Assembly: GCA_036874045.1 (NCBI GenBank)
Contig: CM072344.1
Span: 12,558,501-12,622,500, forward strand
Direction of reading: 5' to 3'
Length of the DNA: 64,000 nt
From: Cymodocea nodosa
Taxonomy: Eukaryota; Streptophyta; Magnoliopsida; Alismatales; Cymodoceaceae
Below, piece after piece: positions 1 to 64,000 of this stretch. Position numbers and translations under genes: made by a program. Below the pieces are notes generated by a model, which saw only the letters and a list, made by a program, of their open reading frames with translations, did no database searches and was not told where the DNA came from. Numbering within the stretch: the stretch's first letter is position 1; every line of letters begins with the position of its first letter.

Positions 1-236
1 AGCATTGTTTTTCCTTTCCTTTCTTTGGAAAGCATTTTCTCCTAATTTCCATTTGATTTCAATCAAAATATCAAGTAAATGTGTTGTTGCCATTTTGGTC
101 CTGACCTCGCATTGGGACAAAAGGCATGGCTGTTCTCGAAACCTGCATATTGATTTAGATTTTCCTAGCTAATGTTCTAATTTCTGAGAGGAACTTTTTC
201 CTTTTTCTTAATTCTGATTTGGAGTGTTTTGGAAAT

Positions 237-369
237 TGTTATAGTAAGTGGGTTTAATCTTACATCGTCTAAACTATTTTGGTGTTCCTTGTGTAACCTC
301 AATATAAAGTGACCTTATGTTGTTTATCAACATAACTCTCTCTTCCACCATTTATCTTGTATTTCTAGA
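237..369 (+). repeat. 5' LTR of the TRIM
   Basis: 133-bp direct repeat partner of 899-1036. It contains TATAAAG at 303-309 and is followed at once by the Met-tRNA primer-binding site. Confidence 0.85.
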
Positions 370-898
370 TGGTATCAGCGCTTAAATTTTGTGAGCTTAT
401 TAAAAATAAATGTTTTACTCAAGGAAGGGGAGATGGATGGCTGAAAAAGAAAAAAGAAGAGGTAAGAGGAGGAAAGAAGAAAAAATAGGAAATAGGGGGA
501 GAGAGAGGAGTGGGAAAAAAGAGAGGACGGTGTTGCAAACAAATTGGTGGAAGTTAAAAAAATTCAGAAAAAACAAGGAGAAAAAAAACAAAAAAAAATT
601 GATTATCAATCTACAATAAGTATATTTGGGTTTCATAGATACCCTAATTAACAATCCACACTAGTAGAAATGGGGTTTGTGGATATTAAAAAATTAACAT
701 TCCACATCTTTATTGGATGATTGAAAATATTTGAATGTGTGCAAGTTTTATTTGTTTGGTCAATTAGGGTTTGACCATTTTTCTTACTTGTACTTCTACT
801 TGTCTACTATTTATCTCCTTGTATTTATTTATTTATTTTGTCTAATTTTCCTTGTGTATGAGTCTATTGCAAGTTGGATGTTCTAATTTAAAGAGGAG

Positions 899-1036
899 TG
901 TTAGAGTATGTATGTGGGTTTAGTCCTACATTGTCTTAACAGTTTTGGTGTCCCTTGTGTAGCCTCTATATAAAGAAGCCTTATGTTTGTTTATCAAGAT
1001 AACCATCTCTTCCATCATTTATCTGGTATTTCCACA
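899..1036 (+). repeat. 3' LTR of the TRIM
   Basis: 138-bp partner of 237-369. It begins TGTTAGAG, carries TATATAAAG at 967-975, ends CCACA, and is followed by the GAAAT target duplication. It lies just upstream of the acceptor at 1085-1086, so its promoter or poly(A) signals could influence the gene. Confidence 0.85.
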
Positions 1037-1086
1037 GAAATATTTATCTTACTTTTACTAACATATTTTCATTATTTTTTTTGCAG

Positions 1087-2237
1087 CTTAAATTGTCAAT
1101 CACTGTTGGGATTGTTGGCCTTCCTAATGTTGGTAAGAGTAGTGTTATTAATAGCCTAAAAAGATCTCATGTGGTAAATGTTGGTGCTACCCCGGGTCTC
1201 ACTAGATCAATGCAAGAAGTTCGGTTAGATAAGAAGGTGAAGTTATTAGATTGCCCTGGCGTTGTGATGTTCGAGTCTGTGGAGAATGATGCTTCTATAG
1301 CCCTCCACAATTGCAAAAGCATTGAAAAATTAGATGATCCCATTAGGCCTGGTAAACTTCTGATTTATTAAGGAATACATAACTATGTTTCAAATTTAAT
1401 TATTTGAGCAATGCTTTTGAATTTATTTTCAGTTAAGGAGATCCTCAGATTGTGTGCAGCAGAAAGCTTAATGACTATATACAAATTGCCATACTTTAAT
1501 GGTGTTGATGATTTTCTTCAGAAAGTTGCTATGGCTAGGGGTAAGTTGAAAAGAGGTGGCGTTGTGGACATGGAAGCAGCTGCAAGAATGGTATTGCATG
1601 AGTGGAATGAGGGTATGTCACCATGCCTCTCAAAAACAATTTAATGTGATCAATGTCTTATTCTAACTGATATGGAAGCAACTACAAGAATAGTATTGCA
1701 TTTATTTTCTATCTGATATGGTTGATTTTCTTTTCAGGTAAAATTCCTTACCATACGCTTCCTCCACTTAGAGAGGGAGTTGAGGAATCACGTGAATTTG
1801 GGAAGGTATCGAATCTAGGCGAGGTTATAAGAGAGAGTCCTCTTTATTCCTGCTTGGTTATTTTTGTTACCCACTTCTTATTTCATGTTTACATTTTTAA
1901 GGACGATGAGGAGGAATACAATGCTGACGACTGCGGAACAGCAGCACCAATGGTTTGTGACGTAGAAGATCCTTCGGAGGAAAGATCCAATGGCAGTAGC
2001 AGACAAAATAAAGAACTCTATACCGCCGAAGGCATATTAGATCCAAGTAAAAAAAGAAAAGCAGAAAAGAAACAAAGAAATGCTGAAAACAATAGGAATG
2101 CTATTGATGCTGATTACGATTTTAAGTTTGATTATCAACAAATGTAGCGTGGGCCCTTGGAGGACAATGATGAAATTGAAGTCGAGAGGGAAGATGCTTC
2201 GGAAGAATATATGGAAGGATTTGAGCTGGATGCATAG
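1087..2237 (+). pseudogene. NSN1: NSN1-like nucleolar GTPase, 3' half, probably degenerate
   Basis: Circularly permuted GTPase of the nucleostemin/GNL3 family, which acts in the nucleolus in ribosome maturation (family knowledge). Visible exons are 1087-1351 (P-loop GLPNVGKS, then VNVGATPGLT, then DCPGV), 1433-1612 (KEILRLC to VLHEWNEG) and one from 1738 (GKIPYHTLPP). The last begins near 1901 (DDEEEYN, basic KKRKAEKKQR, YDFKFDYQ). GT/AG sites and phases fit for the first three exons. Earlier exons, including the G4 motif, would lie before the window. Oddities: exon 3 lacks the segment matching 33,147-33,369 (FLGSL to EQMIEE) and runs into unrelated codons, and an in-frame TAG at 2145-2147 precedes the acidic tail that ends at 2237. 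These defects suggest a decaying copy, although the GTPase core is intact. Identity is strong; functionality is doubtful. Confidence 0.82.
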
Positions 2238-2528
2238 GATATAGTTCATGATATGCTTTTTATAGACATTATGAATTATTTATTTTATTACAATTGAATA
2301 GTTTTTGATATGCATTACCATATAAGTAGTGTTCGCATGATGTTCAATGAATTTCATCGATAAGTATGGGTTATATTCATGAGGAGTTATGAATTACAAT
2401 GGGATTTTAATTATTTTAGGAGTTATGTAATAGATTAATAAATTAATAAAAAGATTTTAAAAATTTTAAGGATAATGCATCTAGATGTATTATTGTATTT
2501 AGAAAATTTATAATCTATGTACTACATC

Positions 2529-3743
2529 TGTTAGGTATTTAATTTTGAAGATGTATGTTTTATTAACGTATTTAAATAAGTCTACATAATATTCTCTAAG
2601 TATATTTATCTAAGTATAATAGTTAACATATTATTGGAAAGTTTTATTTTTATGTTGGATAAATTAAAGATTTTCGAAGAGCTAGATTTGCTATAGTTAA
2701 ACTTTCAGATAGTTAACGTTTCGTTTTTGTCGAATATTTTATGTTAAAAACTTGTATAGTTAAGTTATTTACACGTGTGTTTTTAATGTTTTAAGTTGTC
2801 ACGTGTTTTACATGTGTGTTCGGTAATGAAAAATCGAATAGTTAGATAAATGTTCGAGTTTTTATATGTATGGATAGATAATTGTTCTAGTTTTATAAAA
2901 GGACTAACAAACAGATAAGTTTTTTTGTTTAGTCACGTGTTTTGCAAGTGCAAGAACTCGAAGAGTTAAAGGATAAGTGTTCGAGTTTTGACAGAATTTA
3001 AAGGATAAATGTTCGACTAAATCGAAGACTTAGAAGATATTCTACAAGACTCCAGGAAGATAAAATTTCGGTGAATCTACGAGTGGAGATCGTGGAAACT
3101 CAGATTGTCAGTAAAGAAAGTGGAAATTTAAATAGAAAGTAATTTGGATTAAAGAGAAAATTAGTACGTGGATTATGGATTATGGATTGTGGATCAAGTG
3201 GATGAATATGTTGAACGTGAAAGACAATAGAGTTTGACTACTAATAGAGAGTACGAGCTACATTATAACAAGAGATTTTAATCTTAAAAATCAAGTTTGA
3301 ATATTCAATCTGGATTGTTAACTAAAAAGTTAAGTTTGAATATTCATATTCTGAAAAGTTCTCCAACATCAGAAGAAGTTCGAAATTCCAAGCAATTTTA
3401 AAAAAGGAGATGAAAACGTAAGAAGTATGGAAATTCGACAACTGGAGAAGAGATATAGAAGTTGAGCAAAGAGAAAGAAAAGAGTTGTGTGCATAAAGAT
3501 CAGGTTTTATACAATTCAAAATTAGTTTTGAAAAAGAGCTTTGTTTTCTTATTTGAATTGTATATCAAAAATTACTGTATCAAAACCATCAAGAAGGGAA
3601 TTGAGTTGAAAAGATATTGTAAATTATGTCTTGAAATAAAAGAATAGAATTTCATTTATGAGTGTTTTGTGCTTTTGTTTTATCCGCTAGTTTAATTACT
3701 AAAGACACAATTCACCCCCTCTTGTGATACAAACGATCTTACA
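2529..3743 (+). repeat. 5' LTR of Copia copy 1
   Basis: Begins TGTTAGGTATTTAATTTTG and ends TCTTACA. The end CACCCCCTCTTGTGATAC is shared with the LTR ends at 39,323 (minus) and 4,297 (minus). It is rich in short CGA(A/G)TAGTTA-type motifs. The primer-binding site follows 2 bp after the end. Confidence 0.85.
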
Positions 3744-3745
3744 AC

Positions 3746-3757
3746 TGGTATCAGAGC
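3746..3757 (+). other. Primer-binding site, initiator Met-tRNA type
   Basis: TGGTATCAGAGC directly after the LTR end; complementary to the 3' end of plant initiator Met-tRNA, the usual Copia primer. Confidence 0.9.
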
Positions 3758-3847
3758 ATTTTAAACTGTTTAAAGCATTCGAAAGCCTTCATTTCTCTAT
3801 TTAGGAATTGATTTTTCCTGTCATTTACTTCGGATCATCTGTTTAAA

Positions 3848-6768
3848 ATGGATAATTCTGAAATCTTAGTTATGACTGAAGGACAGACCATTAATCGTCC
3901 TCCTATGTTTGAAGGTAGCAATTATGGCTACTGGAAATATAGGATGAAAGTATTCTTTCAGTTAATCGATTTCAAATTATGGCATATAATTAGCAATCCT
4001 ATAGTGTTAGTTACAACTCCATATGATACTTGAACTTTTGATGAAAAAGAGTGAATGACACTGAATGCTAAAGGTTTAAACATATTGTTTTGTGCTTTAT
4101 CTCATTATCAATTTAATAAAGTTTTTGCATATCAAACTATATATGAGATATGGCATGCATTAGAAATTGCCAACGAAGGTACTAATCAGGACAAGGAATC
4201 TAAGATCAATATGTTAGTACATAAATATGAGTTTTTTAAAATGCACGAAAATGAATGTATCTCTGACATGTTTTCCCGTTTTCTTGAGATTGTAAATGTA
4301 GGATCGTATGGCTACACAAGAGGGAGGTGAATTGTGTATTTTTAATATTTTCTGAAATATAATTGAAACTTTAAAACTCAAAAACAAGTCGAGACATTGT
4401 TTTCATAAAATCATTTTTATTCAAGGTTTCAATTACAATATACAATTCAATTCTCCTCAGAAATTGTAGATGCAATTATATTTCGATATCATGTATCATC
4501 TAAACAATTTCATAACTACAAACATAAAAAACTAATTTGCGGAATTTAAAATTTTCTCTCTGTTTGAGATCTTTCTTCTTCTTCTTTTTCTTCTTCAGCA
4601 ATTCTTTAGTGACGAATATCTTGTCTTTTCATGCTTCATCGAATTTGCTTTCTTTCGATACTTCAAATCTTCAGTGACGAAAATCTTACCTTTTTATGAT
4701 TCACTGAACTTTCTTCTACTTGATAGATTTTTCCCGAAGAAGTGTTTTTGATCCTTGAAAAAGATTTTTCTTTTGGTGTGCAGTGATGGTTTGATCCTTG
4801 AAAAGATTTTTCGTTTTGTGTGCAAAGATAAATTGATCAACGAGAATTCTATGCATTTTATACTGTATCTTCATTTCATACATATCCTTCACGTTTAACC
4901 ACTACCAGTTTTCCACTTCTCCATGTCTTTTATTTTTCCTTCATCGAAACACACACGTTCTAACTCACATTTATATTTCGAATTTTCTTTAATCGTCAAT
5001 CCTGGATCTCTGAAAAATTTCCTGAAAATAAACTTTCTCGTCCAAAATTTTTTCATCAGTGTAATAAGAAGTCGTTACTTTAATGTTAACTAAATGAGTA
5101 ACAAAAGTATATATATATATAACTTAACGTTTCTAACTTAACGAGTTCACCATGTGTTATTTCACGTGACAAGTACTGTAGTTAACTCAACGAACCAGCT
5201 TAACCTTTCTTTCAGAAGGTTAAACGATAACTCACTGAAAATAGTTTAAGTTTCAGATAGTTACGATTGTAAGTCATCGAAAAACTCTTTATATTATAAA
5301 ACTAGTGAGAAACGTGTCAAGACCTGAAAACATGACTTAAGTTACCTTTTGGATAGTTACGACTGTAAGTCTCCGAAAAAACTTTAACTCACCGATTCAG
5401 TAATAAACAAATGTTTTTATAATAAGAATTTTACCACGTGCAAAAATAACAACTTAAGTTTATAACACTAACTTAATGTGTTGCCTTAGTGTTCAATATA
5501 GCAACTCAACGCGTTTAGTTATGTTAACTTAATGAGTTAAACATGTGCACCTCACGTGATACAATACAACATTCGTAACTTATAATTTCACCATGTGTAT
5601 AACATTAACTTAACGAGTTCGTCTCTTCTTTTACTCATTAACTTAACGAGTTATCACGTGACCACTATACAAACAAAACTCTAACTTAACGAGTTGTCTA
5701 AATGTACAATGTTCATGATACAGAAAATATAACATTAAAACATATCATGCTTTTCAATAAAAACACACGTTAACTTAACGTTTAGTTAAATGAGAAATTA
5801 ATGCAACGAAACGACTAGTTATTAACTTTAGATCCAATACAGACAAGTATTTATATCAGTAAGCTTTTTCTGTATTAATTGATGATTTTAATTTCTTTTC
5901 ACAAGCAAATATGATTATTTTCATTCAGCACACATCATCAAAACAAAAATACTCAACAGTAAATTTATTAAAATCTTTAGGCAAGAAATTCGAGGAAAAA
6001 GACTTGGTAAGAAAGATCCTTAGATCTTTAACTAAAATTTGGGCTCAAAAGACAACATCTATTGAAGAGTCCAAAGACTTAAATACATATACTTTCGATG
6101 ATCTCATAGGAAATCTAACAGCCTATGAAGTACAACATTTAGATTCAAAAGGGAAAAATCTTAGAAGGGATCTGGCTTTTGAGGCTGATAAAGTCTCAGA
6201 AGTCACTAGTGATTCTAACGATGATTTATTGTTGTTGACCAGAAAATTTAGAAATCTGTTGAAGAAACGTAGGAACTTTAGGTCAACAAAGACATCTGGA
6301 GATATGGAGAAGAAGTCATTCAGGAAAGACAAAAGTATATGCTACAAGTGCAACAGGCCGGGTTACTTTCAAACTGATTGTCCTCTCAACAAAGATAAGA
6401 AGAATTCGAGGAGGAATTTTAGAAATAAGAAATTCAGAAAGAGAAGGGCGCTTAAAGTAACATGGGATGACTCTTCAGCTTCACAAAGTGAAGAAACAAA
6501 GGATTCAACATCAGACGATGAATCCTCATCAACATTAGATTCAGAAGAAAATCTAGCAAACTTATGCTTCATGGCAAAATCTAGTGAGGTATCCTCTAAT
6601 CAAAATGCTAATTTTGATAGTTTTAATGGATTACTTGTTGAATACAATAGACTGGCTAGAAAATATAAGAAAGTCAAAAGAGAAAAAAAGGACACTAGGA
6701 AAATGCTAGATGAATCTGAAAATAAGATTGATTTTTTGAACTCTACGTTGAATAAATTTAAAGAATAA
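3848..6768 (+). pseudogene. Copia copy 1 gag region (split by a solo LTR)
   Basis: The first part (3848 to 4296) has the UBN2-type Copia gag start (MDNSEILVMTEGQ, then GSNYGYWKYRMKVF). The second part (5959-6768) holds the rest of the capsid domain, a CCHC-type zinc-knuckle region near 6340 (CYKCNRPG), an acidic serine-rich stretch (DESSSTLDSEEN) and a coiled-coil-like lysine-rich end. The pieces flank the solo LTR at 4297-5958, with a GTAAA duplication at its borders. Fossil, broken. Confidence 0.82.
4297..5958 (-). repeat. Solo LTR of a SIRE-like Copia relative, inserted in gag
   Basis: Read on the minus strand it starts TGTTGAGTATTTTTGTTTTG and ends GATCCTACA, both ends matching the Copia LTRs here. 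GTAAA is duplicated on either side (4292-4296, 5959-5963), and gag of copy 1 continues directly across. About 1.66 kb with no coding interior: a solo LTR left by LTR-LTR recombination. Its middle (about 5452-5540) shares a block with the Athila-type LTR at 47,195-47,262. It carries many TAACTTAACGAGTT-like motifs. Confidence 0.9.
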
Positions 6769-6819
6769 AATCAAAGGCATGCCTAGGAAATTTTAAAATT
6801 CACTACTATAGAAAGAAAA

Positions 6820-7188
6820 TTGCATGCTGATTGTGAAAATTTAATTGATGATAAGAAAAAAATGATTTGTGAAATTGAAAAACTGGAACTGACTATTACT
6901 GATTTAAATTCAGAAATTGATGTGTTAAAGATTAAAGTCTGCGATCAAAAGGCTATATTAAGTAAATGGAATAATAGTCAAACTTTAACAAATGAACTCA
7001 GTAGTAAAATATCAAATGTAGAAAAACATGGTATTGGTTTACACGATGCATCTTCTGAAAATTATATATTGCATGATGGTACTACTAAAAATAATGTTTT
7101 TATTTCCAGTACTAAGAATAGTAAGAGAAAAACTATTCCGTGTGTAATCAAAAAGGGAGAAAAATATGTGCAAATTGATGAAATGTAG
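6820..7188 (+). pseudogene. Copia copy 1 gag-protease linker, coiled-coil-like
   Basis: Open stretch of 122 codons rich in Lys, Glu, Ile and Leu with heptad-like spacing (LELTITDLNSEIDVLKIKV). It lies between the gag zinc-knuckle region and the protease, as in SIRE-type elements. No catalytic motif is seen. Confidence 0.6.
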
Positions 7189-7560
7189 CATATAAATGAT
7201 AGCACACGATGCAAGAATTTCAAAAGAAATCTTCAGAAGAATCAAGCTAAGACATTTGAGAATTTTAATATTCTTGATCAATTTTCTTCATATTTAAAGA
7301 ATATCGGATATTGAAAATCAAATAATGTCAGAAATGAAAATTTCAACTTTGGTTTACATGGAGATAAATGTTCTGATAATTATAACACTAAGAGAAAGAA
7401 ACGTAAAAATAATTATCAGAAAATAGATAAGTTGAAGTCTAAAAATATGGATTATTTTGATATGACTCTCTCTAAAATTCTTGGACCCACTCAAAAATGG
7501 GTTCCAAGAGATAAAATCTCTTTTTGACTATTTTTGTAGGTACACAAATCAAAATGGATA

Positions 7561-8094
7561 ATGGATAGTGGAGCATCCAACCACATGACTGGAGATATAC
7601 GATTACTTACAGAAATGACAAAGACCAAGAACGGACAAGTTACCTTTGGAAATAAAAGCAAAACAAATATCCTTGGGTCTAGCAAGGTTCAGGTAACTGA
7701 GAAATGTTTTATAAATGATGTCTTATTAGTTGAAAACTTAGGTTTTAATTTATTGAGTGTTCTTGTTTTAATGAAGATTTACAGAGTAATTTTTGAAAAA
7801 GATTCCTGTAAAATTATGGACATGACTACAAACGAAATTTTATTCACTGCATACAAGAAATGATCTGTTTGTATTTTAAATTTGCCTTATGATATTATTA
7901 AAGACAATGCTTGCTTAATTGCAAAATCAGATGAAGTCATTTTATGGCATAGAAGGCTACGACACTCAAATTTAAAATTATTACAAAAGGTATCTAAAAA
8001 GAATCTAGTTAGAGGTTTACCTAGTATTAAGTACTCGAAAGAGTTTATGTGTGATGCGTATCAACTAGGTAAATTACATCAAAACATCCTTTAA
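7561..8094 (+). pseudogene. Copia copy 1 protease and GAG-pre-integrase remnants
   Basis: The retropepsin active-site motif is present as MDSGASNHMTGD at 7561, followed by a typical Copia protease fold (LGSSKVQV, LLSVLVLM). From 7882 a GAG-pre-integrase domain is recognisable (WHRRLRHSNLKLLQK, RGLPSIK, CDAYQLGK). It matches copy 2 at 50,060-50,592 on the minus strand. The element is cut at about 8,106 by the F-box/Gypsy complex. Fossil. Confidence 0.85.
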
Positions 8095-8165
8095 AAGCTT
8101 AAATGAGTACTATCACTAGTTATGTTAATTTTTGTCTCTGCTAAATTTTTGTTTTTATTTTACAG

Positions 8166-9021
8166 AATCGACAAATGGAATTAATGAAATTACCGTTGGA
8201 TGCACTAAGGGAAGTATTAAGTAACTTGTCAACTAAAGATTTGTGCAGGCTGTGTTGTGTATCAAAGGAAATTAAAGACTATATTGAAGAAAAATATTTT
8301 CAGGGACTACAAGCTGCAAAAATGATTAAGATTAGAGATGGATTCATATGGAGGTCATTTAATCGTAGTTCAAATACCCATGAATATCTGGCTATGGAAG
8401 AAACTACTGGAATTCCACCCAATATATTAGAAGGAATGAGTCATATTATGGGAATAGATGAAAGATTAATCTTATAAAACACATGTCATACTTGATGGAT
8501 ATATCTATTTAGTCACGGAGATATCATTAGCATATGGATCTGATTTATACATAGTGAGCATAGACAGTTATGATGATTATATAGAAATTTTACCTGTACC
8601 GAGTGAAATAGCTAAACCACCATCTGTAGAATTTAATGAAATTCAAATAGGAATGTGGTATAATGAAGAAGATGATCCTACTTTATGTCTGATAAGATGG
8701 TGGGATGAACTGATGAAATTTCAAATATGGATTATGGAAGACATGAATGAATGGAAGTGGGAAGAGGAGTATATCAAAATAGAGGTAGAAATAAAAACTG
8801 CTACATTACCCTGGCACCAAAAAGGATCCCTTTCTGCATTACATATCATTAATGTTAATACACTCGTATTTGGAATTTATAATATATTGCATGTTTACAA
8901 ATTAAAAAGGAACAAGAACTGCATTAAAATAGAATTAATAGCAAGAAGAACTATGCCTAAAAAGTTTGCTTGGACTAATACATTTATTCCATTTGTTTCT
9001 ACTTTTCAATCATGTTCTTAA
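8166..9021 (+). pseudogene. F-box/FBA gene copy 1, retrotransposon-associated, broken
   Basis: From ATG 8175 the product starts with an F-box (LPLDALREVLSNLSTKDLCR, then CCVSKEI), followed from about 8,480 by a C-terminal FBA-like region (CLIRWWDE, KFQIWIMEDMNEWKWEEEY, FIPFVSTFQSC). F-box proteins couple substrates to SCF ubiquitin ligases through Skp1; FBA-type repeats bind the substrate (family knowledge). It is homologous to 25,643-26,809 and its tail to 17,086-17,304. Directly upstream is an acceptor-like pyrimidine tract with AG at 8164-8165, so this copy begins as an exon. It sits between Copia copy 1 and the minus-strand Athila-like fossil. It is shorter than the 25.6-kb copy and not one open frame. 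Confidence 0.72.
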
Positions 9022-9163
9022 GCTGTGATTTTGTGTGTTTAATGTTGTATATTCTGCATTTATTTTTAGAGAAAAAAAATAAAGAAATTTTGAAGTTTTC
9101 ATGTTCATTTTATAAAAAAAAGAACAAACAAAACAAAATATCAATCCAGTTTGTTGGTATCTA

Positions 9164-9530
9164 TAACCATCTTTGTGTCTTTTAAAGAAAAATGGATATA
9201 TCTAAGTTTAATAGCATCTATACTCATGTTCGACATTTTCATCATCTGACAAACTTCGTTAAATTCTCTAAGGAAATAATAGGCATCCTCTCTTTCTAAT
9301 CCATGAAAATGTGGCAATTGACTAATGTAATTAGATTTCAGTTCAAACCTATCTCCCTCAAAGTTTGGCAATCGAATACATGAAGGTTCATCAATTAATT
9401 CAGGATACAGAATCTCTCCTAATGGTTTTTCTACTGGAGCAGCCATCTCTACGTTCTCTTTTAAAAAAAGGTTAGCTACACCCCAAAGAATTTTGTTAAA
9501 GTTCAGTTTAGAAAATTTTTCAGTACTCCT
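9164..9530 (-). pseudogene. Gypsy gag N-terminal-like segment
   Basis: Minus-strand reading with an Athila-type capsid start: MAAPVEKPLGEILYPEL, then FELKSNYISQLPHFHGLERE, then EVCQMMKMSNMSIDAIKLR, as in plant Gypsy gag (FELKxxxIxxL ... DAIRLRxFPFSLxD). It follows an acceptor-like TTTTCATTGCAG. It abuts the plus-strand F-box downstream sequence near 9,163 in head-to-head fashion. Confidence 0.72.
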
Positions 9531-9631
9531 CTGCAATGAAAATTCCTAAGTAGGTGTTCTTACTAATCGTTTAGTGCTAGGAGAACGAGTCCATGTGCTC
9601 ATAAATAAATAGCAGAAGATTGATTACATAC
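9531..9631 (-). other. Intron-like 101-bp segment (GT...AG)
   Basis: On the minus strand a donor (GACTA|GTATGTAATC, intron starting at 9,631) is followed 101 bp later by a pyrimidine-rich acceptor (TTTTCATTGCAG, ending at 9,531). In the 25.6-kb copy the sequence left of the donor (CTTCAGACT) runs straight into AATCGACAAATGG, the start of the F-box exon, with no intron. The donor therefore looks genuine. Confidence 0.55.
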
Positions 9632-10570
9632 TAGTCTGAAGCTTTCCATTCTATATATATTTGTTGTCGGATGAAGTTGAATCAACTGCTTCTCCTTCTA
9701 GTTCCTCCAACGCTTTCTCCTTTCTTTTGAAAGTGCTGGTAACTCGTAACTAACATTCTGTTTCATATATATACTGCGCATCCATAAAGTGAATAAATCT
9801 CGTTGCAAGAACGTGTCTTGCAACGTGCATCGTGGTTCCTGTTTTTATGGGTACGTGTACCACTACTAATTTCAAATTTAGGTAACTGCTAAACCGACGA
9901 AGTTTCGTTCGTGGTTAGAAGAATAACCGTTCTGCTTAATCCACGAACTAACCTCGTTGAGTTACAGATTACTCAACGAAACATAGTCGGTTACTATTGC
10001 TAACTCCACGGATTAACTTCGTTGAGTTACAGATAACTCAACGGAGTGACCTTATATCATATTAATGACCTCGTGGAGTTTACGATTAACTCAACGGACT
10101 TACTTCGTTGAGTTAACACCTGGCAACTTCTAAGTTTCACTCTTGTAAGTTTTCTATTCTGTTTTCTTTTTTGTCATTCTGCTAACTGTAATAAAGTTAA
10201 ATCTATGTCATTAATGCCTCATTTTGATTAAAATACATTTAAATCTGAACATTATATAAAGATTTAACTTGCATGTCATTTTATGTTATGCAGAATTTAC
10301 ATTTTACCTTATAACATGCAGAAATTTTTAAGCAATTATCCTGTCATTCAGCAAATTGTAAATCTTTTACATATTCATTCATAAAGTTCCACAAATTACA
10401 TAATATTCAATAAATTCCATTCATTTCACATCCAAAACACGTATGAAAATTGCATCTGAAAAAATTTACATTCATTAATATGAATCAATTACAATACAAG
10501 TACATCAAACAATTTCATACAATTTTACATAATTAGACGAACAATACAATTTAATCTCTATGCCTAAGTT
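9632..10570 (-). repeat. Leader-like segment shared with the plus-strand Athila element
   Basis: Reverse complement of about 24,720-25,660. Contains repeated hairpin-forming TAACTCAACG/CGTTGAGTTA motifs (9,950-10,115). Its 3' part matches the open frame at 25,383-25,661 (VVVHVPIKTG, RHILATRFIHFMDAQ). No known domain. Confidence 0.7.
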
Positions 10571-10745
10571 CATCTACTTCCTTCTGGAGTTTTTCTAATT
10601 GCTGCTCTAATTGATTCATCCTCTTTATTACTCCTGCAATTTCTCCAGAAGGTACAGCTAATTTTGCAGCTACAAAATTTCTATATTCTTTCACTGAAAT
10701 GGTTCTAGATCTGATCCTTTTTGATGTCCATTTAGTGAAATCAAT

Positions 10746-11279
10746 TCAATCCACCATCAGCAATGGAATCAAATCTCCATAAAATAATTTCTTCTTCACT
10801 ATTTTCAGCTTGGAGATAAACACTGCAGACCAATTTATTTGGATCTTATTTACAACTGCATACGTGGCCCATTTGACAAATTGACTTAATTCTATGTCAT
10901 GGCCCTGTCGTTGATAGACATTCTTAATCAGAATGTTAGCTACCATGTGTGCTTTACCATTTAAATGCTTCAATCTGTTTAATAATGGCACACCAGGATT
11001 GATAGCTAAACAATCCTTAATTTGCTGCTCAGTCCATTCAATTGTAGTTGTATCTTCCAAAATTTTTGTTCCTTCATTCTTTAAGTTAAATATGTTGTGG
11101 AGAAGCTCTAGTGTTATCTGTACATCAGCTTCCTCCACATTTGAAATTAATCCTCCTTCTCTTTCTCTCAAATTTGCATAGAAACAGGGCACTGAATTCT
11201 CATATATTGCATGCCCTCTTTCTTGAGATATAAATTGCAGTAGACCTTGGAATTCAAATAGATCTTTGATTTCTTGCAT
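10746..11279 (-). pseudogene. Accessory ORF of Athila B, plant-transposon-protein type
   Basis: 177-codon open frame (starts MQEIKDLFEFQGLLQFISQE; has LNRLKHLNGKAHMVANILIK and INWSAVFISKLKIVKKKLFYGDLIPLLM). It resembles the so-called putative plant transposon protein domain found as an extra ORF in plant LTR elements (family knowledge; function unknown). It is clearly homologous, block by block, to the accessory ORF of the Copia element at 41,000-41,760: FEFQGLL, CFY(A/S)NL, LN(G/D)..NG(K/Q)A, KLFYGD. It lies after integrase. Treated as part of a broken element. Confidence 0.65.
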
Positions 11280-12080
11280 TCCATCCTAATTTACTGGTCT
11301 ATTGTAAATAATATCGTAACCCCTTATTTCTTGGTATTTGGTATAAGCTTCCTAACTACAAAAATGTACTTCATTCAAAATTGTTGTTTCAGTCGGGTCA
11401 GGAGGGTGACTTTGTTGCTCTAGAGGGGTTTGTACTTGTTCTTCCTCTAGCATAGGCTGCATTTGGGCATTCTCTTCAGATTCCTGAATTTTTGCTTTTG
11501 CTTCTGTCTATGGTGGTGAGCCGGCAGAACTCTCCACTCTGTCTTGAATTCTTTCCATAATTTGTTGAAGAGTTTCTTGCTCTTCAGTGGAATCTGTGAA
11601 ATTATTTTTGTCCAAATGGCTTCTTTCAGCCTCTTCATTTTCTACTTTTTCTTCTTCCTCCTGACTATCAATCTGTTCTGTTACTGTTCTTTTTGATTCT
11701 GTAACAGATTGGGATGGAGTCATGGGCAATTCAGTTTCTACCCTAATTTCTATTTCTTCTTGTACAGGCTGCAAACTAATTTCAGCCTCATTTTTTTCTT
11801 TTGTTTGCTTAATGCAATTTCAGTAGCCACTCTAATTCGTGTCTCCATTATCTGTGATATCTGTATACCACAATCTACTAATATTTTTCTTAATCTAAAA
11901 AGTTCAGATTCTACCTTCTATAACTCTTTTTCTCTCGTTGTATTTCTGATCTTCTACCTCGTGTGCCATTCTTCAAATTCCTTCAGAAACTATGCGGTGT
12001 CCATTGCCTTTTCCCATAATTCAGGCGTCATCTTCCTCATCGTAGAGTTACACAACAGCACGGAATCGCTCTAATTTCTA
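11280..12080 (-). pseudogene. Accessory region of Athila B, acidic low-complexity stretch
   Basis: Minus-strand sequence upstream of the accessory ORF. One open stretch (11,774-11,508) is acidic and repetitive (SQEEEEKVENEEAERSH). No domain is recognised. It corresponds in position, not clearly in sequence, to 41,740-43,420 of the Copia element. Confidence 0.45.
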
Positions 12081-12189
12081 TTGTTCTAGATTCTAAATGA
12101 TTTGCTGGATAATGCCCCTAAAACCCTAGGTTTTAGTTTAAATAAGCCTAAGTTTAGGCGGGTAATCGGGTCATTTCCCGAACCAACTA

Positions 12190-12890
12190 TTACTATTTTA
12201 TCTACGATCTTAGCTACAGTACTTAGTTGAGTTAGAGTTAACTTAACGGAATAAGCTCGTTGACTAACTCAAGACTCAACGGAGTAAGCTCGTTAACTCA
12301 ATGGACTTCACGTACAAGCAAATATAATAATAAAAATATTATAGAGAATAGTTTTTCTATTTTTTTATTGGTTGAACCGATATTATGTTTTGGTCAGACC
12401 TAAATATTTTTTATTTTTTTATTTTTCCTTCGGTTGAATCGATACTATGTTTCGGTAAAACCAACATTTTTTTCTGAAAATTAATATTCATATTTTTTTA
12501 TGTTCCGGTTATACTGATGGATCTAGTCAGTTGAACCGCAACTATTTTTATGTTTTATATATATTTTTAATGTTTTTTTTTATATATAAATAAACATAAA
12601 AACTGATTTCTTACTAAATAAAGCTCGAGTAGTCATCTACTCTGACTTCTATAATTCCAAAGGAGCTTTTTGGCATTTTCAGAATAGGTTTAAGTCTGTC
12701 CATTTACTTTAAATATATTCTAATTTTTAGGATTTTCAATTTCAATAGCTCCATAAGGATAAACATTTTGAACTATGTAAGGTACTGCCCATCTAGATCT
12801 TAATTTTCCTAGATGGTTATAAAGTCTAGCCATATAAAGATATACTTCTTGTCCTATTTCAAAGCTTTTAGGAATAATTTTTTTATCATG
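12190..12890 (-). repeat. Post-integrase spacer with GTTGAGTTA hairpins and GGTTGAACCGA units
   Basis: Between integrase and the accessory ORFs. Contains inverted TAACTCAACG motifs (12,220-12,305) and one unit of the approximately 130-bp repeat carrying GGTTGAACCGAT (12,350-12,500). The same sequence occurs at 24,180-24,700 on the plus strand. Confidence 0.7.
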
Positions 12891-13835
12891 CTAGAATTTA
12901 CTTTTCTCTTTTTCTCTTACAGTTTTCGAATAAGCTTCATTTCTAAATTCTTCTAATTCAATTAGTTGCATTTTCCTATTTTTAGCAGCTTGATTTAAAT
13001 TAGTATTCAGAGTTTTTAATGCCCAATAAGCTTTATGTTCTATTTCAGCAGTTAAATGACAATTTTTTCCATATACTAGCCTAAAAGGTGACATACCTAA
13101 GCTCGTTTTATAAGCAGTTCTATAAGCCCAAAGTGCATCTATCAATCTATTAGCCCAATCTGTTCTAATAGGATTTAATACTTTTTCCAAGATTAATTTA
13201 ATTTGTTTGTTTGCACTTTCTACTTGTCCACTTGTTTGCGGATGATATGATGTTGCAATTTTGTGGTTTACTCCATATTTCTTCATTAAGGCTTCAAAAC
13301 TTCTATTACAGAAATGATTTCCTCTATCATTGATAATAGCTTTAGGTATTCCAAATCTAGCAAATATATTTGTTCTTATAAATTGTATCACTTTGTTATC
13401 ATTAGTTTTTGTAGGAATAGCTTCTATCCATTTTGATACATAATCCACCCCCAACAATATGTAATTAAATTGATTAAACATAGGAAATTGACCCATAAAA
13501 TCTATTCCCCACACATCAAAGATTTCAACCTCAATAATAGGATTAAGAGTCATCATATTCCTCTTTGATATTCTTCCTATTTGTTGATATCTTAAACAAC
13601 TTAAGCAATATTTATAAGCATCTTTGAATAGTGTTGGCCAATAAAACTCACATTGTAGAATTTTTGCAGCAGTTTTCCCTGAACCAAAATGTCCTCCACA
13701 AGCTTGGTCATGACAGAAAGACAATATGCTCGAATATTCAGTTTCTGGAACACACCTCCTTAAAACCAGATTAGGACATTTCTTAAATAAGTAAGGGTCT
13801 TCCCAATAGTAATATTTTACTCTTGAGAAAAACAA
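12891..13835 (-). pseudogene. Athila B integrase
   Basis: Zinc-binding N-terminus ([20 protein letters not shown] ... CLSCLRYQQ), catalytic core ([26 protein letters not shown]-equivalent [14 protein letters not shown]) and the conserved [22 protein letters not shown]. It inserts element cDNA into the genome. Closely matches 22,950-24,107. Part of a broken fossil. Confidence 0.88.
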
Positions 13836-14069
13836 TTTCTTATCCTGTCTATTCCAATCCTTAGGTGTTAAACCAGTAACTAAGTAATTAACTATGTCTG
13901 CATATCAAGGCATTGTGTTGATGGTCATTAATTGTTCATCAGGAAAATTATCCTTAATTTCAATATTTGATTTTTCTATTTGTAATCTTGATAAATGATC
14001 TGCTACTACATTCTCACAACCTTTTTTATCTTTAATTTCTAGATCAAATTTTTGCAATAATAATATTCA

Positions 14070-14990
14070 TCAGATCAATTTAGGTTTAGTTTCTTTTTTC
14101 TTTATTAGCTGTTTTAGAGCTAAATGATCCATGTATACTATTACTTTAGCTCCAATCACATATGATCTAAACTTTTCTAAAGCAAACACAATAGCTAATA
14201 ATTCTTTTTCAGTAGTTGTGTAATTAACTTGAGCATCATTTAAGGTTTTGCTTGCATAATGAATCACTCTAGGAGATTTTTCTATCTTCTGTCCTAACAC
14301 TGCTCCTACAGCAAAATCAGAAGCATCGCACATTAATTCAAATGGATGGTTCCAATTAGGTGCTTGAATTATAGGAGTTGAAATTAAGCTAGTCTTAAGT
14401 CTGAAAAATGATTCCTTGCAATTTTTATCAAAGTTAAATGGAACATCTTTTAATAGATTAGTTAAAGGCCTAGCTATCTTGCTAAAGTCTTTAATAAATC
14501 TTCTATAAAAACCAGCATGTCCTAGAAATGATCTAATATCTTTTACTGATTTAGGTTCTAGTAGATTAGAAATTACTTCTATTTTAGCTTTATCTACTTC
14601 CAACCCTTTTTTAGAAACAACATGCCCTAAGACTATTCCTTGTTTAACCATGAAGTGACATTTTTCCCAATTTAAAACCAAATTTTTTTCCACATAGCGT
14701 TTTAATATTTGGTCTAAATTGCTTAAACACACTTCATATGAGTTGCCATATACAGTAAAATCATCCATAAATATTTCTAAAAAATCTTCAGTCATTCCAA
14801 TAAATATGCCCTGCACACACCTTTGAAAGGTAACTAGCGCATTGCATAATCCGAATGGCATTCTTTTAAAAGCATAAGTTCCATTAGGATAGGTGAAAGT
14901 TGTTTTCTCTTGATCCTCTAATGCTACTGGAATTTGATTATACCCTAAATGCTTGTCTAGGAAACAAAAATATTATTGCCCTGTTAATCT
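14070..14990 (-). pseudogene. Athila B reverse transcriptase (C part) and RNase H
   Basis: MPFGLCNALVTFQRC, the catalytic IFMDDFTVYG, then HAGFYRRFIKDFSKIARPL and the RNase H start (FELMCDASDFAVGAVLGQ, THYTTTEKELLA-type motif VNYTTTEKELLAIVFALEKF). Typical Ty3/Gypsy RT order. Part of a broken fossil. Confidence 0.88.
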
Positions 14991-16090
14991 TTCCAACATT
15001 TGATCTATAAAAGGTAAGGGAAAATGATCTTTCCTAGTCATAGCATTCAGCTTTCTATAGTCTATACATACTCTCCAACCTGATTGAATTCTAGTAGGTA
15101 TCAAGTCTTGACTTTCATTCCTAATAACTGTTAATGTTGATTTCTTGGGAACTACATGGATTGGACTAACCCACGAGCTATCAGAAATCGGATAAATTAT
15201 ATCATTATCTAACCATTTAATTATTTCCTTCCTGACTACTTCTTTAAGGTTTGGATTTAATCTCCTCTCAGGAATTCTAACAGGTTTAGCATTCTCTTTT
15301 AAATATATGTGGTGACAGCATAAAGTTGAACTTAACCCTTTTATATCAGTCATAGTCCATCATATTGCTTCTTTATAACTTTTTACTACATCTTTTAATT
15401 TAGCTATTTGATCCTCTTTTAAATCTGAAGCAATAATGATTGGACAGGTCCGTTTGTCTTCCAGAAATATATAGGTTAATTCAGGAGGTAAATGTTTTAA
15501 TTCTAAATGCTGCCCATTAGAAGCTAGAGCTCTTAATTGAACATCATCATTTTTTAAATTAATTTCTTCTTGATCTCCTTCTATATTTATGCTTTCACTT
15601 TCTTCTAAAGTTTCAGAATTGATTTGCCTATTTAATTCTTCTTGAATCACATCATCTAACATATCTCCTTCATCCTCTAAAAAGTCTATGGTATGTAAGG
15701 ACATTTCTAACTCCTCAAACCTTTCTGGTTTGAAAATATATAATTGAGTATCCTCATTACCATATGCTAACTTCATTACTCCAGTTTTACAATTTATAAC
15801 AGCCCCTGATGTTGCTAAAAATGGCCTTCCCAAAATTAAAGATGTATCACTATTTTTATGCTTAATTTGTTGGGAATCCAAAATTACAATATCAATAGGA
15901 TATATAAAATTCTTGATTTTAATTAAGACATCCTCTATTTTTCCTCTAGGGTATCTTATACTTCTATCAGCTAATTGAATAACCGTACTAGTAGGAGTTA
16001 AGCCTTCTAATCCTAAGGATGCAAATATATCACTTGGCATAACATTTATACCTGCACCTAAGTCTATTAAGGTTCTTTCTAGAATGGTAT
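14973..16090 (-). pseudogene. Athila B protease and RT N-terminal part
   Basis: 16,040-15,360: protease with DLGAGINVMP-type active site near its start, LADRSIRYPRGKIEDVLIK, SLILGRPFLATSGAVINC, then an acidic linker (EDEGDMLDDVIQEELNRQ). 15,353-14,973: RT N-terminus (LNPNLKEVVRKEIIKWLDND, SWVSPIHVVPKK, WRVCIDYRKLNAMTRKDHFP). The sequence identifies the Athila lineage. Confidence 0.85.
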
Positions 16091-16289
16091 TTCCTATGGT
16101 GCATGATATAACAGGGATTCCAAGATCAGATAACTTTTTAAGAATTTGTCACAGAAATAGGGAACTACTTTGCTCAACTAAAAAGACATTTCTAAGAACT
16201 TTTGGCTCTCTTTTCTTAGTACACCAATCCTTCAGAAATTTAGCACAAGGTGGCATATTCTGCAATAGATCTAACAAAGGAATGTTAAC

Positions 16290-17045
16290 TTATACTTTTT
16301 CCAAAATTTCTCTGATTTTTTCTTGTTTTTCAGGAATTGTTTGTTGTAATCTTTCAAGATAGGGTGCTAAAGATTTTGATTTCAAAGACTCTTTTTCTTT
16401 TAGTTGATTTGTTTGATCATTTTTAGCTTCAATTGCAGATTCAGATTGTTCTTTAGTGATTTCTAGATTTTCAACTATTACATTTTCATTATCATTTTGA
16501 TTTTTACTCTTGTCCACCTTCATATCATTTTCATTTTGAGTTCTTGGTGGTATATCAGTTCCAGATCTTAATGTTACACATACATCTTCCAGATTTTCGT
16601 TACTTTCATGATGTTTTTATATATCATTTTCGTGATTATGATCTTCAATTGTTTTTAGTTTTAAAGTGCATTCTTTAAATTCTCTTACATTAGTATTTTC
16701 TGTTTGTTTTATATTTTGCAAGTTGTGTAGGTTTATAACATTATAATTTTCATTGTCCTATTGCAAAACTTGTATTTTCATTGCATTTTTGTCTAGTGCT
16801 TTTAATTTTGTTTCCAGATCATCTAATTTCATTGCATTCAATTTTTGATCAATTTTCTTTATAGCTTTTTCAGTTTCATAAATTATATCCTGTTTAGGTT
16901 CTGAATATGCCTCCTTATAGTTTAACTGGTTGACTTCTTGTTGTTGACACAGAAAGTACTCTAGTTTGTCTAGATTTTGCTCTATACTATGCTCCAGTCT
17001 ATCATAGCTATCCCAAACTTTAGTGTCTCTCATCATATTACACAT
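16290..17045 (-). pseudogene. Athila B gag C-terminal region
   Basis: Coiled-coil-like, charged gag tail: MCNMMRDTKVWDSYDRLEHS at 17,045, KAIKKIDQKLNAMKLDDLET, and KSKSLAPYLERLQQTIPEK near 16,370. Matches 19,690-20,440 on the plus strand. Confidence 0.75.
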
Positions 17046-17085
17046 TCTATACTGACCATCAGTTGGGTAAACTATAGGATTTTCA

Positions 17086-18208
17086 TTGTCCTATTGGAAC
17101 CAAAAAGGATCCCTTTCTGCATTACATATCATTAATGGTAATACACTCGTATTTGGAATTTATAATATATTGCATGTTTACAAATTAAGAAGGAACAAGA
17201 ACTGCATTAAAACAGAATTAATAGCAAGAAGAACTATGCCTAAAAAGTTTGCTTGGACTGATACATTTATTCCATTTGTTTCTACTTTTCAATCATGTTC
17301 TTAAGTTGTGATTTTGTGTGTTTAACGTTGTGTATTCTGCAATTATTTTTAGAAAAAAAAAAGGAATTTTGAAGTTTTCATGTTCATTTTATATAAAAAA
17401 AAAACAAAATATCAATCCAGTTTGTTGGTATCTGTTTTGGGAAACCAACTGGCTTGCTTGTGAGCCACCAAAGGCATAGGAGCCTGGGTTCCACACAAGA
17501 CACTGATTTATTAATATCTGTTAAATGTTATTTTGTTTTATATTCTGTGTTTATCTGGGAATGAAAAGTTCTTCAGAATCAAAAATCGAAATATGCAGAA
17601 GGAGATACAAATGGAACAAGGTATGTAACCAATTACTTATCTTGAATTTTAAATCAAACAAAACTTTATTCATGCCTGCTACACTTACTATACTTATTGT
17701 CAAATCTTTTACATTGAGGACAATGCAAAATGTAGGTATGGGGGAAGGTAATTAAAGTAACAACCATGTAAGTTTGTTAATTAAAGGAATTAAAATGGTA
17801 CTGCAAGGTTTTGAGGAAATTGAAAATTTTTATGAACTTGCTGTAACTATTCGATAATTGAGATTGTAAAATTTTTATAAACTGCTTGAATGTTATATTT
17901 AGAAGGCTATAGAAGATGCTATAGAATTTATTATTTATGCAAATCTAGATATAGTATCTTATGTTTTTTCTGAATTTCATGAGTTTAACAGTTTCACGAT
18001 TTTAAAATAAAATCAGAATACTTAATGCTTAATCAGAAAATTATCTGAAGTCCTGAAAGAGCGGACATGTGAATTCTAGATTAAATGAAAGACATATGAT
18101 TAAAGATACATCTAATTTGACTGATTGAACTTGTAGAATGATTTATGTGTAAATCTTATTAAACTATAGAAAAAGTATGAGCTTATTGTTATGGATTCAT
18201 ATTTTCAG
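17086..18208 (+). pseudogene. F-box gene 3' end plus downstream sequence, copy 3
   Basis: 17,086-17,304 encodes the last about 70 codons of the F-box/FBA protein (NQKGSLSALHIINGNTLVFG ... FIPFVSTFQSCS), nearly identical to 26,595-26,809. The following 900 bp match 26,810-27,720, including the GTATGGGGGAAGGTA purine tract at 17,735. It abuts the minus-strand gag of element B at 17,085. Confidence 0.75.
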
Positions 18209-19346
18209 AAACATAAAAGAAAAGAAGAAAAAAAGAAGAAAGGGTGATCGATGGATGGACAGTGTGTGTAGAGGAGGATCAGCGTCGTAATTCTCTGAAG
18301 TACCACACCAACCATCATCACCACCATAATCACTGACCATCGGAGGTCTGTGAGGATACTTACCTGATGTCGAGTCGATTCCGAGCCAAACACAGTGCCT
18401 AACAACCACTGTGAGGAGTGATCGTGTCGCGGGTAGGGAAGACATTTTCACCAAGCGCTGACTCATATTTCAAGAGATCGTAAAGCTTTTAGCCTTGGCT
18501 TCGAGTTGATGCCTATATGCTGAAGAGGAGATCATCTTGCAATTCTGGACTTGCGATTCTATAGGGAGAGGAGACAGAATTGTAAGTGGTTTAATTTTAA
18601 GTAGTGTAATCGCGTTGCAAGTAGTGTCGGAAGTATTTACTGTCAAGTGAGATTACTTTACATTTCACCTTTCGCCCATTTCCATTCACATCAAAACAAA
18701 AATACCAAAAACAATTTATCTTTGTTTGTATGTTGTATTGTTTGTGTTGTATCGTGATTAATGTTGTCTTTATCAGTTTTATGATTGTTTTATGTTAATT
18801 TTAATTTTACAGTTTACTGAAATTGGTTTGTACAAAAAAACTTAAAGATTTTAATGGTTACTGTTTGAATCATCTGAATGTTAGTATTGCTTAATAATAA
18901 ATCCAATTTTAACTAGCATTAAAAAGCTTAATTGATGTTATTTACAATCTGTGGAATCGCCCAATAGTTGGTCGAATTCATTTGTAAATAGCAGTATTAT
19001 AAAGAAGAGACAGACTCGTGGAGTTAACTTAAGTCCACGAGGATAGTCCGTTGAGTTAACTATAACTCAACGGAGTGCTTATTGAATATAAATTTGAATT
19101 GTTCACAATCAAACATTTCTTAAATTCGTCAGCAATTCCCTGTGGGATCGACCTGTACTTGCACACTGATACAATAGACATTATACACTTGCAGTTAAAG
19201 TACAAATTGGAATTAATATCTAAATTGTATTAAAGTTTGTTTGTTTACTTCTAAAAGAAAGAATAGTCATAAAGATAAATTAACTAAGTAAAAATAGAAG
19301 TAACAAATCAAAGTTTTTCTAGTGTAGTGTTGGGAAAACCCAAACA
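18209..19346 (+). repeat. Athila-type LTR-derived segment preceding element A
   Basis: Matches 29,427-30,629 and 47,493-48,690. Starts near the ATAAAAGAAAAGAAG promoter-like tract and ends GTTGGGAAAACCCAAACA, directly followed by the element leader. Confidence 0.82.
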
Positions 19347-19500
19347 AGTTTTATGGCCCGTTGCCGGGGAATTGAATTGAACTGAATTGAATTGAATTGA
19401 GTCGAAGTGAATTGAATTGAATTGAATAGATATAAGTAACTGTTAGAGCTGTTTCGTTTTAATAGCTAGAGTTGTGTGTTTTCTTTTGTAATTAAGAATA
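19347..19500 (+). other. Leader of Athila element A
   Basis: TTTTATGGCCCGTTGCCGGGG right after the LTR resembles the TGGCGCCGTTGCCGGGGA leader of plant Athila/Tat elements. It is followed by a (GAATT)n-like microsatellite at 19,370-19,430. Confidence 0.65.
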
Positions 19501-19526
19501 TGGCATATGCTTATGCTTAAAGATTT

Positions 19527-20560
19527 TTGAAACCTTTAATTAGTATATGTGAATTCTGTAATTCTGAAGGACATGACATTTCCGATTGTTTGAAATTGAG
19601 ACATTTACAGATTGTTAGATCCCATGAACAACAAATGAATTATCCTCAATATAATAGAGCCGAGTACGAGAATCCTATAGTTTACCCAACTGATGGTCAG
19701 TATAGAATGTGTAATATGATGATAGACATTGAAGTTTAGGATAGCTATGACAAACTGGAGCATAGTATAGAGTAAAATCTGGACAAATCGGAATACTTTG
19801 TGTGTCAACAACAAGAAGTAAACCAGTTAAACTATAAGGAGGGATATTCAGAACCTAAACATGATATAATTTAGGAAACTGAAAAAGCCATAAAGAAAAT
19901 TGATCAAAAATTGAATGCAATGAAATTAGATGATCTGGAAACAAAATTAAAAGCATTAGACAAAAATGCAATGAAAATACAAGTTTTGCAACAAGACAAT
20001 GAAAATTATAATGTTATAAACCTGCATAACTTGTAAAATATAAAACAAACAGTAAACACTAATGTAAGAGAATTTAAAGAATGCATTTTAAAACTAAAAA
20101 CAATTGAAGATCATAATCACGAAAATGATATACAAAAACATCATGAAATTAACAAAAATCTGGAAGATGTATGTGTAACATTAAGATCTGGAACTGATAT
20201 ACCACCAAGAACTCAAAATGAAAATGATATGAAGGTGGACAAGAATAAAAATCAAAATGATAATGAAAATGTAATAGCTGAAAATCTAGAAATCACTGAA
20301 GAACAATTTGAATCTGCAATTGAAGCTAAAAATGATCAAACAAATCAACTGAAAGAAAAAGAGTCTTTGAAATCAAAATCTTTAGCACCCTATCCTGAAA
20401 GATTACAACAAATAATTCCTGAAAAACAAGAAAAAATTAGAGAAATTTTTGAAAAATTACAAGTTAACATTCCTTTGTTAGATCTATTGCAGAATATGCC
20501 ACCTTGTGCTAAATTTCTGAAGGATTGGTATACTAAGAAAAGAGAGCGAAAAGTTCTTAG
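19527..20560 (+). pseudogene. Athila A gag, zinc-knuckle and C-terminal region
   Basis: CCHC zinc knuckle near 19,551 (CEFCNSEGHDISDC), followed by YPTDGQYRMCNMM, a lysine-rich coiled-coil-like stretch and the KSLAPYPERLQQ block that precedes protease in Athila polyproteins. Confidence 0.78.
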
Positions 20561-21047
20561 AAAGGTCTTTTTAGCTGAGCAAAGTAGTTCCCTATTTCTG
20601 CCACAAATTCCTAAAAAGTTATCTGATCCTGGAATCCCTGTTATATCATGCACCATAGGAAATACCATTCTAGAAAGAACCTTAATAGACTTAGGTGCAG
20701 GTATAAATGTTATGCCAAGTGATATATTTGCATCCTTAGGATTAGAAGGCTTAACTCCTATTAGTACAGTTATTCAATTAGTTGATAGAAGTATAAGATA
20801 CCCTAGAGGAAAAATAGAGGATGTCTTAATTAAAATCAAGAATTTTATATATCCTATTGATATTGTAATTTTGGATTTCCAACAAATTAAGCATAAAAAT
20901 AGTGATACATCTTTAATTTTGGGAAGGCCATTTTTAGCAACATCAGGGGCTATTATAAATTGTAAAACTGGAGTAATGAAGTTAGCATATGGTAATGAGG
21001 ATACTCAATTATATATTTTCAAACCAGAAAGGTTTGAGGAGTTATAA
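20561..21047 (+). pseudogene. Athila A aspartic protease
   Basis: LIDLGAGINVMPSDIFASLG, RSIRYPRGKIEDVLIK and SLILGRPFLATSGAIINC are the diagnostic Athila protease blocks. It cuts the element polyprotein. Part of the long open stretch 20,229-21,047. Confidence 0.82.
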
Positions 21048-22800
21048 ATGTCCTTACATACCATAGACTTTTTAGAGGATGAAGGAGATATGTTAGATGA
21101 TGTGATTCAAGAAGAATTAAATAGGCAAATCAATTTTGAAATTTTAGAAGAAAGTGAAAGCATAAATATAGAAGGAGATCAGGAAGAAATTAATTTAAAA
21201 AATGATGATGTTCAATTAGGAGCTCTAGTTTCTGATGGGCAGCATATAGAATTAAAACCTTTACCTCTTGAATTAACCTATATATTTCTGGAAGATAAAC
21301 GGATCTGTCTAATCATTATTGCTTCAGATTTAAAAGAGGATCAAATAGCTAAATTAAAAGATGTAGTAAAAAGTTATAAAGAAGCAATAGGATGGACTAT
21401 GACTGATATAAAAGGGTTACGTTCAACTTTATGCTGTCACCACATATATTTAGAAGAGAATGCTAAACCTGTTAGAATTCCTGAGAGGAGTTTAAATCCA
21501 AACCTTAAAGAAGTAGTCAGGAAGGAAATAGTTAAATGGTTAGATAATGATATAATTTATCCGATTTCTGATAGGTTGTGGGTTAGTCCAATCCATGTAG
21601 TTCCCAAGAAATCAGCATTAACAGTTATTAGGTATGAAAGTCAAGACTTGATACCTACTAGAATTCAATTAGGTTGGAGAGTATGTATAGACTATAGAAA
21701 GCTGAATACTGTGACTAGGAAATATCATTTTCCCTTACCTTTTATAGATCAAATGCTGGAAAGATTAATAGGGTAAGAATATTTTTGTTTCCTAGACGGG
21801 TATTCAGGGTATAATCAAATTCCAATAGCATTAGAGGATCAAGAGAAAGAAATTTTCACCTGTCTTAATGGAACTTATGCTTTTAAAAGAATGCCATTCA
21901 GATTATGCAATGCGCCAGCTACCTTTCAAAGGTGTGTGCAGGGCATATTTACTGGAATGACTGAAGAATTTTTAGAAATATTTATGGATGATTTTACTGT
22001 ATATGGTAACTCATATGAAGTGTGTTTAAGTAATTTAGACCAAATATTAAAACGCTGTGGAAAAAAATCTGGTTTTAAATTGGGAAAAATGTCACTTCAT
22101 GGTTCAACAAGGAATAGTCTTAGGGTATGTTGTTTCTAAAAAAGGGTTGGAAGTAGATAAAGCTAAAATAGAAGTAATTTCTAATCTACCAGAACCTAAA
22201 TCAGTAAAAGATATTAGATCATTTCTAGGACATGCTGGTTTTTATAGAAGTTTTATTAAAGACTTTAGCAAGATAGCTAGACCTTTAACTAATCTATTAA
22301 AAGATGTTCCATTTAACTTTGATAAAAATTGCAAGGAAGCATTTTTCAGACTTAAGACTAGCTTAATTTCAACTCCTATAATTCAAGCACCTAATTGGAA
22401 CCATCCATTTGAATTAATGTGCGATACTTCTGATTTTGCTGTAGGAGTAGTGTTAGGACAGAAGATAGAAAAATCTCCTAGAGTGATTCATTATGCAAGC
22501 AAAACCTTAAATGATGCTCAAGTTAATTACACAACTACTCAAAAAGAATTATTAGTTATTGTGTTTGCTTTAGAAAAGTTTAGATCATATTTGATTGGAG
22601 CTAAAGTAATAGTATACACGGATCATTCAGTTCTAAAACATCTAATAAAGAAAAAGAAACTAAACCTAGATTGATCCGATGGATATTATTATTGCAAGAA
22701 TTTGATCTAGAAATTAAAGATAAAAAAGGTTGTGAGAATGTAGTAGCAGATCATTTATCAAGATTACAAATAGAAAAATCAAATATTGAAATTAAGGATA
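21048..22800 (+). pseudogene. Athila A reverse transcriptase and RNase H
   Basis: Acidic linker, then RT blocks NPNLKEVVRKEIVKWLDND, WVSPIHVVPKK, WRVCIDYRKLNTVTRK, MPFRLCNAPATFQRC and the catalytic IFMDDFTVYG near 21,985. RNase H starts with FELMCDTSDFAVGVVLGQK near 22,410 and VNYTTTQKELLVIVFALEKF. Fossil; not a single frame. Confidence 0.87.
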
Positions 22801-24107
22801 ATTTTCCTGATGAACAATTAATGACCATCAACACAATGCCTTGGTATGTAGACATAGTTAATTACTTAGTTACTGGTTTAACACCTAAGGATTGGAATAG
22901 ACAGGATAAGAAATTGTTTTTCTCAAGAGTAAAATATTACTATTGAGAAGACCCTTACTTATTTAAGAAATGTCCTGATCTGGTTTTAAGGAGGTGTGTT
23001 CTAGAAACTGAATATTCGAGCATATTGTATTTCTGTCATGACCAAGCTTGTGGAGGACATTTTGGTTCAGGGAGAACTGCTGCAAAAATTCTACAATGTG
23101 GGTTTTATTGGCCAACACTATTCAAAGATGCCCATAAATATTTATTAAATTGTTTAATATATCAACAAATAGGAAGAATATCAAAGAGGAATATGATGCC
23201 CATTAATCCTATTGTTGGGGTTGAAATCTTTGATGTGTGGGGAATAGATTTTATTGGTCTATTTCCTATGTCTAATCAATTTAACTACATATTGTTGGGG
23301 GTGGATTATGTATCTAAATGGATAGAAGCTATTCCTACAAAAACTAATGATAACAAAGTGGTAATACAATTTATAAGAACAAATATATTTTCCAGATTTT
23401 GAATACCTAAAGCTATTATCAGTGATAGAGGAACTCATTTCTGTAATAGAAGTTTTGAAGCCTTAATGAAGAAATATGGAGTAAACCACAAAATTGCAAC
23501 ATCATATGATTTGCAAACAAGCGGACAAGTAGAAAGTGCAAACAAACAAATTAAATTAATCTTGGAAAAAGTAGTAAATCCTACTAGAACAAATTGGGCT
23601 AATAGATTGATAGATGCACTTTGGGCTTATAGAACTGCTTATAAAACGAGCTTAGGTATGTCACCTTTTAGGCTAGTATATGGAAAAAGTTGTCATTTAC
23701 CTGCTGAAATAGAACATAAAGCTTATTGGGCATTAAAAACTCTGAACACTAATTTAAATCAAGCTGCTGAAAATAGGAAAATGCAACTAATTGAATTAGA
23801 AGAATTTAGAAATGAAGCTTATTCGAAGACTGTAAGAGAAAAAGAGAAAATTAAATTTTGGCATGTTAGAAAAATTATTCCTGAAAACTTTGAAATAGGA
23901 CAAGATGTATATCTTTATATGGCTAAACTCCATAACCATCCAGGAAAATTAAGATCTAGATGGGCAGGACATTACATAGTTCGAAATGTTTATCCTTATG
24001 GAACTGTTGAAATTGAAAATCCTAGAAATCAGAATATATTTAAAGTAAATGGACAAATACTTAAACCTATTCTGAAAACACCAAAAAGCTCCTTTGGAAT
24101 TATATAA
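22801..24107 (+). pseudogene. Athila A integrase
   Basis: Zinc-binding [20 protein letters not shown], core [40 protein letters not shown], and a C-terminal SH3-like region ([20 protein letters not shown]). No chromodomain is seen, as expected for Athila. Confidence 0.87.
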
Positions 24108-24159
24108 GAGGTTAGAGTAGAGGACTACTCGAGCTTTACTTAGTAAGAAATCAGTTTTT

Positions 24160-24540
24160 ATGTTTATATATATATATATATATATATATAAATATTAAAA
24201 ATATATATATAACATAAAAATAGTTGCGGTTCAACCGACTAGATACATAGTATGACCGGAACATTAAAAAAATTGTATATTAAGTTTTAGAAAAAAATAT
24301 TGGTTTTATCGAAACATATTATCGGTTCAACTGAAAGAAACATAAAAAAATAAAAAATATTTAGGTCTGACCGAAGCATATATCGGTTAAACCGGAAAAA
24401 AATTGTATATTAATTTTCAGAAAAAAATATTGGTTTTACCGAAACATAGTATCGGTTCAACCAAAAGAAAAAGAAAAAAGTAAAAAATATTTAGGTCTGA
24501 CCAAAGCATAGTAACGGTTAAACCTGTAAAAAAACAGAAA
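24160..24540 (+). repeat. (TA)n tract and 131-bp tandem repeat in post-integrase spacer
   Basis: A (TA)n run at 24,164-24,190, then two tandem copies of an approximately 131-bp unit (starts near 24,299 and 24,430) containing ATTGGTTTTA(T/C)CGAAACATA and CGGTTCAACC. Element B carries about one unit. Confidence 0.75.
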
Positions 24541-24589
24541 AACTATTCTTTGTAATATTTTTATTATTATAATTGCTTGTACGGGGAGT

Positions 24590-25370
24590 CCGTTGAGTTA
24601 CGCTTAACTCAACGAGCTTACTCCGTTGAGTCTTGATTTAGTCAACGAGCTTATTCTGTTGAGTTAACTGTAACTCAACGGAGTACTGTAGCTAAGACCT
24701 AAAATTAGAAAAACTCTAGAAGGAAGTAGATGAATTTTGGCATAGAGATTAAATTGTATTGTTCGTCTACTTGTGTAAAATTGTATGATGTACTTGTAAT
24801 GTAATTGATTCATATTAATGAATATAATTTTTCAGATGCAATTTTCCTACGTATTTGGATGTGAAATGAATGGAATTTATTGAATATTATGTAATTTGTG
24901 GAACTTTATGAATATGTAACAGATTTACAATTTGCTGAATGACAAGATAACTGCTTAAAAATTTCTACATGTTATAAGGTAAAATGTAAATTTTGCATAA
25001 CATAAAATGACCTGCAAGTTAAATCTTTATATAATGTTCAGATTTAAATATATTTTAATCAAAATGAGGCATTAATGACATAGATTTAACTTTATTACAG
25101 TTAGTAGAATGAAAAACAAAGAAAAAAAACAGAATAGAAAACTTACGAGAGTGAAGCTTAGAAGTTGCCAAGTGTTAACTCAACGAAGTAATTCCGTTGA
25201 GTTAACCGTAAACTCCACGAGGTCATTAATATAATATAAGGTCACTCCGTTGAGTTATCTGTAACTCAACGAAGTTAGTCTGTGGAGTTAGCAACAGTAA
25301 TTGACTATGTTCTGTTGAGTAATCTATAACTCAACGAGGTTAGTTCGTAGATTAAGCAGAATAGTTATTC
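24590..25370 (+). repeat. Cluster of inverted CGTTGAGTTA motifs
   Basis: Many pairs of CGTTGAGTTA and TAACTCAACG separated by a few bases (for example 24,592-24,612, 24,657-24,680, 25,190-25,215, 25,248-25,273, 25,313-25,338). Each pair could fold into a short hairpin. The same motifs occur in the LTRs. Confidence 0.8.
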
Positions 25371-25382
25371 TTCTAATCACAA

Positions 25383-25661
25383 ATGAAACTTCATCGGTTT
25401 AGCGGTTACCTAAATTTGAAATTAGTAGTGGTACACGTACCCATAAAAACAGGAACCACGATGCACGTTGCAAGACACATTCTTGCAACAAGATTTATTC
25501 ACTTTATGGATGCGCAGTATATATATGAAACAGAATGTTATTTACGAGTTACTAGCACTTTTAAAAGAAAGGAAAAAGCGTTGGAGGAACTGGATGGAGA
25601 AGCAGCTGATTCAACCTTCATCCGACAACAAATATTTATAGAATGGAAAGCTTCAGACTGA
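25383..25661 (+). other. Open stretch upstream of the F-box gene (likely captured first exon)
   Basis: 92-codon stretch of no recognised family (RHILATRFIHFMDAQYIYET, basic KRKEKALEEL). It overlaps the F-box start in another frame, so it is more likely 5' UTR than coding. The minus-strand copy at 9,632-9,920 ends at a donor-like GTATGT exactly where this copy joins the F-box exon. Confidence 0.4.
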
Positions 25662-26809
25662 ATCGACAAATGGAATTAATGCAATTACCGTGGGATGCAC
25701 TAAGGGAAATACTAAGTAACTTGTTAGCTAAAGATCTATGCAGGCTGTGTTGTGTATCAAAGGAAATTAAAGATTGTATTGAAGAAAAATATTTTCAAAG
25801 ACTACAAGCGTCAAAAATGACTAAGATTAGAGATGGATTCATATGGAGGTCATTTAATCGTAGTTCAAATACCCATGAATATCTAGCTATGGAAGAAACT
25901 ACTGGAATTCCACCCAATGCATTAGAAGGAATGAGTCATATTATGGGGATAGATGAAGGATTAATCATATACAAGACGAGACCAAGGTATGCAAGTTTAT
26001 TATTACCGGATATTTTGATAAGAAATCTTATAACAGGAGAAGAATGGAATATAGGAAGACCTAATAGATTTGAAGCACCAACTGTAAATTGTGTGTCAGC
26101 TTTAATATTTTCTGATAAAAATTCTACAATTCCTAAAAAATTATATTATTGGAGACCTACAGGAAATTGGGGTGAAGATTTATGCTTAAGTGTGTATAAT
26201 TTTCTGAACAGATCTTGGAATGAAAACATTATGATATATCTAGGACAGAAATCTGTAATTAACCAAACACATGTCATACTTGATGGATATATCTATTTAG
26301 TCATGGAGATATCATTAGCATATGGATCTAATTTATACATAGTGAGTATAGATAGTTATGATGATTAGATAGAAATTTTACCTGTACCGAGTGAAATAGC
26401 TAAACCACCATCTATAGAATTTAATGAAATTCAAATAGGAATGTGGTATAATGAAGAAGATGATCCTACTTTATGTCTGATAAGATGGTGGGATGAACGG
26501 ATGAAATTTCAAATATGGATTATGGAAGACATGAATGAATGGAAATGGGAAGAGAAGTATATTGAAATAGATGTAGAAATAGAAACTGCTACATTATCCT
26601 GGAACCAAAAAGGATCCCTTTCTGCATTACATATCATTAATGGTAATACACTCGTATTTGGAATTTATAATATATTGCATGTTTACAAATTAAAAAGGAC
26701 CAAAAACTACATTAAAACAGAATTAATAGCAAGAAGAACTATGCCTAAAAAGTTTGCTTGGACTGATACATTTATTCCATTTGTTTCTACTTTTCAATCA
26801 TGTTCTTAA
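25643..26809 (+). pseudogene. F-box/FBA gene captured in an Athila-like element, copy 2
   Basis: The most complete of three copies. N-terminal F-box (LPWDALREILSNLLAKDLCR, LCCVSKEIKDCIEEKYFQRL), then beta-propeller-like FBA blocks: LITGEEWNIGRPNRF, KLYYWRPTGNWGEDLCLSVY, NFLNRSWNE, VILDGYIYLV, and after about 26,440 CLIRWWDERMKFQIWIMEDM and FIPFVSTFQSC. F-box proteins recruit targets to SCF ubiquitin ligase; this one would use the C-terminal region for substrate. It lies in the same orientation as pol, after integrase and before the polypurine tract and 3' LTR, so it is inside the element. The upstream exon-exon junction at about 25,660 is seamless, suggesting origin from a spliced RNA. Mostly open, with about one break. 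Confidence 0.75.
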
Positions 26810-28570
26810 GCTGTGATTTTGTGTGTTTAATGTTGTGTATTCTGCATTTATTTTTAGAAAGAAAAAAAAAAAAGAATTTTGAAGTTTTCATGTTCATTTA
26901 AAAAAAAAAACAAAAAAAAAACAAAATATCAATCTAGTTTGTTGGTATCTATTCTGGGAAACCAACTGGCTTGCTTGTGAGCCACCAAAGGCATAGGAGC
27001 CTAGGTTCCACACAAGACACTGATTTATTAATATCTGTTAAATGTTATTTTGTTTTATATTCTGTGTTTATCTGGGAATGAAAAGTTTTTCAGAATCAAA
27101 AATCGAAATATGCAGAAAGAGATACAAATGGAACAAGGTATGTAACCAATTACTTATCCTGAATTTTAAATCAAACAAAACTTTATTCATGCTTGCTACA
27201 ATTACTGTACTTATTGTCAAATCTTTTACATTGAGGACAATGCAAAATGTAGGTATGGGGGGAGGTAATTAAAGTAACATCCATGTAAGTTTGTTAATTA
27301 AAGGAATTAAAATGGTACTGCAAAGTTTTGAGGAAATTGAAAATTTTTATGAACTTGCTGTAACTATTTGATAATTGAGAGTAAAATTTTTATAAACTGC
27401 TTGAATGTTATATTTAGAAGGCTATAGAAGATGCTATATAATTTATTATTTATGCAAATCTAGATATAGTATCTTATAATTTTTCTGAATTTCATGAGTT
27501 TAACAGTTTCACAATTTTAAAATGAAATCAAAATATTTAATGCTTAATCAGAAAATTATCTAAAGTTCTAAAGGAGTTGAGATGTGAATTCTAGATTAAA
27601 TGAAATACATATGATGAAAGATACATTTACTTTGACTGATTGAACTTGTAGAATGATTTATGTGTAGATCTTATTAAACTACAAATAAAGTATGAGCTTA
27701 TTGTTATGGATTCATATTTTTAGTAAATGATAGAAGTAGGATTATATGAGATTTGTGTTTTACTACATCTGTATTAATGAAATACGTGCATATACTGTAT
27801 GTGATTAATGCTTTGATTTGTGTGTGCATTTATTTTTATTTTTTAAAAAAAAAAACTTTGAGAGTTTATTGACTTGTTTGATCACGAGCCTTTTGTACTT
27901 GAGCAGATAGGTATGTAAGGATTGTTGACTTGAAAAAGGACTCTGAAAATCTGGCAACCTAAGATCTTGATTAGATCTAGGATTGTTGACTGAAAGCTCG
28001 TTACATGGGTACATTAGAAAGCTCTTGTATGATTCAAGATTGTCAAATTAACTTTTAAAGTACGAAAAAAAAAGAAAAAGAAAAAATAGATATAATGTTC
28101 TGAAAAGATACAAGTGTTTTGTGAAATACAGATATCTTATGAATCGAGTATATTTTCTGTTATCTAGAATTGTTGAAATATGAATATGGAATTGACTTTT
28201 GAAGTTGTTTAATGGATATACAATTCTTTATTCTACTTGTCTTAATCATATTGAATTAGATTGTATTTTGATTAGTATGTTGTTGAAATTTCTTCTAGAA
28301 ATCTTATTGGAAAATTCAAGATGACTGATGATGAAAAGAAGAACAAACGATAATATAATTAACACTTATGTGAAGATGATATACTTTGTATGTAATTTAC
28401 ATATATTCTAAATATCTTTGCAGGTTGATTACTGAAACATACAGAATATATTTTTATGCTAAACAGAAGAAAAAAAACAAAAGGGGAAGAATTAATTCTA
28501 GCACTTTTAAAAACCAATTAATTAGATCTTAGTTTGCTAAGGGACTAGCAAAATTTAGGTATGGGGGAAG
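26810..28570 (+). other. Athila A 3' untranslated tail with two polypurine-like tracts
   Basis: No gene seen. Contains TTGAGGACAATGCAAAATGT followed by AGGTATGGGGGGAGGTA at 27,250-27,267, and a second tract ending TTTAGGTATGGGGGAAG at 28,570, directly before the 3' LTR. Such tracts prime plus-strand synthesis in plant Gypsy elements. The first tract is also present at 17,735. Confidence 0.6.
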
Positions 28571-30629
28571 TGTTTAGAATGAAAAAGTGCATATTATTAA
28601 CGGTTAAATGATGGTTAATTGCATAATATTTAGCTTATCATATAAGAATTAAACCATTATGTTATAATTGCACTGTTATATGCTTTAATTGAAGAATCTG
28701 CTTAATTTTGGGGAATTAATGTTAATTTAGTACATTTATGAACTGTCGTTAAGTTGCAGGCTGTGAAATTCTTAAGTATCCGAATTTTCTAATATTTCGG
28801 ACAGTTATGTTTAACATACCGAACAAATTCGAACAGTTATGTATAACAGACCGAATATGTAACAGATAGTTATGTTTAAATTGCCGAACAGTTATGTTTT
28901 GAGAGAATATTTTATTATTTCTTGAAGTACGCGTGTCGAAACCAGAATGAATGACTTAAGTGAACTTTTAGTGAGTTATTTATAATTATCCGAAATTACA
29001 GCTGAGAATCGGAGAGTTATCCCTATAACTCTTCGAAATCTCTTTTTATTTATAAAATAGCTGAGGACACGTGTCATGTTCTAGGAAATTGACTTAAGTG
29101 GATTTTTGGTGAGTTAGTTGTAACTATCCGAAATGCATCTAAGCATCGGATAGTTAAGTTTATAAGTATTCGAAATGCACCTGAGCATCGGATAGTTAAA
29201 TTTATGCACGTGTTTTATAGTTAAATCAACGAAGAAAGTCTGTTGAGTTATCTATAACTCCACGAACTATATATTTTCTAATATGCCACTGTAGCGGTTG
29301 CAGAAACAGAACAGTTGGAAGGAAAAACCACGTTTGCACATATCGCGCAAGAGAAGTAAGCATCATCGTTGATCTGAAGGAAGGAAATCCAACCGATCAT
29401 TCAAGCAAAAGCAATTACTACTGAAGAAATATAAAAGAAAAGAAGAAAAAAGAAGAAAGGGTGATCGATGTGTGATCAATGGATGGACAGTGTGTGTAGA
29501 GGAGGATCAACGTCGCAATTCTCTGAAGTACCACACCAACCATCATCACCACCATCATCACCACTATAATCACCAACCATCGGAGGTCTGTGGGGATACT
29601 TGCCGGATGTCGGGTCGATTCCGAGCCAAACACAGTGCCTGACAACCACTGTGAGGAGTGATCGCGTTGCGGGAAGGGAATACATTTTCACCAAGCGCCG
29701 ACTCATATTTTAGGAGATCGTAAAGCTTTTAGCCTTGGCTTCAGGTTGATACCTATATGCTGAAGAGGAGATCATCTTGCAATTCTGGACTTGCGATTCT
29801 ATAGGGAGAGGAGACAGAATTGTAAGTGGTTTAATTTTCAATGGTGTAATTACGTTTCAAGTAGTGTCGGAAGTATTTACTGTCAAGTGAGATTACTTTA
29901 CATTTCACCTTTCGCCCATTTCCATGTTCACATCAAAACAAAAATACCAAAAACAATTTATCTTTGTTTGTATGTTGTATTTGAGTGTTGTATTGTTTGT
30001 GTTGTATCATGATTATTGTTGTCTGTATCAGTTTTATGATTGTTTTATGTTAGTTTTAATTTTACAGTTTACTAAAATTGGTTCGTACAAAAAAACTTAA
30101 AGATTTTAATGGTTACTGTTTGAATCATCTGAATGTTAGTATTGCTTAATGATAAATCCAATGTTAACTAGCATTAAAAAGTTTAATTGATGTTATTTAC
30201 AATCTGTGGAATCGCCCAATGGTTGGCCGAATTCCTCTGTAAATAGCAATATTATAAAGAAGAGACAAGCTCGTGGAGTTAACTTAAGTCCATGAGGATA
30301 GTCCGTTGAGTTAGCCTTAACAAACTTAGTCCGTTGAGTTAACTGTAATTCAACGGAGTGCTTATTGAATATAAATTTGAATTGTTCACAATCAAACATT
30401 TCTTAAATTTGTTAGCAATTCCCTGTGAGATCGATTTGTACTTACACACTGATACAATAGACACTGTGTACTTGTAGTTAAAGTATAAATTAGAATTAAT
30501 ATCTAAATTGTATTAAAGGTTGTTTGTTTACTTCTAAAAGAAAGAATAGTCATAAAAATAAATTAACTAAGTAAAAATATAAGTAATAAATCCAAGTTTT
30601 TCTAGTGTAGTGTTGGGAAAACATAAATA
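28571..30629 (+). repeat. 3' LTR of Athila element A
   Basis: About 2.06 kb. Begins TGTTTAGAATGAAAAAGTGC like the solo LTR at 46,837 and ends GTGTTGGGAAAACATAAATA. Contains CGGATAGTTA motifs in its first third, TATAAAAG at 29,430, and the GTTGAGTTA hairpins near its end (30,270-30,360). Confidence 0.87.
29430..29437 (+). promoter_or_regulatory. Likely LTR TATA box
   Basis: TATAAAAG in the middle of the LTR, conserved in the solo LTR at 47,496-47,503 and in both tandem copies in the old LTR (38,100-38,320). Probable start of element transcription shortly downstream. Confidence 0.5.
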
Positions 30630-30638
30630 AAGACTTAC

Positions 30639-30847
30639 TGGTATTCCTTAATTCTATGACATGCAAAGAAAGGTCCTCTACGAGCAGTTTAATACAAACA
30701 CTGCATTTCCTAAGCATCTCGTTGTACCTTATCTTGTGGCATAAGTAGCATGATCCACTATTGTAGTGCCTTCGAGCAATATCACGTAGTGTCCAACATT
30801 TTGCACCCCATCCATGTCCATGGTGAAGAGACCTGAACAATTGATTC
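30639..30847 (-). CDS. Orphan host exon with a four-cysteine motif
   Basis: 209-bp minus-strand open exon bounded by an acceptor (ATGTTTCAG, before 30,847) and a donor (ACCA|GTAAGT, at 30,638). It encodes about 69 residues, including HHGHGWGAKCWTLRDIARRH and a possible zinc-binding pair CYLC-X11-CSVC, ending LLVEDLSLHVIELRNT. I do not recognise the family. The Athila LTR end lies about 10 bp past the donor, so the element landed in the following intron. No partner exons are seen within the adjacent 1 kb, so the gene is truncated, or its other exons lie beyond the inserted DNA. Confidence 0.5.
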
Positions 30848-30849
30848 CT

Positions 30850-31850
30850 GAAACATTAGAGTAGGTTAGTCCTAAGAACAATGCAATTATATACTATAAT
30901 GTTATTTTTACAATCAGCCTTTTTGATTAAGGAGGGCAATGGACAGTTGTGATTGAGCCACATTGCCCCCTTTTGGATCACTTACGATGGATTTACATGT
31001 ATAATTTTAATTACTTGTAACTTGAGATCCAACCATTAGATTTTGCTAAAATTCTAATACGTTATAGATCACTACTCAAGCTTTTTAACAAGCTAAAGAT
31101 TGGAAAAATTCAATCTATGAATCAAAAGTTATTAAGATTTGATTATGCTATGATCATTTGAGTTAAATCTACTTATACGCTGTGCATGTTTAGCTCTTAC
31201 TTTTAGATCTAACCATTGGATTTAATTGAAATCTTAATATGTTGGAGCTTGCTTGATAAGCTTTCTAGCACATGTTTTAGATCTAAAATCTATCTAACGG
31301 ATTGAAAGATATGAATCCAAAAATATCACCTAATATTGTAGCCTGCTTGTTACGTGTACTTGTTGAAAATAAATTTTCGCTTTCAATCTATCTGTGGTGA
31401 TTTTTATTTAGCCTTTCTTTTTTTTTCTTAAAATACACTTGCTAAGTTTCAAACACCTATCATATCATCCTTTTCTGATTTGACAACTGATGGTTCACCA
31501 AAGTGAACTACGCTTTTTAGTGCTTTCTGTCTGTCTATTGCTTTGATACTCTCTTGCTTTCGATCATGTTTTTCAACATCTGTAAGTTTTCAAATGTGTA
31601 GTCTATATTCTTCCTCACGTAGACTTGCTAATATTTCATTTTTAAGTTAAATCATGTTAATTTATCGAGTAATTTGGGAGTTTTAAATTTTCGAACTTGA
31701 CCTTAATTACAAATAGTTTATCTGTCTTTTAAGTATGCATATTAAAAGTATAGTAGTGAGTGCATCTCAAATCAACCTCAAACATTTTTTTTCCAAATTA
31801 TTGTAGACCTGTCTTGTACCCTTAGATTCTTTAAGTTGTTTATATACCTC
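30850..31850. other. Intergenic or intronic AT-rich stretch
   Basis: No ORF, RNA gene or element end recognised. A loose duplicate of GATC(T/C)AACCATT(A/G)GATTT occurs near 31,028 and 31,205. Confidence 0.5.
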
Positions 31851-31864
31851 CGAACCATTCAGAT

Positions 31865-32060
31865 ATTTTTACTGCACTCTCGCGCCCGGGCGTGGACCGC
31901 GTGAACCAAACCATCGGCCTCTCCGTGTTTTGCGTTTCCCAACTAACTCCGTCTTCCCCTACATCGGCTGCCACCAAACTGCCGGTTGCCGAGCTCCTTA
32001 TGAAGCTCCGTCCGCCTCCTATAAAAGAGCACTCGGCTCGTCGTTGGAAGAAGCATAGAA
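31865..32060 (+). promoter_or_regulatory. GC-rich promoter-like module, first copy
   Basis: CpG-containing block ending in CTATAAAAG (32,019-32,027) about 30 bp before NSN1-like exon sequence. The same module recurs at 36,306-36,605 (TATA 36,569) and 56,670-56,975 (TATA 56,934). It may be a gene promoter carried within the repeat unit; this is inference from composition and the TATA-like box. Confidence 0.4.
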
Positions 32061-32233
32061 GGTGAAGGAGCACAACAAAAGAAGAAGGCGAAAGAGGCCT
32101 GGAAACTCAGACTTCAAGGTTGAGAAGGACCCATGCATCTCAAGTCACGAGTCATTCAAAGAAACAGGAATTCGAGTTGCTTGAGGTAGGAATGGTAAGG
32201 GCAATTGAGGTGTTGGAACAGAAGAGAGCTGCG
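32060..32233 (+). pseudogene. NSN1 N-terminal exon fragment, plus arm of inverted pair 1
   Basis: Plus-strand remnant of the basic NSN1 N-terminus in several frames: KKAK, then KVEKDP, then a GTTGGAACAGAAGAG end (LEQKRA) and a donor-like GGTACG. It is the inverted partner of 32,320-32,526. The reading frame is disrupted. Confidence 0.65.
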
Positions 32234-32319
32234 GGTACGTTGATATTCGTCTTTGCACTCATTCTTATATTTCATTGATCAATGCAATATAAGAAAGAGA
32301 GCAAACAGGAAAAACAGCA

Positions 32320-32526
32320 TACCTGTGGCTTTTTTCTGCTCCAATTCCTCAATAGCCTTTGTACTTCCTATCTCAAGCAATTTAAGGTCCTGTTCTTTGA
32401 ATGATCTATCGTTTGGGATGCCTGAGTCCTTCTCAATTTTCTTCTTCCGATGAAGTCCAAGTTTCCTGGCCCCTTTCGCCTTCTTCCTGGGGTGTGCTCC
32501 TTCACCGGTAATCTTCTTACTCTACA
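32320..32526 (-). pseudogene. NSN1 N-terminal exon, minus arm of inverted pair 1, open
   Basis: Read on the minus strand: acceptor (TTTTTGTTGTAG), then an uninterrupted reading of about 67 codons with SKKITGE, RKKAKGARKLGLHRKKKIEK, DSGIPNDRSFKEQDLKLLE and AIEELEQKKATG, then donor-like GTATGC. This is the conserved nucleolar-localisation and coiled-coil start of NSN1/GNL3. The exon is intact but isolated: the downstream NSN1 exon (33,147-33,369) lies upstream of it on this strand, so the order is scrambled. Confidence 0.8.
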
Positions 32527-32689
32527 ACAAAAACATAAAAAGAACCACATCCATGATCATCTTCTTTCTCTTGTAGAAGTAATTTTTCTTTTTCGAGCCT
32601 GCACATGAAATGAGATACTTCTCTTGCAGAGGGAATCGAAACCCACCCTTCTCCTTGTGCGATGAGCAGCTGTGGTTGATTTTCTTTTC

Positions 32690-32920
32690 AGGTAAAATTC
32701 CATATTATACGCTTCCTACATTTATGGAATCGCATATTGTCTCTGAAGTTGGGGAAGGAATTGAATGTTGGCGAGGTTTATAAGAGAGTACTCTTTCGTT
32801 TTGTAGATTATTTAACTTTTATGTTTTGTTGCTTAGGAGTATTTGAATTATTTAATTATTTACCTTGTCGTGAGATGAAAGTAATCCAAACATTCTCCTT
32901 CATGGGTTGCAATATTATAA
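32690..32920 (+). pseudogene. NSN1 late exon fragment, plus arm of inverted pair 2
   Basis: Acceptor tract GTTGATTTTCTTTTCAG (same as before exon 3 of the 1-2.2 kb gene), then KIPYYTLP, then a shifted remnant of the NLGEVYKRE block, and the following intron sequence. Inverted partner of 33,060-33,410. Frame disrupted, and shorter than its partner. Confidence 0.72.
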
Positions 32921-33146
32921 ACCAATTCCCTGCAATAGAGAGCACAACTTGAAAGTGTAATTTCCATGATTCCATGGCATGAATTGTAGAAGAGGTTACT
33001 CGGATTATAATGTCACAATTATTTTACTAGTATATTATAATATTACAACCCATCAAGGAGAATGTTTAGATTAGTTTCATCTCACGAAAAGGTAAATAAT
33101 GAAATAATTCAAATACTTGTAAGAAACAAAGCATAAAAGGTAAATA

Positions 33147-33369
33147 AACTACAAACCTCTTCTATCATCTGTTCATAAACATTTGACGATCCAGGAGGAA
33201 CTTCAATGTGACAAAAACCAGCTACCAATGGGAGACTGCCAAGGAAAGAGGACTCTCGCTTGTAAACCTCGCCTAGATTCAATTCCTTCCTAAATTCAGA
33301 CACAATACGCGATTCCATATTTTCAACTCCGTCTCTGAGTGGAGGAAGCGTATAATATGGAATTTTATC
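33147..33369 (-). pseudogene. NSN1 late exon, minus arm of inverted pair 2, open
   Basis: Minus-strand exon of about 74 codons: KIPYYTLPPLRDGVENMESR, VSEFRKELNLGEVYKRESSF, LGSLPLVAGFCHIEVPPG, YEQMIEE, then donor-like GTTTGT. This is the region missing from the gene at 1-2.2 kb. The upstream intron matches 1,695-1,737, but the base before the exon reads CCG instead of CAG, so the acceptor is lost. It is an isolated fragment. Confidence 0.8.
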
Positions 33370-33410
33370 CGGAAGGGAAATCAACCTTATCGGATAGAAA
33401 ATAAATGCAG

Positions 33411-33761
33411 TACTGTTTATTTTTTCTCTCTTTTCTTATCTTCTTTTTCTTTCTTTTTTCCCTTCTCCTCCTCCTCCGGCCGGTCTCTCCCGTCTCTACC
33501 TCCGCCGCATTTCCGACCACGGGAAGGTTGGATCCCATCCGACCTCTGGGAGCCGAATGGTCCATCATCCCGCTCACACAAGCAACCAGTAATCTTCTTG
33601 CTCTTACTCTCTAGAACAAAAGAAAAAGACCACATCCATGATCATCTTCATTCTCATGAAATGATCATCCATGATCGAGGTAATTTTTCTTTTTCGAGCC
33701 CGCACATGAAATGAGATATTTCTCTTGCAGAGGGAATCGAAGCCCACCCTTCTCCTTGCCT
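33411..33761. repeat. Shuffled modules preceding unit 1 of the NSN1 array
   Basis: Pyrimidine-rich tract and CTCCTCCTCCTCCGGCC block (33,411-33,600), also at 36,010-36,310 and 56,220-56,670, followed by the TCTTGCTCTTACTCTCTAG and TTCTCTTGCAGAGGGAATCG blocks that elsewhere follow the NSN1 inverted pair. No convincing gene. Confidence 0.6.
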
Positions 33762-33865
33762 GATGAGCAGCTGTTCGGCGGCCGTATTGTGTTCTTCACC
33801 GCGGACCTCCTTTCCTCTTCAGCGACACAAGTGGGCTTGTAGGGCAGCCGTCGGAAACAGGGCGG

Positions 33866-33886
33866 CAGCAGCAGCAGCAGCAGCAG
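33866..33886 (+). repeat. CAG microsatellite
   Basis: Seven uninterrupted CAG units in the CpG-rich start of unit 1; absent from the matching position of unit 2 (37,315). Confidence 0.9.
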
Positions 33887-36589
33887 ATATTGGGTTCAGG
33901 GGTTATACGATAGATAGTTCGTGTTGTGCAGTACTACATAGATAAAGTTCCTTAGCAATATAAGAGTTCCATGAACGAAAGTTGTAAAAGCAATTCAGTG
34001 GAATGCATGGATGTAAAATAACTTTTCAGCTTGTGATTCAAAGGATTTCTTCTATACGAAGAATGTATTGAAACTACATAATCCCAACTTTAAATAACGA
34101 TGGGATTTCGATCTTGTTTCCTCTGCAAAACTCTTTATCGGCTTTAGGCGCTGCTCATGTCGTTGTTGTTGTTGCTGCCATCTGAAAAAGGATCGATTTT
34201 TTTGGGTTAGAATGTCGTCTACCGTTTGGACGGACCTTTTTACTTATCTATTTTCAAACTCAGATTTCTGAGTATGCATGGCTTTTCTTCATGGATCCAG
34301 TCTTAATCCACCACATGGCATGATGTCGTCGTCGGACGGGGTTGGGCCATCTAACGTGATAACAGTGATGATGCCAACGTTAAAAAAAGAAACATGTAGA
34401 AGGATATATATATATCCATCACAATATTAATATTAAGTTACGTAATTGCGCTTCAAATTTTTCATGTTTTGGAGTTTTTTTTTGCACTCTTCAAAATTCG
34501 TATTTTTTATTTTTCTTTGGTATAATATAAAAACTTATATCATCTCATTCCTTAGAAAGAAAAGTAGGAAATATTATTATGCAACTCGATATTGCAATAG
34601 AAATGAAAGGCCAATACTTGGGAATCTGTCCTCAGAATTTACATGGAATGACACATATCAAAAAGTTTATAATAGTATCCATACTTGGATTATTATCCGA
34701 TTGTATTTTTTGTTTATAAAATTTCTACACCTCGTCGTAAGTTCTACCTTCCTCTATCTTCAATAATTTCCTTAGGCTACGTTCTCATTTTGTGATGCCT
34801 GGACGAGGTGAGCTACTGTTCCATACTTAGATGGTTGAAGCAAACCATGGGATGAGACCACCTTCAAGTCGTCGACGTCGCCTCCTTACGTTCTTTTTAC
34901 GTCCTTATGTTTATTGATTTAATAACATTAACTTTTCCAATTTTTCTCGTTAAATTGTTCTGCAATAAAACATAAAATAAAATTTTCTTGCAAAACTAAC
35001 TTCTATAAAATTTGTTAGATAACCTGAAACAATAATTTATAAAGTTATAACAATAAAATTTAATAAGTAATATAACATTATATTTGTAAAATATACTTAA
35101 ATATAATGAACTTATTCAATTACGTTTGGGCTTATTAGGCTTATTGTCTTTTTATTATAATCAAAAGGAATTGAAACTTCTCTTGAAAAATGAGCCAATC
35201 AATATTCTATGTTTTACCATCTACATGGGAGTTTGCCTTCGTTGAGCCAATTAATACTCTATGTTTTAGATCATAAGGAAATCACATATCTTATTATTGT
35301 CATTATTTACATGGGTTTTTCGTACTTTAAAATTTTATTTATTTTATTATGTATTTATTTTTTCTTCTTGTGAATTACTTCTATTGTGGATTTATTTATT
35401 ATCATGAAAAATCTTACGAATAGTTGTCATATAGAAGGAAAGAAAGGAATCTAACGTAAGAATATCCATGCCTCAATAAATAATTAATATTACATTTTAG
35501 ATATAAGCTCATGTAGCGGTAAAAAATTGACTAACTTTAACTCATGTGATAACTCATAAAGAATAGTCTTTTATATGCAAATATTTTAGATAGTTTAGTC
35601 TGTCCAGAACTAATTGGTATTTTTTAAACATTTGGATATATATGTATTTTTTAATATCTAAATATATATTTCAAATAGTTTAAGCTCTTCTTTATGAGCA
35701 TGATGTATTTTAGTTATTTGGATATTATTCAAATAAAGACTATTCTATGCGTATTTGATTTATAAACATATATGTTTGATTTTATAAATAAGATATTCAT
35801 CAAATTTGATATTATACATATATGCATATGTCAAATATACATGTATTTCGTTTCATGTATATGTATACTTGATTTCAATTTTATACACACATGAATTTGT
35901 TCAATTGTTTACATGTGCATGAAATATTTCTGGAACATATATTTATGCATCATCGAACATGCATGTATATGCATTTGTCAAGATTCCTTTTTTTTTTTTT
36001 AATTAGCAGTGCTACAAGCCTCCCTTATAATTTTTCGCTTGTATTTCATTTTTTGTATTTTTTCTTCTTCTTTGTCGTGTTTTCTTTCCGTTTCTCTTTT
36101 CAGTTTGCTCTTCTTTTTATTTTTATTGATTTTAAAAAAAAATTTCTCTCTTTTCCTGTGTTTTTTCTTTTTTCCCTTCTTCTCCTCCTCCGGCCCGTCT
36201 CTCCCGTCTCTACCTCCGCCGCACTTCCGACCACGTGAACGTTGGACCCCATCCGACCTCCGTAAGCCGAATGCTCCATCATCCTGCTCACACAAGTAAC
36301 CATTAGTGCGGTCCAAGCGGAGCTCTTTGGCAGACGCGGCGGGTGTCTGTGCTACCACCATGGACAAGCGGACCAGAGCGCCGTCACGGATGAATGGTGT
36401 CGTCGATTTCGAATAGGCACTCTCGCAGCCGGGCATGGACCGCGTGAACCAACCCATCGGTCTCTCCGTGTGTTGCGTTTCCCAACTAACATCATCTATA
36501 AGTTTCCCCTGCATCACCTGTCCCCAGACTGCCGGTTGCCGAACTCCTTGTGTAGTTCCATCCGCCGGCTATAAAAGAACACTCGGCTC

Positions 36590-36786
36590 GTCGTTGGAAG
36601 AAGCACAGAGGTGAATTAACACACCACAGGAAGAAGGCAAAAGAGGTGAGGAAACCCAGGCTTCAAGGTTGAGAAGGACCCAAATATCCCCAAAGTTGCG
36701 TCATTCAAAGAAATAGGAACCCAAAGTTACTTGAGGTAGAAAGGGTAAGGACTGCCGAGGAGTTGGAACAGAAAAAAGCTGCAGGT
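36590..36786 (+). pseudogene. NSN1 N-terminal exon fragment, unit 1 plus arm
   Basis: Readable as ELTHHRKKAKEVRKPRLQ, then in another frame EKDP and an EELEQKKA end before a GGTACC donor-like site. Frame disrupted. Inverted partner of 36,875-37,085. Confidence 0.7.
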
Positions 36787-36874
36787 ACCATGTTTCTCCT
36801 TTTTGCACTCATTCTTATATTTCATTCATCAATGCAATATAAGAAAGAGAGCAAACAGGATAAACAGCGTACCT

Positions 36875-37085
36875 GCTGCTTTCTTCTACTCCGATTCTTC
36901 GATTGTCCTTTCCCTTTTTCCCTCAAGCAATTTAAGCTCCTGTTCTTTTGAATGACCAATCATTTGGGATGTCCGGGTCCTTCTCAATCTTCTTCTTCCG
37001 ATGAAGCCCGAGTTTCCTGACCCCTTTCGCCTTCATCCTGGGTGTGTCCTTCACCAGTAATCCTCTTGCTCTTACTCTCTAGAAC
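36875..37085 (-). pseudogene. NSN1 N-terminal exon fragment, unit 1 minus arm
   Basis: Minus strand: acceptor-like TTGTTCTAG, SKSKRITGE, then KLGLHRKKKIEKDPDIPNDW in a shifted frame. Disrupted compared with 32,320-32,526. Confidence 0.72.
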
Positions 37086-37605
37086 AAAAAAAAGGAAAAA
37101 CATCCATGATCATCATCATTCTCATGTAGAAGTAATTTTTTATTTTCAAGCCTGCACATCAAATGAAATATTTCTTTTGCAGAGGGAATCGGAGCCCACC
37201 CTTCTCCTTGCGTGATGAGCAGCTGTTAGGCGTCCGTATTGTGTTCTTCACCGCAGACCTCCTTTCCTCTTCAGCGACACAAGTTGGCGTGTAGGGCAGC
37301 CGTCGGAAACAGGCAGCAGATATTGGGGTTCAGGGGTTATAAGATAGTTCGTGATGTGCAGTACTTCATAGATAAAGTTCCTTGGCAATATAAGAGTTCC
37401 ATGAACGAAAGTTGTAAAAGCAATTCAGTGGAATGCATGGATGTAAAATAACTTTTCAGCTTGTGATTCAAAGGATTTCTTCTACATGAAGAATGTATTG
37501 AAACTACATAATCCAACTTGTTCAATGCTTTGATCAATTTCTTTAAATTCAAATCTCGTATGATGTTTATACTTTAAATAACGATAAGATTTTGATCTTG
37601 TTTAT

Positions 37606-39322
37606 TGTTTAGAATGAAATTATACGTAATATTAATAATTAATAAATGATTAATTATATAGTATTTAATTTATCATATAAGAATTAAGTTATTATATTAT
37701 AATTATATAATTATAAGTCTTAATTAAAGAATATACATAATTTCAAAGAATTAGTAATTAATTATCATTTATAATGAATTAGAAATTACTTCTTTTACAT
37801 ATCAAGTGTTAAATGTTATATATATATTTATTTTATTAAACTATAGAATTGAACAAGTCCGTTAAGTTAAGCTTAACTCAACAAGATAAATTTGTTAAGT
37901 TATAATTAAGTTAACGAAGTAATTCTATTAAGTTAGATTAACTCCATAGATTAGTTATTTTCTTATGTTCAATTGTGAATAGTTGTAGGTACATGAAATG
38001 TGAAGGAAATCACGCTATGATCTAAAATGTGAAATGAAGAAGTAATTACTATCATTGATATAAATGAAAGAAATTTAACTAGTCATTTAGGCGGAAGCAG
38101 TTATTATTGAAAGAAATATAAAAGAAAAAGAAAAAAAATAAAGAAATGGGAGAGAATTGCACTCACTACAGAAAACATCAAACATTCCTTGAACTCCCAT
38201 GCCATGAAGTAAATGTGAAATGAAGAAGTAATTACTATCATTGATATAAATGAAGGAAATTCAACTAATTATTTAGGCAGAATCAATTATTATTGAAAGA
38301 AATATAAAAGGAAAAGAAAAAAAATAAAGAAAGGGGAGAGAATCGCACTCACTATAGAAAACATCGAACGTTCCTTGAACTCCCACTAATACGACCATCT
38401 ATCAGAGGTTTGTGAGGATACTTTCTAGATGTTAGTTCGATTCCAAACCAAACACGGTGATTGACAATCATTGCGAAGAGTGATAACATCATAGGAAAGA
38501 ATGACATTTTCATCAAGTACTGAATCATCTCTCAAGAGATAGTAAAGCTTCTAGCCTTGGTTTCGAGTTGATGTTATTATGCTGAAGAGGAGATCAACTT
38601 ACAAAAGTCTAAGTTCGCAATCTAATAAGAAGAGGAGCGCTTGATAGTAAGTCATTAAGTTTTCAGTGATGTAATCATATTGCATGTAGTGACGAAAGTG
38701 TCTTATTGTTAATAAAGAATTTTACCTTTCATTACTCGCTCATATTAAAGGATAAAACAAATAAAAAACAAAACAAAAATCATTATCTGTTTTTATGTTT
38801 ATCAAATCTGTATTGTATTGTTTGTGTTTGTATAGTTAGTATTGTTAAATGTTTTGTATTTATTTTATTTCAGTTATAGAAAATAGTATTACTAAGTGTT
38901 TAAACTAGGTAATATAAATCTTTGAAATCTTGATTAATAAATTTACTGTTTGGAGTATTGAATGTTAGAATTGATCAATGATAAATGTAATATAAAATAA
39001 CATTCAAAAGTTTAATTGATGTCATTTGTAATGTATAGAACTACCTAATGGATGGCTGAGTTATTCTACAAGCAACAATAATAATTAGAAGTTAATAGAA
39101 AGGTTTGTTGAGTTATAGTTAACTCAACAAAAGTAGTCTATTGAATTAAGCATAACTTTACAAATTAAGTTCGTTGAATTAACTGTAAATCAATAGAATG
39201 GACATATTGTGAATATACATTAAACTTTGGTTATGAAAAATTTATAGAGTAAATTGATTTTGACAGTTTCCTGTAGACTCAACTTGTATTTGTATATTTA
39301 TACAATAGATGTTGTACACTTA
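37606..39322 (+). repeat. Old Athila-type LTR, host of Copia copy 2
   Basis: Begins TGTTTAGAATGAAATTATA and follows the Athila LTR order: AT-rich start, GTTAAGTTA motifs, TATAAAAG tract, CTAGCCTTGGTTTCGAGTTG, and CTTGTA...ACAATAGA near the end. It is far more diverged than the other Athila LTRs here, so older. It is cut by Copia copy 2 at 39,323 (duplication ACTTA), and a short remainder probably follows at 52,461-52,548. Confidence 0.75.
38029..38400 (+). repeat. 186-bp tandem duplication containing the LTR TATA region
   Basis: Two adjacent copies (38,029-38,214 and 38,215 to about 38,400) sharing GAAGAAGTAATTACTATCAT, the ATATAAAAG(A/G)AAAAG tract and CCTTGAACTCCCA. The other Athila LTRs have a single copy. 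Confidence 0.82.
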
Positions 39323-40536
39323 TGTAGGATTGTCTGTATCACAAGAGGGGGGTGAATTATGTCTTTAGTAATTAAAATACCAACGGATAAAACAAGAGCA
39401 CAAAACACTCGTAAATGAAATTCTATTCTTTATAATATTTAAAGACAGAATTTACAATATCTTTTTAGCTCAATTCCTTTTTTAAAAGTTTTGATACAGT
39501 AATGTTTGATATACAATTCAAATAGAAAAATAAAGCTCTTATTCAAAACTAATTTTGAATTTATTAAAACCTGATCTTTATGCACACAACTTCTTTTCTT
39601 CTCTTTAGTCAGATTTTGTATCTCTTCTTCTCCAATTGTCGAATTTCCAGACTTCTTGCATTTGCAGCTCCTTTTCTGAAATAGCTTGGAATTTCGAACC
39701 TTTTCTGATGTTGAAGAATTTTTCAGAATATGAATATTCAAACTTAACTTTTCAGTTAAGGATCTAAATTGAATATTTAGACTTGGTTTTTAAGATTGGG
39801 ATCCTCTTGTTGTAATGTAGCTCGTACTCTCTATTAGTAGTTGAACTATGTTTTCATGTTCAGCATGTTTATCCACTTAATCCACAATCCATAATCCACG
39901 TACTAATTTTTTCTTTAATTCAAATTACTATCTTTTTGAGTTTCTACTTTCTCCACTATCATTTTGAATTTCCACGATCTCCACTCGTAAATTCACCGAG
40001 ACTTTATCTTCCTGGAGTCTTGTAGAATATCTTCTAAGTCTTCGATTTAGTCAAATACTTATCCTTTAAGTCCTATAAAAACTCGAATACTTATTTGTAA
40101 CTCTTCGAGTTTTTGCACTTGCAAAACACGAGACTAAACATAGCAAACTTATCTGTTCCTTAGTCATTTTATAAAACTCGAAGACTTATCTATACATGTG
40201 TATAAAAACTCGAACAATTATCTAACTATTCGATTTTCATTATCGAACGCACATGGAAAACATGTGACAATTTAAAACATTAAAAACACACGTGTAGATA
40301 ACTTAACTATACAAGTTTTTAACATAAACTATTTGACAAAAACAAAACGTTAATTATTCGAAAGTTTAACTATCGAAAATCTAACTCTCCGGAAAACTTA
40401 ACTTATCCGACATAAAAATGAAACTTTCCGATAATCTGTTAACTATTATACTTAGAGAAATATACTTAGAGAATATTATTTAGACTTATTTAAAAACTTT
40501 AATAAAGCATATATCATCAAAACAAAATTCCTAATA
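39323..40536 (-). repeat. 3' LTR of Copia copy 2
   Basis: 1,214 bp, close in length and ends to 2,529-3,743. On the minus strand it begins TATTAGGAATTTTG and ends CAATCCTACA. The polypurine tract AAAAAGGAGGAGA lies directly before it. Confidence 0.87.
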
Positions 40537-40924
40537 ATCTCCTCCTTTTTAATGATGTCAAAACCTAATAAGTCAAATAATCTATCTCTTCTCCCCCTTT
40601 TTGGCATTATAAAAAAGTAAATTAAATGTAAGGAAGAAAAATATTCTAAGTACATATCATTCAAAAAGATATTTTTAAACATGCATAACTGTTATGGATT
40701 AAGCATAAACAATTTAAATATAAACTGTGAAAAATAATCACATGAGTATTAAATGCAGTAAACAGTTTACATAATATTTTTGGTAACAAATTACAATACA
40801 TAAATCATGTAATACATAATTTGTATAATCACAAGCCTCTTTGTCTTCGAAAAATAATGATCAGAGTGTCTGAAATTTACTTTGCAATTTCTGTACTTAC
40901 TCTGTTTATCTGATCAATTACTGC

Positions 40925-43435
40925 TTAATCTAAATCATTTTGTGAAACTTGTGATGGTTGCTGTAAAAATTTAGTATGGATGTCTATATGTATACCTGTA
41001 TTTGTATCTGTTTGTATACCTGTATTTATATCTGTATGTATACCTGTATTGATATTTGTATGTTGTTTTTCTGAAAATTGTGTTGATTGTTGTTGTTGCT
41101 GTTGTGATTGTGTTTGCCTATCTTGTTGTTGTTGTTGTTGGATTATAGGTGTATCTGCTTCTTGGTATTTTTGGAGTTCCTTTATAGAGAAAGATCTTGA
41201 CTTTAATCTTTTCTGTGGCCAAGGTGTAATATCTGTTTGACTTGTCACAATTCTCAAAATCGTATCACCATAAAATAATTTACTCTGCAAATGTAAGATA
41301 TGAGAAACAAAAATATCATACCAGTTCACCTATATATGGTTAATTAATGCATACGTAGCATAAAGACATCTACCAACTTCTACACCATGACCAAACCTCT
41401 GAAACAATGAAGCATGCATTATTTTTGCAATAAGACATGCTTGGCCATTTAAATCATTTAGTAATCTCATTGGTTTGTTGACAGTTGGATCTTTGGCTAA
41501 ATTTTGAATGTCCCATCCCAATTGATAAACCTGTTTTCTTTCTAATAATTTAACTCCTTCATTTATCAGACCAAGTATTTGATAAAGTAAATCTGGAGTT
41601 AAATATATGTCATTTTCTTGTATATTGGAAACAGGAATACCTTTTTCCACTATTAAGTTTGAGTAAAAACAACTAATAAGTTCGGGTATAACAAGATGGC
41701 CTAGTTGTTGTGGAAGTAGAGTCAACAAGCCTTGAAATTCAAATATTTCTCGTATATGTCATCCCTTCAAACTTAACTAGTCTTAAGTATAAAACTGTAA
41801 AAGTTCTATATGTTTGAAATTTTTCATAATAGGAACTATTTCTGAACCATAATAATGTATTTTCGTGTAAACTCTGTTCAGGATTAGATATTTTCCTGTC
41901 ATGATGTTTTGATCTAGGACTGGTTTCAAAATTATCAGTAGTATCTATATTTTCAGAGCTTTCAAAATTAGTGGAATTTCTATCAAAGCTGGTATAAATG
42001 TCTGAAATATCTGTTATTGTCGTATCAATAATTTGCTGAAATTCTTCTATTTGTTCTTCTTGAGACATATGAGTAGCAACAATCTCTATATCAATCTGTC
42101 TATCAGCAACATTTATATCTATGATTGATCTATATAACAACTGTCTCTATAGGAAAGAATGTTCTATAATAGATTCATTCTGTATTTCTGAAATTTCTAC
42201 ACTTGAGACATTGGTAGTGTGATATTCAATCTGTAACTATGTATGTTGTTGATTATATACATTTATCAACAAGTATATTATATACTGTAACAAACATAAC
42301 CATATGTATAAACTGTAGTATAAGCAATTATACCAAAAATCAAAAGTTTCTATCCGAGATATAGTTAGAGGAAGAATATCTGTACATTCCTCTTCAGATG
42401 AAATATCTTCAACATTCATAGACTCAATGTCTATATCATCAAAATTGATATCATCTGTATATGTATCATCAAAATTTCCTGCATATTCTCTTTCTGTAGG
42501 AAAAGAATGTGTGCTTGCAGCATGATGTGAAAAACTGTCTATTGTATTAAAAGATACATTATGCACTAATGTGACACAATACCTTAGAGTGTAGGCGTGT
42601 AATCCAATATTTGTCACATCTGTTGGGATTCCTAACACAAATGTTTGTCCAGCTTCTGCAATGGAACATAGTTTTTCATTTTTCAATGATTCTTCTTTTT
42701 GCTGCATTATTCCTTCTACACTTGTAGTTAGTCCAAAATATTCTAATGTCTTTTTCTTTTTCCGATTGTATGTCTGCAGTGTTTCTAGTTGTTCAGGAGG
42801 TTCTAAAATTTTATTAATTTCTCTTGTTAAAGGCACTTGTGGTCGTGATAGTCCTTCACCATGATGCCTAGGTGGTAATAATGGAATATAGAGTTTTAAG
42901 CTCTCAACCTTTGCTATTTTTAGTTGATAAACTTTTTGTCCTTCACTTCGAAGACCCATTTTCCTAATGGCAGTTTTCTGTTCATCTATATACTGTTGAA
43001 TGTCATCTAAATCAGCTGGGGGAAAATAATGTTGGGAATACAAAGATTCTAATTTCTTGTTTGCATTTTCTATCATTGGTCCCCATTTCTTTCCATAGTA
43101 AGTGATAGACTATACCGATTTTTCAGGTATATGTCCAGAACTTGTAACAACCGCAGGGTTAGGTTGTAAAGTTTGTTTCCATAGTTGTAATGTGGAAAGT
43201 TCAATTTGTTTTAGTCTAAACTGTGTTTCAGCATAATTGCGAATAAACTTCCAATAGAAATTTTTCTCGTCTTGAACAGCTTTTCTAATTTCATGTAGTA
43301 TTTCATTTGTAAAAGTGTACCTTGAGTAGATGTTGTTGATTTCACTTTGCATTTTCTGAAGTTCCGCTCTCTTTTTTGCACTTTTGTCATTCTACCACGT
43401 CCTCTTTCACATCTTGACATTGTCGATTAAGCTTC
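40925..43435 (-). pseudogene. Accessory ORF region of Copia copy 2
   Basis: Downstream of pol, as in SIRE elements with an extra ORF. Stretches from the 5' side: basic MSRCERGRGRMTKVQKRERN at 43,420, NANKKLESLYSQHYFPPADL with KIAKVESLKLYIPLLPPRHH at about 43,070, an acidic linker, then IFEFQGLLTLLPQQLGHLVI and RLLNDLNGQACLIAKIMHAS, LQSKLFYGDTILRIVTSQ at about 41,260, and a glutamine-rich tail with a TNTGIH(T/I)DI repeat (41,000-41,130). The FEFQGLL...KLFYGD part is homologous to the accessory ORF of the Gypsy fossil at 10,746-11,279. Function unknown; broken. Confidence 0.65.
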
Positions 43436-44755
43436 GTTGTGCACTGTAGAACTTAATGGAAGTAAAGATTGTGAAACTAGGGTTTTACTAGGGTAGAAAC
43501 ATGAAAGGTTGTTAGTAAAACATTTATAACTCTTCGAGTTTATAAACGGATAAACGGATTCAATCATTGAAATCATAAATATAAGATCCGTTACTGATAA
43601 ATAACTCAAGTGCTTACAAGAACTGTACGAGTTTTACAACCGACAAAAGTAGAATACTTAGCATAACTATTCATGAAAAAAAATATAACTTCGGGCTAAG
43701 TGAAAAAGTGAGAAAACTCAAATACTTATGATAACTATTCGAGTTTTGTGAGCAGTAAAGCACATAACTATACGACAAACGAGAATAATTATTGTTAGAG
43801 ATTAAGTCTTTCAAAAAAATATAATAATATTAAGTTAACTATTCGAGTTTCTCGAATGGATAGGTGTGAAAGTCGAAGAGTTAAACATAATTGTTCGAGT
43901 TTCAACTGAGACATAATAAAGTAATGAAATTCAACACGTGCATAATTCTAACTTAAGGTATTCAGAGATTTTCGGATACTTATAAACCTAACTATCCGAT
44001 GCTTAGTTGCATTTCGGAGAGTTACCAAATAACTTACCGAACATTCACTTTTTTTTTAAAAATGTTTTTTTTTTTTTTTCAAAGGTCCTCCTTAGACACT
44101 CAAACAGCCTAGTGAACACCAGGAATATCTTTAAAGGTGATAGAAGGTGAACCTTCATGGACACTCAAACAGCCTGGTATACACCAGAAGTATCCATGGA
44201 GGTGATAACATATGAGTCTCAATGGACACTCAAACGGCCTGGTATACATTAGGAGTATCCAAGGAGACGAAAGCTTGTAGGGGGCCTTGCTAGGCCCACT
44301 TTGGTAAGTGGTGGACACACCTACAGCTTGCCAATGCTTGAGCAAAGCCAACACAACTGTCCATAGGCACTACACGAGAACTTCCCAAGTGATCACCCAT
44401 CCTGGTTCTGCTCCCACCCAAACACAGTTAACTCCAGAGTTCTTATAGGAGTCAGTGCTTGGTAGTAGGTGTAAATGCACCTTACCGAACATTCACTTAA
44501 GATATGCATTTAGGCTTCAACACGTGTACTTTAGGAAATAATAAAATATTCTAGTGATCGTTTAAAACATAATTGTGCGATATACAATATAGTCTTCCGA
44601 AATCACAGAAAATTCGAATACTTAACAATTAAAAAGCTTGTACTTTATCGACAATTCAGAAATGTACTGAATTAATGTTAATTTCCTAAAATTATGCAGA
44701 TTCTTTCATGAAAACATATAATAATTCATAAGAGTTGAATTATTATATGAGAAAT
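43436..44755 (-). repeat. Athila-LTR-like sequence upstream of the Copia accessory ORFs
   Basis: On the minus strand, GAAGAATCTGC(A/T)TAATTTT, AATTAACATTAATTCAGTAC and repeated CGGATAGTTA(G) motifs parallel the first third of the Athila LTR (28,690-29,220). A GTAGGGGGAGC purine tract lies just outside at about 44,760. It could be a solo-LTR fragment or an exchanged block. Interrupted by the SINE at 44,051-44,480. Confidence 0.55.
44051..44480 (-). mobile_element. SINE with 5S rRNA-derived head (SINE3-like)
   Basis: Minus strand. Positions 44,480 to about 44,363 align over their whole length with plant 5S rRNA (GAACTCTGGAGTTAACTGTG; box C GGATGGGTGATC at 44,402-44,391; CTTGGGAAGTTCTCGTGT). 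The body has a GGGCC/GGCCC hairpin (about 44,281-44,296) and three tandem 65-bp units, each with a GGACACTCAAAC-type block on the plus strand (44,094, 44,159, 44,224). It ends in an A-rich tail (plus-strand T run 44,051-44,079). The 18-bp direct repeat CTTACCGAACATTCACTT flanks it at 44,033-44,050 and 44,481-44,498, as expected for LINE-driven insertion. The 5S head would supply an internal pol III promoter. Non-coding. Confidence 0.85.
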
Positions 44756-44759
44756 TGCT

Positions 44760-45660
44760 CCCCCTACATAAATGTAGTGTAAAGAATCTCTAGCTTACTT
44801 AAACTAGGTTGCCAAGCCCTTAATTGATTTGAGTCTCTCTAATATTTATTTATTTAAATATGAATTAAATACATAAATAAGTAGTAGATTTAACAATTTA
44901 GACTTTCTAGCTTTTATCTAATTCAATTAACAAAAGATAATTCATAGAGATATACCTTCAGGAACTTAAAAGAATTCAATAATGAGCACACGAACTTAAG
45001 ACAATAAATATTGTACATTATGTGTAAAGAGTAGATAATAACAAGGAAAAATAACAAAGATTATATGCATAGATTATGGTAGGATTGTTATAACACTTTG
45101 AAAATAAATTAAGCTTGAGTACATTACCCCCCCCCTCTTCTTCTTTTTTTTAATTGTAATCTGAATTACTTGCAAAATGAGTTTTCAATCAACACATCCC
45201 AAATCAGTTGGTTTAAGTGACTAGGGTTTAAGATCCCCCAACGGACTTAATTACTCAAGTAATTGTAGAAAAAAAATGAAACAAGATAGTAAATTAAATT
45301 AGAGGCAACCGTAAGACTTAATTTTTCTAACAGAATATTAATAACTTTCCTTTAATAAACAATACATACTTTCTATGTATTTTCCTGTTAAAATCTCTGT
45401 AATAGCATATACATAAGTAACAAAAATACAGTTGGCACTCACATTGAATTAAATTAACTTTCCTTAAGTAATCTTTTCTGAATTTTTCTTAAATAAATTG
45501 ACTTCAATAAAAATCATAAATTCATAAATTCTTAACTACCAGAAAACGGTAATTCGAAAATAGATATTTTGTTTTGTTTTTTTTTTTTAAATAATAAAGA
45601 CATTAAATTCTAAAACTACCTTTATAACAAACCAAAATGCAATGAACAGGACAATTTAAA
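44760..45660 (-). other. Copia copy 2 post-pol spacer
   Basis: AT-rich; no ORF or domain. Contains a C10 run at 45,127 beside a pyrimidine tract, and a weak tRNA-like pair of blocks near 45,205-45,245 (see rejected items). Confidence 0.4.
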
Positions 45661-45669
45661 CATCAGATA

Positions 45670-46836
45670 ACCTACAGATACCAAGTTCTAATCGTAATTT
45701 TGAAAATGTATTTTCATCTAAGGGTTTTGTAAATAGATCTGCTAATTGTTCTGTGGTAGGAACAAAATTTAATACTATCTTTCCTTTTATAACATTATTC
45801 CTTAGAAAATGATGTCGTACTTCTATATGTTTTTCTCGTGAATGTAAGACAAGATTTTTAAATAAACTTATTGTAGAACTACTATCACAGAAAATCTTAG
45901 TTGGTTCATAGTCTAAATTAAAATCTTTTAAAGTTTTTCTGATCCACAGGATTTGAGCACAACAAAGTGCGGCAACTATATATTTAGCTTCAGTTGTAGA
46001 TAATGCTATACAATTTTGCTTTTTGTCAAACTATGACACTAAAGAATTTCCTAATAATTGACAAGTGACACTAGTGCTTTTTCTTTTAGACTTACATCCA
46101 GCGAAATTAGCATCACTATAACCTACTAAGTTTAAAGAACTGTGTTTAAAGTAAAACAGTTTGAAATTGATGGTTCCTAATAGACATTTAAAAATTCGTT
46201 TAACAGCAAGTAGGTGTGATTCCTTAGGATTAGATTGATATCTAGCACAAGTACACACACTAAACATAATATCTGGTCGGCTAGTTGTTAAATAAAGTAA
46301 TGAACCAATCATACTTCTATATTGTTTTACATCTACAGTTTTTCCAGAGTCATCTTTATCTAACTTGGTGATAGTACTCATTTGCGTATTCTTTGTTTTA
46401 GTGTTGTCTAAACCAAACCTCTTTAATAAATCTTGAGTATATTTTTTTTGTGAAATAAAAGTACCTTGATTTAATTGCTTAATTTGTAAGCCTAGAAAAA
46501 ATGATAGTTCACCCATCATACTCATTTGAAATTGATTAGTCATATCTTTCAAAAAAGACTCAACTAATTTATCATTTGTTGCTCCAAATATGATGTCATC
46601 TACATAGATTTGAACTACCAATATATCTTTTTCGATCTTCTTGATAAAAAGAGTGTGATGTGCCTTTCCCATAGAATACCCTTTTTCCATAAAGAATTTA
46701 GATAATCTCTCATACCAAGATCTAGGGGCTTGTTTAAGGCCATATAGTTTCTTCTTAAGCTTATAAACATACTCAGGATGTTTTGAATCTTCAAAACCTA
46801 GAGGTTGTTTTACATACACTTCTTCTTTTATATATC
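45670..46836 (-). pseudogene. Copia copy 2 RT C-terminal part and RNase H
   Basis: [37 protein letters not shown] and the catalytic [15 protein letters not shown] at about 46,610, then [10 protein letters not shown]. The [20 protein letters not shown] and [19 protein letters not shown] blocks lead into RNase H, which continues to about 45,670 (EKHIEVRHHFLR, LADLFTKPL). SIRE-like. Fossil. Confidence 0.87.
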
Positions 46837-48690
46837 TGTTTAGAATGAAAAAGTGCATATTATTAACAGTTAAATGATGGTTAATTGAATAATATTTAGC
46901 TTATCATATGAGAATTAAGCCATTATGTTATAATTGCACTGTTATATGCTTTAATTGAAGAATCTGCTTAATTTTGGGGAATTAATATTAATTTAGTACA
47001 TTTATGAACTGTCGGTAAATTGCAGGCTGTGAAATTCTTATGTATCCGAAAATGCATCTGAGCATCGGATAGTTATACCTGTAACTCTCCGGAATGTTAT
47101 TTTATGTTTAAACTGCTGCTGACATGTGTTGAGAGCTGATAGATTTACTTACGTTATAACTCGTTAAGTTAGTATAACTACACACGTTGAGTTACATGAA
47201 AATACACTAAGACAACACGTTAGGTTAGTGTTATAAACTTAAGTTGTTATTTTTGCAAGTGTTTTATAGTTAAATCAACGAAGGAAGTCCGTTGAGTTAT
47301 CTATAACTCCACGGACTATATATTTTCTAATATGCCACTGTATCGGTTGCAGGAACAGACAATTGAAAGGAAAAACCACGTTTGCACGCATCATGCAGGA
47401 ATTCAATCATGTAGGGAGAAAGAAATCATCGTTGTTGATCTGAAGGAAGGAAATCCAACTGACCATTCAAGCAGAAGCAGTTACCACTGAAGAAATATAA
47501 AAGAAAAGAAGAAAAAAAAAGAAGTGTGTGATCGATGGACGGCCAATGTATATAGAGGAGGAGCATCGAGCTTTCTGCAAACAGTATCGACGATTCTCCG
47601 AAGTATCACACCAACCATCGTATCACCACCATAATCACCAATCATCGGAGGTCTGTGAGGATACTTGCCTGATGTCGGGTCGATTCCGAGCCAAACACAG
47701 TGCCTGACAACCACTGTGAGGAGTGATTGCATCGCGGGAAGGGAAGACATTTTCACCAAGCGCCGACTCATATTTCAGGAGATTGTAAAGCTTTTAGCCT
47801 TGGCTTCGGGTTGATGCCTGTATGCTGAAGAGGAGATCATCTTGCAATTCTAGACTCGCGATTCTATAGGGAGAGGAGACAGAATTGTAAGTGGTTCAAT
47901 TTTCAATGGTGTAATCGCGTTGCAAGTAGTGTCGGAAGTATTTACTGTCAAGTGAAATTACTTTACATTTCACCTTTCGCTCATCACATCAAAACAAAAA
48001 TACCAAAAACAATTTATCTTTGTTTGTATGTTGTATTTGAGTATTGTATTGTTAGTGTTGTATTGTGATTAATGTTATCTGTATCAATTTTATGATTGTT
48101 TTATGTTAGTTTTAATTTTACAGTTTACTGAAATTGGTTCGTACAAAACAACTTAAAGATTTTAATGGTTACTGTTTGAATCATCTGAATGTTAGTATTG
48201 CATAATGATAAATCCAATGTTAACTAGCATTAAAAAGCTTAATTGATGTTATTTACAATCTGTGGAATCGCCCAATGGTTGGCCGAATTCCTCTGTAATT
48301 AGCAGTATTATAAAGAAGAGATAGGCTCGTGGAGTTAACTTAAGTCCACGAGGATAGTCCGTTGAGTTATCCATAACTCAACGAACTTAGTCCGTTGAGT
48401 TACAGTTAACTCAACGGAGTGCTTATTGAATATAAATTTGAATTGTTCACAATCAAACATTTCTTAAGTTCGTCAGCAATTCCCTATGGGATCGACCTGT
48501 ACTTGCACACTGATACAATAGACACTGTGCACTTGCAGTTAAAGTACGAATTGGAATTAATATCTAAATTGTATTAAAGGTTGTTTGTTTACTTCTAAAA
48601 GAAAGAATAGGCATAAAGATAAATTAACTAAGTAAAAATAGAAGTAACAAATCCAAGTTTTTCTAGTGTAGTGCTGGGAAAACACGAACA
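46837..48690 (+). repeat. Athila-type solo LTR inserted in Copia RT
   Basis: 1,854 bp from TGTTTAGAATGAAAAAGTGC to AAAACACGAACA. ATATC is duplicated at 46,832-46,836 and 48,691-48,695, and Copia RT continues across. Closely similar to 28,571-30,629, so about the same age as element A and younger than Copia copy 2. Contains TATAAAAG at 47,496 and a block (47,195-47,262) shared with the Copia-type solo LTR at 4,297-5,958. Confidence 0.93.
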
Positions 48691-48695
48691 ATATC

Positions 48696-49400
48696 CATTT
48701 AAAAAGGTAGTCTTAACATCTATTTGATATAATTTGAAATCCATATAGCAAGCATATGATAACAAAATTTGTATTGATTCTAGTCTAACAACAGGAGCAA
48801 ATGTTTCATTATAGTCAATTCCTTCCTCTTGCTTGTAACCTTGAGCAACTAATCTAGCTTTATTTTTAACTATATGTCCATCTTGAACTACTTTGTTTCT
48901 AAATACCCACCTTGTTCCTATTATGGACTGATTTTTAGGTAGTGGAACTAGATCCCATACCTCATTTCTTATAAATTGATTTAGCTCATCTTGCATAGCT
49001 AAATACCAAAATTCATCTTGCAAGGCATCTTTAATTTTCTTAGGTTCTAGTAAAGAAACAAATGAATAAGCACCACAAATGTTGACTACTGATGACCTAG
49101 TCCTAACTCCTTGATTAGGATCACCTATTATCTGATCGATAGGATGAGATGAAGCATAACGCCAATTTCTATGTTGTTTCATATTTTCTATAAGTATGAC
49201 ATTATTTTCTTCTAAATTTTCATCATTTAAGTTTATATTTCTTATTTTGTTAGATAATCTCTCAATTTCTCTGTCAACATCATTTGGTACCATTTCTAGG
49301 AGAATTTCTGAATCAAAGTTTTCAGCATGTCTAACATCCAAATGAGAATTTTCATGAAATTTTACATGTAGGGTTTCCTCAATGATTTTTATTGATTTAT
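48696..49400 (-). pseudogene. Copia copy 2 RT N-terminal part
   Basis: [60 protein letters not shown] and [18 protein letters not shown], the standard start of plant Copia RT. Preceded by the low-complexity integrase C-terminus. Confidence 0.88.
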
Positions 49401-50271
49401 TATAAACTCTATATGCCTTACTTCTAATGGAATAACCAGCAAAAATACCCTCATCTGATTTGGCTTTAAATTTATCTCTTCGTTCCTTAGTGTTTAAAAT
49501 AAAACACTTACACCCAAAGGGTTTTAAATAACTTATTTTGGGAACCCTGTTATACCATATCTCATAAGGAGTTTTATCTAAAATTGGTCTTAGATGTACT
49601 CTATTTATAACATAGCATGCTATATGAACTGCTTCTGCCTAGAGAAATAGGGGTAACTTATTCTCATTTAACATGGTTCTGGACATTTTCTGAAGTGATC
49701 TGTTTTTACGTTCTACTATCTCATTTTGTGAAGAAGCTCTTGGAAATGAGTACTTATGATCTATGCCTAATTCTTCACAAAAGGTGTCTATTTGATCATT
49801 ATCAAATTCTGTACCATGATCACTCCTAAGTTTTTGAATTTTAATATTTTGCTCATTTTGAACTTTATTATAGAATATCTTAAATATTTCAAAAACTTCA
49901 GTTTTATTAGCTAGAAAATAGACCCAAGTAAATCTAGAATAGTCATCAGTTAGTACAAAAGTATAATGTTTACCTCCTAGACTGGTTGTCCTAGTAGGTC
50001 CAAATAAATCCATATGCACTAGTTCTAATACTCTTTTGCTTGTTATTTCATTTAAACTTTTAAAGGATGTTTTATGTAATTTACCTAGTTGACATGCATC
50101 ACACATAAACTCTTTCAAGTACTTAATACTAGGTAAACCTCTAACTAGATTCTTTTTAGATAGCTTTTGTAATAATTTTAAGTTTGAGTGTCCTAGCCTT
50201 TTATGCCATAAAATAACTTCATCTAATTTTGCAATTAAGCAAGCATTGTCTTTAATAATATCAGAAAGCAA
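49401..50271 (-). pseudogene. Copia copy 2 integrase
   Basis: GAG-pre-integrase (LWHKRLGHSNLKLLQKLSKK, CDACQLGKLHKTSF), core (LVHMDLFGPTRTTSLGGKHY, TDDYSRFTWVYFL, LRSDHGTEF, SSQNEIVERKNRSLQ) and, about 49,640-49,400, the C-terminal region that recognises WYNRVPK-type blocks. Fossil. Confidence 0.87.
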
Positions 50272-50289
50272 ATTCAGAATACAAATGGA

Positions 50290-50592
50290 TCATTTCTTGT
50301 ATGTAGTGAATAAAATTTCGTTTGTAAACATGTCCATAATTTTATAGGAATTTTTTTCACAAATTACTTTGTAAAACTTCATTAAAACAGGAACACTCAA
50401 TAAATTAAAACCTAATTTTTCCACTAATAAGACATCATTTATAAAGCATTTCTCAGTTACCTGAACCTTGCCAGACCCAAGGATATTTGTTTTGCTTTTA
50501 TTTCCAAAGGTAACTTGTTCGTTCTTGGTCTTTGTTATTTCTATAAGTAATTGTATATCTCCAGTCATGTGGTTGGATGCTCCACTATCCAT
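50290..50592 (-). pseudogene. Copia copy 2 aspartic protease
   Basis: MDSGASNHMTGDIQLL at 50,592, FGNKSKTNILGSGKVQV, and LLVEKLGFNLLSVPVLM. Matches 7,561-7,863. Confidence 0.85.
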
Positions 50593-50629
50593 TATCTATT
50601 TTGATTTGTGTACCTCATTGGATTTTGCC

Positions 50630-51681
50630 ATGAAGCATAAGTTTGCTAGATTTTCTTCTGAATCTGATGTTGATGAAGATTCATTGTTTGATGTTGAATC
50701 CTTTGTTTCTTCACTTTATGAAGCTGAAAAGTCATCCCATGTCACTTTAAGTGCCATTCTCTTTCTAAATTTCTTACTCCTAAAATTCCTCGAATTCTTC
50801 TTATCTTTGTTGAGCGGACAATCAGTTTGAAAGTGACCCAGTCTGTTGCACTTGTAGCATATGATTTTGTCTTTTGTGAATGACTTCTTCTCCATATCTC
50901 CAGATGTCTTTGTTGACCTGAAGTTCCTGCATTTCTTCAACAGATTTCTAAATTTTCTAGTCAACAACAGTAAATCATCATTAGAATCACTAGTGACTTC
51001 TGAGACTTTATCAACCTCAAAAGCCAGATCCCTTCTAGGAATTTTTCCTTTTGGATCTAAATATTGTACTTCATAGGTTGTCAGATTTCCTATGAGATCA
51101 TCGAGAGTATATGTATTTAAATCTTTGGACTCTTCAATAGATGTCTTTTAAGCCCAAATTTTATTTAAAGATCTAATGATCTTTCTTACCAAGTCTTTTT
51201 CTTCGAATTTCTTGCCTAAAGATTTTAATGAATTTACAATCTCAAGGAAACAATAAAACATGTCAGAGATACATTCATTTTCGTGCATTTTAAAAAGCTT
51301 ATATTTATGTACTAACATGTTAATATTAGATTCCTTGACCTAGTTAGTACCTTCGTTGGTAACCTCTAATACATGTCATATCTCATATGCAATTTGATAT
51401 GTAGAAGCTTTATTAAATTGATCATGAGATAAAGCACAAAATAAGATGTTTAAACCTTTAGCATTCAGTGTCATTCGCTCCTTTTCATCAAAAGTTCAAG
51501 TATCATATGGAGTCATAACTAACACTATAGGATTGCTAATTATATGCTATAGTTTGAAATCGATTGACTGAAAGAATACTTTCATCCTATATTTTCAATA
51601 GCCATAATTGCTACTTTCGAACATAGGAGGACGATTAGTGGTCTGTCCCTTAGTCATAACTAAGATTTCAGTATTATCCAT
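50630..51681 (-). pseudogene. Copia copy 2 gag
   Basis: Start at 51,681 (MDNTEILVMTKGQ-type, GSNYGY), DDLIGNLTTYEVQYLDPKGK-like region at 51,070, zinc knuckle CYKCNRLGHFQTDC at about 50,860, and a basic tail. Matches copy 1. Here gag is not interrupted by a solo LTR, which confirms the target site at 4,292-4,296. Confidence 0.82.
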
Positions 51682-51711
51682 TTTAAACAGATGATCTAGA
51701 GAAAAGATAGG

Positions 51712-52460
51712 ATTGAGATCCTTTTGTTGTAATGTAGCTCGTACTCTCTATTAGTAGTCGAACTATGTTTTCACGTTCAGTATGCTCATCCACTTAATCC
51801 ACAATCCATAATCCATAATCCACGTACTAATTTTTTCTTTAATCCAAATTACTATCTTTTTGAGTTTCTACTTTCTCCATTATCATTTTGAATTTTCACG
51901 ATCTTCACTCATAGATTCACCGAGACTTTATCTTCTTGGAGTCTTGTAGAATATCTTCTAAGTCTTCAATTTAGTCGAACACTTATCCTTTAAGTCTTGT
52001 AAAAACTTGAATACTTATCTGTAACTTTTTGAGTTTTTGAACCTGCAAAACACGTGACTAAACATAGCAAACTTATCTGTTCGTTAGTTATTTTATAAAA
52101 CTCGAAGACTTATCTATACATGCATGTAAAAACTCGAACAGTTATCTAACTATTCGATTTTCATTACTGAACGCACATGAAAAACACGTGATAATTTAAA
52201 ACATTAAAAACACACGTGCAGATAACTTAACTATACGAGTTTTTAACATAAACTATTCGACAAAAATGAAACGTTAATTATCCGAAAGTTTAACTATTGA
52301 AAATCTAACACTTCAGAAAACTTAACTTATCCGACATAAAAATGAAACTTTTCGATAATTTGTTAACTATTATACCTAGAGAAATATACTTAGAGAATAT
52401 TATTTAGACTTATTTAAAAACTTTAATAAAGTATATATTATCAAAACAAAATTACTAACA
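51712..52460 (-). repeat. 5' LTR of Copia copy 2
   Basis: On the minus strand begins TGTTAGTAATTTTGTTTTG at 52,460. Matches 39,790-40,536. Shorter than its partner. Confidence 0.82.
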
Positions 52461-53268
52461 ACTTACAATAAATTTAACAAACTAAGTTATTAAAATTAAA
52501 AATTATACGTAAAATTATTTATAAAAAAATACACTTAAACTTATAAGACATGTACTTTGCAAAACTTTTTATTGCCTTTAGGCACTACTCATGTTGTTGT
52601 TGTCGTCGCCATCTGAAAAAAGAATCGATTTTTTTGAGTTAGAATATCGTCTACCGTTTGGACGGACACTTTTTACTTATCTATTTTCAAACTCAGATTT
52701 CTGAGTATGCATGGCTTTTCTTCATGGATCCAGTCTTAATCCACCGCATGACATGATGTCGTCGTCAGATGGGGTTGGGCTATCTAACATGATAACAGTG
52801 ATGATGCCAATGTTAAAAAAAGAAACATGTAGAAAGATATATGTATATCCATCACAATATTAATATTAAGTTACGTAACTGCGCTTCAAATTTTTCATGT
52901 TTTGGAGTTTTTTTTGCACTCTTCAAAATTAGTATTTTTTATTTTTCTTTGGTGAATTTTAGGTATTTGTTTATTTCTGTTACATCAACAAAATACACAT
53001 AATATACAAAATTATATCATCTCATTCCTTAGAAAGAAAAGTAGGAAATATTATTATGCAACTCGATATTGCAATAGAAATGAAAGGCCAATACTTGGGA
53101 ATCTGTCCTCAGAATTTACATGGAATGACACATATCAAAAAGTTTATAATAGTATCCATACTTGGATTATTATCCGATTGTAATGTTTGTTTATAAAATT
53201 TCAACACACCGTCGTAGCTTCTACCTTCCTCTATCTTCAATAATTTCCTTAGGCTGCGTTCTCGGTTT

Positions 53269-53547
53269 GTGATGCCAGAAGGAGGTGAGCAACTGTTCCA
53301 TACATGGATGGTTGAAGCAAACTGCAGGATGAGACCACCTTCAAGTCGTCGACGTCGCCTCCTTACTGTGTCCACCGACAATCCACCACCCAACCACGCC
53401 GCTCCACTCTTGCCATGCGAGTCTGCCGCTCCTGTGACTAACGGCAAGATCTCCAAAGAAGACCGGAGAGTGTGGGTGCTGCAATGCCATGCTCGATCGA
53501 ACAAGGCTGGGAGTGGAAGAGTTAACGACGACGACAGCCAAAATTGA
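53269..53547 (+). other. GC-rich open stretch of uncertain nature
   Basis: 92-codon plus-strand stretch (STDNPPPNHAAPLLPCESAA, SKEDRRVWVLQCHARSNKAG) in an island of high GC. An overlapping minus-strand frame (53,504-53,109) is also open, so coding direction is unclear. It straddles the point where unit 2 departs from unit 1 (53,368), so it may be the first exon of a host gene brought in with the 1.7-kb extra segment. Family not recognised. Confidence 0.3.
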
Positions 53548-55068
53548 GAAGGTATTTTAATTTTACTTTAGAACGATTAATCACAATCAAAACAAATAAA
53601 ATAATAATTAAATAAAGGAAAAATAGAACAAAAAAGATAACACAAAAAGACAAAAGAATTTTTACAGTGGTTTACAATTAAAAGTTATTCCACTTCATAA
53701 AATCGCAACCTTAAAATTTTCCATTAACTTGGTATTTTCTAGAAAATACTTAACCTTTACATAGTCACAGTGGTATTTTCTAACTGGACACTAAACACCT
53801 TATGGTTTGGAAAGGGTATCAACCTTTCCTCTAAGGCTCCAACCTTAGATATAAGGCATCGACCTTGTAATTCTTACTATAACCTGGTAAGATAGGTTTT
53901 AATTTAAATTAATGAATAATTTTTAATTAAACATAAAGAGAATTTAATATAAAAATGCAATAGAATTTAAAAGCAAATCCTGTAAGATGATCAAAATCTT
54001 CAATCTTGAAGGAGAAAATTAATTTGCAGTAGCAATGACTAGATCTCCTCCAAAAAAGCTTCGATAACAATTCACATATCAATCATTATTTGCTTGAAGC
54101 TCCAGATTTGTTAGAATGTTCTATATCGATGATTATAATAATTGTTGATGATTTTGTTGTTTTCTCGATAATTTTATTCCTTCGAGTTTTATTAGATTGA
54201 AAATGCTTACGAAGGAGAGTAAATTAAAGAGTCTATCTCTTTTTAAAACTTTTTTTACCTTTTGAAATACAATCGATTAAGATGTTAATAAAACATCAAA
54301 AGTAGAATGCACAATATTTTATAATGGTTCCCCTAATTTAGGTATGTTCACTCCTTTAGTTTCACTCAAGATTCTATTATGTACCTAGAGTTTTTTCTTC
54401 ACTCTATGATTTAGTGTTACACCTTATTTTCCTTAACTCAATATCAACTGCAACTTAAAGACAAATACAATGAACTTATAGAGCATCAATTATGGCAAGA
54501 TTACTTGAACACCATGAACTAATAAAGTACCAACTCCATTAAGTTCATCTAAACACCATGAACTAACAAAGCACAATACTCATTATGTTTGAAAACACCA
54601 ACCTTTAGTGTTTAAACAACATGAACTAACAAAATATCTTTTCTATTAGGTTTACCCTCTACTAACAACCCTAGTAGAATAAATTTAAGAAAACTATTGT
54701 AAGCTTAGGAAAAAAACTTAAAAACTTAAAAGCAAACCTAAAAATTCATTTTTCTTAAAGAATAACTAAAGCTCGATTGAGTTGAAAAGCTTTTCTCTCA
54801 AGTAAACTTCAAGCTCTCCAAGAATTGATCTTTACAAAGATCTCAATTAGACTCTCTTGTGTGGTAGCTTCAATAGTTTTTTTTGTATTCTGATGGTGTA
54901 TCTCTTCGCCATAGCATTACCATGTATTTATAATTATGTACAACGTACATGATTAAATGCATGTTCAACTATGATCTCTAGTTTTTCAGTAATGAATATG
55001 GAAAGCATTGGTCGATCAACACTCTTTCATGATTTCCAAAAAAATCTATTTGATTGGAACTACGCGTC
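53548..55068. other. Extra segment of unit 2, AT-rich, unclassified
   Basis: Absent from unit 1. No ORF recognised. Two phrases resembling plant LTR/leader text occur: TTTTTACAGTGGTTTACAA (53,661) and ATTTTATAATGGTTCCCC (54,315), followed by lists of ACCATGAACTAACAAAGCAC-like repeats (54,500-54,640). Possibly remnants of an unidentified retroelement. Confidence 0.35.
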
Positions 55069-56669
55069 CTTTTTATTTGTTGTGTTCATTGATGTAATCA
55101 ACATTAACTTTTCCAATTTTTCTCGTTAAATTGTTCTTGCAATAAAAATAAAACAAAATTTTCTTGCAAAACTAACTTTAATAAAATTTGTTAGATAATC
55201 TAAAACAATAATTCATAAAGTTATAATAAGAAAATTTAATAAGTAATATAACATTATATTCTTAAAGTTTGCTTAAATATAATGAACTTATTCAATGATG
55301 TTTAATCTTATTGTCTTTTTATTATAATTAAAAGGAATTGAAACTTCTCTTGAAAAATGAGCCAATAAGTACTCTATGTTTTATCATCTACATGGGAGTT
55401 TGCCTTCGTTGAGCCAATTAATACTTTATGTTTTAGATCATAAAGAAATCACATATCTCATTATTGTCATTATTTACATGTGTTTTTCATACTTTAAAAT
55501 TTTATTTATTTTATTATGTTTTTTTTCTTCTTCTTGTGAATTACTTCTATTTTGAATTTATTTATTATCATGAAAAATCTTAGGAATAGTTGTTATATAG
55601 AAGAAAATAAAGGAATCTAACACAAGAATATGCATGCCTGCATCAATAAATGATTAATATTACATTTTAGATATAAGCTCATGTAGTGGTAGAAAATTGA
55701 CTAACTTTAACTCATGTCGTAGCTCGTAAAGAATAGTCTTTTATATGCAAATATTTTAGATAGTTTAGTCTCATGTCTAGAAGTAATTGATATTTTTAAA
55801 CATTTGGATATATATGTATTTTTTAATATCTAAATATATATTTCAAATAGTTTAAGCTCTTGATGTATTTTAGTTGTTTGGATATTATCCAAATAAAGAA
55901 TATCCTATGCGTGTATGTATTTATTAATTTGACTTTATATATGCGTTTGCATTTGATTTATAAACATATATGTTTGATTTTATAAATAAGATATTCATCA
56001 AATTTGATATTATACATATATGCATATGTCAAATATACATGTATTTGGTTTCATGTATATGTATACTTGATTTCAATTTTATACACACATGAATTTGTTC
56101 AATTGTATACATGTGCTTGAAATATTTCTGGAACATATATTTATGCATCATCGAACATGCATGTATATGCATTTGTCAAGATTGCTATAGATTTTTTTAA
56201 TTAGCAGTGCTACAAACCTTCCTTATAATTTTTCACTTCTATTTCATTTTTTGTGTTTCTTCTTTTCCCTGCATTTTTTTCTCTTGGTTTACTAATTTTC
56301 CTATATTTTCATGTATTTTTCCTTTCTTTTCTTATCTTTCTCTCATTTTTCAAAATTTTCTTGTTGATTTATTCTCTTCCTTTTCTTTTTATTCTACTTT
56401 TTTTCTTTCCTTATTTTCCCTTTTCTTTCTTCTTTGTCGTTTTTTCTTTTCGTTTCTCTTTTCCGTTTACTCTTCTTCTTATTTTTATTGATTTTTAAAA
56501 AAATTTTCTCTCTTTTCCTGTCTTTTTTCTTTTTTTCCTTCTTCTTCTCCTCCTCCGGCCCGTCTCTCCCGTCTCTACTTCCGCTGCAATTCCGAGCACC
56601 TGAACGTTGGATCCCATCCGACCTCCGGGATCCGAATGGTCCATCATTCCGCCCACACAAGTAACCATT

Positions 56670-56975
56670 AGTGCGGTCCAAGCGGAGCTCTTTGGCAGAC
56701 GCGGCGGGTGCCTGTGCTACCACCATGGAGAAGCGGAGCAGAGCGCCGTCACGGATGAATGGTGTTGTCGATTTCGAATAGGCACTCTCGCACCCGGGTA
56801 TCGACCGCGTGAACCAACCCATCAGTCTCTCCGTGTGTTGCGTTTCCCAACTAACATCATCTATAAGTTTCCCCTGCATCACCTGTCACAAAACTGCCGG
56901 TTGCCGAACTCCTTGTGTTGTTCCATCCGCCGGCTATAAAAGAACACTCGGCTCGTCGTTGGAAGAAGCACAGAG
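56670..56975 (+). promoter_or_regulatory. Promoter-like GC-rich module, unit 2 copy
   Basis: Nearly identical to 36,306-36,605 and partly to 31,865-32,060. Ends with CTATAAAAG at 56,934-56,942, close before NSN1-like sequence. Confidence 0.4.
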
Positions 56976-57150
56976 GTGAATTAACACACCACAGGAAGAA
57001 GGCAAAAGAGGTGAGGAAACCCAGGCTTCAAGGTTGAGAAGGACCCAGATATCCCCAATGTTGGGTCATTCAAAGAAATAGGAGCCCAAGTTGCTTGAGG
57101 TAGAAAGGGTAAGACTATTGAGGAGTTGGAACAGAAAAAAGCCGTAGGTA
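56960..57150 (+). pseudogene. NSN1 N-terminal exon fragment, unit 2 plus arm
   Basis: HHRKKAKEVRKPRLQ, VEKDPDIPN, and a TIEELEQKKA end followed by GGTACGATG, split over frames. Inverted partner of 57,345-57,575; the intron starts on both arms also match, so the inverted duplication includes intron sequence. Confidence 0.72.
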
Positions 57151-57344
57151 CGATGATTCTCCTTCTTGTACTCATTCTTATATTTCGTTGTTCAATGCAA
57201 CATAAGAAAGAGAACAAGCAGGATAAAAAGCATACCTGCGGCTTTTTTCTCTTTCTTATATGCTGTTTATCTTGTTTGCTCTCTTTCTTATATTGCATTG
57301 ATCAATGAAATATAAGAATGAGTGCAAAAAGGAGAATCATCGTA

Positions 57345-57575
57345 CCTGTGGCTTTCTTCTGCTCCGATTCTTTAATTGTCTTTTCCCTTTTTCCCTCAAG
57401 CAATTTAAGCTCCTGTTATTTGAATGACCAATCATTTGGGATGCCTGAGTCCTTCTCAATCTTCTTCTTCCGATGAAGCCCGAGTTTCCTCTGACCCCTT
57501 TCGCCTTCTTCCAGGCGTGTGCTACTTCACCAGTAATCCTCTTGCTCTTACTCTCACTCTCTAGAACAAAAAAAA
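57345..57575 (-). pseudogene. NSN1 N-terminal exon fragment, unit 2 minus arm
   Basis: Minus strand: acceptor-like TTTTTTTTGTTCTAG, SESKSKRIT, a shifted stretch, then KLGLHRKKKIEKDSGIPNDW, an in-frame stop in place of the Glu after SFK, and QELKLLEGKREKTIKE. Degenerate. Confidence 0.75.
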
Positions 57576-57701
57576 AGAAAGGAAAAACATCCATGATCAT
57601 CATCATTCTCATGTAGAAGTAATTTTTTTATTTTCAAGCCTGCACATCAAATGAAATATTTCTCTTGCAGAGGGAATCGGAACCCATCCTTCTCCTTGCG
57701 T

Positions 57702-57790
57702 GATGAGCAGCTGTTCAGCGTCCGTATTATGTTCTCCACCGCAGACCTCCTTTCCTCTTCAGCGGCACAGGTTGGCGTATAGTGAGAAGC
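57702..57790 (+). repeat. Partial third start of the NSN1-array unit
   Basis: GATGAGCAGCTGTTCAGCGTCCGTATTATG matches (in short blocks) 33,762 and 37,214, then the similarity ends at about 57,785, marking the right edge of the array. Confidence 0.7.
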
Positions 57791-57849
57791 AAGGAAATGA
57801 TGTGATTTTGGATGAAGAATTTTTGGTGGATGCGTAGGGGTGTTTAGCA

Positions 57850-59440
57850 TATTTGACTCCTTGTTGGGTACGTTCTTAACAGAACGCCCCCCCTCCTTTT
57901 CGTCCTGCCTTTTTTTCTTTCGATTTTCTTCTCCCAGCTTTTGCTTTCTTTCTATTAGCTTCTTGGTTCAGACGATGATGGCAGCGGGATGAGAAGCGGC
58001 CGGATATTGCTTTTTCGTCATTGTGGTTGAAAATTGTTTCTCTTAATATTTCTATCTAGCCAGTTGTATTTGTAGTCGGTGGAAAAGATTTAAAAAAAAA
58101 AAAAAAATCTAGTGATATTTGATCAAAGCATTTATTTTACTCTTTGCTTTAAAGAGAAAGCAGGAGTTGTGTTTTTTTTCCGAGGAATTTATGCTGGAGC
58201 AATAAATCAATTTAGAAAGATGAGGATTGATCTTAGAGTTGACTAATTCATTGGCAGTTCAAGTAAGTAATTTTCTAAGTTGTTAAGGATTTATCCAAAT
58301 TTCTAGTGATCTAAATAAATTTATTATGCATAAATATAATTTTTAGCTTATGAAACTACTATAGCATTGACTTGTTTATAATTCATCACCAATGTTCACC
58401 CTTAAAACTAAGTTTTCTAAATTTGCACAAGATAGATTACTCAATTAGTTAACGTGCAAATTGATCACAACACTATTAAATCATGCAATAAAAGAAAGAA
58501 TAATGGAAATGCGCAAGGAATGCTCACTTATAAAACAATTATCTATCAATATGATAACTCAAAATTTCCGAGTAGGTATGCGTTGCAAAGCTTTAGGAAA
58601 GTACATTATTACGAAACTATTCCAAATTGAACTCTGATTAGAAAACCACAATTAAATAATCAACCAACAACTATGCAACATACCGTATAAGGTGTAGCAA
58701 ATAACACTCGAGAATTTGAAAATTTGTGAATTTGTGGGTTGGAAATCACGATTTCAAAATTGCAACTCCTGTCTGATTTATAAAATTTGTAACTTAATCT
58801 TCACAACACCAAGTTACATGTATTTGGTATTGTTTGAAAGGTTATGAAGTGTAGATTCAGACAAAATTACAACTAGTGATGTTCTAAGCCTGAATGACAG
58901 CAAAAATTGATTATACAAACACTGGTTTGAAATTCTACAAATTAATTTGCTCATGATAAAATCACAAATCTTTTGTAAAACAATTGCAAACTCAAATTTA
59001 CTTTAATGTTCACCCTAAATACTAAAGCCACAACACCATCACATAGATTCATGATTAAAACAAAGTAAAAATATGGACCAAAATGAAGGAAATTGCTAGA
59101 CAATCCAATATCAACTGCAAATTCGAAATCTACATAAGATGAACCCAACAATCGTCACTAAAACACACAGATCTTATACCTAATAACTCCTAATTAAAAT
59201 CTCAGCAAACACTATTGGAAATCCCTATTTGAACCTAATGACATGTAGCAAATCAAAATCAGACGAAACCCTTGAAAGCTATACTTAACAAAACGATAGA
59301 AGATAAACCCAAAACGCAAAAATAGAGTGGACCTGTAAACAAGATGATGATAAGAAACACTTGACTACATGTACTCTCGGAAGATAATACATGTTCAGCT
59401 TCTAGAATTAAGATTCTACTAACGTTTAACAAAAGAAGTA
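57850..59440. other. AT-rich stretch without recognised gene
   Basis: No domain or element end recognised. The longest minus-strand open stretch (58,951-59,151) is short and of random-like composition. A polyA14 run lies near 58,092. Confidence 0.5.
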
Positions 59441-59700
59441 CTTTGTGAATGGGGGAAAGTGAAGGAAAGGAAAGTATGGATAGAAATTTGAATGTTTGTG
59501 TAACTTATAAAGTGATGGAGAGTTATGTTTGTGCAAATCATAACATTAAGAGAGGGGAGGAGGGGGAGGAGGAGGCTGTGAATGGGAGAAATTGAAGGAA
59601 AGTAAAAGAAAGGAAAGTAAGGAAAAGTAAAGGCAGAAATTTAGATGTTTGTGTGATAAGACTGAAAAAATCAATCACTTTCCACCGTATAAAAGGAATA
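59440..59700 (+). repeat. Direct duplication of about 130 bp, purine-rich
   Basis: GTGAATGGG(G/A)GAAA(G/T)TGAAGGAAAG and AAATTT(G/A)(A/G)ATGTTTGTGT occur at 59,446-59,515 and 59,577-59,660. Confidence 0.7.
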
Positions 59701-59759
59701 ACTTTCCTTTGCAAAGTTTCAGTATCAAAACTTTTCCGAGCCTTGACCCTCCAAAAGTG

Positions 59760-60030
59760 AAGGAAAGTTATGTCCTTTCTTCCTGATTTCTTGTAAAGCT
59801 AAGCATCGTCGAGATTTCTTCTCATTCTTCAAAGAGCCAAAGATCAATTAATTTCTTCCTAGAAAGCTACGCCCATTCTTCACCTGATTTCTCGCAAAGC
59901 CGAGTGTCAACAAGATTTCTTCCCATTGAAAGAGCTAGAAGATCGATCGATTTCTTCCTGTTGAAAGAGCCAAATCAACCAATTTCTTTGAGATTTCTTC
60001 CCATTCTTCAAGCTAGATCAACTGATTTCC
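59760..60030 (+). repeat. Degenerate minisatellite of GATTTCTTCCCATTCTTCAA-like units
   Basis: At least five irregular repeats of (A/T)GATTTCTTC(C/T)CATT with AAAGAGC(C/T)A and AAAGC(T/C)(A/G)AG spacers (59,783, 59,811, 59,876, 59,911, 59,988). No gene. Confidence 0.65.
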
Positions 60031-61200
60031 CTTGTGAAGTTAGATACCCACAAAGCTAAGCATCGCTAGTTCTTCTTTATAGTTCTTTGACATAGCCGAC
60101 AAAGCTAGTAAGCTCATCGGACGAAACCAGTAAGCTCGCTTCCTCTTCTTGCATTCCTTGTTTTATGTTTTTTAATCTTGCATCATTTTTTTTGCAAATG
60201 TTACATCTCACATTTAAATGGTGTTCATTTGTATCTATTATAAAATCTTTATTTGTATATGTTATCTATTTGTTATGGTGTTCTTCGAGCTAGATCGATC
60301 GATTTCTTCTTCGTAGTTCTTTGTAGCTCTTCATTTGTTATCAATGAGTGTTTTTTATGTATTATCATTCCTCTATCAAAGATATGACAAGGATTGGAAC
60401 AAAAACGAAATACTTCCATAGTATAGCTAGTGTTTCGTTGAAATGGGTCTACTATTTTTAATAAGGATTGGAGAAGCATCCTAGCACAACATGTTTAGCA
60501 TCAGTAATGCATACTTCATGTATTTACTTAAAGATAAGCATGCCTATGTATGACCACCAATGATTTGCATAGCTAGTGTTTTCTTACTTAAAAATATGTT
60601 TTCAATAATTTAATAGACACAATTATAGTAGATTTTAGGATACTTCAGAGTAGAGGTAGGACTGCAACAATATGCTACCCTTAAAAATTCTATGCCGCTC
60701 ACTACCAACAATTATAATGTTCAAGCATAAAACAAGTCTAACACAAGTATTTTCACATTCAAGCATTGACTAATCGTTTCCTATTTTCTTTATATAGCAT
60801 TATATTGTAATAAACAACAGTCTAGATAGATTTGAATAAATTTCAAAAGCTTTTAAGATTACTAATGCTAAGACACAATTTTAACTATTCTAACACATCA
60901 TTGATTCAACACCTGTTAACATATTTATTTAGACTTTTGGAACATCAGTAATCGTCATCAACAATATAACCATGTAGCAATAAATATCACCTACTTTGGC
61001 TAATTTAGCATTATTTGGACTTTTAGTCTAGTTTGCCTTGTACAACACCTATCAAATATGTATGACATTGTGTTAAATTTTCTTAGTGGACTACTTAATA
61101 AATAACTATTAGATGTGGGAATCCAGTAACTTCATGCTATTTGCATTTATGGAAATGAACTTTGCAAAGAAATAGTTATTGCTGCAACAGATGGTTAATA
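60030..61200. other. AT-rich stretch without recognised gene
   Basis: Nothing supported: no long ORF, RNA gene or element terminus identified. Confidence 0.5.
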
Positions 61201-61224
61201 AAATTTATGAAATGAGGTTGGACA

Positions 61225-61592
61225 CATGAAGAAGCTAATGCGGTTTTTGTTGACAAAATGATAGAGGCATCTCCTATGCTTCTTGTCTATGATGTTAATA
61301 TTTTTTAGCAAGGGTTCCACATGCATATAATATTTTGAAACATTCAATCTCATAAAAAAATCTAAAAGAAGAAAGGGATAACATTATTGCAAGTTGGTCT
61401 TTATATCTTGGCCTTATGTGGAAGAGCTTCAAATTACAATGCAGATATTGGATTATTCTTAGTTGTCATGTTAACTTTTTTTGTTGAAGAGATATAACTT
61501 TTTTTGCTTTCTATTTTCCTTCTATTTATTACAGTAACAGCCTTTCTTTCTGATTTAATAAAATCTGTTCCATCTTTCAAAAAAAAAAAAGG
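61225..61592 (+). pseudogene. Probable processed retro-insert 3' end with poly(A)
   Basis: AATAAA at about 61,557 is followed some 17 bp later by an A12 run (61,580-61,591), the signature of a reverse-transcribed polyadenylated RNA. Upstream are short open stretches (EANAVFVDKMIEASPMLLVY near 61,235; LLQVGLYILALCGRASNY near 61,385) with interruptions. The family is not recognised; it could be a processed pseudogene or a LINE-mobilised fragment. Confidence 0.4.
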
Positions 61593-61954
61593 ATGAAGAA
61601 TGTTTTATTTCAGGAAGATGATACACGGTCTATAGTTCACATCTACTGAGTGCAGCTACATTATTCCATGAATGCTTGTCTTCTATAAATGAAAATTTAT
61701 GATTGGATTGATCAAATGAAGTGGAGTATGCCATAGTGCTGCAAAACTTGTGAATTGCTATATTCTTCAAAATTTGTATTTATGTCAAACCATATTGGTT
61801 TGCTTATATATTAATCATGCATCATTTTTATAAAGCATTAGTCAAGTTATTTGTTATTTCTAGTCAAGTTATTCTATTTATATAGATTTGTGATATATAT
61901 GTTATTTTTAAATATGTGTTTTGTTATATTTTTGTTTCTTATATGATATTAGTC

Positions 61955-62960
61955 AAGCATGTCAACCACAAGTAGTAGAAAGGGTGGAGGACGAAGTTAC
62001 ATAAGTTGGAGGGAGTGTTGTAGTTGACAAACAAATTTTGAATATTTTGTGTGAAAAACTGAATGAAGGCAATGGTAAAACTATTAATGTAAAGATAAGA
62101 GTTGATACATTGGATAAAGTTATTCAAGAATATAATAAGAAGACAAAAAGTAGTATTATAAGAAAAAATGTAAATAGTCGCATAAAGGCTTAGTGACTAA
62201 TGTACAAAAACTACAAAAAAATTTCAAGTCAAAGTGGATGAATTTGAGTCTACATAAACGGGTATGCTAATATATTTGAAAAAATCTAGAAAGAATTTGT
62301 TAAGGTAAGAAATTTTACTCATTTCTATTTGTTGACTCTAATTTGATAAATTCATCTTTTCAATTATAGAAACTTCTTGATAGTAAGCAATGTAAAGAGA
62401 GACCTTGCCCTATCTACAAACAACTTCAAACTATTTTTGAAGATAGCCCATCTGGTTCTCGAGCAAAGTAGCCTAAGGAATATATACAACTTCAAGAAGA
62501 TGATACACATGTTAGTTTAAATAATGATATAGATACATTTACTCCAATATTTTATGAAGTTCCAATTTAAGTCACTCCTTACATGCAAAAAAATTTATCA
62601 TTAACAAATGCCTCCACAACAAATGTGTCTAAGAAGAAGAGACCTTGACCACATGCAAAGTCACAAGAGATTATGTCTAACATAGTTCAAGATATGATAT
62701 GTGCTTTTAGAGAATATTTTGAAAGAGATGATCACAGGGACACACATAGGTTAGAAATTATGAATGGATTATATGAAGTGGAAAAAGAAAGGTTGTATCT
62801 ATAGCATGTATCATCAAGGAAAATAAAAGATGTGATGAATATATTATTCTCACTATTTGAGCTTATTGATGATGAACAATTTCAAGTAACCAAATTATTA
62901 CAATGTACTAAAATGCAAGAACAATTTTTAGTTATACCAAATGAAAAGAAAGTAGCATGA
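61955..62960 (+). pseudogene. PIF/Harbinger ORF1, Myb/SANT-like, degenerate
   Basis: At 62,026-62,190 the frame reads DKQILNILCEKLNEGNGKTI, then DTLDKVIQEYNKKTKSSIIR and VNSRIKA, matching the plant Myb/SANT-like DNA-binding domain (D..FL.LC.E....GN, W..I...F...TG..Y...Q.KNR). Further stretches follow: KERPCPIYKQLQTIFEDSPS at 62,400, then SKKKRP, IMSNIVQDMICAFREYF at 62,670, and VTKLLQCTKMQEQFLVIPNE at 62,890. In these transposons ORF1 helps the transposase bind the ends. Several in-frame stops (for example TAG at 62,191-62,193) and missing WT/W residues show decay. An intron-like GTAAG-TATAG stretch lies at about 62,305-62,370. Confidence 0.7.
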
Positions 62961-63269
62961 TTGAGGTTTTATCTACATTGATGTAGTTAACTCTTATTTT
63001 GTTGATATTGGAAATTATGTGATAAACTCTTATGTTGTTATGTGATAATCTTTTATATTGTTGGTTGTTATGATATTATGATAAACTTTTATATTATTGG
63101 TTGTTATGATAAACTTTTATGTGATAGGCTTTATGATAAACTCTTATGTTATTGGTTGATATGATACACTCTTATGTTGTTAATGTGGTGTGATAATGTT
63201 ATTTTTATAGGTCATGATAAACTCTTACTAATCAAGTAATGTACATGATGATGTTTTTATAGGTGATAT

Positions 63270-64000
63270 TCTTTGCAAATGAATTTAGAGGAAAGGACCC
63301 ATAGGTTGAGACTACTATTAAAATAAGAGGATGAAAGAGCAAGGAAAAAGCAAAAGATAATGATGTTATCATGAAATTTTTTTAGTGCAATTGCATGTCA
63401 TTCTAGTATTAATTCAATGATTATTGATCGCATCTATAGTAAAGAAGGGAAATATTATGTTAGAAGATTATTAGATCCAAATTTACCAATTTAGGCATAT
63501 AATTATAGGAAAATATATCTTATGAGTCAGTTTATACTCCTATAATTTTGTGATCTATTAAGAAAAAAGGAAGTAGTATGTGATGGTAATAAGTAATAAC
63601 ATTACTGTGGAGGAGAAATTGACATTATTTTTGGTAACAATTGGTCAAATCAAAGATATGGAGTAATACGATAAAGATTTCATTGTTCAAGTTACATTGT
63701 TAGTCATGTATTCAATGAGATGTTAAATGCTATACTACATTTTAGTATAATTCTTCTACTTAAACATTCATCATCAACACATAGATGAATTGGTAATGAT
63801 GTGTCTTCCTATACTTCAAGGTAAATTACTATTACCATTTGTTTTGTTTCTTACAATATTGATATTATTTTATATAATGCTTCTCTTGTATTTGTTAATA
63901 GGATTGTATTGGTGTAATAGATGGTACACATATAAAAATAACTATTTATGGTGAAGAAACAATACCCTTTAGGAATAGAAAGGGTAAATTGTTATGAAAT
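63270..64000 (+). pseudogene. PIF/Harbinger DDE transposase, degenerate, runs off the window
   Basis: Exon ending at 63,820 holds VEEKLTLFLVTIGQ near 63,610, a helix-turn-helix-like SYIVSHVFNEMLNAILHFS near 63,690 and FLYF; after a GT-AG intron (63,821-63,901) follows KDCIGVIDGTHIKITIYGEE with PFRNRKG, the first catalytic Asp block of the DDE_Tnp_4 nuclease (CIGAIDGTH, YRNRKG). It cuts and pastes the element. Stops and frame changes upstream and a TGA at about 63,995 show it is inactive. Lies about 300 bp after ORF1, the usual order. The remaining D and E blocks and one terminal repeat would be right of the window. Confidence 0.82.

Follow-up and report, generated by a model that had tools for sequence, protein, structure and literature searches.

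A retroposed element with a 5S rRNA-derived head in Cymodocea nodosa: a probable plant SINE

Introduction

Is the insertion described here, from contig CM072344.1 of Cymodocea nodosa, a plant SINE whose head derives from 5S rRNA? Plant SINEs are mostly tRNA-headed, as are Au, p-SINE and ZmSINE, and 5S-headed SINEs (SINE3) are best known from animals, where they are short, non-coding, LINE-dependent and accompanied by target duplications. Among plant retroelements, 5S is carried by the TRIM Cassandra, which makes target duplications of 5 bp. A first-pass annotation of the locus had described a minus-strand 5S-like head of about 118 bp with a box C, three tandem 65-bp units, an A-rich tail and a perfect 18-bp target duplication, and had proposed a plant 5S-headed SINE distinct from Cassandra. 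We followed up this proposal in the window, i.e. the whole 64-kb stretch of DNA that was analysed. Papers are cited by their PMC numbers.

Results

Insertion and target site

The two copies of the target duplication (Table 1) are identical at 18/18 positions and lie at a spacing of 448 nt. When the flanks were joined with one duplication copy and aligned to a related but diverged host repeat elsewhere in the window (29043-28904, minus strand), 109 of 142 positions agreed through the join, with 87 aligned bases on one side of it and 54 on the other. A second stretch of this repeat, 29214-29093, agrees with the left flank at 101 of 123 positions and reaches just 3 bases past the join. Because the insert is absent from the related repeat at 28904-29043, the 18 bp represent a target duplication. 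Among 1500 random 430-nt cores, 1495 were without a repeat of at least 8 nt, four had one of 8-9 nt, and the single 18-nt case was the element itself, sampled by chance. Further repeats of at least 18 nt occur in the window at other spacings (starts 16746, 24354, 38036, 38044 and 59940); the duplication is convincing because it is placed exactly at the ends of the element and because a copy of the repeat exists without the insert. The host repeat, which is AT-rich and carries TAACTATCCGAT-like units, is seen in three places, 28635-29214, 43933-44753 and 46942-47050.

At its inner end the 5' duplication shares one or two bases with 5S positions +1/+2. Between the 5' end of the element and the 5S start there are 0-2 nt, as would be the case for a transcript made by pol III. 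On the element's sense strand the pre-insertion site reads ATCTT/AAGTGAATG, i.e. CTT/AAGT, and resembles TT/AAAA, the nick site of L1-type endonucleases.

Table 1 Features of the element and its insert-free counterpart (positions within the window)
Feature	Position	Strand	Basis
Whole inserted element, 430 nt	44051..44480	- (sense)	Joined flanks align through the junction to an insert-free related repeat
Target-site duplication, 3' copy relative to the element (plus strand: CTTACCGAACATTCACTT)	44033..44050	+	18/18 identical, repeat search
Target-site duplication at the element's 5' end	44481..44498	+	Repeat search
5S rRNA-derived head, full-length	44364..44482	-	Rfam RF00001; outermost 2 bases are part of the duplication
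Box A-like AGTTAACTGTGT	44422..44433	-	Motif RGTTAAGYRHGY as given in PMC7215508, 1 mismatch
Box C-like AGGATGGGTGATC	44391..44403	-	Motif RRRATRGGTRACY as given in PMC7215508, 1 mismatch
Unique middle, 97 nt, imperfect inverted repeat	44267..44363	-	Fold and self-comparison
65-nt unit 1	44202..44266	-	
65-nt unit 2	44137..44201	-	
Partial unit 3 of 51 nt, the 3'-most on the sense strand	44086..44136	-	
A-rich tail, with internal TTTTT as the only T run of at least 4 in the element's sense strand	44051..44079	-	
Related host repeat without insert (empty site), two tandem-like stretches	28904..29214	-	Alignment

The 5S-derived head

In a search over 541 bases the head matched the Rfam 5S_rRNA model along positions 1-120 of 120 with 39.9 bits (gathering score 38; E 7.9e-07), and RF00001 was the sole Rfam match at the gathering threshold in the window. 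Since the score is near the cut-off despite the full-length match, the head is diverged and not partial. Aligned without gaps to a provisional Arabidopsis-type 5S rRNA reference, it is identical at 82 of 120 positions with 38 substitutions, which is far from the near-invariance of 5S genes; two 20-nt stretches from the start of this reference occur in 11 published papers and a 37-nt stretch in none. The alignment score of 107 compares with a mean of -16.6 and a maximum of 13.5 for 1000 dinucleotide shuffles. At the 39 sites that differ between provisional plant and vertebrate 5S references, the head has the plant base at 24, the vertebrate base at 1 and neither at 14, and judged by these references it looks to be of plant descent. 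Five of the six CpG sites of the reference 5S are now TG or CA, as would be expected of methylated repeat DNA. The RNA fold of the head has an energy of -42.6 kcal/mol (z -2.69).

Box A and box C of the head are spaced by exactly 18 nt, with 2 mismatches in total to the joint pattern, and the box C-like stretch contains the canonical C-box AGGATGGGTG (C-box as in PMC10853983). With up to 3 mismatches the joint pattern occurs once in the window, in the head, where 0.02 chance matches are expected; 2 of 100 shuffles matched. The internal element agrees with the reference 5S at 4 of 6 positions. Identity to the reference 5S is 37/48 in the promoter region and 45/72 in the rest of the head, with no significant excess (Fisher p 0.11). 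Judging from 120 nt without an indel, the spacing of the promoter was apparently preserved in the source lineage. By sequence, the pol III-type internal promoter that is typical of SINEs is present in the form of boxes A and C with their spacing. Both the 5S-like head and its box C are as the first-pass annotation had described them.

Middle, units and tail

Downstream of the head and the unique middle, the units recur at 65-nt spacing (TRF score 197). In the register of the repeat search two of them share 74% and 62% identity with the reference copy; in a 65/65/51-nt register the pairwise identities are 52/65, 34/51 and 38/51. The three tandem units of the earlier description were recovered as three copies at the expected spacing, the third being only partial. 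The RNA fold of the array (-69.5 kcal/mol, z -5.48) was equalled by none of 200 shuffles and is probably due to inverted repeats within the units. For 44051-44362, which holds the middle and the units, all Rfam scores fell far short of the gathering thresholds. Three matches in the body (up to 16.3 bits against 100) were taken as chance, as was a mir-2060 match in the 541-base search (16.5 bits against a gathering score of 54.5).

The GC content of the insert exceeds that of the DNA around it: the 47% of the body is reached by 25 of 1272 segments of the window. As is usual for SINEs the element is non-coding, with no stop-to-stop ORF of at least 90 codons overlapping it; its longest stop-free stretch has 86 codons and its longest from an ATG 46, both in sense frame 1.

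The A-rich tail, also as claimed, consists of 15 A, CA, 5 T and 7 A; the next 2 A are already part of the duplication. Within it, the five T at 44058-44062 (minus strand) form a possible pol III stop that is followed by more A. In some SINEs terminated transcripts gain an A tail, and the T5 followed by A in this single copy recalls such transcripts. The 401-nt body holds no TTTT in the sense strand before the tail. This absence is significant only in comparison with the AT-rich window, where 103 of 2544 segments lack TTTT, and not when the composition of the body itself is taken into account (of 2000 shuffles, 271 were also without TTTT). The lack of TTTT before the tail is compatible with pol III transcription and does not prove it.

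Relative age of head and insertion

The duplications are 18/18 identical and the head is 32% diverged; thus most of the divergence of the head predates the insertion. In a rough neutral model, which assumes equal decay of head and duplications and uses the provisional 5S reference for comparison, the chance of 18/18 identity at head-level decay is about 4e-6. The perfect duplication beside so diverged a head rules out that the insertion is old and has decayed where it stands. We also rejected a fresh 5S retropseudogene, as the head had diverged before insertion, a pattern that a single diverged source gene would also give. Since the divergence of the head is older than the insertion, the element came from a long-lived lineage derived from 5S.

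The same observations bear on the rival reading that DNA-level rearrangement moved a 5S rRNA gene, stray or decayed, or a fragment of one. Such a gene could explain why the 5S homology is full-length and why the head still folds. However, it accounts neither for the 18-bp duplication, the A tail and the related repeat without the insert, nor for identical duplications around a strongly diverged head, nor for the raised GC content of the insert, and we consider it very improbable.

Comparison with Cassandra

Cassandra, as a complete TRIM or as a solo LTR, would likewise bring a 5S-derived promoter, and the element resembles Cassandra in having borrowed a plant 5S promoter with box A and box C at 18-nt spacing. 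In contrast to Cassandra with its 5-bp duplication, the element has 18 bp and an A tail, and no LTR pair was found: no long repeat flanks the element (43900-44700) or pairs with it in the window. Instead of the two 5S-bearing LTRs of Cassandra, the 64 kb contain one 5S match at the gathering threshold. The primer site TGGTATCAGAGC, with up to 2 mismatches, has three matches in the window (370, 3746 and 46706), none of them in or beside the element. Cassandra is an LTR element with the primer site inside its 5' LTR (PMC7215508) and the 5S about mid-LTR (PMC10853983), and neither LTR nor primer site nor mid-LTR 5S was found in the element, where the 5S sits at the extreme 5' edge. Copies paired as LTRs with a primer site are among the observations that the first-pass annotation had named as speaking against its own reading; no such pairing was found for the element in the window, and the distinction that it drew from Cassandra holds. 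Although Cassandra occurs widely among vascular plants (PMC7215508), we rejected it on account of the single 5S, its edge position and the lack of a primer site near the element, and give this reading practically no credence.

Discussion

LINE-type, target-primed retroposition of an element whose pol III-type head derives from 5S is well supported from the sequence by the 5' end at the 5S start, the A-rich tail, the 18-bp duplication and the host repeat without the insert. The duplication, the insert-free related repeat and the A tail are what retroposition as a SINE would leave. We consider it quite probable that the element is a non-autonomous SINE-type retroposon whose pol III head descends from a plant 5S. 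In the cycle that we propose, TFIIIA and pol III would recognise box A, the internal element and box C of the head, and transcription would start at the first 5S base. The transcript would pass through the middle and the units, in which there is no TTTT stop, and end in the A-rich tail. A LINE protein would then nick the target, prime on the A tail and copy the RNA, giving rise to the 18-bp duplication. Since the tail consists of A and the nick falls at TT/AA, the helper LINE would most likely be of the L1 type. Pfam found no LINE among 10 of the 66 ORFs of the window, and the reverse transcriptase near the element is of the RVT_2 type; no partner LINE and no shared 3' tail came to light.

The window contains one copy of the element; no second copy was found in it. 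Of the first-pass proposal of a plant 5S-headed SINE, the retroposed 5S-headed element stands, and the label of a SINE family rests on other copies. A single-copy chimeric RNA gene, made of a diverged 5S with downstream repeats and retroposed once by a LINE without amplification, would leave an identical A tail and duplication, and both the one copy in the window and the want of a meaningful Rfam score for middle and units agree with it. It requires, however, a long-lived transcribed 5S-like gene whose spacing stayed ungapped through 38 substitutions, which would arise naturally from a SINE master lineage, and we therefore regard such a one-off retrocopy as unlikely, though to be taken seriously. 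Neither the element nor its unit or middle patterns gave a match in viral, genome-contig, plasmid or phage collections, which are non-plant and uninformative on copy number. These searches comprised exact unit patterns in viral and genome contigs, exact middle patterns in viral contigs and blastn of the element against plasmids and phages; a plant 5S control pattern also had no match in the same viral and genome contigs.

Read as a SINE-type retroposon, the element shares its 5S-derived head, the hallmark of SINE3, with the animal members of that class, such as zebrafish SINE3, AmnSINE1, springhare Ped-1 and lepidopteran HaSE3 (PMC3747384, PMC10886601). Unlike them, it has a head of plant 5S type (by the provisional references) and a body made of 65-nt units; its tail is A-rich, whereas the partners listed for animal 5S SINEs in PMC3747384 are CR1/RSg-1 or BovB. 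Like Au, p-SINE and ZmSINE it is a short plant retroposon, but its head is 5S and not tRNA. Among these plant elements, ZmSINE3 is given in PMC3747384 with L1 as its partner and a tail of the (A)n kind. A 5S-related head outside animals is also described for SINEs of Aspergillus fumigatus (PMC5063351); these are fungal, and the likeness is one of description and not of compared sequences.

The searched SINE literature, which included few subscription papers and lay outside Repbase and SINEBase, knows 5S-derived SINEs from animals and Aspergillus and names no plant 5S-headed SINE in its titles or the openings of its abstracts. No description of one was seen in passages of PMC10886601, PMC10853983, PMC11490119, PMC3747384, PMC7215508, PMC4717578, PMC7852121, PMC3183009 and PMC12619909. 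In favour of novelty, the example that PMC10853983 chooses for the gain of a promoter in this way is "SINEs in animals", and in PMC4717578 Cassandra was the only TRIM family in which 5S was found. Against it, PMC3095306 mentions 5S-homologous sequences among SINE3 "including plants", with reference to the Cassandra paper of 2008, and the plant tool paper PMC8825457 states in general terms that some SINE heads derive from 5S rRNA. A plant 5S-headed SINE family may have been described before, despite the negative result in the literature.

If the reading is true, L1-type retroposition of 5S-derived RNA would take place in plants too. It would also provide a concrete candidate for the kind of donor required by a speculated origin of Cassandra, namely the insertion of a SINE3 into an LTR (PMC10886601), an idea that would become testable by comparison of 5S heads. 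A later proposal, which is preferred by PMC10853983, is that an LTR element captured the 5S near a 5S array. We hold it to be an evenly balanced matter whether plants possess a multi-copy SINE3 family whose 5S head is full-length, such that lineages of this kind could have been the donors of Cassandra's 5S promoter. SINE finders that start from tRNA boxes might miss 5S-headed elements: the structural search of AnnoSINE uses tRNA boxes A and B, and its classification step also scans 5S (PMC8825457).

Other features of the window

Several further features were seen by eye. Two similar polyprotein regions, presumably gypsy-type, lie in opposite orientation and are broken by stops (12891-17090, minus strand; 20037-24107, plus strand). 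Two short minus-strand frames (18197-18469 and 47481-47774) have nearly the same protein start and are perhaps a dispersed repeat; the frame at 47481-47774 had no match in Pfam. On the plus strand there are two similar F-box-type frames, each over two ORFs (8145-9021 and 25610-26809), the first part of the latter with a Pfam F-box match. Similar translations are also found at 36003-36574, 56368-56939 and, in related form, 33277-33714, in GC-richer parts of the window.
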